Source: Ectothiorhodospiraceae bacterium 2226
GTDB lineage: Bacteria; Pseudomonadota; Gammaproteobacteria; GCA-013348725
DNA length: 64,000 nucleotides
Reading direction: 5' to 3'
Assembly: GCA_013348725.1 (NCBI GenBank)
Contig: CP054689.1
Location: forward strand, 546,501 to 610,500
The number at the start of each line of letters is the position of its first letter. Position 1 is the first letter of the stretch. Under the pieces are notes generated by a model. That model ran no database searches. It was given only the letters and a program-made list of their open reading frames with translations, and was not told the origin of the DNA. Of this stretch, positions 1 to 64,000 are shown piece by piece. The position numbers and the translations under genes were made by a program.

Positions 1-1
1 C

Positions 2-643
2 GGCGCCGCGCTGATCGGCGGCGAGACCGCCGAGATGCCGGGCATGTACGGCGGCGGCGACTATGACCTTGCCGGTTTCTGCGTCGGCATCGTGGAGAAG
101 AGCGCCATCATCGACGGCAGCCGCGTGCAGGCCGACGACGCGGTGCTCGGCATCGCCTCCTCCGGCCCGCATTCCAACGGCTACTCCCTGATTCGCAAGG
201 TGCTGGAAGTTTCCGGCGCCGATCTCGCCCAGCCCTTCGACGGCCGCACGCTAGGCGAGGCCCTGCTCGAGCCGACGCGCATCTACGTCAAGCCGCTGCT
301 GTCGCTCATGCACCAGGTCGAGGTGCGCGCGCTGGCCCATATTACCGGCGGCGGACTGACCGAAAACATCCCCCGCGTGCTGCCCGAAGGCCTGGGCGTC
401 GAACTGGGCGCCAAGACCTGGCAGCAGCCCGCCATCTTCGACTGGCTGCAACGCGAAGGGGGTATCGAGACCGCCGAGATGTACCGCACCTTCAACTGCG
501 GCATCGGCATGGCGGTGTGTGTCGCGCAGGGCGACGCCGAACGGGCCCTCGCCCACCTCGCCGAGGCCGGTCTGCCGGCTTGGCAGATCGGGCGCGTCGT
601 CCCGCTGCGCGACGGGGCCCCCGCGGTCCTTATCCACGAGTGA
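2..643 (+). CDS. purM: Phosphoribosylformylglycinamidine cyclo-ligase PurM, C-terminal part
   Basis: PurM closes the imidazole ring of formylglycinamidine ribonucleotide to give AIR in cytosolic purine synthesis. The frame is open from base 2 and begins with the family's conserved [11 protein letters not shown] stretch, so the N-terminal part lies outside the window. Later landmarks are the [14 protein letters not shown] segment and [13 protein letters not shown], both typical of PurM. The C-terminal AIR-synthase-related domain is complete and ends at TGA 641-643. The stop overlaps the GTG start of purN, the usual gammaproteobacterial purMN arrangement. Identification is from protein similarity and synteny. 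Confidence 0.96.
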
Positions 644-1314
644 GCGTCGGCACCGCGCCGTTGCCGATCGTCGTCCTGATCTCCGGCGGCGGCACCAACC
701 TGCAAGCGATTTTGGACGCCTGCGCCGAGCGGCGCGTGCACGCGCGGGTGCAGGCGGTGATCGCCAACCGGCCCGCCGCCGGCGGCCTGGAACGTGCGCG
801 CCGCGCGGGGGTGCCGGCGCAGGTCGTGGATCACACGGAATATTCGGACCGCGCCGCCTTCGATCGTGCGCTGGCGGCCGCCATCGATGCCCACCGCCCC
901 GGGCTGGTTGTGCTGGCGGGCTTCATGCGTATCCTGGGGGACGAATTCGTCGCGCATTACGAAGGGCGCATGATGAACATCCATCCCTCGCTGCTGCCGC
1001 TGTACCGCGGCCTTGACACACACCGGCGCGCCATCGCCGACGGGCAGCGCGAGCACGGCGCCAGCGTGCACTTCGTCACCCGCGAACTGGACGGCGGGCC
1101 GGTCATCCTGCAGGCGCGCGTGCCGGTGCTGTCCGACGACACGCCGACCTCGTTGGCGGCGCGGGTGCTGGAGCAGGAGCACCGCATCTATCCGCAGGCT
1201 ATTGATTGGTTCGCGCGTGGGCGCCTGCGCCTTGAAGACGGACGCGTCTTCCTGGACGACCGTCCGTTGAACGCCGCCGCCCCCACGGATCCCGGCGTGG
1301 AGCCGGCGGGATGA
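640..1314 (+). CDS. purN: Phosphoribosylglycinamide formyltransferase PurN
   Basis: PurN transfers a formyl group from 10-formyl-THF to glycinamide ribonucleotide. The 224-residue product has the N-terminal nucleotide-binding stretch [11 protein letters not shown] and the catalytic region [16 protein letters not shown], with the family's Asn-His pair and a downstream Asp in the [10 protein letters not shown] region. I chose GTG 640 because it overlaps the purM stop (GTGA) and gives the usual family length; the same frame stays open upstream but only as an overlap with purM. The stop overlaps the next ATG, so translation is probably coupled through three genes. Confidence 0.95.
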
Positions 1315-2021
1315 GGGCCGTTCCCGCCGCCCTCTTCCTGTTCCTGCTCGCCGGCCTCGCGCTCGCCGAGGCGCCGCAGCCCTTCAGCGCCAGCTACACC
1401 CTCACCGCCAACGGCGTGCGCGCCGCCGAATCGAGTCGCACCTTGCAGCGCCGGGAGGACGGCGTGTGGGAGTTTCGCACCGTGGCGCAACCGGCCGGCG
1501 TCGCCACACTGTTCGTACGCGACCGCATCGAGGAGTACAGCCGCTGGCGCCTCGAAGAGGGTAAGGTCAAGCCGATGTCATACGCCTATCACCAAACCGG
1601 CGGCCGCCGGGAGCGCCACCGGGAGATCGCCTTCGACTACGAGCGCGGCGTGATCGCCAGCACCCTCACCGATGAGCGCTGGGACCTGCCCTGTTGCGCG
1701 CAGGACCTCGCGTCGATCCAGATCGCGTTGATGCTCGACGTTGCGCAAGGCAAGACGCAGATGGAATACCCGATCGCCGACGGACGGCGGGTCGAGTCCT
1801 ACACCTTCGAGGTCAAGGGCGAGGGGCGGGTGGAGACGCCGGCGGGACGCTATCACACGGTGCGCGTCGAACAGCGCGACACGGACCGCCAGCGCAGCAT
1901 GATTTTCTGGTTGGCGCCGGAACTCGGCTATCTACCGGTGCGCATCGAGCAGCGCGACGCCGAGCGCACTGTCGGCACGCTGGTGCTGCGGCTCACCCGG
2001 CTTCGGGGCGATCCCGGCTGA
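1311..2021 (+). CDS. DUF3108 family exported protein
   Basis: The 236-residue product begins with a signal peptide (hydrophobic residues about 5-18, cleavage near ALAEA) and continues as a beta-rich domain with the DUF3108 pattern. This includes the FSASYTLTANG start and the YHQTGGRRERHREIAFDYERG block. The family is exported and lies next to purMN in many gammaproteobacteria; its function is not established. ATG 1311 overlaps the purN stop by four bases. The family assignment is by recognition. A role in the envelope is inferred only from the signal sequence. Confidence 0.85.
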   Translation: MRAVPAALFLFLLAGLALAEAPQPFSASYTLTANGVRAAESSRTLQRREDGVWEFRTVAQPAGVATLFVRDRIEEYSRWRLEEGKVKPMSYAYHQTGGRRERHREIAFDYERGVIASTLTDERWDLPCCAQDLASIQIALMLDVAQGKTQMEYPIADGRRVESYTFEVKGEGRVETPAGRYHTVRVEQRDTDRQRSMIFWLAPELGYLPVRIEQRDAERTVGTLVLRLTRLRGDPG

Positions 2022-2037
2022 GGTAATCGCCCCCGCC

Positions 2038-2604
2038 TCAGGTCTTGGGCAAGGTAACGCCCGTCTGCCCCTGATACTTCCCGCCGCGATCCTTATAGGA
2101 GGTCTCGCACTCCTCGTCGGACTCCAGGAACAGCATCTGGGCCACACCTTCGTTGGCGTAGATCTTGGCGGGCAACGGCGTGGTGTTGGAGAACTCCAAG
2201 GTGACGTGCCCTTCCCACTCGGGCTCGAGCGGCGTGACGTTGACGATGATGCCGCAACGGGCGTAGGTCGACTTGCCGAGGCAGATGGTGAGCACCTTGC
2301 GTGGGATACGGAAATACTCGACCGTGCGCGCGAGCGCAAAGGAATTCGGCGGGATGATGCACACCGGCCCCTTGAAATCGACGAAGCTGTTCGAGTCGAA
2401 CTGCTTGGGGTCGACCACCGCCGAGTTGATGTTGGTGAAGATCTTGAACTCGTCCGAGCAGCGCACGTCGTAGCCGTAGCTCGAGGTGCCGTAGGAGACG
2501 ATCGGCCCGCCGCCGTTGTGCCGTACCTGTCCCGGCTCAAACGGCTCGATCATGCCCTGCTCCTGCGCCATGCGCCGGATCCAGCGATCGGACTTGATGC
2601 TCAT
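2038..2604 (-). CDS. dcd: dCTP deaminase
   Basis: Dcd deaminates dCTP to dUTP, feeding dTMP synthesis. The 188-residue protein starts [14 protein letters not shown] as in E. coli Dcd (193 aa). It carries the nucleotide-binding SSYGYDVR segment, the catalytic-Glu region [20 protein letters not shown], and the C-terminal [12 protein letters not shown] block. The frame is open for 74 codons upstream, but that part is arginine/glycine-rich and unlike the family, so ATG 2604 is the start. The gene lies downstream of apbC on the same strand with the stem-loop array between them. Confidence 0.95.
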
Positions 2605-2789
2605 CTGCCCCGCCCCTGTGTGTGCGAATATGCCTGATGTTATTGTCGCCGCCGCGCCCTGCTCCGGAGCGCCGCGCCGATCCCAGTCTTGGCCGGTGAT
2701 GCGCCAGCGGCGGGGGTCTTGCCCCCCTCGCTGCCGTCTCCCTGAGGGAGAGGGAGAAAAAGCCACGGTGAGTGCCGCCCGGCGCACTC

Positions 2790-3590
2790 GTGCGCACCCG
2801 CGCCCGACGCAGGCGCCCCGCGGCACACGGATGTGCCGCCGCTATGCGAAGGCGGGCGAAAACGACGATTTTTGCCCGCCGTGCCTGAGCGGGCCATGGA
2901 TGGCCCGTCTCAGGCTTCTAACATCGCTGCCGCTATGCGGAGGCGGTCGAAAACCACGCTGTTCGACTGCCGTTGCTGAGCAACCCGGGTGCCCCGCACG
3001 CACCCGCGCCCGACGCAGGCACCCCGCGGCACACGGATGTGCCGCCGCTATGCGGAGGCGGTCGAAAACCACGCTTTTCGCCCGCCGTGCCTGAGCGGGC
3101 CATGGATGGCCCGTCTCAGGCTTCTAACATCGCCGCCGCTATGCGGAGGCGGTCGAAAACCACGCTGTTCGACTGCCGTTGCTGAGCAACCCGGGTGCCC
3201 CGCACGCACCCGCGCCTGACGCAGGCACCCGCGGCACACGGATGTGCCGCCGCTACGCGGAGGCGCGGGAAAACCACGCTTTTCGCCCGCCGTGCCTGAG
3301 CGGGCCATGGATGGCCCGTCTCAGGCTTCTAACATCGCCGCCGCTATGCGCAGGCGGGCGAAAACGACGCTTTTCGAACGCCGTGCCTGAGCGGGCCATG
3401 GATGGCCCGTCTCAGGCTTCTAACATCGCCGCCGCTGTGCGAAGGCGGGCGAAAACGACGCTTTTCGAACGCCGCTGCCTGAGCAATCCGGGTGCACCCG
3501 CACGCACCCGCGCCTGACGCAGGCACCCGCGGCACATGGATGTGCCGCCGCTATGCGGAGGCGCGGGAAAACCACGCTTTTCCCGCGCCG
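2790..3590. repeat. Degenerate tandem stem-loop array between dcd and apbC
   Basis: A composite unit of about 206 bp recurs. Its most regular part begins GCCTGAGCGGGCC at 2883, 3089, 3294 and 3385 (spacings 206, 205, 91). That part is an imperfect palindrome: CCTGAG pairs with CTCAGG and CGGGCC with GGCCCG around an ATGGAT loop. Alternating with it is a second module containing CACCCGCGCC, GACGCAGGCACC and CACGGATGTG, ending in GCCGCCGCTATGCGGAGG. The last units at 3385-3590 are shortened. Several frames stay open through the array, but the peptides simply repeat and lack start signals, so I treat it as non-coding. Function unknown; terminator, mRNA-stability or mobile-repeat roles are all possible. 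Confidence 0.85.
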
Positions 3591-3591
3591 T

Positions 3592-3625
3592 GTCCGGGCA
3601 GGCCAGGGACTGGCCTGTTCCGGAC
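3592..3625 (-). terminator. Stem-loop just downstream of apbC
   Basis: GTCCGG (3592-3597) pairs with CCGGAC (3620-3625) and CAGGCCA (3599-3605) with TGGCCTG (3611-3617). It lies six bases past the apbC stop. The U-tract on the minus strand is poor, so termination efficiency is uncertain. The shape resembles the palindromes of the neighbouring array. Confidence 0.5.
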
Positions 3626-3630
3626 TTCAA

Positions 3631-4725
3631 TCAGCTATTCTGAATCACGATATTCGGGAACTTCGCGCTGTGGTCCTTCGCCCGCAGCGACAGCTTGGCC
3701 GCCATACGGCGCGCGATGGCGCGATAGATTTCCGCGATGCGGCTCTGGGGTTCAGCGACCACGGTCGGGCGACCGTTGTCGGCCTCCTCGCGAATGCGGA
3801 TGTCGAGCGGCAGCGCCCCCAGGAAGTCGACGCCGTACTGTTCGGCCATACGGACACCGCCGCCCTCGCCGAAGATGTGCTCCTCGTGGCCGCAGTTGCT
3901 GCAGATGTGGATGCTCATGTTCTCCACGATACCGAGCACCGGCACCTCGACCTTCTCGAACATCTTCAGCCCCTTGCGGGCGTCGAGCAGGGCGATGTCC
4001 TGCGGCGTGGTGACGATCACCGCGCCCGCCAGCGGCACCTTCTGCGCGAGGGTAAGCTGCGTGTCGCCGGTACCCGGCGGCAGGTCGACGATGAGGTAGT
4101 CGACGTCCTTCCAGTTGGTGTCGTTCAGGAGCTGCTCCAGGGCCTGGGTAACCATGGGGCCGCGCCAGATCATCGGGGTTTCCTCGTCGATGAGGTAACC
4201 GATGGACATGGACTGCAGGTCGTAGCTCATCACCGGCTCGAGCGAACGGCCGTCCTTGGAGTCGGGGCGCGCGTTGGTGCCGAGCATGCGCGGCTGGCTG
4301 GGACCGTAGATGTCGGCGTCCAGAATACCGACCTTGGCCCCCTCGGCCGCCAAGGCCAGCGCCAGGTTCACCGCGGTGGTGGACTTGCCCACGCCGCCCT
4401 TGCCGGAGGCGACGGCGATGATGTTCTTCACCCCGCTGATGGGCTTGACGCCCTTCTGGGTGGCGTGGCTGGAAATCTTGCTGTCGATGTTGACCGTCAC
4501 CTCGCCCACGCCGCGCACCTGCTTGAGCTTCTCGCGCAGCTTGTCGGCCAGTTCGGCCTGAAAGCCCTTGGCCGGGTAGCCCAGCTCGATCTTCAGCGTG
4601 ACGTTATCGGCGTCGTCGATCTCGATACCCTTCACCGCCTTGGCCGATACCAAGTCGGAATCCAGGTTCGGCTCGATGAATTCCTTGAGCGCCGTCTCGA
4701 CCTGCAGCTGCGACACGCTTGCCAT
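3631..4725 (-). CDS. apbC: Iron-sulfur cluster carrier protein ApbC (Mrp/NBP35 family)
   Basis: ApbC/Mrp is a cytosolic P-loop ATPase that carries Fe-S clusters to apoproteins. The 364-residue protein has an N-terminal DUF59/MIP18-type domain (about 1-85). The deviant Walker A GKGGVGKST lies at 108-116, a DLPPGTGD switch follows, and the CSNC cluster-binding pair is in the second half (HICSNCGHEEHIF). ATG 4725 is preceded by an AGGAGG-type ribosome site. It is divergent from metG, the same neighbourhood as E. coli mrp/metG. All key residues are present. Confidence 0.96.
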   Translation of the reverse strand: MASVSQLQVETALKEFIEPNLDSDLVSAKAVKGIEIDDADNVTLKIELGYPAKGFQAELADKLREKLKQVRGVGEVTVNIDSKISSHATQKGVKPISGVKNIIAVASGKGGVGKSTTAVNLALALAAEGAKVGILDADIYGPSQPRMLGTNARPDSKDGRSLEPVMSYDLQSMSIGYLIDEETPMIWRGPMVTQALEQLLNDTNWKDVDYLIVDLPPGTGDTQLTLAQKVPLAGAVIVTTPQDIALLDARKGLKMFEKVEVPVLGIVENMSIHICSNCGHEEHIFGEGGGVRMAEQYGVDFLGALPLDIRIREEADNGRPTVVAEPQSRIAEIYRAIARRMAAKLSLRAKDHSAKFPNIVIQNS

Positions 4726-4884
4726 AAACAGTCCTCCTTATGCCGTACTTGGGCTCGGCGGGCAAAACGCAATATTACACGATCGGGCGCGGCGGCCGAT
4801 AGCACAACCACCGCCCCCGCGGGCACCAGAACGGCGCAGGATCGCGTATCATAGGCGCCTTTTCCGCCGCGACCGAGTCGACGA

Positions 4885-6924
4885 ATGCCGCACACACCGC
4901 GCCAAATCCTGGTCACCAGCGCCCTGCCCTACGCCAATGGGCCGATTCATCTCGGGCATATGGTCGAGTACATCCAGACCGACATCTGGGCTCGCTTCCA
5001 GCGCCTGCGCGGCCATCGCTGCACCTACGTGTGTGCCGACGACGCCCACGGCACGCCCATCATGCTGCGCGCCGAGCGCGAGGGCATCACGCCCGAGGCG
5101 CTGATCGCCCGCATGAGCCGCGAGCACCAGGCGGATTTCGCGGATTTCCACATCGGCTTCGACAACTACCACAGCACCCATTCGCCGGAGAACCGCGCAT
5201 TGGTGGAGAGCCTGTATGGGCATCTGCGCGCCGACGGCCACATCACCTCGCGCACCATCGAGCAGGCCTACGATCCCGAGCGCGAGATGTTCCTGCCCGA
5301 CCGCTTCGTGAAGGGCGAATGCCCGCGCTGCGGCGCGGCGGATCAGTACGGCGACAGCTGCGAGGTCTGCGGCGCGACCTACACCCCGCTGGAACTCAAG
5401 AACCCGCGCTCGGCGGTGTCGGGCGCGGTGCCGGTGCAGCGCAGCTCCGAGCATTACTTCTTCAAGCTGCCGGTGTTCGAGAGTCTGTTGCGCGAGTGGA
5501 CCCGCGCCGGCCACGTGCAGGCGCAGATCGCCAACAAGCTGGATGAGTGGTTCGAGGGCGGCCTGCGCGAGTGGGACATCTCGCGCGACGCGCCCTACTT
5601 CGGCTTCGAGATCCCGGACGCGCCCGGCAAGTACTTCTACGTCTGGATGGATGCGCCGGTGGGCTACATGGCCAGCTTCCAGCACCTGTGCGCGCGCACC
5701 GAAGGCCTGGACTTCAACGCCTACTGGCGCGAGGACGAGGCGACCGAGGTTTACCACTTCATCGGCAAGGACATCGTGTACTTCCACACCCTGTTCTGGC
5801 CCGCGATGCTGCATGCCGCCGGCTACCGCATGCCGAGCGGGGTGTTCGCGCACGGCTTTCTCACCATCAACGGCCAGAAGATGTCCAAGTCGCGCGGCAC
5901 CTTCATCATGGCGCGCAGCTACCTGGACCACCTCAATCCCGAGTACCTGCGCTACTACCTGGCGGCCAAGCTGTCGGGCGGCGTGGACGACCTCGACCTC
6001 AACCTCGACGACTTCACGCAGCGCGTGAATGCGGACCTGGTGGGCAAGGTGGTCAACATCGCGAGCCGCTGCGCGGGCTTCATCACCCGCCTGTTCGACG
6101 GTCGGCTCGACCCCGCGGGGCCGGAACCCGCGCTGTTCGAGGCCTTCGTGCAGGCGCGCGAGTCCATTGCCGCGCACTACGAGGCACGTGAATACGGGCG
6201 CGCGGTGCGCGAGATCATGGCGCTCGCCGACCGCGCCAACCAGTACATCGACGAGCACAAGCCCTGGGTGCTGGCCAAGGACCCGGCCCAGCAGGCGCGC
6301 GTGCAGGCGGTCTGCTCCACCGGGCTGAACCTGTTCCGCGTGCTGATGGCCTACCTCAAGCCCGTGCTGCCGCAGATGGCCGCGCAGGCGGAGGGGTTCC
6401 TGCGCTGCGCGCCGCTCGACTTCGACAACCTTGCCGAGCCGCTCGCCGACCACCGCATCGACGCCTTCCAGCCGCTGATGACACGCGTCGACCCTAAGGC
6501 CGTGCAGGCCATGCTCGACGACGCCGCCAAGGCCGCGGCGGCCGAGGCGGCGCCCGCCGCGACGGCGCCTGCCGCGCCGACGGCCGATCCGATTGCCGAG
6601 ACCATCGGCATCGACGACTTCGCCAAGGTCGATCTGCGCGTGGCGCGCATCGTGGAAGCGGCGGCCGTGGAGGGCGCCGACAAGCTGCTGCGCCTGACCC
6701 TCGACCTCGGCTTCGAGCGGCGCACGGTGTTCGCGGGCATCCGCAAGGCCTACCGGCCGGAGGACCTCGAGGGGCGGCTCACGGTGATGGTGGCCAACCT
6801 CGCCCCGCGCAAGATGCGCTTCGGCGTCTCGGAAGGCATGGTGCTGGCCGCCGGCCCGGGCGGCCAGGATCTGTGGATCCTGAGCCCCGACACCGGCGCC
6901 CAACCGGGGATGCGCATCAAATAG
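4885..6924 (+). CDS. metG: Methionine--tRNA ligase
   Basis: MetG charges tRNA-Met in the cytosol. The 679-residue protein shows the class I signature HLGH (in [12 protein letters not shown]), the KMSKS loop ([11 protein letters not shown]) and the zinc-knuckle cysteines CPRCG and CEVCG. After an Ala/Pro-rich linker (about 550-570) comes the C-terminal EMAP/Trbp111-like tRNA-binding domain ([17 protein letters not shown]). The length matches the dimeric gammaproteobacterial form (E. coli 677 aa). A 717-codon open frame on the opposite strand is a high-GC shadow. Confidence 0.98.
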
Positions 6925-7066
6925 CGGGCGGCGGCGCGCGCCTGTCCGCGCCCGCAACCTGTTAGAATACGCGCGGGCCCCGCGGCAGGCGGGCCCGCGC
7001 ACCGCGATTCATCCCCTTGGATCACCTGCGCGCATCGGCGCTTCCAGCTCTTCAGGCGACCTACGG

Positions 7067-7648
7067 ATGACCGAATACGCCCTCATTCTGATCAGCACGG
7101 TCCTGGTCAACAACTTCGTGCTGGTGAAGTTCCTGGGCCTGTGCCCGTTCATGGGCGTCTCGCGCAAGCTGGAGACGGCCACCGGGATGGCGCTGGCCAC
7201 CACCTTCGTGCTCACCCTGTCCTCGGTGGTGAGCTACCTCGCCAATACCTACCTGCTCGCCCCGCTGGGGCTGGAGTATCTGCGCACCATCACCTTCATC
7301 CTGGTGATCGCCGTGGTGGTGCAGTTCACCGAGATGGTGGTCCACAAGACCAGTCCGCTGCTCTACCAGGTGCTGGGTATCTTCCTGCCGCTGATCACCA
7401 CCAACTGCGCGGTGCTCGGCGTCGCGCTGCTGAACGTGCAGGAGCAACACAGCTTCCTGCAGTCGGCGGTGTTCGGCTTCGGCGCGGCTGCGGGTTTTTC
7501 GCTGGTGCTGATCCTGTTCTCGGCGCTGCGCGAGCGGGTAGCGGCGGCCGACGTGCCGGTGCCCTTCCAGGGCGCGGCCATCGCACTGGTCACCGCGGGA
7601 CTCATGTCCATGGGCTTCATGGGCTTCGCCGGTCTGGTGAGGGCCTGA
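7067..7648 (+). CDS. rsxA: Electron transport complex subunit RsxA/RnfA
   Basis: First gene of a six-gene Rnf operon. The 193-residue, six-helix inner-membrane protein has the family's opening [30 protein letters not shown] (20-residue core: [20 protein letters not shown]) and the conserved [12 protein letters not shown] segment. In characterised Rnf complexes RnfA and RnfE hold a membrane-embedded iron-sulfur site through paired cysteines in these segments. A gap of four bases separates it from rsxB. Rnf couples ferredoxin-NAD redox reactions to ion transport, and in E. coli the complex also resets SoxR. Confidence 0.97.
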
Positions 7649-7652
7649 GCGC

Positions 7653-8216
7653 ATGCTGAGCGCCATCCTTGCGCTGGCCGCGCTGGCCCTGGTATTCGGG
7701 CTGTTGCTCGGCTATGCCGCGGTGCGCTTCAAGGTCGAGAGCGACCCCATCGTCGACCAGGTGGATGCCTTGCTGCCGCAGACCCAGTGCGGGCAGTGCG
7801 GCTACCCCGGCTGCCGCCCGTATGCCACCGCCATCGCCAACGACGAGGCGGACATCAACCAGTGCCCGCCCGGCGGCGAGGCCACCATCCATGCATTGGC
7901 CGACCTGCTCGGCAAAGATCCCAAGCCGCTCAACCCCGAGAACGGGGCGGCGCAGGAGAAGACCGTCGCCGTCATCGACGAGCAGACCTGCATCGGCTGC
8001 ACCCTGTGCATCCAGGCCTGCCCGGTGGACGCCATCGTGGGCGCGGCCAAGCAGATGCACACCGTGATCGCCGCCGAATGCACCGGCTGCGACCTCTGCG
8101 TGCCGCCCTGCCCGGTCGACTGCATCGACATGGTGGCCTTGCCCGAAGACGTCAACACCTGGAAGTGGCCCTACCCGGAAGCGCCTCGCGACCAGCGCGA
8201 GACGGAGGGCAGCTGA
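7653..8216 (+). CDS. rsxB: Electron transport complex subunit RsxB/RnfB
   Basis: The 187-residue ferredoxin-like subunit has one N-terminal membrane helix (about 2-24). A first cluster motif CGQCGYPGC sits in a 4Fe-4S domain, followed by two classical ferredoxin motifs: [16 protein letters not shown] and [16 protein letters not shown]. It presumably takes electrons from soluble ferredoxin and passes them to RsxC and the membrane subunits. The stop overlaps the rsxC start (ATGA), indicating coupling. Confidence 0.97.
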
Positions 8217-9811
8217 TGGCGCGCAAGCTCTGGCGCTTCCATGGCGGGCTGCGCCTGCCGGGCTACAAGGCGATCTCCACCGCGCGCGACGCGGTGCCGG
8301 CGCGCCTGCCCCGGCACCTGGTGCTGCCGCTCACCCAGCACATCGGCGAACCGGCCGAGCCGGTGGTGGCGGTCGGCGACCAAGTGCTGAAGGGCCAGCT
8401 CATCGCGCGCGCCGACGGCTATGTGAGCGCGCCGGTGCACGCGTCCAGCTCCGGCCGGGTGGTGGCCATCGAGGAGCGCCCCATCCCGCATCCCTCGGGC
8501 CTCACGGCGCCCTGCATCGTGATAGAGACCGACGGGCGCGAGACCTGGGCGCCGCTCACGCTGCACCTCGACTACGCGGACATGGACCCCAGCGCGCTGC
8601 GCAACCTGATCCGCGAGGCGGGCATCGTCGGACTCGGCGGGGCCGGCTTTCCGAGCTACATCAAGCTCAATCCGGGCCCGGGCCACAAGGTCGACACGCT
8701 GATCCTGAACGGCGCCGAGTGCGAGCCCTACATCACCTGCGACGACATGCTCATGCGCCAGCGCGCGCGGGAGATCCTGCAGGGCATGACCATCATGCGC
8801 CACGCGCTGCAGGCGAAGCAGTGCCTGATCGGCATCGAGGACAACAAGCCGGAGGCCATCGCCGCCATGCGCGCCGCGGTGAAGGCGCTGGGAATCGAGC
8901 AGGTCGAGGTGGTGGTCATCCCCACGATTTACCCGGCCGGCGGCGAGAAGCAGCTCATCAAGACCCTCACCGGCCTCGAGGTGCCGAGCAACGGCTTGCC
9001 CATCGACGTCGGCGTGGTGTGCCATAACGTCGGCACGGCGGCGTCGGTGTACTGGGCGGTGATCTGGGGCGAGCCGCTCACCTCGCGCTTCGTGACCGTG
9101 ACCGGCGACGGCGTGGCCGCGCCGCGCAACCTGGAGGTGCTGATCGGCACCCCCGTCCAGGATCTGATCGAGGAGGTCGGCGGGGCGCGTCCCGGGCTGC
9201 GGCTCATCATGGGCGGGCCGATGATGGGCTTCACCCTGAGCGGCGCGGATGTGCCGGTGGTCAAGGCCACCAACTGCATCCTGGTGGCCGGACCGCAGGT
9301 GGTGGGCGACCCGCCGCCGCCCATGCCGTGCATCCGCTGCGGGGCCTGCACCGACGTCTGCCCCGCCCAGCTGCTGCCACAGCAGTTGTACTGGTACGCG
9401 CGCGCCAAGGATTTCGACAAGGTGCAGGACCACAACCTGTACGACTGCATCGAGTGCGGGCTGTGCGCCTACGTCTGCCCCAGCAACATCCCGTTGGTAC
9501 AATACTTCCGCTACGCCAAGACCGAGATCTGGGCGCGCGAGCGTGACCAACAAAAGGCCGACCTCGCGCGGCGCCGCCACGAGTTCCGCCTGGAGCGGCT
9601 GGAACGTGAGAAGGCCGAGCGCGAGGCGCGCCACCGACAGAAGAAGGCCGGGGTGAGCGACGCCGCGGGCGACGACAAACAGGCCGCCATCAAGGCGGCG
9701 GTGGAGCGCGCGCGGCGCAAACGCGAGGCCGCGGCGCCGCTCGGCGGCGCGGACAGTGCGCCCGCCACCAGCGACCCGGCGACACCCGCCCAAGACGACC
9801 AGAAGGAATAG
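8216..9811 (+). CDS. rsxC: Electron transport complex subunit RsxC/RnfC
   Basis: The 531-residue protein starts [18 protein letters not shown] at ATG 8216, which overlaps the rsxB stop; the frame is open further upstream only as an overlap with rsxB. It has an NADH/FMN-binding-type domain (GLGGAGFPSYIKL, LILNGAECEPYITCD). Two 4Fe-4S motifs follow in the C-terminal third: CIRCGACTDVCP and CIECGLCAYVCP. The C-terminal charged, Ala/Lys/Arg-rich tail (about 435-531) is much shorter than in E. coli RsxC (740 aa) but of the same type. It is the likely NAD(H) site of the complex. Confidence 0.97.
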   Translation: MARKLWRFHGGLRLPGYKAISTARDAVPARLPRHLVLPLTQHIGEPAEPVVAVGDQVLKGQLIARADGYVSAPVHASSSGRVVAIEERPIPHPSGLTAPCIVIETDGRETWAPLTLHLDYADMDPSALRNLIREAGIVGLGGAGFPSYIKLNPGPGHKVDTLILNGAECEPYITCDDMLMRQRAREILQGMTIMRHALQAKQCLIGIEDNKPEAIAAMRAAVKALGIEQVEVVVIPTIYPAGGEKQLIKTLTGLEVPSNGLPIDVGVVCHNVGTAASVYWAVIWGEPLTSRFVTVTGDGVAAPRNLEVLIGTPVQDLIEEVGGARPGLRLIMGGPMMGFTLSGADVPVVKATNCILVAGPQVVGDPPPPMPCIRCGACTDVCPAQLLPQQLYWYARAKDFDKVQDHNLYDCIECGLCAYVCPSNIPLVQYFRYAKTEIWARERDQQKADLARRRHEFRLERLEREKAEREARHRQKKAGVSDAAGDDKQAAIKAAVERARRKREAAAPLGGADSAPATSDPATPAQDDQKE

Positions 9812-9817
9812 CCCCAG

Positions 9818-10849
9818 GTGCTGCTGAACAACCCCAGCTCGCCGCACGTGCGCGGGCCGCTCAGCGTCAACGTGGTCATGTTGCGCGTGCTGTACACGCT
9901 GGTGCCCGGCGTGGCGGCCTACGTCTGGTTCTTCGGCTGGGGCGTGGTGATCAACATCAGCATCGCCGTGGTGGCGGCGCTGGCCAGCGAGGCGTTGATG
10001 CTGCGCCTGCGCGGCCGGCCGTTGATGCCCCACCTCACCGACGGCAGCGCCATCGTCACCGGCGTGCTGCTGGCGCTCGCCCTGCCACCCCTGCTGCCTT
10101 GGTGGATGACGGCGGTGGGCGCGGCGTTCGGCATCATCGTCGCCAAGCAGCTCTACGGCGGCCTGGGCTACAACGTGTTCAACCCGGCCATGGTCGGCTA
10201 CGCCATGCTGCTCATCTCCTTTCCGCGCGAAATGACGCAGTGGCTGCCGCCCGAGACCATCGCGGCCACCTTCCCCGACTTCTGGGACTCGCTGCGCTAC
10301 GCCTTCACCGGCGTCCCGCCCGCGCCGATCGACGCCATCACCATGGCCACGCCGCTGGACCACATCAAGACCGAGCTCGGTCTCAATCGCACGATCACCG
10401 AGATCAAGGCAGGCAACCCGCTGATCGGTGAAGTGGGTGGGGTGGGCTGGGAGGTCGTCAACCTCGCGTTTCTGGCCGGCGGGGTATGGCTCATGCTGCG
10501 GCGGGTGATCAGCTGGCATATCCCGGTCGCCATGCTCGGCACCCTGGGCGCGCTGGCCACCGTGTTCTACCTCACCAATCCCGACGCCAACGCCTCGCCA
10601 CTGTTTCACCTGTTCAGCGGCGCGGCCATCCTGGGCGCGTTCTTCATCGCCACCGACCCGGTGAGCGCCGCCACCACTCCGCGGGGGCGGCTGATCTTCG
10701 GCGCCGGCGTGGGCGCGTTGACCTTCGTCATCCGCGTGTTCGGCGGCTATCCGGACGGCGTGGCCTTCGCCGTGCTGCTGATGAACATGGCCGCGCCCAC
10801 CATCGACTATTACACTCAGCCGCGCGCGTTCGGCCACGGGAGGCGCTAG
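9818..10849 (+). CDS. rsxD: Electron transport complex subunit RsxD/RnfD
   Basis: The 343-residue polytopic inner-membrane protein begins at GTG 9818 (LLNNPSSPHVRGPLSV), six bases after the rsxC stop. It belongs to the NqrB/RnfD family and includes the segment TDGSAIVTGVLLALALPP. Near residues 180-190 the protein has ITMATPLDHIK; in this family the Thr of a [ST]xAT motif carries covalently bound FMN, here Thr in MAT. The stop TAG shares its last base with the GTG of rsxG. Confidence 0.96.
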   Translation: MLLNNPSSPHVRGPLSVNVVMLRVLYTLVPGVAAYVWFFGWGVVINISIAVVAALASEALMLRLRGRPLMPHLTDGSAIVTGVLLALALPPLLPWWMTAVGAAFGIIVAKQLYGGLGYNVFNPAMVGYAMLLISFPREMTQWLPPETIAATFPDFWDSLRYAFTGVPPAPIDAITMATPLDHIKTELGLNRTITEIKAGNPLIGEVGGVGWEVVNLAFLAGGVWLMLRRVISWHIPVAMLGTLGALATVFYLTNPDANASPLFHLFSGAAILGAFFIATDPVSAATTPRGRLIFGAGVGALTFVIRVFGGYPDGVAFAVLLMNMAAPTIDYYTQPRAFGHGRR

Positions 10850-11493
10850 TGTTCAAGGCCCTGCTGCGCGCGATGTTACCCAGCGCCCTGGTGCTCGGCG
10901 TGTTCGCGGTGGTGGGCACGGGACTGGTGGCGTTCACGCAGTCGCTGACCGCGGACCGTATTCTGGAGAACGAGCGTGCCACGCTGCTGCGCACCTTGCA
11001 CACCCTGGTGCCGCCGGAACGCTACGACAACGAGCTGTTCAAGGACACGGTGGAGGTGCACGATCCCGAGCGCCTCGGCACACGCGAGCCGGTCACCGTG
11101 TTTATCGCCCGCCGCGAGGGGCAGCCGGTCGCGGCGGTGTTCAACACGATCGCGCCCGACGGCTACAGCGGCAGCATTCGCCTGCTGGTGGCGGTGAACC
11201 GCGACGGCACCCTGGCGGGCGTGCGCGTCATCGCGCACCGCGAGACGCCAGGCCTGGGGGACTACATCGAGGCGGGGCGGTCGGACTGGATCCACGCCTT
11301 CGCGGGCAAGTCGCTGCAGGACCCGCCCCCGGCGCGCTGGCGCGTGCGCCGCGACGGCGGCGAGTTCGAACAGTTCACCGGCGCCACCATTACGCCGCGA
11401 GCGGTGGTGCGCGCTGTGTACAATACGCTGCGCTACTACGAGGCGCGGGGCGAGCACTTGTTCGGCCAGCCCGAGGAGACCCAGGATGAGTGA
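10849..11493 (+). CDS. rsxG: Electron transport complex subunit RsxG/RnfG
   Basis: The 214-residue protein begins [19 protein letters not shown] at GTG 10849, overlapping the rsxD stop by one base. It has one N-terminal membrane helix and a periplasmic FMN-binding domain. The flavinylation motif is [14 protein letters not shown] near residue 180; FMN is joined to the last Thr of the family's [ST]GATxT motif. An alternative upstream start would overlap rsxD by 363 bases and was rejected. rsxE starts eight bases before the stop. Confidence 0.95.
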
Positions 11494-12175
11494 CGGCTAC
11501 GGCGACATCACGCGCGCGGGGCTGTGGACCAACAACCCGGCCTTCGTGCAGTTGCTCGGCCTGTGCCCGCTGCTGGCGGTCACCGGCACCTTGATCAACG
11601 GCCTGGGCCTGGGGCTGGCCACCATCCTGGTGCTGGTCACCTCCAACGTCATCGTCTCGCTGATCCGCAACGTGGTGCGCCCCGAGATCCGCATTCCGGT
11701 GTTCGTGCTCATCATCGCCTCGGCGGTGACCGCCATCGAGCTCAGCATGAGCGCCTACTTCCACGAGCTGTACCTCATCCTCGGCATCTTCATCCCGCTG
11801 ATCGTGACCAACTGCGCCATCCTGGCACGCGCCGAGGCCTTCGCCTCGAAGAACAACGTCGGGCGCGCCTTCGTGGACGGCCTCATGATGGGCGTCGGTT
11901 TTTGCGCCGTGCTGGTCGTGCTGGGCGGGCTGCGCGAGTTGGTCGGCCACGGCACCCTGTTCGCCCAATCGCACCTCATGTTCGGCGAGCTCGGCCGCGC
12001 CTTCACCATCACCGTGTGGGAGGACTACCGCGGCGTGCTGCTGGCCATCCTGCCGCCCGGTGCGTTCATCGGCCTGGGGCTGCTGATTGCGCTCAAGAAC
12101 GTCATCGACGCCCGTCAGCAGCGGCGCGCGGCCCAGCGGGCGCCGGCGCCGCGGGCGGCCACGGCGGAGGGCTGA
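11486..12175 (+). CDS. rsxE: Electron transport complex subunit RsxE/RnfE
   Basis: The 229-residue six-helix membrane subunit is homologous to RsxA in opposite topology. It shows the family landmarks [20 protein letters not shown] and [16 protein letters not shown], each with the conserved cysteine. ATG 11486 overlaps rsxG by eight bases. It ends with an Arg/Ala-rich tail. It is the last gene of a contiguous rsxABCDGE operon in the order found in E. coli. Confidence 0.96.
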
Positions 12176-12328
12176 CCGCGGACCGGCGCGCACGCCCATT
12201 GCGTGCCTCCTTCCCATGTCGGCCCGCTCGCGCCTTTAACCCCCAGACCGATTCTGTTACGTTATCGCCCGATTTCGGCGTATTAGCCCGTTAGATGATT
12301 CTTATATACCCCTCAGGGAGTTGACTCG

Positions 12329-12745
12329 ATGGCAGGACATTTTCCTTTCAGCGGCCGCGGCGGCCGGGCCGCCACCACCGCCTTCTTCGAACTGCAGGGC
12401 TACAATGCCGAGCTGCAGGAGAAGTACTACCGCTGGTGGTACGAATGGGCCAAGCGCTTCGTTGAGCAGGACAAGGAGCTCAGCCAGACCAAGGCCATCG
12501 AGTTCCAGAGCTATCCGTACGGGCAGCACGCCCATCGCGGCTTCCACCTGAACGACAAGGTCTGGGCGGTGATGCTCGACGACCTGGGCCACTTCATCAA
12601 GTACGCCCTCTTCCCCCGCCTGTCGTCCGACGACATGCACAAGCTGGAAGACAAGCACCGCAAGATGGTGGAGGAGCTGCGCAACGAGACCGGCGCCAGC
12701 CCGCGCGAGCCCGCGCCGGACATCGGCTACTTCCGCCACACCTAG
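12329..12745 (+). CDS. Unknown small soluble protein between rsxE and nth
   Basis: I do not recognise this 138-residue product. It has no signal peptide or membrane helix. It contains an unusually aromatic helix (KYYRWWYEWAKRFVEQ, about 37-52), a HAHRGFHLNDKVW stretch with three histidines, and a charged C-terminal helix (SDDMHKLEDKHRKMVEELR). ATG 12329 follows an AGGGAG ribosome site at good spacing. A 153-base gap from rsxE suggests its own promoter. E. coli has rsxE directly followed by nth, so this is an insertion into a conserved neighbourhood. Confidence 0.75.
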   Translation: MAGHFPFSGRGGRAATTAFFELQGYNAELQEKYYRWWYEWAKRFVEQDKELSQTKAIEFQSYPYGQHAHRGFHLNDKVWAVMLDDLGHFIKYALFPRLSSDDMHKLEDKHRKMVEELRNETGASPREPAPDIGYFRHT

Positions 12746-12791
12746 GCGATAACGCGGGGGCCGCGTGCCCCCGCCGCCTTCCACCCCGCCC

Positions 12792-13457
12792 GTGAACGCC
12801 GCCAAACGCCGCGCCATCTTCGAGCGTCTGCGCGCGGCCAATCCCGCGCCCACCACCGAGCTCGAGTACCGCACGCCGTTCGAGTTGCTGATCGCGGTGA
12901 TCCTCTCCGCGCAGGCCACCGACAAGGGCGTCAACAAGGCCACCGCGCGCCTGTTCCCGGTCGCCAACACCCCGCAGGCGATCCTCGGCCTCGGTGAGGA
13001 AGGGCTGAAGGAACACATCAAGACTATCGGCCTGTTCAACACCAAGGCCAAGAACGTTCTCAAGACCTGCGCCATGCTGGTGGAGCAGTATGACGGCGAG
13101 GTGCCGCGCGAGCGCAAAGCGCTGGAGGCCCTGCCGGGCGTGGGACGCAAGACCGCCAACGTGATCCTGAACACCGCCTTCGGCGAGCCGACCATGGCGG
13201 TGGACACCCACATCTTCCGCGTCGCCAACCGCACCGGCATCGCACCCGGCAAGACCGTGCGCGCCGTCGAAGACAAGCTGCTGCGCGTGGTGCCCAAGGA
13301 GTTTCTCCAGGACGCGCACCACTGGCTCATCCTGCACGGACGGTACGTCTGCACGGCCCGCAAGCCCGCCTGCCCCCAGTGCCTGATCGCGGATCTATGC
13401 GACTACCGCCACAAGACGCCGGCCGCCGTGCCGACGCCGCGCGGCAGCGCCGCATAA
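12792..13457 (+). CDS. nth: Endonuclease III
   Basis: Nth is the base-excision glycosylase/AP lyase for oxidised pyrimidines. It shows the helix-hairpin-helix LPGVGRKTANVI with catalytic Lys, the catalytic Asp in AVDTHIFRV, and the C-terminal 4Fe-4S loop with spacing C-x6-C-x2-C-x5-C. Two GTG starts are possible. From GTG 12792 (221 aa) the catalytic residues fall at 120 and 138, exactly as in E. coli Nth. GTG 12765 adds nine proline-rich residues but has a better G-rich ribosome site. I prefer 12792 on family grounds, moderately. Confidence 0.95.
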   Translation: MNAAKRRAIFERLRAANPAPTTELEYRTPFELLIAVILSAQATDKGVNKATARLFPVANTPQAILGLGEEGLKEHIKTIGLFNTKAKNVLKTCAMLVEQYDGEVPRERKALEALPGVGRKTANVILNTAFGEPTMAVDTHIFRVANRTGIAPGKTVRAVEDKLLRVVPKEFLQDAHHWLILHGRYVCTARKPACPQCLIADLCDYRHKTPAAVPTPRGSAA

Positions 13458-13490
13458 GGCGTAAGCTTTCCTGAAAGAGGTGAGGGACTC

Positions 13491-13931
13491 ATGATCTTCG
13501 GACAAGACCGCGACAGCCTGCGCCGCCACTTCTTCCAGGCCTGGGACAAGGCCCGCACCGGCCAGCCGCTGGAACCCCTGGAGCGGCTGATCGCCGAGGT
13601 GGTGGGCGAGCACCCCGAGTACCACGCGCTGCTCGCCGACGAGGACGCGGGCCTCGCGCGTGACTACACGCCCGAGGGCGGCCAGTCCAATCCCTTCCTG
13701 CACATGGGCATGCACATCGCGCTGCGCGAACAGATGGCGGCCGGCCAGCCGCCCGGCGTGCGCGAGGCGTTCCAGGATCTGGTGCGTCGCACCGGCGACG
13801 CCCATGCCGCCGAGCATCACGCCATGGAGTGCCTGGGTGAGACGCTGTGGACCGCTCAGCGGACCGGCACGGCGCCCGACGAGCGGGCCTACCTCGCCTG
13901 CCTCAAACGCCTGGGCGGCGCCAAGCCCTGA
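13491..13931 (+). CDS. DUF1841 family protein
   Basis: The 146-residue cytosolic protein opens MIFGQDRDSLRRHFFQAW and contains NPFLHMGMHIALREQ and AEHHAMECLGETLW, the hallmark blocks of DUF1841. The repeated histidines (HMGMH, HHAME) suggest a metal site, but that is inference. The family is common in beta- and gammaproteobacteria, often near nth, and has no established role. An AGAGG ribosome site precedes ATG 13491. Confidence 0.88.
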   Translation: MIFGQDRDSLRRHFFQAWDKARTGQPLEPLERLIAEVVGEHPEYHALLADEDAGLARDYTPEGGQSNPFLHMGMHIALREQMAAGQPPGVREAFQDLVRRTGDAHAAEHHAMECLGETLWTAQRTGTAPDERAYLACLKRLGGAKP

Positions 13932-14056
13932 GGCGAACCAATCCTTGCCAAGCCAAGGACGATTAAACAGAATACCGATCAGGAGAGGGGCGGCCCCGGG
14001 ACAGGCTGCAACGGCCGCGGTTTGGACAACAACAAAACGCAAACCGGAGAATAATG

Positions 14057-14551
14057 ATGAAAAAAGTCCTTCTAGGTGTGGCCGCCACGGCGGTGCTGTC
14101 GATGGCGTTCTCGACCAACGCCACCGCGCGCGAGTTCGCCGACATCTATACCGAGTGCGGCCTGGGCGCCATGATTGCCCCGAACAACGGGCCCGTCGCC
14201 GCCGTCACCAACGTGACCTGGGATCTCGGCACCACCGCCATCAGCTCCAACGCCACCAGCGCGGACACCTGTGCGGGCGCCAAGGAACAGACCGCGTCCT
14301 TCATCTTCGAGACCTACCCGCAGCTGGAGAAGGACATCGCGCAGGGCCAGGGCGCGCACCTGGACGCCCTGATCGCCATGTCCGGCTGCCCCGCCGCCGC
14401 GCGCGAGGGTCTGACCGCGTCGCTGCGGGCCGATCTGGCCGGCACGGTGGCTGACACCAACTACACCAGCCAGTCGCGCTTCGAGCAGGCCGGCACGCTG
14501 CACCAGCAGCTGCACCAGCACATCGCGCGTCACTCCTGCACCATCGGCTGA
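14057..14551 (+). CDS. DUF3015 family exported protein
   Basis: The 164-residue product has a classic signal peptide (MKKVLLGVAATAVLSMAFSTNATA, cleavage near residue 23). The mature domain begins DIYTECGLGAMI and includes the conserved FIFETYPQLEKDIAQGQG segment and paired cysteines, the DUF3015 pattern. Two adjacent ATGs exist; 14057 gives six-base spacing from GGAGA, better than 14054. A strong terminator follows, so it is probably monocistronic. Function of the family is unknown. Confidence 0.85.
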   Translation: MKKVLLGVAATAVLSMAFSTNATAREFADIYTECGLGAMIAPNNGPVAAVTNVTWDLGTTAISSNATSADTCAGAKEQTASFIFETYPQLEKDIAQGQGAHLDALIAMSGCPAAAREGLTASLRADLAGTVADTNYTSQSRFEQAGTLHQQLHQHIARHSCTIG

Positions 14552-14595
14552 GGCACGCGGCCGACCCGCACGGGTAGGTTATAAGTTGTAGGCCC

Positions 14596-14628
14596 GGATC
14601 GCCCGACCCCGCGTCGGGCGATCCTTCT
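14596..14628 (+). terminator. Rho-independent terminator after the DUF3015 gene
   Basis: A perfect 12-bp stem, GGATCGCCCGAC (14596-14607) with GTCGGGCGATCC (14613-14624), has a CCCGC loop and is followed by TTCT. Confidence 0.8.
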
Positions 14629-14646
14629 CACCAGGTACGTCCGCCC

Positions 14647-16518
14647 TTGCGTACATTCTTTCGCACGATCTCAGGGGCGCTACTGCTGCTGGCGGCCGCC
14701 TCGGCCGGCGCCGGCCAGGCTCACCCCTCGGAGCCTTTCTCGGCGCCATTCGCTGCCGACGTGCTGAGCGCGTTGGCGAGCCACCCGCAATGGCTGCAGC
14801 TCCTGCACTACGACCGCCACGGGCGGCGCAGCGAGATCGTCAGCGACGCCTTCTTCCTGTCGCCCGCCGGGCGCCACGATCCCGAGGCCGAATTGCGCGC
14901 CACCCTGCGGGCGCTGACGGACACCGAGGCGCTGCACGACGACCACCCGCGCTGCCAGTTTCCGGCCCGCTATTTCTGGCTCAGCCGCCACCTGGATCTG
15001 CCGGGCTACCGCGTGCGCGAGCCCGCCTGCGCGCGCTTCGAGCGCTGGGCGCAGCTAGACGACATCCGATCGGCCAGCCTGCTCATGGTCAGCGGCTACT
15101 TCGGCAATCCGGCCTCCGCCTTCGGTCACACGCTGCTCAAGTTCAACAGTGAGCGCCCACACGGCGGCGGCTCGCTGCTCGACCTCACCTTCAACTTCGG
15201 CGCCCTGGTGCCCGACAACGAGCTCACGCCGGTCTACATCTACCGCGGGCTCACCGGCGGCTACCAAGCGGGCTTCTCCGACCGGCACTACTACACGCAG
15301 GATCTCGTCTATGCGCGCACCGAGTTCCGCGACATGTGGGACTACGAGATCGCTTTGGACGACGACGCGTTACAGCTGCTGGTGTTTCATCTGTGGGAGA
15401 TGACCGGCCGCAAATTCACCTACTACTTCCTCACCCAGAACTGCGCCTATCGGCTTGGCGAGCTGATGACCCTGGCGACCGGCGAGCCGTTCGTGGACGG
15501 GGTACGCGGCTGGTACGCGCCGATCGAGCTCTTCCACCGCCTGCACACCCTGGACGAGCGTGCACCGGCGCCGCTGATCCGCGCCATTCGCTACATGCCG
15601 AGCAGCCAGCGCGCGTTCTACCACCAGTTTCGCGCCCTGGCGCCCGCCGAATCGGGCGCGGCCGGCGCCGCCATCGCCGGTGCACCGCTCGACGAGGCGC
15701 TCGCCCCGCTGACGACCGAGCAGCGCATCGAGGTGGTCGATGCGCTGCTCGCCTACTACGAGTACCGCGGCGTCGCGCAGGAGGACGAGGCACTGCGCGG
15801 GGCGCGGCGCGAGCTGCTGGCGGCGCGCCTGCGGCTGCCGCCGCGTGAGCGCGCCGCCGCGCCGGTGCCGGCGCGTCCCTCGCCGGCGCTGGGCTCGGCC
15901 CCCATGGCGCTCGGCGCGGGCGTCGGCTGGGAGCGCGACGGCGGAGCGTACGGGCGGTTGCAGTGGAGCGCGTTCGCGTACGACCTGGTGGGCGCGAACG
16001 GGCTGGAGGCCGGAGAACTGGTGGCGCTGGACGCGGCGCTGGGCGTGGACCGGCACGGCGACGGCTTTCTGGAACGGCTGGACCTAATCCGCGTGCGCCG
16101 CCTCAATCCCGACCCCCCGCCGGTGCCGGGCGAAAGTCGCCTCTCCTGGCACGTGCGGGTCGGCGCCGAGCGCCATTATCGACGCGGTGCGCCGCAGACC
16201 GACCCGCTGATCAACGCGGGGGCGGGCCGTGCGGCGCGCCTGAGCCGCCATGCCATCGGCTATCTGGGCGTGGACCTGTGGGGCTACACCGGCCCCGCCG
16301 CGGCCGCGGCCGAACCCACCGCCGCCGTGCTCGTGGAGGGCGGGACCTGGAAGGCGTGGCTGCACGGCGGCGCGCGCTACGACAGTGCGGACGAGCGCTG
16401 GCTCGCCACCGCCGGGCTGCGCGCCGGCTACCGGCTCGCGCAGCACCGCGCGCTACGCCTGGAGGTGTTGCACGAGCACGACACGCGCGCCCTGCTATCT
16501 TTCAATTACTACCGTTGA
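14647..16518 (+). CDS. DUF4105 (Lnb-type) exported protein
   Basis: The 623-residue product starts at TTG 14647 with a signal peptide (MRTFFRTISGALLLLAAASAGAG). After an N-terminal helical region comes the DUF4105 core (about 145-320): SASLLMVSGYFGNPASAFGHTLLKF (core: GNPASAFGHTLLKF), then FNFGALVPDNE and a TQNCAYRLGELM segment. These supply the Ser/His and Cys expected for the NlpC/P60-like fold. The C-terminal third looks like an outer-membrane-type beta domain ending in aromatic YR. DUF4105 includes the Bacteroides lipoprotein N-acyltransferase Lnb; whether this protein has that activity is not shown. It is flanked by a lipoprotein hydrolase. Confidence 0.82.
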   Translation: MRTFFRTISGALLLLAAASAGAGQAHPSEPFSAPFAADVLSALASHPQWLQLLHYDRHGRRSEIVSDAFFLSPAGRHDPEAELRATLRALTDTEALHDDHPRCQFPARYFWLSRHLDLPGYRVREPACARFERWAQLDDIRSASLLMVSGYFGNPASAFGHTLLKFNSERPHGGGSLLDLTFNFGALVPDNELTPVYIYRGLTGGYQAGFSDRHYYTQDLVYARTEFRDMWDYEIALDDDALQLLVFHLWEMTGRKFTYYFLTQNCAYRLGELMTLATGEPFVDGVRGWYAPIELFHRLHTLDERAPAPLIRAIRYMPSSQRAFYHQFRALAPAESGAAGAAIAGAPLDEALAPLTTEQRIEVVDALLAYYEYRGVAQEDEALRGARRELLAARLRLPPRERAAAPVPARPSPALGSAPMALGAGVGWERDGGAYGRLQWSAFAYDLVGANGLEAGELVALDAALGVDRHGDGFLERLDLIRVRRLNPDPPPVPGESRLSWHVRVGAERHYRRGAPQTDPLINAGAGRAARLSRHAIGYLGVDLWGYTGPAAAAAEPTAAVLVEGGTWKAWLHGGARYDSADERWLATAGLRAGYRLAQHRALRLEVLHEHDTRALLSFNYYR

Positions 16519-16572
16519 TCGGTAGCGGGGCGCGCGACGCCCACCTTCAACCAAGAATAAGAAGTGGAACCC

Positions 16573-17445
16573 ATGGACGGTCGTCTGATATTCGCTGCAC
16601 TGGCTGCGCTCTGCCTGTCAGGGTGCACCTCGATGTTTCTCCTTCCCGATCGGGTCGAGCGCCTCAGTCCCGACCGGCTCGAACTGCAGTACGAGGACGT
16701 CTGGCTGCATGCCGCCGACGGCACCCGCGTGCACGCCTGGCACCTGAAGGCCGAGGGCCCGCGCGAGGGCACCATCCTGTTCTTCCACGGCAACGCCCAG
16801 AACAACAGCGCGCACATCGCCTCGGTCCACTGGCTGCCGGCGCAAGGCTTCGACGTGTTCATGCTGGACCCCCGCGGCTACGGCCAGTCGGACGGCGAAC
16901 CGCACATCCGCGGGGTCCATCTCGACGCTCAGGCCGCCCTTGACCATGTGGCCGACGCCGCCTGCGGCGAGATCATCGTGTACGGCCAGAGTCTGGGCGG
17001 GGCCATCGGCATCCACACCGTGGCGCGTTCGCCGCATGCGCATTGCGTGCGCGCGGTGGTCTCGGAAGGGGCGTTCGCGAGCTACCGGGGCATCGCGCGC
17101 GAAAAGCTGGGCATGATCTGGCTCACCTGGCCGCTGCAGGTCCCCCTCTCCTACCTGTTTTCCGACCGCTACAGCCCGGCGCGGGTGGTCGATCAGATCA
17201 GCCCGGTGCCGCTCCTCATCGTGCACGGCACCGACGACCACATCGTGCCCGCCCACCACGCCGAGCGGCTGTACCGGGCCGCCGAGGACCCGCGTGACCT
17301 GTGGCTGTTGCCCGACGTCGGGCATATCGGCAGTTCACTGCACGAAGAGAACCGCGCGCGGCTGGTCGGCTGGTTGGTGGCGGCCTTGAACGGCGATCGT
17401 TCGCTGGCGGCCGAGAAGCCGGCGCCGGCAGACGCGGCCAACTAG
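16573..17445 (+). CDS. Lipoprotein alpha/beta hydrolase
   Basis: The 290-residue protein begins MDGRLIFAALAALCLSGC, with a lipobox (LSGC, Cys 18) that should anchor it in the membrane. The hydrolase core has the oxyanion turn FHGNAQN, the nucleophile elbow GQSLGG, an acid in GTDDHIVP and a histidine in VGHIGS: a complete Ser-Asp-His triad. It resembles the YfhR/BEM46-type serine hydrolases. An in-frame GTG nine bases upstream is possible, but ATG 16573 lies well behind AGAAGTGGA. It is 54 bases after the DUF4105 gene on the same strand. Substrate unknown. Confidence 0.86.
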   Translation: MDGRLIFAALAALCLSGCTSMFLLPDRVERLSPDRLELQYEDVWLHAADGTRVHAWHLKAEGPREGTILFFHGNAQNNSAHIASVHWLPAQGFDVFMLDPRGYGQSDGEPHIRGVHLDAQAALDHVADAACGEIIVYGQSLGGAIGIHTVARSPHAHCVRAVVSEGAFASYRGIAREKLGMIWLTWPLQVPLSYLFSDRYSPARVVDQISPVPLLIVHGTDDHIVPAHHAERLYRAAEDPRDLWLLPDVGHIGSSLHEENRARLVGWLVAALNGDRSLAAEKPAPADAAN

Positions 17446-17478
17446 TTCGGGCGGCGCTGACGCGCCTTCATCACCGCA

Positions 17479-18012
17479 CTATCGGCCCGCCGCCGATTCC
17501 TGCAGCAGCGCACGCACCGGGTCCAGCATCTCAGGCTGGTCCCAGTCGCGGCCGCCGATGGCGCGGTAGGCCATGCGCCCTTGTGGGTCGATCACGAAAG
17601 TAGTGGGGATACCGCGCACCGGCCAATCGGCGATGACGGTGGAATCCTCGTCCAGCAGCAGGGGGAAGTCGACGGGGTAATCGGCGAGAAAGGTGAATAC
17701 GGTGTCCTCGTCCTCACCGACGTTGATCGCGATGAGCACGATGTCCTCATCCTGCACCTGTTCCCACGCGCGCTGCATGGCCGGCATCTCTTCCAGACAC
17801 GGCGGACACCAGGTCGCCCAAAAGTTGAGGATGACGGCCTTGCCCCGGTAGTCGGTCAAGCGTTGCACATTGCCGTCGAGGTCCGGCAGCGTGAAATCGG
17901 GCGCGGGCGGGCGCTGCGGCAGCGGCGTAAGCGAGGTGGGCAACTCGGCTTTGACCGGCGCGACGAGTGACAGCAGCAGTCCGGCCATAAAGCCGATCAC
18001 CAGCGGGTTCAT
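17479..18012 (-). CDS. TlpA/ResA-type membrane-anchored thioredoxin
   Basis: The 177-residue protein has an N-terminal hydrophobic segment (about 5-20) and a periplasmic thioredoxin domain with the redox pair WCPPC at 68-72 and the cis-proline loop GIPTTFVID. The insert characteristic of TlpA/ResA/DsbE proteins is present. Such proteins reduce apocytochrome c or other exported thiols. ATG 18012 overlaps the stop of the upstream unknown exported gene by four bases; a longer frame upstream is only that overlap. The specific client is unknown. Confidence 0.9.
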   Translation of the reverse strand: MNPLVIGFMAGLLLSLVAPVKAELPTSLTPLPQRPPAPDFTLPDLDGNVQRLTDYRGKAVILNFWATWCPPCLEEMPAMQRAWEQVQDEDIVLIAINVGEDEDTVFTFLADYPVDFPLLLDEDSTVIADWPVRGIPTTFVIDPQGRMAYRAIGGRDWDQPEMLDPVRALLQESAAGR

Positions 18013-18632
18013 GGCCTCTCCTCCACCAGCTGCGCCACGTCTGGCGCACAGTGCATGTCGGGAATGGTCACGGTGCGCGGCTCGCCGTCGAGTAGCCAGC
18101 GGACCCGCAGCTCGAATTCGGTCCCGGGCGGCAGGCCCAAGGTGGTCATACCCCAGTTGTAATCGGCGTCCTCGAAGATCTGGTCGGTGGGAAACGTCGC
18201 CCAGCGGAAGGCGATGCGCGCCGCGTCCGGCAGCCCCGCCTCGCGCCAGTGCGCGTCCCACTGCTCCTCGAGGATCGGCGCCTGCGCCTCGCCGCCGGCG
18301 GGTTGTACACGCCATTGCGCGAGATCCACCTGCACCGGCCGCCCGTCCGGGTCGGCGTTGCTGAGCACGGTCTGGAACACGCAGTCCTCTGCCACCTGCT
18401 CCGCGGCGTCCGGCGGGAACCCGCGCGCCGCAAAGAAGGCGCGGCTTTGATCGGGCAGGCGCTGGATCATCTCCAGGCTGATACCGCCGCCCTGCCAGTG
18501 CCAGCGCTGCAGACCGGTGTCGGGATTGATGCTGTGGGACAACTCGCCCTGCGCCTGCGTCGCGGCCGCCGCAGCGAACGGCATCCATAGACAGGCACTC
18601 GATAGGATGGCGACGACATAGAACACACGCAT
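18009..18632 (-). CDS. Unknown exported protein coupled to a TlpA-like thioredoxin
   Basis: The 207-residue product has a signal peptide (about 1-23, cleavage near AAAA). The mature part is Trp-rich (LQRWHWQGGG, LAQWRVQP, EEQWDAHW) with two cysteines, in AEDCVF and in DMHCAPD close to the C-terminus. I do not recognise the family. Its four-base ATGA overlap with the thioredoxin gene implies coupled translation. The two cysteines make it a plausible thiol-disulfide substrate or partner, which is inference. Confidence 0.75.
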   Translation of the reverse strand: MRVFYVVAILSSACLWMPFAAAAATQAQGELSHSINPDTGLQRWHWQGGGISLEMIQRLPDQSRAFFAARGFPPDAAEQVAEDCVFQTVLSNADPDGRPVQVDLAQWRVQPAGGEAQAPILEEQWDAHWREAGLPDAARIAFRWATFPTDQIFEDADYNWGMTTLGLPPGTEFELRVRWLLDGEPRTVTIPDMHCAPDVAQLVEERP

Positions 18633-18681
18633 GCCCCCAATACTATCGCAAGCATGCGGTGTGTGCCCAAACCGGCCAGGC

Positions 18682-20517
18682 TCAGGCGTGCGCCCGCAAC
18701 ACCTGCAAAAAGGCCTCGCCGTAGGCCTCGAGCTTGCGCGCGCCCACGCCGTGCACCTCCGCCAGTTTCGCCAACGTCTGCGGGCGATGCTCCAGCATCG
18801 CGAGCAGGGTGGCGTCGTGGAAGATCACGTAGGCGGGCACGCCCTGGGTCTCGGCGAGCGCCTGACGTTGCTCGCGCAGCGCCTCCCACAGCGCGCGGTC
18901 GGCCTCGGGCACCACGCGCTCGGCGCCGCGCCCCCTTCCCACGGCGCGCGCCGCGCGTACCGGGCGCGCGGCCTTGCGCAGCATCAGCGTCTGCTCGCCG
19001 CGCAGCACCGGGCGCGCGGCCTCGGTGAGGCGCAGGCCGCCGTGGCCCTCGAGGTCCACGGTCAGCAGGCCGTGCGCGATGAGCTGGCGGTAGAGGTTGC
19101 GCCACTCGTTCTTGTCCAGCTCCTTGCCGACGCCGAAGGTACTGAGCGCGTGATGCCCGAAGCGCTGCATGCGCTCGCCGTCGATGCCGAGCAGCACCTC
19201 GACCAGGTGCGTCACGCCGAAGCGCTGGCCGGTGCGGTACACCGCCGAGAGCGCCTTTTGCGCCGCCACCGTGGCATCCCAGGTCTCGGGTGGGTTGATG
19301 CAGGTGTCGCAGTTGCCGCAGGGCGCGGGCAGCTCGTCGTCGAAGTAGCGCAGCAGGGCCTGGCGGCGGCAGGTGGCCAGTTCGCAGAACGAGAGCATCG
19401 CGTCCAGCTTGTGGCGCTCCACGCGCTTGTGCGCCTCGGGCGCGTCGGAGGACTCCTGCATCTGGCGCAGGGTGATCATGTCCTGCAGGCCGTACACCAT
19501 CCAGGCGTCGGCGGGCAGACCGTCGCGCCCGCCGCGACCGGTCTCCTGGTAGTACGCCTCGAGGCTCTTGGGCAGGCTCAGATGCGCGACGAAACGCACG
19601 TCGGGCTTGTCGATACCCATGCCGAAGGCGATGGTGGCGACGACGATGACGCCGTCCTCGCGCAAAAAGCGCGTCTGGTGGCGCTCGCGCTCCTGCGCCG
19701 AGAGGCCCGCGTGGTAGGGCAGCGCGGTGAGACCCTTAGCCGCGAGCCAGGCGGCGGTCTCCTCCACCTTGCGCCGCGACAGGCAATAGACGATGCCGGC
19801 CTCGCCCGGGTGCTCGTCCTGGATGAAGCGCAGCAGGCGCTCGCGCGCGTTGCCGGTGTTCTCGTGGATGGCGTAGCGGATGTTGGGGCGGTCGAAGCCG
19901 GTGACGAATTCGCGCGCCCCATCGAGCGCGAGGCGCGCGGCGATCTCGCGACGGGTGCGCACATCCGCGGTGGCGGTGAGCGCGATGCGCGGGACCTCGG
20001 GGAAGCGCTCGTGTAGCACCGAGAGCTGAATGTACTCGGGGCGAAAGTCGTGGCCCCACTGCGACACGCAGTGCGCCTCGTCGATGGCGAACAGCGCGAG
20101 GCGCGCGCGCCCGAGCAGCTCCAGCATGCGCGGCATGAGCAGGCGCTCGGGGGCGACGTACAGGAGGTCGAGTTCGCCCTGTAGCAGCGCGCGCTCCACC
20201 GCGCCCGCTTCTTCCATGCTCAGAGTCGAATTCAGGTAGGCCGCGCGCACGCCGTTCTGGCGCAGCGCCTGCACCTGGTCCTGCATGAGCGCGATGAGCG
20301 GCGAGACCACCACGCCCACGCCGGGGCGCACCAGCGCGGGGATCTGGTAGCACAGCGACTTGCCGCCGCCGGTGGGCATGAGCACCAGGGCATCGCCGCC
20401 GTCGATCAGGTGCCCGACGATCTCGCCCTGGTGCGGGCGAAACTGCGTGTAGCCGAACACGCGCTCGAGGATCGTGTGCGCCGGGTCGCTGGCGCGCGTT
20501 GCGGGGTCAGGGGCCAA
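18682..20517 (-). CDS. recQ: ATP-dependent DNA helicase RecQ
   Basis: The 611-residue 3'-5' helicase has Walker A PTGGGKS at 48-54, the DEAH box in [15 protein letters not shown] and the SF2 motif VI region [10 protein letters not shown]. The RQC zinc site is CELATCRRQ...CGNCDTC, and a C-terminal HRDC domain (about 530-605) completes the family's architecture. It starts at TTG 20517, supported by AAGGAG five to six bases upstream. It acts in recombinational repair and fork restart. It follows bphP by 69 bases on the same strand but is probably a separate unit. Confidence 0.97.
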
Positions 20518-20586
20518 ACCGTCTCCTTTGCGTGGTGCGTGGCTGTTGGCGGCCGGTGCCGGTCGCCTGCAGAGCGGCCAAGCCGG

Positions 20587-22656
20587 CTAGGTGTGGGGCG
20601 TCGCCGGTGCCAGCCGATAACGGCCCCGCCCGGCGCTCTTGGCCGCATACATCGCCTGATCGGCGGCCCGCAGCAACTCTTCCGGTGAACCCTGCACGAG
20701 GGGAAAGTAACACACGCCGATGCTCGCCCCCACGCGGTGCGCGTGCTCGCCGATGGGCAGTGGCGCCGCGGTGGCCGCCAGCAGCTTGCGCGCGACCTGC
20801 TCCGCCTCCGCCTCGTCCTCGAGCCCCTCCACCACCGCCACGAACTCGTCGCCGCCGAGCCGCGCCAAGGTGTCGGCGCCGCGCAGGGCCTCTCGGTAGC
20901 GGGCGCTGATCGCCTTCAGCACCGCGTCACCCTCGGCGTGCCCATAGGCGTCGTTGATGGGTTTGAAATTATCCAGATCGATGAACAGCAGCGCAAAGCC
21001 TTCGCCCCCAGATCGGCGCGCGCGCCCCTGGGCGGTCTGGATGCGATCCATGAGCAGGCGTCGGTTGGGCAGCCCGGTGAGCGGGTCGTGGGTAGCCATG
21101 CGGCGCAGGGTCGACTCGTTCTCCAGCGCGACCCGCAGGTCGCTCGCGAGCTTGGCGCGCAGATGCTGGGCCAGATGCTCGGCGGCGCCAATCTCGGCCG
21201 CGCCCCACGGCAGCGCGCTGCCGCGCACCTCCTCCACCCACAGTTCGAACGAGCGGCGCGGCGTGAGCTCATCTACTCGCGCCGGATCCGTGTGCTTGTC
21301 GGGCTTGCCCGCCCAGCGCACCTGCAGCGGGCGCTCGGCCCGCAGCCACAGCAGGTAGTCCTCGCCGTCCGGCGACAGCGGCACCAGCAACGCCCCCCCT
21401 ATCCAGTCGCGGCGCGCGGCGAGGTCCGGCGTCAACTCGTGCACACGCGCCGTGTGCACCGCCCCACCGCCCTGCGCTTGCGCCTGGGCGAACAACGTTG
21501 CGACAAGCGGGGCCTCCACGCCGGGCGGAAGCGCGCGGCCGGTCACCGTGCAACGCGCATGCAGCGCAACCACCATGGTCTCGGCCCCCCACAGCGCCAG
21601 CAGGTCGGGCCCGGCCGCCACGTCATCCAGGAATGCGCTGGCATCCAGGTGCCGCTCGGCGATCTGGTCCAAGCGCCCGCACAGGCGGCGGCATTCCGCT
21701 GCGGTCTCGACCTCCAGGTGCTGCTTGAGCTGCAGCGACAGCGCGCGCGCCGCGGCGTCGCAGAACCGCCGCAGCGGCGGACTCACCGCGTGCGCGCCCT
21801 CGTGGTGACACACCAGCATTCCCCACAGCACCTCCTCCACCATCAAGGTCATCACCAGCGTGGCGCCCACTCCCATGTTGGCGAGGTACTGCAGGTGCAC
21901 CGGCGACACACTGCGCAGCAAGGTGTCGCTGAGGTCCAGCGGTTCGGCGCTACCCGGCGCCACGACCAAGGGCACCGGCACATAGGCGCGGTCGGGAATC
22001 ACGCGAATGCGGTTGCGCGCGTACAACGCGCGCGCCTGCACCGGGATGTCGGTATGGGGGAAGTGGTGCCCCAGGAAGCGCGCCGCGACGCCGCGCACCT
22101 CCTCGACGATGATGTCGCCGTTCCAGTCGGGGTCGAAGCGGTACACCATGGTGCGATGAAAGCCGGTCACATCGGCGATCAGGCGCGCCACGCGTTCCAT
22201 CAGGTCCTGCGAGGAACGCGCCTGCTCGAGTTGCGCGGTGAGCGTGTCCTGCAGCCGGAACAGGCGGATGTAGTCATCTCGAAACGCGGGCCGATCCTCC
22301 TCCAGTTCGAGAATCAGGCCGCGCGGGTACGGGCTCGCCGTCACCACCACGTCGCAGGCGCCCGCCGGGCAGCCGACCGTGGCGTCGAACTCGGCGCGCC
22401 CCGCGCCGTCCGCGAGCAGCGACGCGACGCGTTGGGCCAGCCCCGCGCCGGCCACCTCCTCCAGGCGCCGTCCCACCGCCGCGTGAGGATCGAGGCGCAA
22501 CCAGTCGCCGGCATTGGCACTGATCTGCTCCACCACGCCGTCCCGCGCCACGGCCAGCAGCACGCCGAAGGGCTGGATGCTGCCGGGCACGTGGATGGGT
22601 TCGCGATCGCAGTTGGTGAGGTTGATGTCCTCGGGCGCAGGACGCGGGCCACTCAT
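20587..22656 (-). CDS. bphP: Bacteriophytochrome with GGDEF diguanylate cyclase domain
   Basis: A 689-residue cytosolic light sensor. Domains in order: PAS with the biliverdin-binding Cys16 in NCDREPIHVPGSIQPFG; GAF with HFPHTDIPVQAR (198-209; Asp203) and His254 in SPVHLQYLANMG; a PHY-type region; and a GGDEF domain. The active site GGDEF is intact at 601-605, and the inhibitory-site motif RxxD (RGAD) lies five residues before it. It therefore should make c-di-GMP under red/far-red control with product feedback. ATG 22656 overlaps the heme-oxygenase stop by four bases; the upstream open frame is overlap only. In many bacteriophytochromes the GAF motif reads PASDIP; here it is PHTDIP. Confidence 0.95.
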   Translation of the reverse strand: MSGPRPAPEDINLTNCDREPIHVPGSIQPFGVLLAVARDGVVEQISANAGDWLRLDPHAAVGRRLEEVAGAGLAQRVASLLADGAGRAEFDATVGCPAGACDVVVTASPYPRGLILELEEDRPAFRDDYIRLFRLQDTLTAQLEQARSSQDLMERVARLIADVTGFHRTMVYRFDPDWNGDIIVEEVRGVAARFLGHHFPHTDIPVQARALYARNRIRVIPDRAYVPVPLVVAPGSAEPLDLSDTLLRSVSPVHLQYLANMGVGATLVMTLMVEEVLWGMLVCHHEGAHAVSPPLRRFCDAAARALSLQLKQHLEVETAAECRRLCGRLDQIAERHLDASAFLDDVAAGPDLLALWGAETMVVALHARCTVTGRALPPGVEAPLVATLFAQAQAQGGGAVHTARVHELTPDLAARRDWIGGALLVPLSPDGEDYLLWLRAERPLQVRWAGKPDKHTDPARVDELTPRRSFELWVEEVRGSALPWGAAEIGAAEHLAQHLRAKLASDLRVALENESTLRRMATHDPLTGLPNRRLLMDRIQTAQGRARRSGGEGFALLFIDLDNFKPINDAYGHAEGDAVLKAISARYREALRGADTLARLGGDEFVAVVEGLEDEAEAEQVARKLLAATAAPLPIGEHAHRVGASIGVCYFPLVQGSPEELLRAADQAMYAAKSAGRGRYRLAPATPHT

Positions 22657-23294
22657 GGCGCGGCGTCGGCGAGGCAGGCGTGATAGAGGTCGAAGGTCGC
22701 GCGCGCCGTCTCGGCCGCCGCGGCACGCGCCGGCGCCTCCCAGGCGTGTGCCGCGCCGATTCGCAGCCAGAACGCGGTCCAGCGAGCGCCGGTGTCGGCC
22801 CCGTAGCCGGTGAAGTAGCGCTGCGCCTGGACGGGAATGCGCGCATTGCGGCGCAAGGCCTTGCCGATCACGCACCCGCCGAGTGTGGCGCCTTCCAACA
22901 CATAGAGGCAGCCCACGCAGCACGAAATGTCGTCGAGTTCCGGCGATGCGGGCAGGGGCGGCGGCTCGGGGCTGACGCCGAGGCGCGCCAGATCCTCGTG
23001 CAGCCACTGCGATTTCCGCAGCCGCGCGCCCCAGTCGAGCCCGCGGCCGGCCCATTGCGCCTTCTGTTTGCGCAGCGCGCGCTCGCAGGCCACGGTGGCA
23101 CGCAGCAAGCCCCGCAGCGTCGCGCTGTAGGCAGGGCGATCGAGTCCCGGGTCAAAGAGCCGCGTCAGGGCGGGCAACGACTCCACGGCCCGGTGGCGGA
23201 CAGCCGTCGCCGCCCGCAACTCGGCCGCCAGGAGGTCGCGTCCCGCGACGGCCGCGGCCCTGCCCCGTCCTTGGGCAGCTTGAAGGCCTGGCAT
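22653..23294 (-). CDS. bphO: Biliverdin-producing heme oxygenase
   Basis: The 213-residue protein matches BphO-type heme oxygenases. The probable proximal heme ligand is His in ATAVRHRAVE near residue 35. The distal-helix block is YVLEGATLGGCVIGKAL, and RYFTGYGADTGARWTAF follows. It would open heme to biliverdin IX, the chromophore for the phytochrome whose gene it overlaps by four bases (ATGA). The first 20 residues are Ala/Gly-rich, so the true start could be slightly downstream. Pairing of bphO and bphP is established in other bacteria. Confidence 0.92.
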   Translation of the reverse strand: MPGLQAAQGRGRAAAVAGRDLLAAELRAATAVRHRAVESLPALTRLFDPGLDRPAYSATLRGLLRATVACERALRKQKAQWAGRGLDWGARLRKSQWLHEDLARLGVSPEPPPLPASPELDDISCCVGCLYVLEGATLGGCVIGKALRRNARIPVQAQRYFTGYGADTGARWTAFWLRIGAAHAWEAPARAAAAETARATFDLYHACLADAAP

Positions 23295-23361
23295 GCCCTC
23301 AAGCTTGGTCGGCTCCCGGCGCTACGTCTACCTCCCGCGGCGAGCAGGCGGGCGACGTGCG

Positions 23362-24576
<1,215 letters not shown>

Positions 24577-24716
24577 GTTGCGTGCTCCCGAAGAGTCGAG
24601 CGGCCGAGGGGGGCCGGAAAGCGCGCATTATACGGCAGCGCGGCCCGCACGCAGCGCCCGGCGGGGCATGGCGGCGCTCTGCTATAGTCGCTAGCGGCAG
24701 GAGGCGGAGGCGCACG

Positions 24717-25811
24717 ATGGACGGATTCGGCTGGGCGATCATGGGCTTGGGCACGCTGCTCGTGCTGGTCGTGCTGCTCGACGTATTCCTCGCCGTGCTG
24801 CACGTCAACCGCAGCGGCATCCTGGTGCCCTACGCCCATCGCGGCGTGTGGTGGCTGTTCATGCGTCTGGGCCCGCGCCGCGGGTCGGCGCGACGCCGCC
24901 TCCTGGCGCTCGCCGGCCCCACCATGGTCACCGTCGGCTTCCTGATCTGGGTGGGCGTGTTCATCCTGGGCTTCGCCTTGATCTACTGGCCCAACCTTGA
25001 GTATTACCGCGCCGAGGACGAATTCACCCGCCCCCTCGGCTTCTCCGCCGCCCTGTACTACAGCGGCGTGACCGCCACCGTGCTCGGCTACGGCGACATC
25101 ACGCCCATGACCCTCGGTCTCAAGATCCTCGCCTTTGTGCAGTCCGGGCTCGGCTTCGGGCTGCTCACCGGCATCGTCGCCTACCTGCTCGGCGTGGTAA
25201 ACGGGGTCACCGAGCGCGACGTGCTGGCGCTGCGCGTGCACAGCACCACGCACGATACCGACGACGGGGTGCACGCGTTGCTGCGCTCGCTGCAGTGTGA
25301 GGACATCGGCGACACCCGGCTGCGCCTGGACGCGCTGGTGGGCCACCTGCACGAGTTCCAGGAAAAGATGCGCAAGCTGCCCCTGCTCTACCTGTTCTAC
25401 CGCTCGGGCGAGCGGCGTCACGATCCGGAATCCTATCTGCAGGTCGTGGTGGAGATGGCAGCGGCCGCGCTACTGCTCGCCCACACGGCGCGCTATCGGC
25501 GTCTGCTCAACGTCGCCGAGGATCTGGCCCAAGCCACGGGCGCGGTCCTGGAACTGACGGCGGCCGAGCATTTGGGAGCGCCCTTCGCCGCACGCGTACG
25601 GCAACCCGACATCGAGCGCCTCGACCGGCGCTGGGTGGCACACATTCGGCGACGCCTGACGAAACGCCTCGGCGCAGGGTCCGCCGCCGACGCGGACGAC
25701 GTACCCGCCGCCCTGCGCGTCGCGGCGCGCGGACGCCTCGTGCTGCAAGCGCTGGAGCCGCGCACACGCTGGCCGCTGGACCACCCGTGCCGCTACCGCG
25801 AGGCAGGTTAA
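24717..25811 (+). CDS. Potassium-channel-like membrane protein
   Basis: The 364-residue protein has an N-terminal helix (7-30), a second (68-92), a pore helix with the filter-like sequence TVLGYGDITP (121-130), and an exit helix (about 137-162). The GYGD core is the classic potassium filter. The ~200-residue cytosolic tail is helical and not an RCK/TrkA-N domain I recognise. I chose ATG 24717 because GAGGCGGAGG precedes it; upstream codons overlap the argG promoter region. Ion and gating signal are unproven. The topology fits a two-pore-helix bacterial channel with an extra N-terminal helix. Confidence 0.8.
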   Translation: MDGFGWAIMGLGTLLVLVVLLDVFLAVLHVNRSGILVPYAHRGVWWLFMRLGPRRGSARRRLLALAGPTMVTVGFLIWVGVFILGFALIYWPNLEYYRAEDEFTRPLGFSAALYYSGVTATVLGYGDITPMTLGLKILAFVQSGLGFGLLTGIVAYLLGVVNGVTERDVLALRVHSTTHDTDDGVHALLRSLQCEDIGDTRLRLDALVGHLHEFQEKMRKLPLLYLFYRSGERRHDPESYLQVVVEMAAAALLLAHTARYRRLLNVAEDLAQATGAVLELTAAEHLGAPFAARVRQPDIERLDRRWVAHIRRRLTKRLGAGSAADADDVPAALRVAARGRLVLQALEPRTRWPLDHPCRYREAG

Positions 25812-26077
25812 GGAAAACGGCCCTATCGAGGATCTGACTTGGAGCAGGTTCAAGAAAACTCCGATTGATTCACCGTTCTCTACCGTCTCCTGCCTCCTCA
25901 CCCGCTCCGCGCTGCAAGGGCGAGTGGTACGGCGTGTTCAACCGAACCTTGCTATCGAACCGCGCCCGCTCTGCTTCCTTACCTACCTCGTGGATGGTGC
26001 GCGCGCACACCTCGAGCGGGAGCCTGTAGGTCTGGCCGGGCGTTTGAATAGTGCATACAACCACGGCTCATGGAGGA

Positions 26078-26986
26078 TCAGGGCGCCGAGCACTTTGCGC
26101 CGCTACCAGTCGAAATTACGCTCAACGCTGTCACCGTGACCAAAATCAAACCCATGCCCAGGATCTGTAGACCGACTAGGCTTTCATTCAAAACCACAAC
26201 ACCGAATAGGGAGGCGGTGACCGGCTCGACCATCGCGACAATGGACGCGACTGCCGGTGCGGTATGCCTCAGGCCGACGATATACAAAATGAACGACAAT
26301 CCCGCGCCAAGCACCCCTAACACTACGAACCACGGCCAACTCGACGATCCCGGAACGGCCAGGCGCTGATCGGCATCACCCAGCCAGACAAGAATGGTGG
26401 CGAGTACTGCGAACGCGATCATGAGTATCGCTTGTGGGCTGCCGTGCGGTGCCGCGTACTTGAAGCCGAAAATGAACAATGCATAGGACAGGCCGGCGAG
26501 CAGCCCGGCACCGGCGGCAATGGGTGTGACGTCACCCGCGCCAATGTCGTAAACCCCGGTAAGCAGCACGACGCCCAGCATGACTAACCCGATCGCGACC
26601 CACTTGAGCAACGTGGGCCGTTCGAGCTTGAGCGCGAAGGACACGAGATAGACGAACACCGGCGCGCAGTACATCAGGGTCGCTGCAACCGCGACACTGC
26701 CCTCCGCGATGCTTACGAAATAGAAGGCGAAGTTGCCCGCTACGCCCAGCCCGGCAATCACCGACCAGAACCATAATCGGCCACTTGCCAATCCGCTGCC
26801 GCGCGGACGCAATGCAAGCCAGATTAGAACGAATAACAGCCCGATCGCGCCGCGGTAGAATGAGACCACCACCGGGTCCCACCCCTCGGCGGTGAGTATG
26901 CCGCCGATCCCGCCCGAGAGTCCCCACGATAACGCCGCCAGTACCACGAACGTCGTGCCCAGACTCACCGACTTGTCGGATGACAT
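26078..26986 (-). CDS. EamA/DMT-family transporter, full-length copy
   Basis: The 302-residue protein has ten hydrophobic helices in two EamA repeats, with the conserved end of helix 9, MVEPVTASLFGVVVLNE. Such proteins export metabolites or small amines; the substrate here cannot be told. ATG 26986 gives the full family length. A close paralogue lacking the first ~37 residues lies at 48,751-49,551. Long stretches are shared (FKYAAPHGSPQAIL, GAGLSFILY, RHTAPAVAS). Confidence 0.88.
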   Translation of the reverse strand: MSSDKSVSLGTTFVVLAALSWGLSGGIGGILTAEGWDPVVVSFYRGAIGLLFVLIWLALRPRGSGLASGRLWFWSVIAGLGVAGNFAFYFVSIAEGSVAVAATLMYCAPVFVYLVSFALKLERPTLLKWVAIGLVMLGVVLLTGVYDIGAGDVTPIAAGAGLLAGLSYALFIFGFKYAAPHGSPQAILMIAFAVLATILVWLGDADQRLAVPGSSSWPWFVVLGVLGAGLSFILYIVGLRHTAPAVASIVAMVEPVTASLFGVVVLNESLVGLQILGMGLILVTVTALSVISTGSGAKCSAP

Positions 26987-27354
26987 TAACCCCTCGGATT
27001 CGCGGCTCCCGTACCAGTGGAAAGCCTATACCATGGGCGCGAAGTGCGCGCCGAACCGCCGACGATTCGACAGAAACCCGCACGAATCCTGGGTCACGAG
27101 ATCTGAGTCAGTGAACGATTCCCGCTAGTATGCAAAGTCGCTCCAAGGACGACGTACTTCCCCGCTCTCTCCGCCGACGACGACCGCTCCGGCTACCCTC
27201 GCGCACTTGCCTGTGTACCGCCGGCGATCTTGTCTTTGAGAATCCGGGTCAAAGTGCGTCGGACCGCGGGAAGGGGCTTGCGCCACACGCTGGACGAGAG
27301 GCTTGATGCTCCGTATAAGTACGCCACAGAAAAATAACAAAAGGTCAGAAACCC

Positions 27355-28410
27355 ATGGACCACCAGCAAGCGCAAGCGCGCGTCGACCGCATCCAAGCCT
27401 TTCGCGAGGAACTCACTCAGCTGGCGCGGGAGGGCGTGTTCGAGTTGCCGGCGGGAGCCAAGGCGCGGCTGGACAAGCACTACGCCGGCCTGCTCGCGCG
27501 CTTCGCGGCGCAGTTCGACGTCGACACCACGAGCGATCAGAAGCGCCTGTCCTGGGGCATGCGCCTCGCCTCCTTTCTGGGCGCTCTGGCGCTGTCCGCC
27601 GCGGTGTTTTTCTTCTTCTATCGGTTCTGGGGCGGCCTGGGCACCGCGGCGCAGGTGGGCCTGTTGGCCGCCGCGCCGCTGCTGGCGACGCTCGGCGTGG
27701 AATACGCCGCGCGACGCGAGCGCACCCTGTACTTCGCCTCGCTGATGGCACTGGTGGCCGTTGCCTGCTTTGTGCTGAACCTGTCCGTGCTGGGGCAGAT
27801 CTTCAACATCACGCCCACCCAGAACGCCTTCCTGGCCTGGGGCGCGTTCGCGATGCTGCTCGCCTATACCTATCGGCTACGCCTGATCCTGGTGGCCGGC
27901 CTCACCAGCCTGCTGGGTTATCTGTCGGCGACGACGGGCACCTGGAGCGGGGCGTACTGGCTGTCGTTCGGCGAGCGACCGGAGAACTTCGTGCTCGGCG
28001 GCGTCTTGATGTTCGCCATCGGCGTGTTGTCCCGCCACCGCCAGCCCGCGTTCGCGGCCATCTATCGCGTGTACGGCCTGCTGGTGGTGTTCATCGCCAT
28101 CCTGATCCTCTCCAACTGGGGCCACATCAGCTACCTGCCGTGGTCCAGCGCCGCCATCGAGCAGAGCTACCAGACCCTCGGGTTCGCCCTGGCCGGCCTG
28201 ACCATCTGGCTGGGCATCCGCGGGCAGTGGCCGGGCATGGTGAACCTGGGCAGCAGCTTCTTCGTGCTCCACCTCTACACCAAGCTGTTCGACTGGTGGT
28301 GGGACTGGCTACCGAAATACCTGTTCTTTCTGTTACTGGGGCTGATCGCGGTTCTGCTGCTGGTGCTGATGCGGCGGCTGCGTAGCGTTGGCGCGGAGGT
28401 GCGGACATGA
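27355..28410 (+). CDS. DUF2157 membrane protein
   Basis: The 351-residue protein has a cytosolic N-terminal helical segment (about 1-60) with the DUF2157 pattern, followed by about ten hydrophobic helices. The function of the family is unknown. The stop overlaps the next gene start (ATGA), a pairing with DUF4824/GDYXXLXY proteins that recurs in other proteobacteria. ATG 27355 follows AAAAGG at short spacing. Confidence 0.82.
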   Translation: MDHQQAQARVDRIQAFREELTQLAREGVFELPAGAKARLDKHYAGLLARFAAQFDVDTTSDQKRLSWGMRLASFLGALALSAAVFFFFYRFWGGLGTAAQVGLLAAAPLLATLGVEYAARRERTLYFASLMALVAVACFVLNLSVLGQIFNITPTQNAFLAWGAFAMLLAYTYRLRLILVAGLTSLLGYLSATTGTWSGAYWLSFGERPENFVLGGVLMFAIGVLSRHRQPAFAAIYRVYGLLVVFIAILILSNWGHISYLPWSSAAIEQSYQTLGFALAGLTIWLGIRGQWPGMVNLGSSFFVLHLYTKLFDWWWDWLPKYLFFLLLGLIAVLLLVLMRRLRSVGAEVRT

Positions 28411-29231
28411 AGCGCGCGGGACTGCTGTGGGCGCTGGGCCTGCTGGTGCTCGTCAATGGCGCGGTGTTGGCCGGCGCGGCCTGGAACCGGGCGGGGGCGC
28501 CGGATGCGGAGCTGCTGCTCACCGAACGCGAATTGCCGCTGGCCTACAACTGGCGCAGTGGGGAGAACAGCGGCGTGCGCCTCGCGCTGACCCTGGCCAG
28601 GGAGGCGGGGTCGCCGCGCTGGCTGGATGAGGGCAAGCTGCGGGAGTTGGGGTTTGAGCCCCAGCGCTTTGTACGCGAGGCGGCGCGCTACAAGACTCCC
28701 CTACCGCGGCGCGCCTACGTCGTGTTGGAGTTCGACGGCCCGGCCTGGGCGGCGCTGGTCGAGGAAAGGGTAGAGGCGCTGGCGCGGATGCCGGCGCTGG
28801 TGGAGGCCGGCAAGCAGACCGCCGAGCAACTGCGGCACGCCGAGCGCGAACTGGCGCGCGTGCGCGTGGCCGGCTCCCGTCTGGTGCCGGTGGATGCGGG
28901 CAAGGAGCCGGCGGCGCTGCGCGAGCGCTATCCGGACCGCTCGCGCTATGCCATCGTCCCGGCCGAGATCCGTATGCTCTCCCACCCGCAGGGCTATATC
29001 AGCCGCCTACTCACCCGCTCCATTCACGTACCGGCGCCGTTCCACCCTGCGCTGCAGGCGGCGACTGCGCGACCCCACGCCGGTGACGCGGCGTCCGACG
29101 CAGGGCGCAAGGGCGCCGATCCCTGGCAAGTCGCTGCGTACGACTACCGTAGCCCCCCGCGTTATGCCGTCAGCCTGCGCTACGGCCAGCGCAACGAGCC
29201 GTGGATCGAGGACATCCGCGTTCTACCGTAA
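28407..29231 (+). CDS. DUF4824 (GDYXXLXY-type) exported protein
   Basis: The 274-residue product has an N-terminal signal anchor (about 5-25) and an extracytoplasmic domain. Landmarks include LAYNWRSGENSGVRLAL, RRAYVVLEFDG and the C-terminal SLRYGQRNEPWIEDI. The four-base overlap with the DUF2157 gene suggests one complex. The family identity is by recognition of the pair and its motifs; the role is unknown. Confidence 0.75.
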   Translation: MKRAGLLWALGLLVLVNGAVLAGAAWNRAGAPDAELLLTERELPLAYNWRSGENSGVRLALTLAREAGSPRWLDEGKLRELGFEPQRFVREAARYKTPLPRRAYVVLEFDGPAWAALVEERVEALARMPALVEAGKQTAEQLRHAERELARVRVAGSRLVPVDAGKEPAALRERYPDRSRYAIVPAEIRMLSHPQGYISRLLTRSIHVPAPFHPALQAATARPHAGDAASDAGRKGADPWQVAAYDYRSPPRYAVSLRYGQRNEPWIEDIRVLP

Positions 29232-29860
29232 GTAACGACGCGCGACGCCGTCCAACCGGGAAGTAACCAGGACCGCAGAAGACCGGGTCATATCGGGGCA
29301 GAGAACATTTCCCGTCAACAGGGTAATGTCCCCCAAGGCGACCCGCCCCCCCTGCTCTTCGCCGCCGCGCGGTCGCCCCGGCTGCGCCCGCGCCACACTT
29401 GCCGCTGTGCCGTCGCGTGGCTCCAGATCACTGCATCGCGAGGGCGGGACCGAGGGAGGAGCTTCATCGGCGGGCCTCCTGCCGCCGAGGCTCCGAGTTC
29501 ACCCTCGCAGGCTCTCGCCGGGACCGGCCTTCTACTGGGTGTTCACCTTGACATGGGTTGGGGTGGGTACTAGTGATTTTTAAGACCGGAAGTGGAGGAA
29601 GCCCGGGGCGCAGTGGCCCTGGGGGTCAAAGTGGTCGTGGTTTGGTTGTTGGTGTGCAAGCGTGGGAAGTGGTCCGGAGTGCGCTGGCGACAGGCTGCGG
29701 CTGTTGAGTCGGCAGAACGTCATCCACCTTCATCCGCCTTATCTCCGGCGGTCGATCCTATGCTCGCCCTCCAGCGTGTCCTTGACAGGTAACGCCGCCG
29801 CGGCGGGGTGCCTGCAAGTACGTGTCTCTTCTACGTCACGTTCAGGTGCGGAGGTTTCCC
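29232..29860. other. 629-base gap before soxA, no convincing gene
   Basis: Short open frames here lack ribosome sites and recognisable sequence. The stretch holds one copy of a 15-nt direct repeat (29294-29308). About 29,550-29,700 is strikingly G-rich on the plus strand, with many GG/GGG runs. The soxA promoter should lie in the last 150 bases, but no clear -35/-10 pair stands out. Confidence 0.6.
29294..29308 (+). repeat. 15-nt direct repeat, left copy
   Basis: CGGGGCAGAGAACAT, identical to 33709-33723. The pair brackets soxA, soxX and the SLC13 permease gene. Confidence 0.8.
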
Positions 29861-30706
29861 ATGTTACGGAAGTTAGTTATGGCACTGCCGGTGGCGGCCT
29901 TGGCGGCCGCCTTTGCCGCGCACGCGCAGCCGGTCGAAGACCCGCTGGAAGTGCTCGAGGGGCTCATCGAACAGGTCGATTCCGACTACCTGACCCAGAG
30001 TGAACAGAACCTCATATTGATGGCCGACAATCCCGCGCTCTGGACGGTGGAAGACGGCGAAGCACTGTTCTACGAGGCGCGCGGGCCCAACAATGTCTCT
30101 CTGGAGGAATGCGACTTCGGCAAGGGCCCGGGCGTGCTGGAAGGCGCCTATGCGGAGTTGCCCCGTTACTTCGAGGACACCGGCAGGGTCATGGATCTGG
30201 AGAGCCGTCTGGTGCACTGCATGATCACCCTGCAGGGCTTCCCGGAGGACGACCCGGCGGTGAGCAAGCGCGACGGGTCCGACTCCGATCACATGCAGCT
30301 GCAGACGTACATTGCCTACCAGTCCAACGGCATGCCCTGGAATCCGCCCCTGGATCATCCGGTGGAACAGGCGATGCGCGATGCCGGGGAGTACATCTTC
30401 TACCGTCGCGCCGGCAACATGGACTTCAACTGCGCCACTTGCCACACCGCGACCGGCAAGCGCATCCGCGCCTCGGTATTGCCGGACAAGAACATCCCGG
30501 AGGAATGGACCAAGGCGGTTTCGTGGCCGGCGTTCCGGGCAGGCCATGATCACGTGCGCAGCAGCCAGCACCGGGTCCGCGAATGCCTGTGGCAAATGCG
30601 CCATGCGGTGCCCATCGGCGGATCGGACGCAACCATCGCCCTGATCTCCTACTGGACTGACCTGGCACGAGGCCAGCCGACCGTCCTGCCGGACGTGAAG
30701 CGTTGA
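29861..30706 (+). CDS. soxA: Sulfur-oxidation cytochrome SoxA
   Basis: SoxA with SoxX starts periplasmic thiosulfate oxidation by coupling the sulfane sulfur to SoxY. The 281-residue product has a Sec signal (cleavage near AHA-Q, residue 22) and one heme-binding motif, CATCH, at 191-195. The active-site cysteine is Cys242 in RECLWQMR, which as a persulfide ligates the catalytic heme in studied SoxA proteins. The N-terminal half has Cys84 and Cys120 where two-heme SoxA has another CXXCH, so this is the monoheme form. ATG 29861 follows GGAGG. SoxX is 26 bases downstream. Confidence 0.93.
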   Translation: MLRKLVMALPVAALAAAFAAHAQPVEDPLEVLEGLIEQVDSDYLTQSEQNLILMADNPALWTVEDGEALFYEARGPNNVSLEECDFGKGPGVLEGAYAELPRYFEDTGRVMDLESRLVHCMITLQGFPEDDPAVSKRDGSDSDHMQLQTYIAYQSNGMPWNPPLDHPVEQAMRDAGEYIFYRRAGNMDFNCATCHTATGKRIRASVLPDKNIPEEWTKAVSWPAFRAGHDHVRSSQHRVRECLWQMRHAVPIGGSDATIALISYWTDLARGQPTVLPDVKR

Positions 30707-30732
30707 TCCCGGTCGCACACAGGAGTGTCGAA

Positions 30733-31437
30733 ATGAAATTCAAGAGCATGAGCCGATTGGCGGCAGGGTGTGCCGCCGGGACGATCGTTCTGAGCCTAGT
30801 TGCCTGCGCGGGGGCGGAAGGCGGAGCAAGCAACGCCGAGGCCAACAAGGACTACACGCAGATGAGCGCGGCCGAACTCGGCGAGTACCTGGTGATGGAA
30901 TCCGGTAGTTTTCACCTGGACATGCCCACCCAGGAAGGCACCACGGCGCGGGAGCGCATGTCCCAGGACGAGCTGCAGAAAGTGTGCAGCGAGACGCGCA
31001 ATCGCCCCAGCGGGGAACAGGCCGGCCAGATCAGCGCCGCGGCGCGGGAGACCATCCAGTACCCGGAAGACGGAATCCAGCTGGGAGACTGGGAACGGGG
31101 CGGTGAGTTGTCCTGGGGCGGATTCGGCTACCGCCTTTCGGAGGATAACTACGACGACCATACCCGCCGCGCCCCCGACGGCGCCTGCTACAACTGCCAC
31201 GCCATGTCGACGGAACGCACCGGCGGCACCATCGGCCCCAGCCTGACCGGCTATGGAAAGACGCGCGGTGACACCGAAGACACTCGCCGGTTCGTCTACG
31301 AGGTGATCTACAACCCGCATGCCTACTTCCCCTGCAGCAACATGCCGCGCATGGGCGCTAATGGCATCCTGGACCCGCAGGCCATCGCCGACATCATGGC
31401 CTACCTGCTGCATCCGGAGTCGCCGGTGAACCAGTAA
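30733..31437 (+). CDS. soxX: Sulfur-oxidation cytochrome SoxX, possible lipoprotein
   Basis: The 234-residue c-type cytochrome has heme motif CYNCH at 152-156, a TIGPSLTGYG block and a methionine ligand candidate in CSNMPRMG (Met204 or 207), as in SoxX. The N-terminus ends in LVAC (22-25), a good lipobox, so the protein may be lipid-anchored; SoxX is usually soluble. An extra ~100 residues precede the heme domain, including the ERMSQDELQKVCSETRN block seen in longer SoxX proteins. ATG 30733 has AGGAG at seven bases. No soxYZ or soxB is in this window. Confidence 0.9.
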   Translation: MKFKSMSRLAAGCAAGTIVLSLVACAGAEGGASNAEANKDYTQMSAAELGEYLVMESGSFHLDMPTQEGTTARERMSQDELQKVCSETRNRPSGEQAGQISAAARETIQYPEDGIQLGDWERGGELSWGGFGYRLSEDNYDDHTRRAPDGACYNCHAMSTERTGGTIGPSLTGYGKTRGDTEDTRRFVYEVIYNPHAYFPCSNMPRMGANGILDPQAIADIMAYLLHPESPVNQ

Positions 31438-31808
31438 GCCCTTGAGCGACGATCAGGAACGGGAAGCGAAGCGGGCCGCCGGCATGTTGCCGGCGGCCCT
31501 TTGTTTCGAAGTCATCGTGGGGGAGGGAACGAATCGGCGTTGAGTAGCGGACGTATAACCAGCCCCTGAACAACCATTGTAACCAGATCTTCCTCCGTTC
31601 CTTCGCTAGGCTTACTTCGCGGATTCGTAAGACCACTTCATCCTTCCCGCGATCGTAAATCGGCCTGGCGCCCACCATAGTCGGCCACCCCGCGGCTCGC
31701 GCCGGCGATACTGACCAAGCGCGAGGGCGCTGTTTGGCTTTGTGGAGACGCGATGCAATACTTCCGGGCTTTTTGCGGCATTCGCCCTCCGACAAGGCCT
31801 CTTTATCC
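31438..31808. other. Gap between soxX and the permease gene
   Basis: Apart from the soxAX terminator (31473-31507), nothing recognisable was seen. The permease start codon has no strong ribosome site in its upstream bases. Confidence 0.5.
31473..31507 (+). terminator. Rho-independent terminator of soxAX
   Basis: A long perfect stem, GGGCCGCCGGCA with TGCCGGCGGCCC around a TGT loop, ends at 31499 and is followed by TTTGTTT. Confidence 0.9.
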
Positions 31809-33650
31809 ATGCAAGAATCCATCGCACTAACGCCCGAGATGATGGTGGTCCTCGGGCTGCTGGGCTTGACCATCTTCCTGTTCGTCTCCGAGGTCGTGCG
31901 GGTGGACGTGGCGGCCGTGTCCGTGATGGTGTTGCTGGGCCTGATCAGCCTGCTTCCCGGGCTCGGCAATGTGGCCGACACCCAACGTCTGTTCGATGGC
32001 TTCGCCAGTAATGCGGTCATTTCCATCATCGCGGTGATGATCATCGGCGCCGGCCTGGACAAGACCGGCGTCATGAGCCAGGTCGCATCCTTCATCATGC
32101 GCTGGGGCGGCACCACCGAGAAACGCGCCATCCCCATGGTTTCCGGCACCGCGGGGGTGATCTCCAGTTTCATGCAGAACGTGGGCGCCGCCGCCCTGTT
32201 CCTGCCGGTGATCTCGCGCATCTCGGCGCGCACCGGGCTGCCCATGTCCCGGCTGCTCATGCCCATGGGCTTCTGCGCCATCCTGGGCGGCACCCTCACC
32301 CTGGTCGGTTCCAGCCCCCTGATCCTGCTCAACGACCTGCTGCCCGAGGGCATGGAGCAGTTCCAGCTGTTCGACGTGACCCCCATCGGGCTCGCCCTGG
32401 TGACCACCGGCATCCTGTACTTCGTGCTGCTGGGCAAGTACGTGCTGCCCGCCGTGCGCAGCGAGGGCTCCAGCGGCGAAAGCACCGTGCGCTACTTCAA
32501 GCGGGTCTACGGCCTGGACTACACCATTCGCGAATACACCCTGCCCTCCAGCCATCCCATGTCCGGCCACACGGTGAGCGACCTGGAGCGGGAATACGGC
32601 ATCAACGTCATCGGGACCTTGGTGGCTGGTGAGCTGCGCGTGGCTCCCTGGCCCGGCTACCAGCTCAACGGCACCGTCCAGCTCGCGGTGCTGGCCCCCG
32701 CCGAGCGCCTGGACGACTTTGCCGAGGGCGCCGGCCTGCAGACCCCGGGTCACCTGGAGGTGTTCTCCGACGCCCTCTCCCACACCACGTCGGGCGTCGC
32801 GGAGCTGGTGATCCCGCCCGGTTCCGACCTGATCGGCAAGTCGGCGTCCGAGATCGCCATGCGCAAGACTTACGGTCTGACGGTGCTGGCCATCCACCGC
32901 GGCGAGGAGACCCTCCGCGAAGGCCTGCGCGACGTGCCCCTGCGCGCCGGCGACACCCTGGTCACCCATTGCAGATGGAGCGCCCTGGCGCGCCTGGAAA
33001 AGAACCGCGACTTCGCGATCGTCACCAGCGAATACCCCCACGAGGAGCTTCGCCCCCAGAAGGTAGGCTTCGCCGTGCTGTTCTTCGCCATCGCCCTGGG
33101 GCTGATCCTTTTCACCGACCTGCGCCTGTCGGTGGCCCTGCTGGTAGGCGCCGTGGGCATGATCCTCACCGGGGTGCTCAACATGGACGAGGCCTACAAG
33201 GCCGTGAGCTGGAAGACCGTCTTCCTGCTGGCCAGCCTCATCCCCCTCGGGGCAGCGGTGCAGGACACCGGCACCGCCGCCTGGATCGCCCACCAGACGC
33301 TGGGCCTGCTGGGCGGCGTGGAGCCCTGGATCCTACAGACCGCCATTGCGATTCTGGCCACCTTCTTCACCCTGGTCATGTCCAACGTCGGCGCCACCGT
33401 GCTGCTGGTGCCGCTGGCGGTGAGCATCGCCTTCGCCGCCCAGAGCATGGGTATGAACGCGGACCCGCGGGTGTTCGCCCTGACCGTGGCCATCGCCACA
33501 TCCAACGCCTTCCTCATCCCCACCCATCAGGTCAACGCCCTGATCATGGGACCGGGGGGTTACCGGGTGAAGGACTTCATCAAGGCCGGCGGCATCATGA
33601 CGGTGCTGTTCCTGGTGGTGTCGCTGATCATGCTGAACCTGATCTTCTAA
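31809..33650 (+). CDS. SLC13-family permease with two TrkA-C domains
   Basis: The 613-residue protein has an N-terminal membrane half (about 1-210) and a C-terminal membrane half (about 425-613), each with the SLC13/ArsB-NhaD-type pattern (GTLTLVGSSPLILLN; NAFLIPTHQVNALIMGPGGY). Between them lie two TrkA-C (RCK-C) domains, about 235-320 and 340-425. This architecture occurs in sulfate or other anion permeases. Because soxAX is next door, sulfate or sulfur-compound transport is a reasonable guess, not a demonstrated one. ATG 31809 gives the family start; 25 further upstream codons do not match. Confidence 0.87.
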   Translation: MQESIALTPEMMVVLGLLGLTIFLFVSEVVRVDVAAVSVMVLLGLISLLPGLGNVADTQRLFDGFASNAVISIIAVMIIGAGLDKTGVMSQVASFIMRWGGTTEKRAIPMVSGTAGVISSFMQNVGAAALFLPVISRISARTGLPMSRLLMPMGFCAILGGTLTLVGSSPLILLNDLLPEGMEQFQLFDVTPIGLALVTTGILYFVLLGKYVLPAVRSEGSSGESTVRYFKRVYGLDYTIREYTLPSSHPMSGHTVSDLEREYGINVIGTLVAGELRVAPWPGYQLNGTVQLAVLAPAERLDDFAEGAGLQTPGHLEVFSDALSHTTSGVAELVIPPGSDLIGKSASEIAMRKTYGLTVLAIHRGEETLREGLRDVPLRAGDTLVTHCRWSALARLEKNRDFAIVTSEYPHEELRPQKVGFAVLFFAIALGLILFTDLRLSVALLVGAVGMILTGVLNMDEAYKAVSWKTVFLLASLIPLGAAVQDTGTAAWIAHQTLGLLGGVEPWILQTAIAILATFFTLVMSNVGATVLLVPLAVSIAFAAQSMGMNADPRVFALTVAIATSNAFLIPTHQVNALIMGPGGYRVKDFIKAGGIMTVLFLVVSLIMLNLIF

Positions 33651-34036
33651 GGGGGATCGGCCGGGGGTTGCGCTGGAAACCCCGGTCGAAATCCCGCGAC
33701 CGAAAACCCGGGGCAGAGAACATGCCACTAAGCGAAGTGGCCCCGAAGGCCGCCGCGTAGATCGCGCGGGATGTGATGAACCGATCAGCGTTGCCCAACG
33801 CGTTCCTGCCATAGCTGGACCACCGACTCCCTATAGGTGAAGAGGTACGCCTCCCGGTTGCTCCGCTGCTTTGCCCGAGTCCCGATCCGGGCGCGCAATC
33901 GGGCGCCCCTGAACCCGCCTTCCTGCCCCCGTCTGCGAACTCCATCACACTTCAGGAGCTTTCATTGGAGTAGCCTTCCCTCACAACAAGGCGTCCGGTG
34001 TGGAAGCCGCAGCGGTCAATTGAGGGGGGGTGCAGC
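33651..34036. other. 386-base gap after the permease
   Basis: It contains the right copy of the 15-nt direct repeat and no credible gene. No clear terminator was seen downstream of the permease. Confidence 0.5.
33709..33723 (+). repeat. 15-nt direct repeat, right copy
   Basis: CGGGGCAGAGAACAT, identical to 29294-29308. Confidence 0.8.
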
Positions 34037-34549
34037 ATGAGATTCGGACTCTTGATTCTAGCCGTCGTGTCGATGGCCGGCTGCGCGACAGGCCAGGTTC
34101 CGCAAACGGCGTCGGAGTTCCGGGAGGCGTTCCAGACCCAGCGGACGGGGATGTTCGCGAAGATTACACGCATAGAGGTCTATGAGACCTCCCGCTCTTT
34201 CGCCGACGTCTACAGGACGCTGGCCGATCGGGCTCCGGCCTGTCTCGACACCACGGTGACGGAATCGCGCATCCTCGGCGGTCAGATGCACGCGTCGAGG
34301 ACCACGTTCGTTCCCAAGCTGAACCAGACCGGCCGGACGAACGCAGAGCTTACGATCCAGGTGCCGGGCCGCGTCAAGAACCCATCGGATGGCATGTACA
34401 TCATGCTGGTCGATGTTGTGGGGGCTGCAGGCGGCGGTACCGCCCTCACCGTATATGGACGTAAGGCGGAAGGTTACATCTTTGACGCGCTCGATCGCTG
34501 GGCGGCGGGTAACGACCTCTCGTGTCCGACGATGAAGGCTTCGGCGTAA
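34037..34549 (+). CDS. Small lipoprotein of unknown function
   Basis: The 170-residue product begins MRFGLLILAVVSMAGCATG, with a lipobox whose Cys is residue 16. The mature domain (about 150 aa) has two further cysteines (APACLDTT; NDLSCPTM near the C-terminus) that could form a disulfide. It includes TRIEVYETSRSFADVYRTLADRAP. I do not recognise the family. ATG 34037 was chosen over an upstream GTG because it begins the signal peptide and follows a G-rich ribosome site. Confidence 0.78.
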   Translation: MRFGLLILAVVSMAGCATGQVPQTASEFREAFQTQRTGMFAKITRIEVYETSRSFADVYRTLADRAPACLDTTVTESRILGGQMHASRTTFVPKLNQTGRTNAELTIQVPGRVKNPSDGMYIMLVDVVGAAGGGTALTVYGRKAEGYIFDALDRWAAGNDLSCPTMKASA

Positions 34550-34620
34550 CGGAGCTGCCGTTACGGCCCGCTAAGGCCGCTTCGTAGTCGTGTCGCATGG
34601 CGAAACTGGGGTCTGTCCAG

Positions 34621-34637
34621 GTCTGTCCCCGATTATT
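34621..34637 (+). repeat. Dispersed GTCTGTCCCCGATTAT motif at the outer left edge of the inverted duplication
   Basis: The motif is preceded by a partial copy (GGGGTCTGTCC). Homology with the right arm starts just after it, at about 34640. Confidence 0.75.
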
Positions 34638-34639
34638 AC

Positions 34640-34833
34640 GCGAGATGCCAGTCCTGCCCTAACGCTAGCGCTCACCGGCCCCGGTTTAGTTTCCATTCTC
34701 GGCACCGGCTGGTAATGAGCACAAGGGTCCACAGTATCCCTATCTGTCGTGCAGAGCGTGATTCCGCTGGTCTCGCCTCCGACCTCTCCGCGACTGTGGA
34801 TTACAACAAAAATAACAATGAGGGGTTTTTCCA
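34640..34833 (+). promoter_or_regulatory. Conserved upstream region of the A genes
   Basis: The bases before A1 recur before A3 (about 56853-57056, inverted). In shorter form they recur before A2 (about 45805-45926). Shared elements are CACAGTATC, a (T/C)TGTCGTGCA block, GGATTACAACA, AATAACAATGA and GGGTT-TTCCAATGCC, the last giving the G-rich ribosome site and start codon. Conservation outside coding sequence suggests a common promoter/leader. No textbook -35/-10 pair is obvious. Confidence 0.6.
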
Positions 34834-36303
34834 ATGCCATCTCTTTATACTTGCATTAGTCCGGACGCGGTCCGAAAGGTCGCGCTGGGGCGCGTGCTCT
34901 GCGTCCTAAGCTGGTTTCCGCTACTCTCGCTGATCGCCTGCTCTACCGCCACTGCAGCGGTGCCTTCGCAGTTCGCCGGCCTGATCCAGCTAGGCGCTAC
35001 GCAGGGACACGCAGTGCCGATCTCAAACAATCTGTTCTTACGTCAGCAGTATGATGCCGCCGGCGCGCTCGTCACTTTCCAGCCTTGGGTTAGGGATCCG
35101 GAGAGCCAAGAGTGGATATATTCCGTCGCTCCCGGGGAAACCTTCATGTGGATTTGGCGCGATGTTAGCTCAGGCCAGCCGCTTGCGTTCAACAGCGTCC
35201 GCTACCTTGGAGGCGACGATTTATGCTGGAGCGATGGCTCCTGCGGTCCGTCCGTGTCCTGGTGGTCGGCGTTGGTCCTTCAATGCATGGAGGAACACGA
35301 CCGCGTCCGGGTCGAGGTTTATCACGACGGCGCGTTCCTCGGCGCCGATACGCTGCGCCCAACACGCTTCGTGCCCCAGCTGACGACAACTGAGATGGCA
35401 TCGGCGATCGAACCAAAGCGCACGCGGCTCCGCGAGGGTGAGAGCACCGAAGTTTCTGTAGTTGTAAGCGATGACCTCGGCTGCTCGCGACCGATCGCCG
35501 GTGCCCGCGTTCGCGTTAGCGCAACGACTGCGAAGAGTGAGACCAACGCGCAGCCGTACCTGACAGTAAATGATATTGGCACCGGCAAGTTCTCCAGCCT
35601 CGGATTCGACGCGGTCCTCAACCCGGACCACCCAACCCAGGCCGGGACGGTAATCGAAGGAATTACCGACTGGCAGGGGCAGTTTAAAGCACGCTATGAG
35701 GCCCAGGCGCACGGCGCCGAGGAGTCGATCGCGTTTGAGGTCACGCGTCCGGCCAGCGGAACTGACCCAAAGTTGGTCGGCCAACCTGTGGAAAGGCAAC
35801 TCCGCATCGCCGTTCCCGACTTGGTACGCATCACCCACGACAGCGCGCCGCTGGCCTTCCGCGACGGGGGCAGCTGTCGCCATGCAGAGGACCCGCACTG
35901 GCTGACGATCAACACGCGCTCACGGGTGATGGCCCTGGCGGCGATTTATCACAATCAGACGGGGAGGCTATTGTCGTTGAATGACGGCAGCCTGCCGCTC
36001 GGCGGCGTCATCGCCCGCGGACGTGTGACCCCCGAGCACGAATCCATCCCCCAGATTCCCGACCACGGAACTCCGCGCTGCCACGGCTCGCACCGCCAGG
36101 GCATCGACATTGATTTCAATGACACCGACCGGTTAGTCGGGCAACCTGGAAAGGAGCCGGCGGGGCAAAGCATGCGCACGACCATGCACGAACTTCTTGG
36201 CGAGGAGTTGCCCCTGCTCAGCATACTCGACATCTGGGCTCGGAGGGCCGACGGCACCCCTCATCACACCAACAACTCGATCCATTATCGTTTTCCGGAT
36301 TAA
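34834..36303 (+). CDS. A1: exported protein with Ig-like region and LAS-type peptidase-like C-terminus
   Basis: The 489-residue product has an N-terminal hydrophobic segment ending in a lipobox (LIAC, Cys36) or an alternative Sec site shortly after. Residues 55-180 form a Trp/Cys-containing domain. Residues 190-305 follow the invasin/Big-1 Ig pattern (RLREGESTEVSVVVSDD; IAGARVRVSA; TDWQGQFKARY). The C-terminal domain (330-489) has SLNDGSLPLGGV, HGSHRQGIDID (His420, Asp427; spacing H-x6-D) and a terminal IHYRF (His484). That matches the zinc-ligand order of M15/M74 (MepA, VanX-like) peptidases. Family placement is inference. It is 11 bases upstream of B1. Confidence 0.8.
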   Translation: MPSLYTCISPDAVRKVALGRVLCVLSWFPLLSLIACSTATAAVPSQFAGLIQLGATQGHAVPISNNLFLRQQYDAAGALVTFQPWVRDPESQEWIYSVAPGETFMWIWRDVSSGQPLAFNSVRYLGGDDLCWSDGSCGPSVSWWSALVLQCMEEHDRVRVEVYHDGAFLGADTLRPTRFVPQLTTTEMASAIEPKRTRLREGESTEVSVVVSDDLGCSRPIAGARVRVSATTAKSETNAQPYLTVNDIGTGKFSSLGFDAVLNPDHPTQAGTVIEGITDWQGQFKARYEAQAHGAEESIAFEVTRPASGTDPKLVGQPVERQLRIAVPDLVRITHDSAPLAFRDGGSCRHAEDPHWLTINTRSRVMALAAIYHNQTGRLLSLNDGSLPLGGVIARGRVTPEHESIPQIPDHGTPRCHGSHRQGIDIDFNDTDRLVGQPGKEPAGQSMRTTMHELLGEELPLLSILDIWARRADGTPHHTNNSIHYRFPD

Positions 36304-36314
36304 GGGGCTTCGTC

Positions 36315-37391
36315 ATGAGGATCAGAATAATCCACTCGCTGTGGCTTCCGACGTACCTTCTTCTCGGCGTTTCCGTTCTAAATGCCGCCGAGCTTAAGGA
36401 TCCTCGACTGCGCGATGACGACATTTCGCCGACCACTATCAGCGTCGACGTCACCCGCAACGCCCATGGCCACTACGCCTATACCTACGATCTGGTCATG
36501 CCCGAAGAGAACACCGGCACAGTGAACATCTTCGCCTTGTCCATCAGCTGCGCTCACGCGGTAGACCCGCGCGGCTTCGACCTGCAAGATTACCCCACCG
36601 CGGCCATGGGGAGTTTCTCGCGCAACGGCCTGCACGTCCCAGTCGCCGTCGACGCCTCCTGGGGTCAGTCAGCCAGCTTTGGCATTTCTGAGAGCAACTG
36701 GGTGCACTGGGGAATGTTCGCACGCCCAGGATCGAGCAGACGGGGCCTGCGACTGATAAGCCCTTACCCCCCCGGTGCGCGCGAGTACCACATTATACCG
36801 ACTATGCTCTACAAACTGAGCGAGTGGGATTACGACAGCTTCGACAAGGACGACCCGACCGTTCCCAGAGAGGACGACATGACCGTCGCCGGCATCACCA
36901 CGGGGCCTGCCTGTCCGGGTGAGGAGTATCCTGACGATGGCGGCGGCGAGGGGCCGGGTGACGGCATCCGCTTCGCGGGAAGCCCGTTTTCCAGCCAGCA
37001 CGAGCTGCGCAACGACCTGCTGACCTACTCGGCCCCGCTGCGCGACCAGTTTCACGTCCCCGCCGGCACCCGGGAGTTGGAGCTGATCATCCACTACCAC
37101 GAGGCGATCGACCCGCGCACCTTCCGGGTTACGCCGATGCAGAGCCAGGCGCGCCGTTTGTTCAACCCGCAGCCGGGGAGCAGCGAGACGGTACGCATCC
37201 CCCTGCAGCCCGGAAAGAACCGCATCGAGCTTCAGGTACAGGAGGCGTTCGTGCCGCCCGGCCGGCGCGACGGCAGCGAGGCAGCCGCCGAGCGCGGGCG
37301 CGGCGGCGTCGCCATGGACCGCGATGTGTTCGTGATACGTGTCGGCACGGCCGAGAGCGCCACCGACAAGGGCCGGGGCAAGACCCAGTGA
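36315..37391 (+). CDS. B1: exported beta-rich protein of unknown function
   Basis: The 358-residue product has a signal peptide (about 1-25, cleavage near NAA-E). It then reads LKDPRLRDDDISPTTISVDVTRNAHGHYAYTYDL, with DDDISPTTISVDV its core and conserved in all three copies. The middle has a CPGEEYPDDGG hinge. The C-terminal ~150 residues include FAGSPFSSQHELRNDLL and an IPLQPGKNRIELQVQ strand typical of Ig-like folds. No database family comes to mind. The stop TGA is followed by C1 at close spacing, so A1-B1-C1 look co-transcribed. Its C-terminal half is almost identical to B2 at DNA level, unlike its N-terminal half. Confidence 0.8.
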   Translation: MRIRIIHSLWLPTYLLLGVSVLNAAELKDPRLRDDDISPTTISVDVTRNAHGHYAYTYDLVMPEENTGTVNIFALSISCAHAVDPRGFDLQDYPTAAMGSFSRNGLHVPVAVDASWGQSASFGISESNWVHWGMFARPGSSRRGLRLISPYPPGAREYHIIPTMLYKLSEWDYDSFDKDDPTVPREDDMTVAGITTGPACPGEEYPDDGGGEGPGDGIRFAGSPFSSQHELRNDLLTYSAPLRDQFHVPAGTRELELIIHYHEAIDPRTFRVTPMQSQARRLFNPQPGSSETVRIPLQPGKNRIELQVQEAFVPPGRRDGSEAAAERGRGGVAMDRDVFVIRVGTAESATDKGRGKTQ

Positions 37392-37405
37392 GGAGCTTCA
37401 GGAAC

Positions 37406-37627
37406 ATGCGCACCCTAACCTCGCGGCGTGCCTGGGCGGCGCTGGTGGCGGCACTGCTCGCCGCCGCGGCCCTGATCGCCCTTCGCTCCCCGGCAGCCCC
37501 GGAAGTGGTCGAGAGACCTACCACGCGGATTGACGCGCGGGATCTCCAGCAGTCGCTCCCAACGCCTGTGGGCGAAACGCTCCTTGGCACGACCACCGCC
37601 GGCCCGCCGTCCCCGCCTCCCGAGTGA
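37406..37627 (+). CDS. C1: small single-helix membrane peptide
   Basis: A 73-residue product: a basic start (MRTLTSRRAW), one hydrophobic helix (about 11-28, Ala/Leu-rich) and a Pro/Thr-rich tail ending in PPSPPPE. ATG 37406 follows AGGAG by about ten bases. A GTG overlapping the B1 stop (37388) would add six residues. It is in the same order after B in both arms. Type II membrane anchoring is inferred. Confidence 0.65.
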   Translation: MRTLTSRRAWAALVAALLAAAALIALRSPAAPEVVERPTTRIDARDLQQSLPTPVGETLLGTTTAGPPSPPPE

Positions 37628-37667
37628 GGCACGCGCAAAAAGCCCCCCCAAAAGCGGGTTAGCTCAG

Positions 37668-37684
37668 TCTGTCCCCGATTATTG
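37668..37684 (+). repeat. Dispersed GTCTGTCCCCGATTAT motif between C1 and DUF2141
   Basis: Just after it, 37689-37722 repeats the B1/C1 junction (ACCCAGTGAGGAGCTTCAG followed by AACATGC). A variant of the motif (GACTATCCCCGATTTT) follows at 37733-37748. The same layout is present inverted at 54120-54207. Confidence 0.75.
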
Positions 37685-37886
37685 GGGCAGGGACCCAGTG
37701 AGGAGCTTCAGAACATGCTCCTAAACCCTGGGGACTATCCCCGATTTTCCGTAGTGGTAGCCGGATCAGAACGCGTTAGCGACTATTATTAGAAGAGTCG
37801 GCTCTCAGACCGGTCGCTATCGCAAGTGTTTGTTTATTATGAATCCCGCTGAGCCAGGATACGCCGGAGAGTCATGAGGATAGATC

Positions 37887-38405
37887 ATGTGTGCGTCTAC
37901 CCATCAGAATCCCGCGTTGACCCTTACAGACAGAAATCCACTGAGGCGCGCCGCCAAGGGCGTACGCTATGTAGCACTGTGCGCCGTGCTGGTGTTTGCG
38001 AACCTTCCCGCCATCACCTTTGCCCAAACATCGTGTCCTGGAATTCACGTGAACATTCTGGACATCAGAAACAACGTTGGGGCGATAGCGTGTGCCCTGT
38101 TCGAAGGCCCAGATGGCTTTCCCACTGAGTTTCTGCACTACGCGACCAACATCATGGTGATAAAGATTCGAGATACTGAGGCGCGTTGCGATTTTCTAGA
38201 CATCCCGCCGGGGACATATGCGCTTGCCGTCATCCATGATGAGAATATGGACGGCAAGCTGGACACAAACTGGCTAGGGATTCCCACGGAAGGCTACGGT
38301 TTTTCGAATGACGCAAAAGCCACGATGAGTGCGCCTTCGTTTGACGCCGCCAGCTTTACATACGACGGGCGGAACCTCGATATGACGATCACCTTGGAAT
38401 ACTGA
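37887..38405 (+). CDS. DUF2141 exported protein (left copy)
   Basis: The 172-residue product has a long N-terminal region with a hydrophobic segment (about 27-46, ending FAQ) and a DUF2141 domain. Its landmarks are NILDIRNNVGAIACALFEG, the DIPPGTYALAVIHDENMDGKLDTN block (core IPPGTYALAVIHDENMDGKL) and the GIPTEGYGFSND turn. DUF2141 proteins are exported beta proteins of unknown role. The amino-acid sequence is identical to the right copy. It converges with the hydrolase gene. Confidence 0.88.
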   Translation: MCASTHQNPALTLTDRNPLRRAAKGVRYVALCAVLVFANLPAITFAQTSCPGIHVNILDIRNNVGAIACALFEGPDGFPTEFLHYATNIMVIKIRDTEARCDFLDIPPGTYALAVIHDENMDGKLDTNWLGIPTEGYGFSNDAKATMSAPSFDAASFTYDGRNLDMTITLEY

Positions 38406-38467
38406 CGGAGAACCCCGGTCCGCTCAGTTCTCACTTTCTAACGGCAGCGGATGTCCAACAGCCGCGG

Positions 38468-39288
38468 TCAGGTCAGATTCCTGTGAATGAATGTCCTGAT
38501 TGCCTCAACATACGCGTCCGGGTGTGTGGCGTGTGGAATGTGGCCAGCGCCTGGAAGGGCAATGACCTCTACGTTGGGCAGCACGTCGGCGAGCTTTGCC
38601 ACTACCGGGGCGAACATCGGCGGACTTTGGTCGCCGGTCGTGAGCAGCGAGGGTGGAGAGAACCCTTGATCCATTCAAGATCGAAAGCAAGTTGCTCGGG
38701 ATCGTTTGACTCGTCCAAGAAGGTCGGTGCGTTCTCGATTAATGTCTGCTGGGACTCAGGCGGGAACTGTGCCCAGGTGTTGGGGCCGAGCGCAACCTTC
38801 TCGACGAACTGCTCCGCGGCACCGGCATGATCGCCGGAAGCGATGCGCTCGACGACAGCACCGATCTCGTTCTCGACTTCTTTTAGCAGCGGCGCCATGG
38901 CCGGATCGTCTTCGAGCAACGAGAACAGCGGCGGCTCGTGAGCGATGAGTCCCCTGAAAAGGTCGGGGCGCTCTCCGGCCAGCCGGAGTGTGATCGACGC
39001 GCCAAACGAGTTGCCGACTACCCACGCAGGGGCTAGCCTCAGGTTCTCGATCAACGCGGCCAGGTCGGCGACATCTTCCCGGACACTTCCTTGCGCGTCT
39101 AGGCGCTGACTTTCGCTGTGCCCGCGTCGGTCGTAGGCAAGCACCCGGAACGAATCGGCCAAACGCGGAACAACCGGATCCCAACCGTGGTGCGAGTCCC
39201 AAGACCCGTGCACGAGGACGAGAGGAGTGTCGCCCGTAGCGTTAAGCTCATAAAACAGCTGGACGCCGTTAACATTAATGGTTGCCAT
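38468..39288 (-). pseudogene. Alpha/beta hydrolase, frameshifted left copy
   Basis: Same gene as 52586-53407 but with GGG instead of GGGG after the codons for EWIK (38663-38665). Residues after ~209 are out of frame, and the C-terminal part containing the catalytic His lies in another frame. Everything else appears unchanged, so this is either a very young pseudogene or a sequencing error in a homopolymer. Confidence 0.85.
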
Positions 39289-39558
39289 GTCATCGTCCTT
39301 CCGCTTTATCCGTTTGTTCCCAGAAAGGTTATGGGGGAGATCCACTCTGGAATCGCACAACGCGCTGCCCATAAGCTGTCGGAGTGTCGGAGCCATGGAC
39401 GATCATCCGCTTCATCGGCCTGTTACCTCGCCCGTTCGGTGAAATCGGACGCCACGCCGACGCGCCAGTCCGAATGAGCAAGATGCGGCACCTGTTCTGC
39501 TCAGCGGAAGTGCGATCATGACCCTCGATATCGCCGCTGCGATCACCCGCAGGCCGAT

Positions 39559-40954
39559 TCATGGTTGCGGCTCGATGTTGTGGTTTCTGCGGAAGAAGTT
39601 ATGGGGATCATAGCGGGTCTTGATCCGCCGCAGGCGCTCCGCGTTGTCACCGAATGCGGCCCGAAGACGCTCCTCGCTTTCATCGTGGCTGAGAAAGTTC
39701 ACGTACACGCCGGTGGCCGCGTGCTCGCTGAGCCGGGTATGGCATTCCCTCGCCCAGCCGATGCACTGCTCGTCCTCCGCCGGCCGCTCGGCACGTCCGC
39801 CGAGCGTCACGATAAAGCCGGCGTCCCGGTGCGGGTACGCCGTCGCGTCGGCGCAGGCTCGCCGATGCGCCCGCCCAGGTGCTGAATCAGGATGTCGCAC
39901 AGCGGGTTCGGCATCGTCGCGGCACAACCGACGAGGGTATCGATGAGCTCGTCGGATAGCGTGGCGAGGTTGTGGGACTTCCAGTAGTAGCGTCCGCCCT
40001 TCGGGTACAGGGGGTCGGAACGGCGCTGGGCCTCCGCGTAGCGTGCAGGGGCGACGGCATCGGCGAGCGGACGGCCGAACTCGCGCAGAGGCCGGAGTAT
40101 CTCCTCACCGTCCTCCAGGTCCCCAACGTAGCACTGGATCAGGAAGAGCACTTTGGTTCCGTGTACCTGCTCCGGCAGGAACGGCAGCGGTGGCGCCGTC
40201 AGGAAGTCCGCATAAACGGTGCACTCCTTCGGCGCCCTGCTCGTGAACGCCTCGTAGTGCCGGAGCACCGCCGCCGCATCCTCTAACCGGTGGACGGTCG
40301 GGCCGAAAAGCACCTCCGGCCCAAGCTCGTGAAGCCGGAACTCGAACGAGGTGACGACCCCGAAGTTGCCGCCCCCGCCCCGTATCGCCCAGAAGAGGTC
40401 CGCGTTCTCCTGCGCGCTGGCCTTCACGAGCTCCCCTTCGGCGGTGACGACGTCGGCGGCGAGGAGGTTGTCGGCGGCGAGACCGAAAGTCCGCGCGAGC
40501 CAGCCGAATCCACCCCCGAGCGTCAACCCCGCCACGCCGGTCGTCGAGATGATGCCGCTCGGGGTCGCGAGACCGAACGCCTGCGTCTCGTGGTCGACGT
40601 CGCCCCATTGGGCGCCGCCCTGGACACGGACGGTGCGTGACTCCGGATCGACGTCAACGGCACGCATGAGCGACAGATCGATCATCAGGCCGCCGTCCAC
40701 GCTGGCGAGCCCGGCGACGTTGTGCCCGCCCCCGCGCACCGCGACCGTCAGGCCGGTCTCGCGCGCGAATTTCACCGCCGCGATCACGTCGGCCACACCT
40801 GTGCAGCGCGCGATAAGCGCGGGCGCTCGTCGATCATCGCGTTCCAGAGCGCGCGGGCCTCGTCATAGCCGTCGCTCTCGGGCCGCAGCAATTCGCCGCG
40901 CAGGCTCGTCTCGAAGGGCCCGAGCGCCGCATCCGTCCGACTCGCATCTGGCAT
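39559..40954 (-). pseudogene. FAD-linked oxidoreductase, left copy with two frameshifts
   Basis: Counterpart of 50918-52315. One C is missing from a CCCC run (40821-40823 on the plus strand), shifting the frame at about codon 45. Another C is missing from a CCC run near 39850, shifting it again at about codon 368. The right copy reads through both sites. Sequence between the two sites is intact, including the FAD-binding region. Confidence 0.85.
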
Positions 40955-40985
40955 CGCTCCTCCTACCGGAAGCGCGGGGCTTCCG

Positions 40986-41413
40986 CTACGGGTTCCCGTC
41001 TAATCGATTGCCGGCGACGCCGAGTTGCTCCATGAGCGCGAGGGTGTCGTAGTAGTCACGCTCCCAACCGATCCGTCCCTCACGGACCTCCACCACGCTG
41101 CAGGCGACCACCTCCATCCTCCTGCCGGTGGGCGGGATACCTTCCAGATCGCCGCGGTGCGTGCCTGCAAAAACGTACTCCACGATGGATACGCTCTGAC
41201 TCGGCAAGTGCTGGTGGCGGATCTCGATGGCGAGATCCGGGAACGCCGTCGTGAACGTCTCCACGACCGCAAGGACGGCCGCCACGCCCCGGTGCTCGAC
41301 ACCGTCGCCGCCGGTGTAGCTGCAGTCGGGTGGTAGATCTCGCGGAGCCGCTCGAAATCACGATCCGGCACGGCTTCGTAGACGGCGCGATGGAGTTCCC
41401 TCGTGGTGCTCAT
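40986..41413 (-). pseudogene. SnoaL-like protein, frameshifted left copy
   Basis: Counterpart of 50458-50886. CCC replaces CCCC at 41328-41330 (plus-strand GGG), shifting the frame after EIYHP at codon ~28. The rest of the gene is identical to the intact copy. Confidence 0.85.
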
Positions 41414-41942
41414 CGGTGGATGATGGTTTCGCGGATGAAGCCGATGACGGCGGTGGCACGCCCGGAGCGCGGGCCAGCCGGAGTTCGCTTGCGCAGCTTG
41501 TCCTGTCTACCCCACAAAAACGGATTCTAGTTGGCGTGGCCCAGGGGTCAAGGTGGTGGGAATTACGCTGGGGTCCGCCTTCAAACAGAAGAACAACGAT
41601 TCAACGGCAGCGACTGCTGAAGCTGGGTGGGAGCTGCTGGAACTCGCGGGCGCCAGACGTCAGCGGGGCACGGACTTGTATTCCGACATACTTCGCCTCT
41701 CCAAACACCGCTACTCGTCTGCTCCGGGTACATCAGCGCAACGTTGCATCGCAAGAACCGACCCTGTCGCACGCCTGTGCTTCGTCAACGCCGGCAGCGA
41801 CATCGAAAACGTCTGTCCCCGATTATCCCGTATCCTGGGTTTGCGGACGGCTGGAGGCAATGCGAGGCATCAACTCCAGGGCGACCCGATTCCGCCATAG
41901 CCGTGTCCCCTGCCAAACAGGCGGACAGAGAGGCTAGGACAC
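41414..41942. other. Gap in the left arm between SnoaL-like and desulforedoxin-like genes
   Basis: It holds the counterpart of the promoter described at 50320-50347 (inverted, about 41524-41551) and one GTCTGTCCCCGATTAT motif (41811-41826). No convincing gene was seen. Confidence 0.55.
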
Positions 41943-42110
41943 TTATTTCGTCTCGTTCTTCTCCTGAGCCTGTGCCTGCACAAGCTTCATCTGCTCTCCG
42001 CAGCAGATCTCTGCATGTGGCATGCTTTCTGGACAAGGACAAGGCTTCTCATAAACAAGCTGGGCTCCGCACTTCTCGCACGCATATCGATCACCGACAT
42101 TACGTTGCAT
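41943..42110 (-). CDS. Desulforedoxin-like 55-residue protein (left copy)
   Basis: Identical to 49761-49928 in the other arm; see that entry for motifs. It lies 230 bases from the IS3 element. Confidence 0.7.
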   Translation of the reverse strand: MQRNVGDRYACEKCGAQLVYEKPCPCPESMPHAEICCGEQMKLVQAQAQEKNETK

Positions 42111-42223
42111 TTCGCTCTCCTTCTTAGCTTCACACGTAAGAGTAGGGTATACCGGCCACCTGCGCTCGCAAGCATCGCGATCGTGTCGCCTAACGTGTTA
42201 ATTCCCCGCCTGCGCAGCTTTTC

Positions 42224-42340
42224 GGAGAAACCCGCAATCTCCGCAGAAAGCCGGGTTAGGAGAAACCGGGGTCTGTCCCCGATTATGCACGGAGAAACCC
42301 GCAATCTCCGCAGAAAGCCGGGTTAGGAGAAACCGGGGTC
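42224..42340 (+). repeat. 67-bp tandem duplication carrying the dispersed motif, interrupted by IS3
   Basis: The block starting GGAGAAACCCGCAATCTCCG at 42224 starts again at 42291. The second copy stops at GGGGTC (42340), where the IS3 element begins. Its remainder, TGTCCCCGATTATGCAC, resumes beyond the element at 43621. Both copies contain short self-complementary segments (CCCGCAATCTCCGCAGAAAGCCGGG region). Confidence 0.85.
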
Positions 42341-42371
42341 TGAGCTAACCCGGATTCCTCGGACAGGTTAA

Positions 42372-43232
42372 TTAAGCATTTCGCCATTCGCCATCAACTT
42401 CCTCCGGCGTGCGATAGCCCAGAGTCTGGTGCAATCGCTGCCGGTTATAGTACACCTCGATGTAGTCGAAGATCGCGGCCTTGGCATAGTCCCGCGTCGG
42501 GAAGTCGCGGTGGTGCACGAGCTCGTTCTTTAGGCTCGAGAAGAAACTCTCCGCGACCGCATTGTCGTAAGCGCTCTTGCGACCACTCATGCTGGGAAGG
42601 GCGCCCGCTGCTTGTAAGCGATCCCGATACATAGCGGCGCTGTAGGTGGCTCCGCGGTCCGTGTGGTGGATGAGGCCCGGTGGGGGCGCCCGGTGCGCGA
42701 GCGCCATGTTCAACGCAGCTAGAGCGAGATCTTTGTCCGGACGCGTTCCCATCGCCCAGCCCACCACTTTGCGGGAGTAGAGGTCGAGCAGCACCGCGAG
42801 GTTGAGCCACCCCTCCCGGGTGCGGATGAAGGTGATATCCCCGACCCACGCACGATTGGGCGCCGACGCGAGGAAACGACGCTCCAGTCTATCGGGCGCC
42901 GCCAGAGGTGTCTGGTGGTGCTCGATGATCACCCGAAAGCGGCGCTTGCGGTTGGCTTCGATGCCATCGCGCTTCCTCAGCCGCGCCACACGGTGCTTGC
43001 CACAGGGGACGCCTTCGCGGCGTAGAACATGCCAAGTCTTGAGCGCGCCGCACGCCTGTCGGTGTTCACGGTGGATGCGGCGGATCTCGATCAGGAGGGC
43101 GGCATCAGACTGCGCGCGGGCGCTAGTCCCGCGCCCCTGCCACATAAAAGCGCTGCGCGAGACCTGTAGGGCACGGCACAATGAGGCCAAGGAGTACTGC
43201 GAGCGCGACACTGCGATGTAGGCGTACTTCAC
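42372..43232 (-). CDS. IS3-family transposase OrfB
   Basis: The 286-residue integrase-type catalytic subunit has an HTH_21-like start and the rve core with the DDE residues: Asp in GDITFI, Asp in HTDRG and Glu in NAVAESFFSSLKNE. GTG 43232 overlaps the orfA stop. Expression as an OrfAB fusion by frameshifting is usual in the family; the overlap here would also allow re-initiation. The RLHQTLGYRTPEE C-terminus is complete, so the element may be active. Confidence 0.93.
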   Translation of the reverse strand: MKYAYIAVSRSQYSLASLCRALQVSRSAFMWQGRGTSARAQSDAALLIEIRRIHREHRQACGALKTWHVLRREGVPCGKHRVARLRKRDGIEANRKRRFRVIIEHHQTPLAAPDRLERRFLASAPNRAWVGDITFIRTREGWLNLAVLLDLYSRKVVGWAMGTRPDKDLALAALNMALAHRAPPPGLIHHTDRGATYSAAMYRDRLQAAGALPSMSGRKSAYDNAVAESFFSSLKNELVHHRDFPTRDYAKAAIFDYIEVYYNRQRLHQTLGYRTPEEVDGEWRNA

Positions 43233-43558
43233 GTCAGATCCTTCGCGAAGTACGCCGCAGCTTTTTTTAAGATGTCGCGCTCCTCGGTGACCCGCTTGAG
43301 CTCTCGGCGCAGGCGTTCGATTTCGCTCTGCTCGTCAAGGGGCTTGCGGCCTGGTCCACGGAAAGCGCGATCTGTTCCAGCGACGTCGAGCTGCTCCCTC
43401 CATTTATAAAGCTGGTTGCGCGCGACTCCCAGTTCCAGCGCGAGCTGGGTCGCTGGCTTCTGGCCAAGCTCCAATAGGCGTACTGCTTCGAGCTTGAACT
43501 CTTTCGTATACCGGGTGCGCAGGCGCTCCGGATTCACCTTATTCTTCTTCGTTCCCAT
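43229..43558 (-). CDS. IS3-family transposase OrfA
   Basis: The 109-residue DNA-binding subunit has a helix-turn-helix (YTKEFKLEAVRLLELGQKPA with LALELGVARNQLYKWR) and a C-terminal leucine-rich coil (EIERLRRELKRVTEERDILKKA). ATG 43558 lies just inside the IS end. Confidence 0.92.
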   Translation of the reverse strand: MGTKKNKVNPERLRTRYTKEFKLEAVRLLELGQKPATQLALELGVARNQLYKWREQLDVAGTDRAFRGPGRKPLDEQSEIERLRRELKRVTEERDILKKAAAYFAKDLT

Positions 43559-43618
43559 CGGACACCTCCTGAGGTATTGTCTACCTTCAAAAGTGTCCGA
43601 GAAAAGCGGGTTAGCTCA

Positions 43619-43635
43619 GTCTGTCCCCGATTATG
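43619..43635 (+). repeat. Dispersed motif split by the IS3 insertion, right half
   Basis: GTCTGTCCCCGATTATG directly follows the IS3 end; its GTC is the duplicated target. Confidence 0.8.
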
Positions 43636-43636
43636 C

Positions 43637-44045
43637 ACAGCTGGTTGGGGCGATTGGCCGTGAATCGGCGATTGACCCGGTCCAGCGGGCACGGCGCGGA
43701 GCGCTCCGCTACGGTGGTGCGCACCGACTTACCACGGCGCGCGCCCTGCAAGCCCAGGCGGCGCATGAGCCGCTCGACCGTGCAGCGCGCCACGGCAATG
43801 CCTTCGCGGTTGAGCTGCTTCCAAACCTTGTCCGCGCCGTAGACGTGCAGGTTGGCCTGCCAAACCCGCTCAATCTCCGCCATCAGCACCGTATCGCGCT
43901 TGGCGCGGGCGCTGCGCAGATCAGGATCACGCTGGCAGGCCGCATGGCGCCGGTAGGCGGACGGGGCGACCTGCAACACCTTGCAGATCGGCTCGACCCC
44001 GTAAACGTCTCGGTGCTGATCGATGTAGGCGTTTACTTCAGCTTG
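43637..44045 (-). pseudogene. IS3-family OrfB, 3'-truncated
   Basis: The frame reads AYIDQHRDVYGVEPICKVLQVAPSAYRRHA and continues to VNRRFTANRPNQL, where homology ends at the dispersed motif. All DDE residues would lie in the lost part, so it cannot be catalytic. Normally made by frameshift from orfA. Confidence 0.85.
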
Positions 44046-44353
44046 CGGTCGAGCTCCGCCTGCGCGAAAAAAGCGCTGGCGGTGCGCAGGATCTCATTGG
44101 CCCGGCGCAATTCCTTGTTCTCGCGCTCCAGTTCCTTGATGCGCTGCGTCTCCGTCGTGGGAGTGCCCGGACGCGCCCCGGAATCGACCTGCGCACGCTT
44201 GACCCACTCCAGCAGCGTCTGCGGCACGCAGCCGATCTTGGGCGCGATCGACTCGACAGCAGCCCACAACGAGGAATATCCGCCCCGATGCTCCTGCACC
44301 ATGCGAACCGCGCGCTCACGCACTTCCGGGGAAAACTTGTTGGTCTTGTTCAT
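44033..44353 (-). CDS. IS3-family transposase OrfA of the truncated element
   Basis: The 106-residue protein has a helix-turn-helix ([35 protein letters not shown]) and a coiled coil ([19 protein letters not shown]). It is complete but without a functional partner here. It differs from the OrfA at 43229, so the two elements belong to different IS3 subgroups. Confidence 0.88.
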
Positions 44354-44402
44354 GGCTCCATTCTCTCAGAGGTTGGAGCCTCCGCGAAACCCGGGGCGGT
44401 TC

Positions 44403-44810
44403 ATGCTGGCCCATGCCTGGAACCACGAGCACGTTCAGCGCGCCCAACTCGAGCAGGCCGCTCACGCCGAGCGGGAAGGGGTAACCGTGCGTGACAAGTT
44501 CGACCCCCACGGACTGCCCCCGGACGTCCTGACGCAGCTACGCGACGCACTCAAGTCAATTCCCGGCCTGCGACGCGTGTACCTGGTACGGAAGCGGGTG
44601 AAGCATTTCGCGCACCGCCCGCTCTTCATCCTTGGATTCGGCGTCACGGGCGTGCTCCGGCCACATAGCAAAAGCCGCGCCGTGCGCGTCCTAAACCTCA
44701 TCCAGGAGCGCGTTAGCTTCCCCGGCGAGACGATGATCCTGAACGTCGAGGGCGACAACTATCGATTCGGACGAAAGCTGCGCTGGAAACGCGGAGCGCG
44801 CATCGTTTGA
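44403..44810 (+). pseudogene. 5'-truncated unknown gene beside the IS3 remnant
   Basis: An open frame of 135 codons begins exactly at the IS end (its ATG spans the IS terminal CA). It includes PPDVLTQLRDALKSIPGLRRVYLVRKRVKHF and FGVTGVLRPHSKSRAVRVLNLI. The alternating helix-strand pattern looks like a genuine C-terminal domain, faintly like SseB-C, but I cannot name it. The N-terminal part was probably lost when the IS inserted. Confidence 0.55.
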
Positions 44811-44907
44811 GACCGCACGGCGCCATACCAGTCTATCTGGATCTTGGCAGGATCAATTCCCGATTACTCCGCAGGTCAGACCACTCTGGCCGGCGGTTCG
44901 CACACCG

Positions 44908-45162
44908 CTACACGGCGCTGCCACGACCAGCGTGTGCCGCCGCCCAGCCAAGATACCCGCAAAGCAGAGCGAACATGCCGGTAAGCGTCATGGCGTAATG
45001 AACTTGACGACAGCGAACATGCTCCGCGAACAACGAGAACTCAGAGCCACAGAAGCCTGACGCCAGACTTGCGGCAGAGATAATCCACAGGGAGCAGTAG
45101 AGCGACGCCAGCGCGCTGAGGAGCGAGCCCGCGATGAGCCAAACACGAAACCCGCGCCTCAT
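44908..45162 (-). CDS. Small two-helix membrane protein
   Basis: The 84-residue product starts MRRGFRVWLIAGSLLSALAS. It has two hydrophobic helices (about 7-35 and 58-78) joined by a Cys-containing extracytoplasmic loop (CGSEFSLFAEHVRCRQVHY). The frame is open upstream, but ATG 45162 starts the helix. Unknown function. It is 46 bases downstream of the next small membrane gene. Confidence 0.55.
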   Translation of the reverse strand: MRRGFRVWLIAGSLLSALASLYCSLWIISAASLASGFCGSEFSLFAEHVRCRQVHYAMTLTGMFALLCGYLGWAAAHAGRGSAV

Positions 45163-45208
45163 GCCTGCCCCGACTACCCCGTAAACTAGGGGCGATCCCA
45201 GATCACTC

Positions 45209-45472
45209 TCAGTTACCCTGCCGATTGCGCTGCGCCCGTTCGCTGCGCACAAGCAGAATCCGAAACTGTATGAACATGCAGATCACAGCAACCGCAATCA
45301 CCCCAAGGAAAATCGGCCAAGCGAACTCCGCCGGGATCAGGCCGAGCGGCTTCCCGCTTCCCGGGAACAATTCCGCGAAAGCGATCCCGATCAAAATGAT
45401 TGCCACCAGATCAACTGCCAACAGGGCCGGCGGAAACAGCCCCGCTGTGTTGTTCTGCGATCGCGTACTCAT
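45209..45472 (-). CDS. Small two-helix membrane protein
   Basis: The 87-residue product MSTRSQNNTAGLFPPALLAV... has two hydrophobic helices (about 14-34 and 50-72) and a basic C-terminus (RSERAQRNRQGN). A GGAGGAGAAAC ribosome site precedes ATG 45472, which supports this start over the longer frame. Likely transcribed with the next small membrane gene. Confidence 0.65.
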   Translation of the reverse strand: MSTRSQNNTAGLFPPALLAVDLVAIILIGIAFAELFPGSGKPLGLIPAEFAWPIFLGVIAVAVICMFIQFRILLVRSERAQRNRQGN

Positions 45473-45926
45473 GAGTTTCTCCTCCGACCAGGGCAGCCCC
45501 CGTCTCCACGAAAGGCGGGATAGCTCAGCTTTTCTTCTGCTTCTTTCTCCGGGTCTGACGTCTGACCCTTCTCCCTTCTCGCCTACCTTCATAAGTCGAC
45601 GCTCGCCGCGCGCAGATCGTCCAGATGCCGGCGGCAATCCTGCTCCGTTGTCGCCGCACTGGATGACGTGCTGCGGAACACCAGGAAGCGTGAAGCCGTG
45701 CTCCCTTGGCCCCCCCCTCCTTCTTGTTGTTCGGAGATTAGCGGAAATTGCTCTCTGACCCGCGCCTTGGTTTCCATATAACACCAGATGTGAGCCTCTC
45801 TGGTTTCCTAGAAATACACAGTATCTTCAGTTGTCGTGCAACGTTGATTGTGCGAGACTGGGCCTACCGCGCATGCGCCCTCTAGGCTGCGGATTACAAC
45901 ACAATAACAATGAAGGGTTCCTTCCA
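45473..45926. other. Gap upstream of A2
   Basis: The last ~120 bases match the shared A-gene upstream region (CACAGTATC, TTGTCGTGCA, GGATTACAACA, AATAACAATGAAGGG). The earlier part holds only weak open frames without ribosome sites. Confidence 0.55.
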
Positions 45927-47378
45927 ATGCCCTATTCTCATCCTACCGTTAGTGCGGTTCCAGCACTAACGATCGTGCTGTGGCGCGCGCTCTACGTCCT
46001 AGGCTGGTTCCCGCTTCTTTCACTGATCGCCTGCTCTGCAGCAACGGCGGCGGTTCCATCGAAGTTTGCTGGCTTAGTCCAGGTAAACGGACAGGTAGTA
46101 CCAATCGTGAACAATCTGTTCCAGCGTCAGCAATATAGTGCCGCTGGCGCGCTGGTCACTTTCGAGCCTTGGGTAACGGATCCGGAGACCAAAGAGCGGA
46201 TCTATTCCGTCGCTCCCGGGGAAACCTTCATGTGGATTTGGCGCGATGTTGACTCGGGCCAACCACTTGCATTCAACAGCGTCAGCTATCTCGGCGGCGA
46301 GGCCTTATGCTGGAGCGACGGCTCGTGTGGTCCATCCGTGTCCTGGTGGTCGGCGTTGGTCCTTCAGTGCATGGAGGAACACGACCGCGTCCGGGTCGAG
46401 GTTTATCACGATGGCGCCTTCCTCGGTGCCGATACACTGCGCCCGACACGCTTCGTGCCCCGGCTGACGACAACGGAGATGGCATCGGCGATCGAACCCA
46501 AGCGCACGCGGCTCAGGGAGGGTGAAACCACCGAAGTTACTGTCGTTGTAACCGATGATCTCGGATGCTCGCGCCCGATCGCCGGTGCGCGAGTCCGCGT
46601 GAGCGCAACGATTGCGAAGAGTGAGACCAATGCGCAACCGTACTTGACCAAAAATGATATCGGCACCGGAGAGTTCTCCAGCCTCGGATTCGACGCAGTC
46701 GTCAACCCGGACGAGCCGACCCAGGCCGGGACAGTCATCGAAGGAGTTACCGACTGGCAGGGTCGTTTCAAAACACGCTATCAGGCCCAGGCGCATGCGG
46801 CCGAGGAGTCATTCGCGTTTGAGGTCACGCGCCCGGCCAGCGGGACTGACCCAAAGTTGGTCGGTCAACCTGTGGAACGGCAACTCCGCATCGCGGTGCC
46901 CGACTTGGTACGCATCACCCACGACAACGCGCCGCTCGCTTTCGCCGACGCCGGGAGCTGCCGCCATGCAGACTACCCGCACTGGCTGACGATCAACACG
47001 CGTTCGAGGGTCATGACCCTGGCGGCTATCTACCACAATGAAACGGGGAGGCTACTGTCGTTAAATGATGGCAGCCTACCACTCGGCGGCGTCATCGCCC
47101 GCGCACGTGTGACCCCCGAGCACGAATCCATCCCCCAGATTCCCAACCACGGAACTCCGCGCTGCCACGGCTCGCACCGCCAGGGCATCGACATCGACTT
47201 CAACGACGACGACCGGTTGGTGGGAACACCTGGAAAGGAGCCCGTGGGCCTAAGTATGACTGCGACCCCATCAGGCAGCGGCGACGGTACGGTACTCGAC
47301 CGACTTGACGTCGTTACAAGCTGGCTTGAGGGAACGCGTATTCCCTCCGCGGGGATTCACTACCGCTTTCCGAACTGA
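45927..47378 (+). CDS. A2: exported Ig-like/LAS peptidase-like protein
   Basis: The 483-residue paralogue of A1 has the same layout. The signal ends in LIAC, followed by the Cys/Trp domain and the Ig-like region (RLREGETTEVTVVVTDD). The peptidase-like end has SLNDGSLPLGGV, HGSHRQGIDID and terminal IHYRF all retained. The N-terminal ~30 residues and the segment between HGSHRQG and the end differ most. ATG 45927 matches A1 and A3 in sequence context; longer upstream codons are leader. B2 starts 11 bases after the stop. Confidence 0.8.
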   Translation: MPYSHPTVSAVPALTIVLWRALYVLGWFPLLSLIACSAATAAVPSKFAGLVQVNGQVVPIVNNLFQRQQYSAAGALVTFEPWVTDPETKERIYSVAPGETFMWIWRDVDSGQPLAFNSVSYLGGEALCWSDGSCGPSVSWWSALVLQCMEEHDRVRVEVYHDGAFLGADTLRPTRFVPRLTTTEMASAIEPKRTRLREGETTEVTVVVTDDLGCSRPIAGARVRVSATIAKSETNAQPYLTKNDIGTGEFSSLGFDAVVNPDEPTQAGTVIEGVTDWQGRFKTRYQAQAHAAEESFAFEVTRPASGTDPKLVGQPVERQLRIAVPDLVRITHDNAPLAFADAGSCRHADYPHWLTINTRSRVMTLAAIYHNETGRLLSLNDGSLPLGGVIARARVTPEHESIPQIPNHGTPRCHGSHRQGIDIDFNDDDRLVGTPGKEPVGLSMTATPSGSGDGTVLDRLDVVTSWLEGTRIPSAGIHYRFPN

Positions 47379-47389
47379 GAGGCTTCGCC

Positions 47390-48466
47390 ATGACCCAGAG
47401 AATCATCCATGCGCTGTGGCTTCCCATCGGTCTGCTCCTCGGCGCTTCCGTTATTAATGCCGCCGAACGTAAGGACCCCCGACTACGCGATGACGACATT
47501 TCGCCGACTACGATCAGTGTCGACGTCACTCGCAACGCTCATGGTCACTACGCCTATACCTATGACCTTCTAATGCCCGAGTCCAACACCGGACAGGTGA
47601 ATGGTTTCGTCTTGGCGATCGGCTGCACCGAGGCGGTGGACGCGCGCGGCTTCGATCCAAGCGACTACCCCTCGGACTCGAAGGGAAATTTCTCGCGCGA
47701 TGGCTGGCACGTCCCGGTCGCCATTGACGCTCCCAAGGATGCATCTCGCGACTTTGCAATCTCTGAGACCAACTGGGTGCACTGGGGAGTGTACGCGCGC
47801 CCAGGCGCGAGCAGACTGGGCCTGCAGCTGATCAGCCCTTACCCGCCGGGACCACGCGAGTACCGATTGGTGCCGTCCATCAACTACAACTGGAACGAGT
47901 GGGACTACTCGGACGTCGACGAGGAGACTCCGGATGTCCCCTGGATTGACGACATGACCGTCGCCGGCATCACCGCGGGGCCCGCCTGTCCGGGCGAAGA
48001 GTATCCGGACGATGGCGGCGGTAATGGGCCGGGTGACGGCAGCCGTTTCGCGGGAAGCCCGTTCTCCAGCCAGCACGAGCTGCGCAACGACCTGCTGACC
48101 TACTCGGCCCCGCTGCGCGACCAGTTTCACGTCCCCGCCGGCACCCGGGAGTTGGAGCTGATCATCCACTACCACGAGGCGATCGACCCGCGCACCTTCC
48201 GGGTTACGCCGATGCAGGGCCAGGCGCGCCGTTTGTTCAACCCGCAGCCGGGGAGCAGCGAGACGGTACGCATCCCCCTGCAGCCCGGAAAGAACCGCAT
48301 CGAGCTTCAGGTACAAGAGGCGTTCCTGCCGCCCGGCCAGCGCGACAGCAGCGAGACAGCCTCCAATCGCGGGCGCGGCGGCGTCGCCATGGACCGCGAT
48401 GTGTTCGTGATACGAGTCGGCACTGCCGAGAGCGCGCCAGGCAGGGGCCTGGGCAGGACCGAATAA
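47390..48466 (+). CDS. B2: exported protein, paralogue of B1
   Basis: The 358-residue product has a signal peptide (cleavage near NAA-E) and the LKDPRLRDDDISPTTISVDV-type opening (here RKDPRLRDDDISPT). The CPGEEYPDDGG hinge and conserved C-terminal half are present. Bases 48055-48330 are nearly identical to 36977-37252 of B1, including third codon positions. The N-terminal halves differ at many positions. Confidence 0.8.
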   Translation: MTQRIIHALWLPIGLLLGASVINAAERKDPRLRDDDISPTTISVDVTRNAHGHYAYTYDLLMPESNTGQVNGFVLAIGCTEAVDARGFDPSDYPSDSKGNFSRDGWHVPVAIDAPKDASRDFAISETNWVHWGVYARPGASRLGLQLISPYPPGPREYRLVPSINYNWNEWDYSDVDEETPDVPWIDDMTVAGITAGPACPGEEYPDDGGGNGPGDGSRFAGSPFSSQHELRNDLLTYSAPLRDQFHVPAGTRELELIIHYHEAIDPRTFRVTPMQGQARRLFNPQPGSSETVRIPLQPGKNRIELQVQEAFLPPGQRDSSETASNRGRGGVAMDRDVFVIRVGTAESAPGRGLGRTE

Positions 48467-48750
48467 GAAGCTCCAGGAACATGCGCTCCTACCTTCGCGC
48501 GCATCGCAAGGGCAGGTCTCGGTCGCAGGGTCATCGCAGCGCGTCGCAGAGTCAGGTCCTGCATTTTGCTTCTTTGGTAAAAGCAAAGGCAAACATCAAG
48601 ACCCCGCTCCTGCGTGTGAATGGCGAGCGCGAGCAGGTCGAGCGGGAGCCCGGGGAGGTGTGGCTGAGGGTCTGAACCTTCATCAAGGTGCCTCCGTTGC
48701 CATCTATCCGTACTTTGCGCGCACCGCAAGCCCCGAACCCTAAGCGAGGA
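48467..48750. pseudogene. Remnant of a C gene after B2, then no gene
   Basis: AAGCTCCAGGAACATGCGC at about 48469-48487 matches the ribosome site and start of C1. The resemblance then fades after CCTACC, so C2 is lost or replaced. A 64-codon frame from 48481 is Arg/Ser-rich and not convincing. Confidence 0.5.
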
Positions 48751-49551
48751 TCAGACTGCCGAGCGCTCAGACCGGCCGGTTCCTGACCGGACGCTCAGCG
48801 CGGTTACCGTGGCCACGATCAAAGCCATGCCGAGCATCTGTCGCGCGCCCAGGGATTCCTGCAGGATCACCACGCCGAAGAGCGAAGCGGTGACCGGCTC
48901 GACCATCGCCACCACCGACGCGACCGCCGGCGCGGTGTGCCTCAGGCCCGCGACGTAGAGAATGAACGACAATCCGGCGCCTAGCACCCCCAACACCACC
49001 AGCAGGGGCCAACTCGGCGATACCGCAAGCGCCACGGTCTGCCCGGCATCGCTCAACCCGACAAGGATGGCGGTGAGTACCGCGAACGCGATCGCGAGAA
49101 TCGCCTGGGGGCTGCCGTGGGGTGCCGCGTACTTGAAGCCGAAGATGAATACCGCATAGGACACGCCGGCCAGCAGCCCGGCACCGGCAGCGATCGCCGT
49201 AACCTCACTCGCTCCGATATCGTGCACGCCGGTCAGCAGTACGACGCCGAGCAAGACGAGCGCGAGCGCGACCCACTTTGACACCGTGGGTCGTTCGAGC
49301 TTGAGCGCGAAGGACACGAGGTAGACATACACCAGCGCGCAGTACATCAGTGTTGCCGCAACCGCGACACTGCCATGCGCGATGCTGACGAAATAGAATG
49401 CGAAGTTACCCGCTACACCCACACCGGCAACCGCCGACCAGAGCCACAGTCGCGGACGCCCCAACCCGCTGCCGCGCGGGCGCAATGCAAGCCAGGCGAG
49501 CACGAACAACAGGCCGATCGCCCCGCGGTAGAACGAGACCGCAATCGGACA
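48751..49551 (-). pseudogene. EamA/DMT transporter paralogue, 5'-truncated
   Basis: The frame matches the transporter at 26078-26986 from residue ~38 (P-x-x-VSFYRGAIGLLF) to the end, at high identity. The first helix is missing: upstream sequence is replaced by the GTCTGTCCCCGATTAT motif, whose last bases supply an ATG (MCPIAVSFY...). A shortened protein might be made, but loss of the first helix should disable transport. The truncation point is beside the edge of the inverted arm. Confidence 0.8.
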
Positions 49552-49615
49552 CATAATCGGGGACAGACCCCGGTTTCTCCTCACATAATCGGGGACAGAC
49601 CCCGGTTTCTCCTAA
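49552..49615 (+). repeat. 32-bp tandem duplication of the dispersed motif at the right-arm edge
   Basis: CATAATCGGGGACAGACCCC followed by GGTTTCTCCTCA starts at 49552 and again at 49584. Matching to the left arm begins with the second copy. Confidence 0.85.
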
Positions 49616-49760
49616 CCCGGCTTTCTGCGGAGATTGCGGGTTTCTCCGAAAAGCTGCGCAGGCGGGGAATTAACACGTTAGGCGACACGATCGCGATGCT
49701 TGCGAGCGCAGGTGGCCGGTATACCCTACTCTTACGTGTGAAGCTAAGAAGGAGAGCGAA

Positions 49761-49928
49761 ATGCAACGTAATGTCGGTGATCGATATGCGTGCGAGAAGT
49801 GCGGAGCCCAGCTTGTTTATGAGAAGCCTTGTCCTTGTCCAGAAAGCATGCCACATGCAGAGATCTGCTGCGGAGAGCAGATGAAGCTTGTGCAGGCACA
49901 GGCTCAGGAGAAGAACGAGACGAAATAA
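49761..49928 (+). CDS. Desulforedoxin-like 55-residue protein (right copy)
   Basis: The product has CEKCG near residue 11, a CPCP pair near 24-27 and CCGEQMKL near 37-44. The C-x2-C plus CCG-x2-M arrangement is that of desulforedoxin and of the N-terminal domain of desulfoferrodoxin, which bind one iron through four cysteines. The extra CPC may alter or extend the site. AAGGAGA lies seven bases before ATG 49761. Iron binding and an electron-transfer role are inferred; a zinc ribbon is the alternative. Confidence 0.72.
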   Translation: MQRNVGDRYACEKCGAQLVYEKPCPCPESMPHAEICCGEQMKLVQAQAQEKNETK

Positions 49929-50457
49929 GTGTCCTAGCCTCTCTGTCCGCCTGTTTGGCAGGGGACACGGCTATGGCGGAATCGGGTCGCCCTGGAGTTG
50001 ATGCCTCGCATTGCCTCCAGCCGTCCGCAAACCCAGGATACGGGATAATCGGGGACAGACGTTTTCGATGTCGCTGCCGGCGTTGACGAAGCACAGGCGT
50101 GCGACAGGGTCGGTTCTTGCGATGCAACGTTGCGCTGATGTACCCGGAGCAGACGAGTAGCGGTGTTTGGAGAGGCGAAGTATGTCGGAATACAAGTCCG
50201 TGCCCCGCTGACGTCTGGCGCCCGCGAGTTCCAGCAGCTCCCACCCAGCTTCAGCAGTCGCTGCCGTTGAATCGTTGTTCTTCTGTTTGAAGGCGGACCC
50301 CAGCGTAATTCCCACCACCTTGACCCCTGGGCCACGCCAACTAGAATCCGTTTTTGTGGGGTAGACAGGACAAGCTGCGCAAGCGAACTCCGGCTGGCCC
50401 GCGCTCCGGGCGTGCCACCGCCGTCATCGGCTTCATCCGCGAAACCATCATCCACCG
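49929..50457. other. Gap in the right arm between desulforedoxin-like and SnoaL-like genes
   Basis: It contains one dispersed motif (50045-50060, inverted) and the promoter at 50320-50347. Open frames in the gap are short and lack ribosome sites. Confidence 0.55.
50320..50347 (+). promoter_or_regulatory. Sigma-70-type promoter for the SnoaL/oxidoreductase genes
   Basis: TTGACC (50320-50325) and TAGAAT (50342-50347) are spaced by 16 bases, 110 bases before the SnoaL-like start. Confidence 0.55.
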
Positions 50458-50886
50458 ATGAGCACCACGAGGGAACTCCATCGCGCCGTCTACGAAGCCG
50501 TGCCGGATCGTGATTTCGAGCGGCTCCGCGAGATCTACCACCCCGACTGCAGCTACACCGGCGGCGACGGTGTCGAGCACCGGGGCGTGGCGGCCGTCCT
50601 TGCGGTCGTGGAGACGTTCACGACGGCGTTCCCGGATCTCGCCATCGAGATCCGCCACCAGCACTTGCCGAGTCAGAGCGTATCCATCGTGGAGTACGTT
50701 TTTGCAGGCACGCACCGCGGCGATCTGGAAGGTATCCCGCCCACCGGCAGGAGGATGGAGGTGGTCGCCTGCAGCGTGGTGGAGGTCCGTGAGGGACGGA
50801 TCGGTTGGGAGCGTGACTACTACGACACCCTCGCGCTCATGGAGCAACTCGGCGTCGCCGGCAATCGATTAGACGGGAACCCGTAG
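50458..50886 (+). CDS. SnoaL/NTF2-like protein (right, intact copy)
   Basis: The 142-residue product follows the SnoaL-like polyketide-cyclase/NTF2 fold pattern. Its landmarks are DFERLREIYHPDCSYTGGDGVEHRG (core EIYHPDCSYTGGDG), a PDLAIEIRHQHLPS strand pair, FAGTHRGDLEGIPPTGRRMEV and WERDYYDTLALMEQLG. Members act as isomerases, cyclases or hydrolases on small molecules; the substrate is unknown. It lies 31 bases before the FAD oxidoreductase, likely in one operon. Confidence 0.87.
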   Translation: MSTTRELHRAVYEAVPDRDFERLREIYHPDCSYTGGDGVEHRGVAAVLAVVETFTTAFPDLAIEIRHQHLPSQSVSIVEYVFAGTHRGDLEGIPPTGRRMEVVACSVVEVREGRIGWERDYYDTLALMEQLGVAGNRLDGNP

Positions 50887-50917
50887 CGGAAGCCCCGCGC
50901 TTCCGGTAGGAGGAGCG

Positions 50918-52315
50918 ATGCCAGATGCGAGTCGGACGGATGCGGCGCTCGGGCCCTTCGAGACGAGCCTGCGCGGCGAATTGCTGCGGCCCGAGAGCGA
51001 CGGCTATGACGAGGCCCGCGCGCTCTGGAACGCGATGATCGACGAGCGCCCCGCGCTTATCGCGCGCTGCACAGGTGTGGCCGACGTGATCGCGGCGGTG
51101 AAATTCGCGCGCGAGACCGGCCTGACGGTCGCGGTGCGCGGGGGCGGGCACAACGTCGCCGGGCTCGCCAGCGTGGACGGCGGCCTGATGATCGATCTGT
51201 CGCTCATGCGTGCCGTTGACGTCGATCCGGAGTCACGCACCGTCCGTGTCCAGGGCGGCGCCCAATGGGGCGACGTCGACCACGAGACGCAGGCGTTCGG
51301 TCTCGCGACCCCGAGCGGCATCATCTCGACGACCGGCGTGGCGGGGTTGACGCTCGGGGGTGGATTCGGCTGGCTCGCGCGGACTTTCGGTCTCGCCGCC
51401 GACAACCTCCTCGCCGCCGACGTCGTCACCGCCGAAGGGGAGCTCGTGAAGGCCAGCGCGCAGGAGAACGCGGACCTCTTCTGGGCGATACGGGGCGGGG
51501 GCGGCAACTTCGGGGTCGTCACCTCGTTCGAGTTCCGGCTTCACGAGCTTGGGCCGGAGGTGCTTTTCGGCCCGACCGTCCACCGGTTAGAGGATGCGGC
51601 GGCGGTGCTCCGGCACTACGAGGCGTTCACGAGCAGGGCGCCGAAGGAGTGCACCGTTTATGCGGACTTCCTGACGGCGCCACCGCTGCCGTTCCTGCCG
51701 GAGCAGGTACACGGAACCAAAGTGCTCTTCCTGATCCAGTGCTACGTTGGGGACCTGGAGGACGGTGAGGAGATACTCCGGCCTCTGCGCGAGTTCGGCC
51801 GTCCGCTCGCCGATGCCGTCGCCCCTGCACGCTACGCGGAGGCCCAGCGCCGTTCCGACCCCCTGTACCCGAAGGGCGGACGCTACTACTGGAAGTCCCA
51901 CAACCTCGCCACGCTATCCGACGAGCTCATCGATACCCTCGTCGGTTGTGCCGCGACGATGCCGAACCCGCTGTGCGACATCCTGATTCAGCACCTGGGC
52001 GGGCGCATCGGCGAGCCTGCGCCCGACGCGACGGCGTACCCGCACCGGGACGCCGGCTTTATCGTGACGCTCGGCGGACGTGCCGAGCGGCCGGCGGAGG
52101 ACGAGCAGTGCATCGGCTGGGCGAGGGAATGCCATACCCGGCTCAGCGAGCACGCGGCCACCGGCGTGTACGTGAACTTTCTCAGCCACGATGAAAGCGA
52201 GGAGCGTCTTCGGGCCGCATTCGGTGACAACGCGGAGCGCCTGCGGCGGATCAAGACCCGCTATGATCCCCATAACTTCTTCCGCAGAAACCACAACATC
52301 GAGCCGCAACCATGA
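50918..52315 (+). CDS. BBE-type FAD-linked oxidoreductase (right, intact copy)
   Basis: The 465-residue protein has the PCMH-type FAD-binding domain: TVAVRGGGHNVAGLASVDGG, whose RGGGHN His is the usual site of covalent FAD. It also has TTGVAGLTLGGGFGWLAR and the IRGGGGNFGVVTSFEF block. The C-terminal berberine-bridge (BBE) motif is RIKTRYDPHNFFRRNHNI. No signal peptide is visible, so it is probably cytosolic. It may oxidise a sugar or other small alcohol. AGGAG precedes ATG 50918. Its context with a SnoaL-like protein suggests a small-molecule modification operon. Confidence 0.92.
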   Translation: MPDASRTDAALGPFETSLRGELLRPESDGYDEARALWNAMIDERPALIARCTGVADVIAAVKFARETGLTVAVRGGGHNVAGLASVDGGLMIDLSLMRAVDVDPESRTVRVQGGAQWGDVDHETQAFGLATPSGIISTTGVAGLTLGGGFGWLARTFGLAADNLLAADVVTAEGELVKASAQENADLFWAIRGGGGNFGVVTSFEFRLHELGPEVLFGPTVHRLEDAAAVLRHYEAFTSRAPKECTVYADFLTAPPLPFLPEQVHGTKVLFLIQCYVGDLEDGEEILRPLREFGRPLADAVAPARYAEAQRRSDPLYPKGGRYYWKSHNLATLSDELIDTLVGCAATMPNPLCDILIQHLGGRIGEPAPDATAYPHRDAGFIVTLGGRAERPAEDEQCIGWARECHTRLSEHAATGVYVNFLSHDESEERLRAAFGDNAERLRRIKTRYDPHNFFRRNHNIEPQP

Positions 52316-52585
52316 ATCGGCCTGCGGGTGATCGCAGCGGCGATATCGAGGGTCATGATCGCACTTCCGCTGAGCAGAACAGGTGCCGCATCTTGCTCAT
52401 TCGGACTGGCGCGTCGGCGTGGCGTCCGATTTCACCGAACGGGCGAGGTAACAGGCCGATGAAGCGGATGATCGTCCATGGCTCCGACACTCCGACAGCT
52501 TATGGGCAGCGCGTTGTGCGATTCCAGAGTGGATCTCCCCCATAACCTTTCTGGGAACAAACGGATAAAGCGGAAGGACGATGAC

Positions 52586-53407
52586 ATGGCAACCATTAAT
52601 GTTAACGGCGTCCAGCTGTTTTATGAGCTTAACGCTACGGGCGACACTCCTCTCGTCCTCGTGCACGGGTCTTGGGACTCGCACCACGGTTGGGATCCGG
52701 TTGTTCCGCGTTTGGCCGATTCGTTCCGGGTGCTTGCCTACGACCGACGCGGGCACAGCGAAAGTCAGCGCCTAGACGCGCAAGGAAGTGTCCGGGAAGA
52801 TGTCGCCGACCTGGCCGCGTTGATCGAGAACCTGAGGCTAGCCCCTGCGTGGGTAGTCGGCAACTCGTTTGGCGCGTCGATCACACTCCGGCTGGCCGGA
52901 GAGCGCCCCGACCTTTTCAGGGGACTCATCGCTCACGAGCCGCCGCTGTTCTCGTTGCTCGAAGACGATCCGGCCATGGCGCCGCTGCTAAAAGAAGTCG
53001 AGAACGAGATCGGTGCTGTCGTCGAGCGCATCGCTTCCGGCGATCATGCCGGTGCCGCGGAGCAGTTCGTCGAGAAGGTTGCGCTCGGCCCCAACACCTG
53101 GGCACAGTTCCCGCCTGAGTCCCAGCAGACATTAATCGAGAACGCACCGACCTTCTTGGACGAGTCAAACGATCCCGAGCAACTTGCTTTCGATCTTGAA
53201 TGGATCAAGGGGTTCTCTCCACCCTCGCTGCTCACGACCGGCGACCAAAGTCCGCCGATGTTCGCCCCGGTAGTGGCAAAGCTCGCCGACGTGCTGCCCA
53301 ACGTAGAGGTCATTGCCCTTCCAGGCGCTGGCCACATTCCACACGCCACACACCCGGACGCGTATGTTGAGGCAATCAGGACATTCATTCACAGGAATCT
53401 GACCTGA
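52586..53407 (+). CDS. Alpha/beta hydrolase (right, intact copy)
   Basis: The 273-residue protein begins MATINVNGVQLFYELN, with the oxyanion block VLVHGSWDSHHGWD and the nucleophile elbow GNSFGAS. An acid candidate is near the SLLTTGDQSPP segment, and the catalytic His is in PGAGHIPHATHP. It is cytosolic by sequence. ATG 52586 follows GGAAGGACG; 36 upstream codons do not resemble the family. It converges with DUF2141. Confidence 0.9.
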   Translation: MATINVNGVQLFYELNATGDTPLVLVHGSWDSHHGWDPVVPRLADSFRVLAYDRRGHSESQRLDAQGSVREDVADLAALIENLRLAPAWVVGNSFGASITLRLAGERPDLFRGLIAHEPPLFSLLEDDPAMAPLLKEVENEIGAVVERIASGDHAGAAEQFVEKVALGPNTWAQFPPESQQTLIENAPTFLDESNDPEQLAFDLEWIKGFSPPSLLTTGDQSPPMFAPVVAKLADVLPNVEVIALPGAGHIPHATHPDAYVEAIRTFIHRNLT

Positions 53408-53469
53408 CCGCGGCTGTTGGACATCCGCTGCCGTTAGAAAGTGAGAACTGAGCGGACCGGGGTTCTCCG

Positions 53470-53988
53470 TCAGTATTCCAAGGTGATCGTCATATCGAGG
53501 TTCCGCCCGTCGTATGTAAAGCTGGCGGCGTCAAACGAAGGCGCACTCATCGTGGCTTTTGCGTCATTCGAAAAACCGTAGCCTTCCGTGGGAATCCCTA
53601 GCCAGTTTGTGTCCAGCTTGCCGTCCATATTCTCATCATGGATGACGGCAAGCGCATATGTCCCCGGCGGGATGTCTAGAAAATCGCAACGCGCCTCAGT
53701 ATCTCGAATCTTTATCACCATGATGTTGGTCGCGTAGTGCAGAAACTCAGTGGGAAAGCCATCTGGGCCTTCGAACAGGGCACACGCTATCGCCCCAACG
53801 TTGTTTCTGATGTCCAGAATGTTCACGTGAATTCCAGGACACGATGTTTGGGCAAAGGTGATGGCGGGAAGGTTCGCAAACACCAGCACGGCGCACAGTG
53901 CTACATAGCGTACGCCCTTGGCGGCGCGCCTCAGTGGATTTCTGTCTGTAAGGGTCAACGCGGGATTCTGATGGGTAGACGCACACAT
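53470..53988 (-). CDS. DUF2141 exported protein (right copy)
   Basis: Identical in protein sequence to the left copy at 37887-38405; domain details are given there. Confidence 0.88.
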   Translation of the reverse strand: MCASTHQNPALTLTDRNPLRRAAKGVRYVALCAVLVFANLPAITFAQTSCPGIHVNILDIRNNVGAIACALFEGPDGFPTEFLHYATNIMVIKIRDTEARCDFLDIPPGTYALAVIHDENMDGKLDTNWLGIPTEGYGFSNDAKATMSAPSFDAASFTYDGRNLDMTITLEY

Positions 53989-54191
53989 GATCTATCCTCA
54001 TGACTCTCCGGCGTATCCTGGCTCAGCGGGATTCATAATAAACAAACACTTGCGATAGCGACCGGTCTGAGAGCCGACTCTTCTAATAATAGTCGCTAAC
54101 GCGTTCTGATCCGGCTACCACTACGGAAAATCGGGGATAGTCCCCAGGGTTTAGGAGCATGTTCTGAAGCTCCTCACTGGGTCCTGCCCCA

Positions 54192-54207
54192 ATAATCGGG
54201 GACAGAC
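54192..54207 (-). repeat. Dispersed motif in the right arm
   Basis: ATAATCGGGGACAGAC, the inverted counterpart of 37668-37684. The neighbouring B/C junction micro-duplication reads GCAGGACC here and GCAGGGACC in the left arm. Confidence 0.75.
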
Positions 54208-54246
54208 TGAGCTAACCCGCTTTTGGGGGGGCTTTTTGCGCGTGCC

Positions 54247-54468
54247 TCACTCGGGAGGCGGGGACGGCGGGCCGGCGGTGGTCGTGCCAAGGAGCGTTTC
54301 GCCCACAGGCGTTGGGAGCGACTGCTGGAGATCCCGCGCGTCAATCCGCGTGGTAGGTCTCTCGACCACTTCCGGGGCTGCCGGGGAGCGAAGGGCGATC
54401 AGGGCCGCGGCGGCGAGCAGTGCCGCCACCAGCGCCGCCCAGGCACGCCGCGAGGTTAGGGTGCGCAT
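54247..54468 (-). CDS. C3: small single-helix membrane peptide
   Basis: Identical in sequence to C1 (37406-37627), downstream of B3 with the same AGGAG site. Confidence 0.65.
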   Translation of the reverse strand: MRTLTSRRAWAALVAALLAAAALIALRSPAAPEVVERPTTRIDARDLQQSLPTPVGETLLGTTTAGPPSPPPE

Positions 54469-54482
54469 GTTCCTGAAGCTCC

Positions 54483-55562
54483 TCACTGGGTCTTGCCCCG
54501 GCCCTTGTCGGTGGCGCTCTCGGCCGTGCCGACACGTATCACGAACACATCGCGGTCCATGGCGACGCCGCCGCGCCCGCGATCCGCGGCCGCCTCGCTG
54601 CCCTCGCGCCGGCCGGGCGGCACGAACGCCTCCTGTACCTGGAGCTCGATGCGGTTCTTTCCGGGCTGCAGGGGGATGCGTACCGTCTCGCTGCTCCCCG
54701 GCTGCGGGTTGAACAAACGGCGCGCCTGGCCCTGCATCGGCGTAACCCGGAAGGTGCGCGGGTCGATCGCCTCGTGGTAGTGGATGATCAGCTCCAACTC
54801 CCGGGTGCCGGATGGCACGTGAAACTGGTCGCGCAGCGGGGCCGAATAGGTCAGCAGGTCGTTGCGCAGCTCGTGCTGGCTGGAGAACGGGCTTCCCGCG
54901 AATCGGATGCCGTCACCCGGCCCCTCGCTGCCGCCATCGTCCGGATACTCCTCACCCGGACAGGCCGGCCCCGTGGTGATGCCGGCGACGGTCATGTCGT
55001 CCTCTCTGGGAACGTCGGGGTCGTCCTTGTCGACGCTGTCATAATCCCACTCGCTCCAGTTGTAGTTCAAGGACGGTATCAGTCGGTATTCGCGTGGACC
55101 CGGGGGATAAGGGCTGATGAGTTGCAGGCCTCTTCGTAGCGATCCTGGGGGCGCGGCGACTCCCCAGTGCGCCCGGTTGCTCTCGGCGATTGCGAGCGGG
55201 CCAGCCTGTCCCCACGGGGCGTCGATGGCGGCGGGGACGTGTAGGCCGTCGCTCGAAAAGTTTCCCATCATCGCCTTGGAAGGGTAGTCGCTCGGGTCGA
55301 AGCCACGCGGGTCCACCGCCTCGGCGCAGCCAATTGCCAAGGCGAAGGTTCGCACTTGACCGGTGCTCCCTTCGGGCATGTCGAGGTCGTAGGAATAGAC
55401 GAAGTGCCCGTGGGCGTTGCGGGTTACCTCGACGCTGATCTTAGTAGGAGAGATGTCATCATCGCGTAATCTAGGATCCTTGAGTTCGGCGGCATCAACA
55501 AGGGAAACGCCTGCCAGGAGGCAGGCCATGAGCCATAGCGAGCGGGCAATATTGATGGTCAT
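54483..55562 (-). CDS. B3: exported protein, paralogue of B1
   Basis: The 359-residue product has a signal peptide (cleavage near DAA-E), the LRDDDISPTKISVEVTRNAHG opening (core RDDDISPTKISVEV) and the CPGEEYPDDGG hinge. The C-terminal half is nearly the same as B1 (VPSGTRELELIIHYH against VPAGTRELELIIHYH). One residue is inserted in the N-terminal half relative to B1. A3 ends 12 bases upstream. Confidence 0.8.
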   Translation of the reverse strand: MTINIARSLWLMACLLAGVSLVDAAELKDPRLRDDDISPTKISVEVTRNAHGHFVYSYDLDMPEGSTGQVRTFALAIGCAEAVDPRGFDPSDYPSKAMMGNFSSDGLHVPAAIDAPWGQAGPLAIAESNRAHWGVAAPPGSLRRGLQLISPYPPGPREYRLIPSLNYNWSEWDYDSVDKDDPDVPREDDMTVAGITTGPACPGEEYPDDGGSEGPGDGIRFAGSPFSSQHELRNDLLTYSAPLRDQFHVPSGTRELELIIHYHEAIDPRTFRVTPMQGQARRLFNPQPGSSETVRIPLQPGKNRIELQVQEAFVPPGRREGSEAAADRGRGGVAMDRDVFVIRVGTAESATDKGRGKTQ

Positions 55563-57056
55563 AGTCAGGCCACTTTAGTTTGGGAAGCGGTAGTGGATCG
55601 ATCTGGTTCCGTGATGGGCAGTGCCGTCATACAATCCCGCCCATTCATCGAGTAGGGTAAGCAGCGTCCATTCCAAACCGTTAAACTCGTGCTGCGTCTC
55701 CCGCATATTCAGTCCGATAGGCTCCGCTCCAGGCGGTCCCACCAACCGGTCAGTCGCGTTGAGATCGATGTCGATGCCCTGGCGATGAGAGCCGTGGCAC
55801 CGCGGAGTTCCGTGGTCGAGTACGGCGAAGGCAAGCGGTGCGCTATCGTGAGTGATGCGTACTAAGTTTGGAATGGCAATGCGGAGTTGCCTTTCCACGG
55901 GCTGAGCGACCAAAGCCGGGTCGGAGCCGCTGGCCGGGCGCGTGACCTCGATCGTGATCGTCTCTTCGGCGCCGTGGGCCTGGGCCTGATAGCGCGCCTT
56001 GAATCGCCCCTGCCAGTCGGTAAAGCCCTCGATGACCGTACCGGCCTGGGTGGCGTCGTCTGGGTTGACCACCGCGTCAAACCCGAGGGTCGAGAACTTG
56101 CCGGTGCCGATCTCGTTCTGCGTCAGGTACGGCTGCTGGTTGGTCGCATCTTGTGCAATCGTTGCGCTTACGCGAACGCGGGCACCGGCGATCGGGCGCG
56201 AGCAGCCGAGGTCATCGGTTACAACTACAGCAACTTCGGTGGTCCCACCCTCGCGGAGCCGCGTGCGCTTGGGTTCGATCGCCGATGCCATATCAGTTGT
56301 CGCCAGCCGGGGCACGAAGCGTGTTGGGCGCAGCGTATCGGCGCCGAGGAACGCGCCGTCGTGATAAACCTCGACCCGGACGCGGTCGTGTTCCTCCATG
56401 CACTGAAGGACCAACGCCGACCACCAGGACACGGACGGACCGCAGGAGCCATCGCTCCAGCATAAATCGTCGCCTCCAAGGTAGCGGACGCTGTTGAACG
56501 CAAGCGGCTGGCCTGAGCTAACATCGCGCCAAATCCACATGAAGGTTTCCCCGGGAGCGACGGAATAGATCCACTCTTGGCTCTCCGGATCCCTAACCCA
56601 AGGCTGGAAAGTGACCAGCGCGCCGGCGGCATCATACTGCTGACGTAAGAACAGATTGTTTGAGATCGGCACTGCGTGTCCCTGCGTAGCGCCTAGCTGG
56701 ATCAGGCCGGCGAACTGCGAAGGCACCGCTGCAGTGGCGGTAGAGCAGGCGATCAGCGAGAGAAGCGGGAACCAGCTTAGGACGCAGAGGACGCGCCGCA
56801 GCGCGACCTTTCGGACCGCGTCCGGACTGATGCGAGTATAAAGAGATGGCATTGGAAGAACCCCTCATTGTTATTTCTTGTTGTTGTAATCCACAGTCGC
56901 GGAGAAGTCGGAGGCGAGACCAGCGGAATCACGCGCTGCACGACAGATAGGGATACTGTGGATCCTTGTGCAACTTACCAGCTAGTGCCGAGAATGGAAA
57001 CTAAACCGGAGCCCGGGAGCGCTAGCGTTAGGGCAAGGAGAGGGAATGGCATCTCG
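54565..57056 (-). repeat. Outer right arm of the inverted duplication (diverged part)
   Basis: Inverted homologue of 34640-37309, shorter by a 192-base deletion inside A3. Confidence 0.85.
55575..56852 (-). CDS. A3: exported Ig-like protein with an internal deletion
   Basis: The 425-residue paralogue of A1 shares its signal, Cys/Trp domain and Ig-like region. After VRITHDSAPLAF it jumps to LDHGTPRCHGSHRQG, losing 64 residues (A1 343-408), including SLNDGSLPLGGV, exactly in frame. HGSHRQGIDID and the terminal IHYRF remain, so the putative zinc ligands persist but part of the fold is gone. It may be inactive or neofunctional. ATG 56852 follows the shared leader. Confidence 0.78.
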   Translation of the reverse strand: MPSLYTRISPDAVRKVALRRVLCVLSWFPLLSLIACSTATAAVPSQFAGLIQLGATQGHAVPISNNLFLRQQYDAAGALVTFQPWVRDPESQEWIYSVAPGETFMWIWRDVSSGQPLAFNSVRYLGGDDLCWSDGSCGPSVSWWSALVLQCMEEHDRVRVEVYHDGAFLGADTLRPTRFVPRLATTDMASAIEPKRTRLREGGTTEVAVVVTDDLGCSRPIAGARVRVSATIAQDATNQQPYLTQNEIGTGKFSTLGFDAVVNPDDATQAGTVIEGFTDWQGRFKARYQAQAHGAEETITIEVTRPASGSDPALVAQPVERQLRIAIPNLVRITHDSAPLAFAVLDHGTPRCHGSHRQGIDIDLNATDRLVGPPGAEPIGLNMRETQHEFNGLEWTLLTLLDEWAGLYDGTAHHGTRSIHYRFPN

Positions 57057-57191
57057 AACAACCTGGTAGAGATCGAGGGGGCTACCATCGGGACTTGCAT
57101 GGTGACGGTTGCCGAGGCGGACCATTGAGGAGACCGAGGCGTCGCGAAGAAATTGGGTCAGACTCTGAGGTTTCCCCACATCTTTTCGCTT
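57057..57191. other. Junction between the right arm and IS4 debris
   Basis: No gene was seen. A TCTGACCCAATTTCTTC-type sequence (inverted, about 57147-57163) abuts the IS4 end. The bases TCAGACTCTGAGGTTTCCCC starting near 57158 are shared with the other IS4 fragment. Confidence 0.5.
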
Positions 57192-58199
57192 CTAAGCCGC
57201 GTTGACAAGTAAATTCCGCAACCGGCGGACTGCGTCCGGCGCCGGCGGCGACAGTATTCCGTGCCGCCTTCGCAATGACTCCCATCCGAGCCACACCACC
57301 GAGTGCTTTTGCTTCCCGCATGGCGCTGACGCCTGAAGTCCGAGCGTCGTCGACTTGACCGCCACCCCTTCAAGCCAGGCCGCGAGGATAGCCAGCGCGT
57401 GTATAAGCAGCAGCATTTCGAGGCGTGGCGCATCGCGGGTCAGCGTATCCTCGAACGCCGCCCCGAATCGGTGAGACTTGAGGTCGCGGAAGGACAGTTC
57501 GATCTGCATGCGCTTGCCATAGAGCGCGGCAATGTGGGCGGCCGGCAACTCCGACAAGGAGCGCGAGTACGCCAGAAGCCACGGTTCACGTTCACGTTTG
57601 GCAACCTTTCGCGAGTAGCCGCCCTTGGCGCGGGTGCCAAGTCGGGTGCGGTGCACTCGCCCCTTCGGCGCGCGACGTACAAGTACTAAGCAGCAGGCAA
57701 AACATTTGCTCTCGGTCAGCTCCACTTCACCCAAGGAGACGGCCCTGCGCGTCGCTTGGGCGTACAGATCCCTAGAGGGCATCCACGGCGTGTCGCGGGA
57801 AAAGCGAACGCGGCTGCGGTGGCGCACCCGCCCTAACCAATGCCAGCCCAACTCCTCTACCGCGTGGAACCAAGGAACACGAAACCCCGCGTCCGTCACG
57901 ACGATCGGGCGCACGCCCTTGGGCAGTACCGCGTGTAGCCGCCGCAAGAAGGCCGCCTCCACCGCCGGGTTGCCCAGCAACCTCGTCGGGTGCACCTCTT
58001 CGTACACTGTCATGGCGCGTCCGCGCGCGACCACCGATACCCGAAGGAGATGCCAGCGACCGTCACGTTTGAGCTCGCTCCAGTCGACGATCAGCACTGG
58101 CTGTGGCACGCGTAAAAGCCAACGTGAAGCGCGCTGATAAAAGGCCGTCCGGTGAACCTGGACGGAGCGATTACTCAACAGCCGATCGAAGCGCTTTGG
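57157..58199 (-). mobile_element. IS4-family fragment, 5' end missing
   Basis: It contains most of a transposase and its 3' terminal region. The other end is cut by the IS3 element at 58200. Confidence 0.8.
57192..58199 (-). pseudogene. IS4-family transposase, 5'-truncated
   Basis: About 335 codons remain, from PKRFDRLLSNRSVQ to the natural stop. The DDE residues are visible: Asp in IVDWSEL, Asp in VTDAGF, and Glu in the YREK-like IELSFRDLKSHRFG. The N-terminal DNA-binding part is lost where the IS3 element begins. The first ~8 residues of the present open frame come from IS3 sequence. Confidence 0.85.
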
Positions 58200-58234
58200 T
58201 AGTCCCCCCATTCTTGGTCGCACGCAGAAGTAGA

Positions 58235-59062
58235 TTAGGCCGCTAAGGCCATTTTCTGCTTTGGGGTGATACCTCCCAAGCCCATATTGGGCCGTTCATT
58301 GTTGTAGGTCCACAGCCAGCGGGTCGCATAATCGCGCACCTCCTCCAGCGTGTCGAACAGGTGCTGGGCGAGCCAATCGTATCGCACCGTGCGGTTGTAG
58401 CGCTCGATGTAGGCGTTCTGCTGCGGTTTGCCGGGCTGGATGTGAAGGATGTCGATGCCGTTGCGTTGGGCCCAGCTGAGCAGCGTGCCGCTGATGTACT
58501 CGGGCCCATTGTCGCAGCGGATAGCCAGCGGCTTACCGCGCCACTCGATGACCTGCTCGAGCGTGCGGATTACCCGCTCGGCCGGCAGCGAAAAATCCGC
58601 CTCGATGGCAAGGCCCTCGCGGTTGAAGTCATCGTTGACGTTCAAGAGCCGAAAGGCGCGCCCGTCGGCGAGCGCGTCGTGCATGAAGTCCATCGACCAC
58701 GTTTCGTTGATGGAGCTTGGCTCGGCCAGAGGCTGGGGCTTCTCGCGTACCAGGCGTTTCTTGGGCTTGATGCGAAGATTAAGCTCAAGCCAGCAGTAGA
58801 TGCGGTACACGCGCTTGTGGTTCCAGGGAAAGCCCTTGACGTTGCGCAGATACAGATAGCACAGCCCGAAACCCCAGTTGCGGTGATTGTAGGTGAGGCG
58901 CACGAGCCAGTCGGCGATGAGCGCGTTCTCTGTCGCCAGCACCGGGCGATAGCGGTAGCAGCGCTCGCTGACCTGGAACAGCCGGCAGGCGCGGCGGATC
59001 GCCAATCCCTGATCCCTCACCGCCCACTGCGCCATCTCCTTCCGTTGAGACGGCGCTACCAT
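58235..59062 (-). CDS. IS3-family transposase OrfB (second complete element)
   Basis: The 275-residue catalytic part runs [14 protein letters not shown] to [11 protein letters not shown]. Its rve-type core has Asp in WSMDFMHD, Asp in IRCDNGPEY and Glu in [12 protein letters not shown]. It starts in the -1 frame relative to orfA at a run of seven A on the coding strand (59062-59068). That is a likely programmed frameshift site giving OrfAB. Confidence 0.92.
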
Positions 59063-59322
59063 TTTTTTGCCATCGCCTCCCGCAGGATCTCGGCGTCCAT
59101 CTTGGACTCGGCGTACATCTTCTTCAGGTGCCGGTTCTCCTCCTCCAACTCCTTGAGTCGGCTCATCATCGAGGCGTCCATGCCGCCGTACTTGGCGCGC
59201 CACTTGTAGAAGGTGGCGGTGCTGATCCCGTGGGTTCGGCACACGTCCGGCACCGCCCGTCCGGCCTCGGCTTCCTTCAGGATCGCTAACACCTGGCTGT
59301 CACTGAACCGCGATTTCTTCAC
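59056..59322 (-). CDS. IS3-family transposase OrfA (second complete element)
   Basis: The 88-residue protein [19 protein letters not shown]... has a helix-turn-helix ([20 protein letters not shown]) and a coil ([18 protein letters not shown]). It is typical of the IS407-like branch of IS3. Confidence 0.92.
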
Positions 59323-59387
59323 GTAGAATCTCCTCGTGGGTGGAAAATTCTACTTCTAAACGCGACCAATTTCTGGGGGGATTACCG

Positions 59388-59940
59388 GGCCGTCTCCTTG
59401 GGTGAAGTGGAGCTGACCGAGAGCAAATGTTTTGCCTGCTGCTTAGTACTTGTACGTCGCGCGCCGAAGGGGCGAGTGCACCGCACCCGACTTGGCACCC
59501 GCGCCAAGGGCGGCTACTCGCGAAAGGTTGCCAAACGTGAACGTGAACCGTGGCTTCTGGCGTACTCGCGCTCCTTGTCGGAGTTGCCGGCCGCCCACAT
59601 TGCCGCGCTCTATGGCAAGCGCATGCAGATCGAACTGTCCTTCCGCGACCTCAAGTCTCACCGATTCGGGGCGGCGTTCGAGGATACGCTGACCCGCGAT
59701 GCGCCACGCCTCGAAATGCTGCTGCTTATACACGCGCTGGCTATCCTCGCGGCCTGGCTTGAAGGGGTGGCGGTCAAGTCGACGACGCTCGGACTTCAGG
59801 CGTCAGCGCCATGCGGGAAGCAAAAGCACTCGGTGGTGTGGCTCGGATGGGAGTCATTGCGAAGGCGGCACGGAATACTGTCGCCGCCGGCGCCGGACGC
59901 AGTCCGCCGGTTGCGGAATTTACTTGTCAACGCGGCTTAG
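59388..59940 (+). pseudogene. IS4-family transposase C-terminal fragment
   Basis: About 183 codons from VSLGEVELTESKCF to the stop, identical to the C-terminal half of the transposase at 57192. It keeps the Glu of the catalytic triad but neither Asp. Confidence 0.85.
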
Positions 59941-59973
59941 AAGCGAAAAGATGTGGGGAAACCTCAGAGTCTG
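59388..59973 (+). mobile_element. Inverted IS4 3'-end fragment
   Basis: Matches 57157-57744 in opposite orientation (paired coordinates sum to 117132), with no difference seen in the encoded protein. Confidence 0.85.
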
Positions 59974-59986
59974 ACCCCGATTATTC
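59969..59986 (+). repeat. Dispersed motif variant at the IS4 edge
   Basis: GTCTGACCCCGATTATTC, a one-base variant of the motif, joins the IS4 end to a truncated host gene. Confidence 0.65.
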
Positions 59987-60240
59987 ATAACCCCGCCGCG
60001 CATGTAGGAGAAAACGTATGGCACACCTTTCACGGCCCTCAAAATCTTACGCGCGGGGATCCCTGTCTTGAACGCCGACGCACTCGAGAAATCTGGAGCT
60101 ACTACAGACAACGGCTGCTTAAGCTCTGTCCATATCCTCAATGAGTGCGACAAATCCAAAAGCGACACTTGATCATAGCTTCGAACCGATTCCGCGTAGT
60201 GCCGACGCAAGCGCTCAAGGTTCATCAAGATGTTTTGCAT
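59987..60240 (-). pseudogene. 3'-truncated unknown gene
   Basis: The frame begins MQNILMNLERLRRHYAESVRSYDQVSLLDLSHSLRIWTEL and has protein-like composition. It runs to YMRGGV, where it meets the dispersed motif and IS4. I do not recognise the family. The remainder is not elsewhere in the window. Confidence 0.55.
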
Positions 60241-60373
60241 GCTATTACCCGGAAGAATCGTTTTTCGAACACGGGGCAGACTCGAGACGCTATCAGGGTC
60301 GGCTATTAGGGGCGGCTATTACGGCCAGACTCCAATATGGCCGGCCATACCCGTTCGGGACTGACCAATTCGA

Positions 60374-60413
60374 GCCTGATCCTATTTCTTCCAAGTCTGA
60401 CCCTATTTCTTCC
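60374..60413 (+). repeat. Tandem short repeat, CTGA(C/T)CCTATTTCTTCCA type
   Basis: Two near-identical copies start at about 60375 and 60396. They resemble the TCTGACCC part of the dispersed motif. Confidence 0.55.
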
Positions 60414-60448
60414 ATCCGACCTGACCCCGCCCTCCTTTCCGCTCGTGC

Positions 60449-62251
60449 TTATACATAACCAGGAAACCGCTTCTCTATAATAACGCGGAGGGCGGGCGGA
60501 ACGTCGCCCCACGAGTCACCCCATCCGTATGCTACCTTGAACGCTTTGAACGGCTTCTCGCTAGATGGCGCGGGATACCCCAGAACGTCTTCCATGCACT
60601 CTTCTAGCACAACGATTCGATCTTGATCTCCGACAGCCTCCGCTATCGGCTGGTTGAACTTCTCGGCATCCGCGACGCCACCGTCGCGGTCATGCATCAC
60701 CCGAAAATCGAGGTCAAGCGCCCGAAAGTATCTCGCCACGCCGATGATAGATGCCTTACCCCTCGCCTTAATCACCTCAAAATCCGCGGCGATCTTTGTT
60801 CTTGTATCGTCTGGAACTCGTTTCAGCGCCTCACGCAGCACGATTTCCTCTGTATCACCTTCCACGACGATTACAGTCTTCGTGAAAAAAGCTCGCGCTA
60901 CATAGTCATCGATGCGCAGAAGCATTTTCACATATGACTTGTCGTTCTCACTTAGTTCACCGAATTTGTCGCTCACATTGAAGGCGACGGCATTCGTATG
61001 CCCACCAGCATGACGAAAACGGTTTAGCACCTGCCTTGGTTTTCTTGAGAGGTCAATTAGATATGGAGAGTGCGTCGTGGCCACAATTTGGGAATGTGTG
61101 CCAGAAAGCTCGTAGATCGAGTCACGCATCTGGTTGGCTGCGCTCGGATGCAAGTAGATTTCCGGTTCCTCAAACCCAATGATCAGGCTACGGTCTGACT
61201 TGTCTTCGCGTTGCGCGAGCCACCTTTGCCTGAACCGCAGCATCCCGAAGACCGCTGCTCGCACCATCCCGGTGCCTTGGTGGCTAACGGGAGTCCTAAT
61301 GTTGCTTGACATGGCGATTTCGAAACTTGGCACAAGCGCCTTGCTAGGGTCACTGAGATCTGCTGTGGCATGAAGAACAGAATCAGGGAACACGCGGCAC
61401 AAGACTTGGTTCAGTTCGGCCATCATCTTTCCGAACTCTGAGTCGGCATCTGATGGATCTAACTCTTTCGCGAGATCATTAAGGTGCTTCTGCGCCTGTT
61501 TGTAGCTCTCCGACTTTTCACGGACCTCCTCAAAGAGCTCGCCTAGCGTCTTTCCGAGAACCCCCTTTTTGGGATCGTCGATTTCGTAAGATGCTGCTTC
61601 CGCGGGTATCTGGAGAAATCGTGGGAGGCGACTGAGGACGTTTCCTGGTACCCCACCGGGATTGTGGAACCACTCTTCTTCCTCGCCGAGGTCCCACAAC
61701 TCGTCTATGGATTCGAGAATGATCTTGTCTTTTGCTGCAACATTCTTTCCAAGGTCATCAAACAACTCCGCAAACGCCTGTTGGCTTGCTCCTGCGGCAA
61801 TAAACTCCTGGGGCGACTTGCACGCGACAAACTGCGGAAATAGCGTGCGCTTCTTTGACTTCAGCTCAACGACAACATCTTTCCCAAGTGGATAGCTTTT
61901 TCGGTAGTGAATGGATATGCCGCTCTCGCCCGACCCTTCCGGTGGTTGATAGGCGAACGTTCTCCCCTTAAACCCTCTCCAATTGGAAGACTCTGCCGGG
62001 ACGTTTCGGAACTCCGCTTCAATGACGATACAGTCCGACACCACTTTTGTTTCTCCGGTCTCGGCGTCCTTTTCCGAATAGTATTCGGCTTCTGGAATTC
62101 GCTTATTTGCCGAGAGCAGGTAGTTGATCGCGATCAGAACGGAGCTCTTCCCGGAATTGTTGGGACCTATACAGAACGTGGCGTCCCCAAAAAGGATATC
62201 CACAGAACGAAGCCGGCGAAGTCCGTCAATATGAAGCTTATGCAATTTCAT
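60449..62251 (-). CDS. OLD-family ATPase with TOPRIM nuclease domain
   Basis: The 600-residue protein has an ABC-type ATPase (Walker A GPNNSGKS at 29-36, Walker B LIIGFEEPEIYLHPSA, switch His in ATTHSPYLID). It is split by a helical insert (about 150-300). A C-terminal TOPRIM domain has Glu in VIVVEGDTEE and the DxD-like MHDRDGG. OLD-family proteins are nucleases, many acting in phage defence. ATG 62251 has AGGAAA upstream; 13 earlier codons were rejected. The HEPN-like gene is 100 bases upstream on the same strand. Base composition is clearly more AT-rich than the core genome. Confidence 0.9.
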   Translation of the reverse strand: MKLHKLHIDGLRRLRSVDILFGDATFCIGPNNSGKSSVLIAINYLLSANKRIPEAEYYSEKDAETGETKVVSDCIVIEAEFRNVPAESSNWRGFKGRTFAYQPPEGSGESGISIHYRKSYPLGKDVVVELKSKKRTLFPQFVACKSPQEFIAAGASQQAFAELFDDLGKNVAAKDKIILESIDELWDLGEEEEWFHNPGGVPGNVLSRLPRFLQIPAEAASYEIDDPKKGVLGKTLGELFEEVREKSESYKQAQKHLNDLAKELDPSDADSEFGKMMAELNQVLCRVFPDSVLHATADLSDPSKALVPSFEIAMSSNIRTPVSHQGTGMVRAAVFGMLRFRQRWLAQREDKSDRSLIIGFEEPEIYLHPSAANQMRDSIYELSGTHSQIVATTHSPYLIDLSRKPRQVLNRFRHAGGHTNAVAFNVSDKFGELSENDKSYVKMLLRIDDYVARAFFTKTVIVVEGDTEEIVLREALKRVPDDTRTKIAADFEVIKARGKASIIGVARYFRALDLDFRVMHDRDGGVADAEKFNQPIAEAVGDQDRIVVLEECMEDVLGYPAPSSEKPFKAFKVAYGWGDSWGDVPPALRVIIEKRFPGYV

Positions 62252-62351
62252 GTTCTGGATTTCCTGCCCGAAACTCTTACAGCCTGCCAAGGGGCGGCGC
62301 GAGCGAAGCGGGCGTCACAATGAGCGATAGCGCACGAACTTGCGCACCTTG

Positions 62352-62897
62352 TTATGCCTCTTCTATGCGCTGGATTACCCGACTGGCTAATTCAACATAC
62401 TCTTGCGCCGAGTCTTCATCGATTTGTGCATCTGAAAGATGTACGGCCTCGTTTCGTGTTCTTCTTAGCCGTCCAAGCATTTCGAAAACGCCTTTCCCGA
62501 GACTTCCATAATCGAGCGTATGGAAGTGTAACTCTCGCATTGTGAATGGCTTATCCTTTTTTACTTCAATTCCGTGACGTTCGGCATACTTGAGTAGCGC
62601 GCCTTCTATACTCAGCCAAGCTTCAATTATCGCCCCACGTGGGGAGAGTTTAGCTAGTTGAGATGATTGGCTTTTGAGATAAGTGGTGTTTTTGTAATCG
62701 GGAAGAACCTTTTCCGCTTCTTTCTTTGCCGCTGCCAATTCATGCCGAAATTCCACTTCGGTGTCGTTGTGGCGTATGCGGGTGATTTTCGAGAGAAGCC
62801 TGCCGACTTCTTCTCGAAGCACAACTGCAATTACGACCACCGCTATTGGCCATGCGAGCGATTTAACGAGTTGTGATATGAAGGTTAACCAATCCAT
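62352..62897 (-). CDS. Membrane-anchored HEPN-like protein
   Basis: The 181-residue protein has one N-terminal helix (about 12-28) and a cytosolic coil (50-85). Its C-terminal helical domain of DUF4145/HEPN type has GAIIEAWLSIEGALLKYAE and the motif LRRTRNEAVH; RNEAVH (148-153) fits the HEPN RNase pattern R-x4-H. Not every R-x4-H helical bundle is a nuclease. The gene precedes the OLD gene on the same strand, so they may act together. The ATG lies at 62897; the ribosome site is AT-rich and weak. Confidence 0.75.
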   Translation of the reverse strand: MDWLTFISQLVKSLAWPIAVVVIAVVLREEVGRLLSKITRIRHNDTEVEFRHELAAAKKEAEKVLPDYKNTTYLKSQSSQLAKLSPRGAIIEAWLSIEGALLKYAERHGIEVKKDKPFTMRELHFHTLDYGSLGKGVFEMLGRLRRTRNEAVHLSDAQIDEDSAQEYVELASRVIQRIEEA

Positions 62898-63082
62898 GAT
62901 TTCTTTTTGTGCATAACGGCTACGGAAACTCGCCGTCGTATTGGGAATAAGGGGCGAAGATCGTGAGGTGGCATGCTCGGGGCGTCATCGCCAGCCCTTC
63001 TTGTGATTTTCGTCACATCATCCCGCGCGAGCGCCACGGATTCAAGCGCGACCTCCTCCAGGCGACCGACCGCCCAAAGAAA

Positions 63083-63116
63083 AAGCCGATGATGGCGTAA
63101 CCGCCATCATCGGCTT
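63083..63116 (-). terminator. Rho-independent terminator of the flavoprotein gene
   Basis: A perfect 15-bp stem, AAGCCGATGATGGCG (63083-63097) with its complement at 63102-63116, has loop TAAC. On the minus strand it is followed by TTTTTCTTT. It lies 46 bases past the stop at 63162. Confidence 0.92.
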
Positions 63117-63161
63117 AGTCGTTACTTACTAAGGCCGCGCTACGACCGCGCGGCGACGCGC

Positions 63162-64000
63162 CTACCCCACCCGCGCCGCCTGCTTAGCACTCCGCCGCAA
63201 CCGCGACAACAACCGCCGCGCCAGCTCGCCAAACAGCTCGGTCTGGGTGGGGTGCGGGTGGATGGCCTCGGCGACCTGCTCGAGGGTCATCTCGCCGCTG
63301 ACCATCATCACGCCCTGGCCGATGAGGGTGTCGGCGTGGTCGGCGAGGAAGTGCACGCCGACGATCTTGTGGGTGGCCTTGTCGGCGACGATCTTGATGA
63401 GGCCGTGGGTCTCATTGTTGATCATCGCCTTGGCGTCGATGCTCATCGGCGTCTTGACCTCGACGGCGTCGATGCCGCGCGCCTTGGCCTGCTCGCTGGA
63501 GAGGCCCACGAAGGCGGCCTGCGGGCGGGTGAAGATCACGCCGCTGTCCTTCTCCTCGCGGTAGCGCATGTCCTCGCCCAGGATGGTGGCGGCCGCCACG
63601 CGACCCTGCTGGCCGGCGGTGTGCGCGAGCATCAGGCCGCCGATGACGTCACCCACGGCGAAGATGTGCGACACCGAGGTGCGGCAGCGCACGTCGGCCT
63701 TCACCACGCCGTGCTCCACCGCGACGCCGGCGTTCTCGAGACGCAGCGGCTCGAGCACCGGGCGCTTGCCGGTGGCCATCAGCACGTAGTCGCACTGGTA
63801 GGCCTCTTCCTGCTCGCCCCCTGTCCCCTCCTCTCGGGGAACCTGGAAACGCAGGGTCATGGCGCCCGGCTTGCCGGTGATATCCACCACCTTGGCATTG
63901 GTGCGCACGGTGAGGTTCGGGTCGGCGTCCAGCACCGCGATGAGCTGCTTGGCGACCTCGGGCTCGACCTCGGCCAGGATGCGGTCGCGCCCTTCCAGCA
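63162..64000 (-). CDS. Dihydrolipoyl dehydrogenase-like flavoprotein, C-terminal part
   Basis: The frame is open to the window edge; about 279 codons are visible. They include the NAD-domain end VLMATGKRPVLEPL, the FAD-binding block SHIFAVGDVIGGLMLAH and the dimerisation domain ending in HPHPTQTELFGE. The His-x4-Glu-like catalytic dyad of dihydrolipoyl dehydrogenases is within that last motif. The N-terminal FAD domain with the redox-active cysteines is outside the window, so I cannot separate LpdA from a related oxidoreductase (SthA, MerA-like). Confidence 0.87.
   Translation of the reverse strand, partial: LEGRDRILAEVEPEVAKQLIAVLDADPNLTVRTNAKVVDITGKPGAMTLRFQVPREEGTGGEQEEAYQCDYVLMATGKRPVLEPLRLENAGVAVEHGVVKADVRCRTSVSHIFAVGDVIGGLMLAHTAGQQGRVAAATILGEDMRYREEKDSGVIFTRPQAAFVGLSSEQAKARGIDAVEVKTPMSIDAKAMINNETHGLIKIVADKATHKIVGVHFLADHADTLIGQGVMMVSGEMTLEQVAEAIHPHPTQTELFGELARRLLSRLRRSAKQAARVG

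Follow-up and report, generated by a model that had tools for sequence, protein, structure and literature searches.

In the 64,000-nucleotide stretch of DNA analysed here (the window), the gene for a small membrane-anchored HEPN protein is an integron gene cassette, single and stranded, and it lies beside what its sequence suggests is an ordinary stand-alone class 1 OLD nuclease gene (Table 1). The two are very probably independently acquired neighbours, one carried on a mobile cassette and the other standing alone, and their adjacency most likely arose when cassette insertion placed two independent genes side by side. The initial annotation had proposed a defence pair. Its outline of the locus is borne out: the ORF list and Pfam matches place an OLD-type ABC ATPase/TOPRIM ORF next to a membrane HEPN-like ORF on the minus strand, the region is AT-richer (GC content of 0.467 for the HEPN gene and 0.523 for the OLD gene vs 0.655 for window positions 1-60000), and insertion sequence (IS) debris lies beside it. 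What it overlooked are the integron cassette ends that bound the HEPN gene, with the attC end positioned between both genes. Neither gene is a chance ORF, because both proteins have real relatives.

Table 1. Features of the HEPN-OLD locus, in window positions.
Feature	Position	Strand	Basis or remarks
Membrane-anchored HEPN protein, 181 aa	62352..62897	-	ORF, alignment of 56 members, AlphaFold2 model, HEPN structure matches, phrog_18019
Class 1-type OLD nuclease, 600 aa	60449..62251	-	Pfam, PADLOC Old, Ts OLD 6p74, alignment
Integron gene cassette with HEPN gene, 637 bp	62280..62916	-	Spans TTATGC through the last G of attC
R′ core site GTTATGC	62911..62917	-	Marks the 5′ cassette boundary; 13 nt upstream of the HEPN start codon
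attC site	62280..62357	-	R″ 62357-62351, L″ 62346-62339, L′ 62291-62285, last G 62280
IS debris	57192..59940		Transposase-like ORF, inverted partial copy and rve-type ORFs

Both features taken here to define a cassette, a (G)TTRRRY-like 5′ end complementary to the R″ at the 3′ end and an attC site with L″/L′ pairing and an extrahelical base, are present. Reverse-complemented, the GTTATGC that precedes the HEPN start codon is identical (7/7) to the GCATAAC at the stop codon, a match that shuffled flanks achieve at a frequency of 0.002 and that is found for 2/381 ORFs of the window. Within the attC site, L″ (TGCGCAAG, of the form TGC[G]CAAG) and L′ (CTTGGCA) pair at 7/7 positions with one extrahelical G, in the style of an attC bottom strand. 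Folding of the 96-nt region as DNA, a stretch that lacks its own R′ partner, gave no unusual stability. At the 3′ end, the junction G/TAAGAG (the slash marking the cassette end) mismatches the R′ consensus GTTRRRY and also the minimal GNT; a GTTRRRY junction after the 3′ attC is a property of an intact array and not of the cassette itself. This junction is degenerate or rearranged.

The cassette is regarded as stranded because the genome has no intI above the cut-off and other sites with the same R″ start are not attC-like. The best match to the integrase profile TIGR02249 reached 82 bits against a cut-off of 265, short of what a complete integron requires, and sub-cut-off matches to this profile also occur in 14/14 control genomes. 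A genome-wide search for more GCATAACAAG sites returned two others, sharing the R″ start and both without attC shape.

Cassette ends are also found among relatives of the HEPN gene. A first attC detector proved too strict (17 hits vs 2 expected), overlooking clear sites in Salinivibrio, and was replaced by a test of R′/R″ complementarity; a stricter variant requiring GTTRRRY wrongly left out sites of the GTTATGC type. At the 7/7 level, the complementarity test was passed by 16 of 83 HEPN-family loci, a set in which the window is counted and a few places were fetched twice, vs 1.0% for flanks re-paired between loci. Full attC sites are legible at several of these loci. On a Salinivibrio replicon, the HEPN relative is flanked by complete attC sites on both sides, and in Marinobacter nauticus a 44%-identical relative resides in a cassette row of small same-strand genes that adjoins an integron-integrase remnant broken by frameshifts.

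Besides integron cassettes, members of the family are found at prophage edges, in a P4-like satellite and in a P2-like phage record, and 23 viral contigs carry a member, many of them near a contig end. The relative in Klebsiella spallanzanii (locus L093, 6001-6588) lies beside a gene that resembles a P4-type primase by our own reading, apparently within a P4-like satellite; E. coli genomes gave no match in a DNA search with a Klebsiella relative. A same-strand neighbour within 60 bp of the HEPN gene is seen downstream at 9/50 loci and upstream at 7/46, and since such tight neighbours are few, the gene is most likely a one-gene unit. Neighbours at family loci include the defence-related families QatA, PifA, HEC-06, PD-T7-4 and AbiJ N-terminal domains, given here as occurrences, with no claim of enrichment.

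The architecture of the HEPN protein consists of one N-terminal hydrophobic helix (mean hydropathy of 2.1 over residues 9-27), a long helix and the HEPN domain. Across the alignment of 56 family members, the W16-P17 pair within the hydrophobic helix is invariant. The HEPN domain carries R148-N-E-A-V-H153, which conforms to the R-x4-6-H pattern, and the R-x4-H form is kept in 50/56 members; R148 (54 members), N149 (51) and H153 (49) rank with the most strongly conserved positions of the domain. The absence of the motif from 6/56 members, or about 10%, indicates that catalysis is not universal in the family. In the AlphaFold2 model (pLDDT of 86.9), residues 70-181 best match 2hsb (Z of 9.3, rmsd of 3.3 over 107 residues), in agreement with a HEPN fold, followed by other solved HEPN structures such as that of sacsin (Z of 8.0) and Gifsy-1 HepS (Z of 7.4, rmsd of 2.3), although Z values of this size alone are weak evidence for a helical bundle. 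The top seven structure matches are all HEPN-type proteins, with both HEPN toxins and defence nucleases represented among the fold matches. Foldseek alone returned no match to the model below an E value of 0.001, and the assignment rests jointly on the VIA-align ranking, sequence profiles and the motif. Pfam recognises DUF4145 in 27 of the 56 members, RiboL-PSP-HEPN in 13 and HepT-like in 5, and finds in the window protein alone a weak resemblance to DUF4145/HEPN. In PHROGs the family is phrog_18019, which has no assigned function; in PADLOC the window protein matches no family and its relatives give scattered weak matches. The earlier description of a membrane-anchored protein with an R-x4-H HEPN motif is confirmed by this combination of motif, hydrophobic helix and fold.

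The N-terminal membrane module also occurs on other proteins. In one family locus (L031, 1501-2148) it is joined to a response-regulator-like domain, and in three others (L045, L052 and L053) it precedes longer C-terminal parts in HEPN-bearing proteins of about 300 aa. Such fusions at L031 and at L045/L052, together with the six members from which the motif is gone, would suit a membrane-anchored assembly or regulatory domain that is neither a nuclease nor a defence protein. This alternative is unlikely, though still to be weighed, given that the motif residues are among the best conserved in the domain and that HEPN toxins and defence nucleases are among the fold matches.

A tentative reading is that phrog_18019 represents an undescribed stand-alone defence based on a membrane-sensing HEPN RNase, of a size suited to integron cassettes, that travels on P2-like prophages and P4-like satellites as well and whose N-terminal module (MDWxxFI..SLAWP) recurs in combination with other effector domains. 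The N-terminal helix would anchor the protein in the inner membrane, with the HEPN domains dimerising in the cytoplasm. The trigger would be infection, possibly signalled at the membrane by a phage structural component or by phage entry; once active, the protein could cut RNA via R148 and H153 and thereby stop growth and phage production. An RNase-defence mechanism of this kind is possible, falling a little short of probable. The common membrane module could conceivably point to a set of effectors that sense one membrane event.

Several described systems bear comparison with this family. A HEPN-TM system of phage-inducible chromosomal islands (PICIs) was reportedly described by Fillol-Salom in 2022. 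As characterised where PMC11087260 and PMC12948488 cite it, HEPN-TM is likewise small, combines a HEPN domain with a transmembrane helix and resides on mobile elements. Tha, a tail-activated protein of S. aureus prophages (PMC11087260), similarly has a C-terminal HEPN domain with R-N-x3-H, is encoded by one gene and travels as prophage cargo, but it has about 300 aa, no discernible N-terminal domain and no reported membrane helix. The suggestion of an infection-triggered RNase at the membrane draws on the example of Tha and other HEPN defence proteins (PMC11087260). The family is a credible candidate for a one-gene antiphage defence. The HEPN domain of Gifsy-1 prophage HepS (PDB 9oij) superposes at an rmsd of 2.3 over 104 residues, a comparison made by structure, the two sequences being only 14% identical.

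Phage-defence integron cassettes were reportedly described by Darracq and by Kieffer in 2025. By the accounts of them in PMC12409362 and PMC13092281, they too are small one-gene cassettes with an attC site that place defence on integrons, whereas the window holds a single stranded cassette without an integrase, and its defence role is putative. By the account cited from PMC12409362, about a tenth of Vibrio cholerae chromosomal integron cassettes protect against phages, which makes a defence role of the cassette-borne HEPN protein plausible.

The neighbouring protein matches Pfam AAA_15 (1e-37) and OLD-like_TOPRIM (1e-11) and the PADLOC family Old (1e-58), with GajA models far lower. The earlier choice of a TTG start at 62290 (613 aa) has to be given up, as that codon lies inside the L′ box of the cassette attC; translation from the ATG at 62251, the likely start, gives a protein that begins MKLHKLHIDG and aligns from residue 1 with its relatives. 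A Walker A motif (GPNNSGKSS), GFEEPEIYLHP (containing EEPE) and THSP are present, and the Toprim residues E464, E468, D521 and D523, invariant among relatives, correspond to those named in PMC7049728. Among solved structures, the closest is that of the Thermus scotoductus class 1 enzyme (Ts OLD, 6p74; E value of 2e-18), well ahead of GajA. Like Ts OLD and P2 Old, the protein unites an ABC ATPase with a C-terminal Toprim domain carrying metal-binding acids, and keeps the metal-A residues E, D and D together with further E ligands; it is encoded by a single gene, with IS debris downstream and no UvrD/PcrA/Rep-like helicase gene. Such a helicase is also absent from the annotation downstream of the relative at L122, and class 1 OLD genes are stand-alone (PMC10568477). 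Differences from Ts OLD include a cysteine in place of the metal-B serine, the lack of a counterpart to R487 in the pairwise alignment, a length of 600 aa as opposed to 525 aa, and the location of some relatives beside CBASS genes. By analogy with P2 Old, an ATP-binding dimer might sense the state of infection and the Toprim domain degrade DNA.

Three other OLD-containing systems were considered and set aside. In Gabija, OLD would be accompanied by the helicase GajB, and here the neighbour is HEPN with no adjacent helicase ORF and GajA models score far below Old. PARIS pairs the ATPase AriA with a separate Toprim/DUF4435 protein, AriB, while in the window the Toprim domain is in the same chain as the ATPase and HEPN matches no PADLOC family. 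The partner differs from GajB and AriB, as had been noted. The model for the class 3 OLD of Retron Eco8 type reached 50.6 bits against a cut-off of 250, and the gene is bordered by HEPN and IS debris, with no reverse transcriptase next to it.

Relatives of the OLD gene occupy other settings. On a Raoultella plasmid (L122; NZ_CP021328 391950-405740), a 60%-identical relative follows a CD-NTase-like/ThiF/JAB/SAVED row, which is a type II CBASS-like locus, and precedes umuDC. A chromosomal relative (L041) also lies directly after a SAVED gene, and this CBASS-OLD neighbourhood near umuDC-type genes is a recurring one (L122 and L041; 60% identity). A 50%-identical OLD lies beside morphogenesis genes in an f237-type filamentous Vibrio phage genome (L018, 5001-6794). 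The window's own genome has a second, distant OLD-like ORF (C1:1407540-1408622, within an open frame of 576 aa) of about 24-27% identity.

The OLD gene might itself be a second cassette, following the first in an array that has since decayed, which would make the two genes an array and not chance neighbours. G/TAAGAG is one base off GTTAGAG and is followed, after about 22 nt, by the ATG at 62251, which is the spacing of a cassette start. However, no R″ or attC follows the OLD stop codon, where IS debris is found instead, relatives at 59-84% identity lack cassette ends, and 1.8 kb would make a large cassette; this alternative is accordingly improbable.

Two independently acquired neighbours also best describe how the families are distributed. 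Of 398 Pseudomonadota genomes, 13 carry HEPN and 5 carry OLD (E ≤ 1e-30), and the window's genome is the only one with both. Across 18 HEPN-bearing genomes or records, one other has a weak OLD match, on a separate contig. A co-occurrence check had been set beforehand as the refuting test for the pair: no OLD was found near 82 HEPN loci (931 kb; best match E of 0.5) or at the 23 viral HEPN loci; conversely, 6 OLD loci contained no relative of HEPN. HEPN and OLD are not a conserved pair, and the proposal that they form one is unsupported, with the families rarely co-occurring (1/398 genomes) and an attC site separating the genes. The proposed PADLOC search identifies OLD as Old and leaves HEPN without a family.

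A functional defence system made up of both genes, in which the membrane HEPN would serve OLD as its sensor or effector, is very improbable, for although the genes lie 100 bp apart on one strand, are both low in GC and have no terminator-like site between them on that strand, the families do not co-occur elsewhere and each occurs alone, attC lies between the genes and their GC contents differ. Co-transcription at the window locus is nevertheless possible, given the short same-strand gap. The locus is left with an ordinary class 1 OLD gene beside a stranded cassette from a widespread, uncharacterised membrane-HEPN family: an apparent two-gene defence system drops out, and in its place stands a one-gene candidate that can be tested and that occurs in many phyla. 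Adjacency created by mobile cassettes can imitate an operon, and a check for attC is advisable before defence pairs are named.

Two further elements flank the locus. A strong terminator-like hairpin (15 pairs) at 63083-63116 follows a dihydrolipoamide dehydrogenase-like gene and would shield the cassette from transcription arriving from upstream. Within the IS debris, the C-terminal half of the transposase-like ORF (57192-58223, minus strand) recurs as an exact inverted copy (59398-59940, plus strand), and rve-type, IS3-like ORFs (58235-59322, minus strand) sit between the two.
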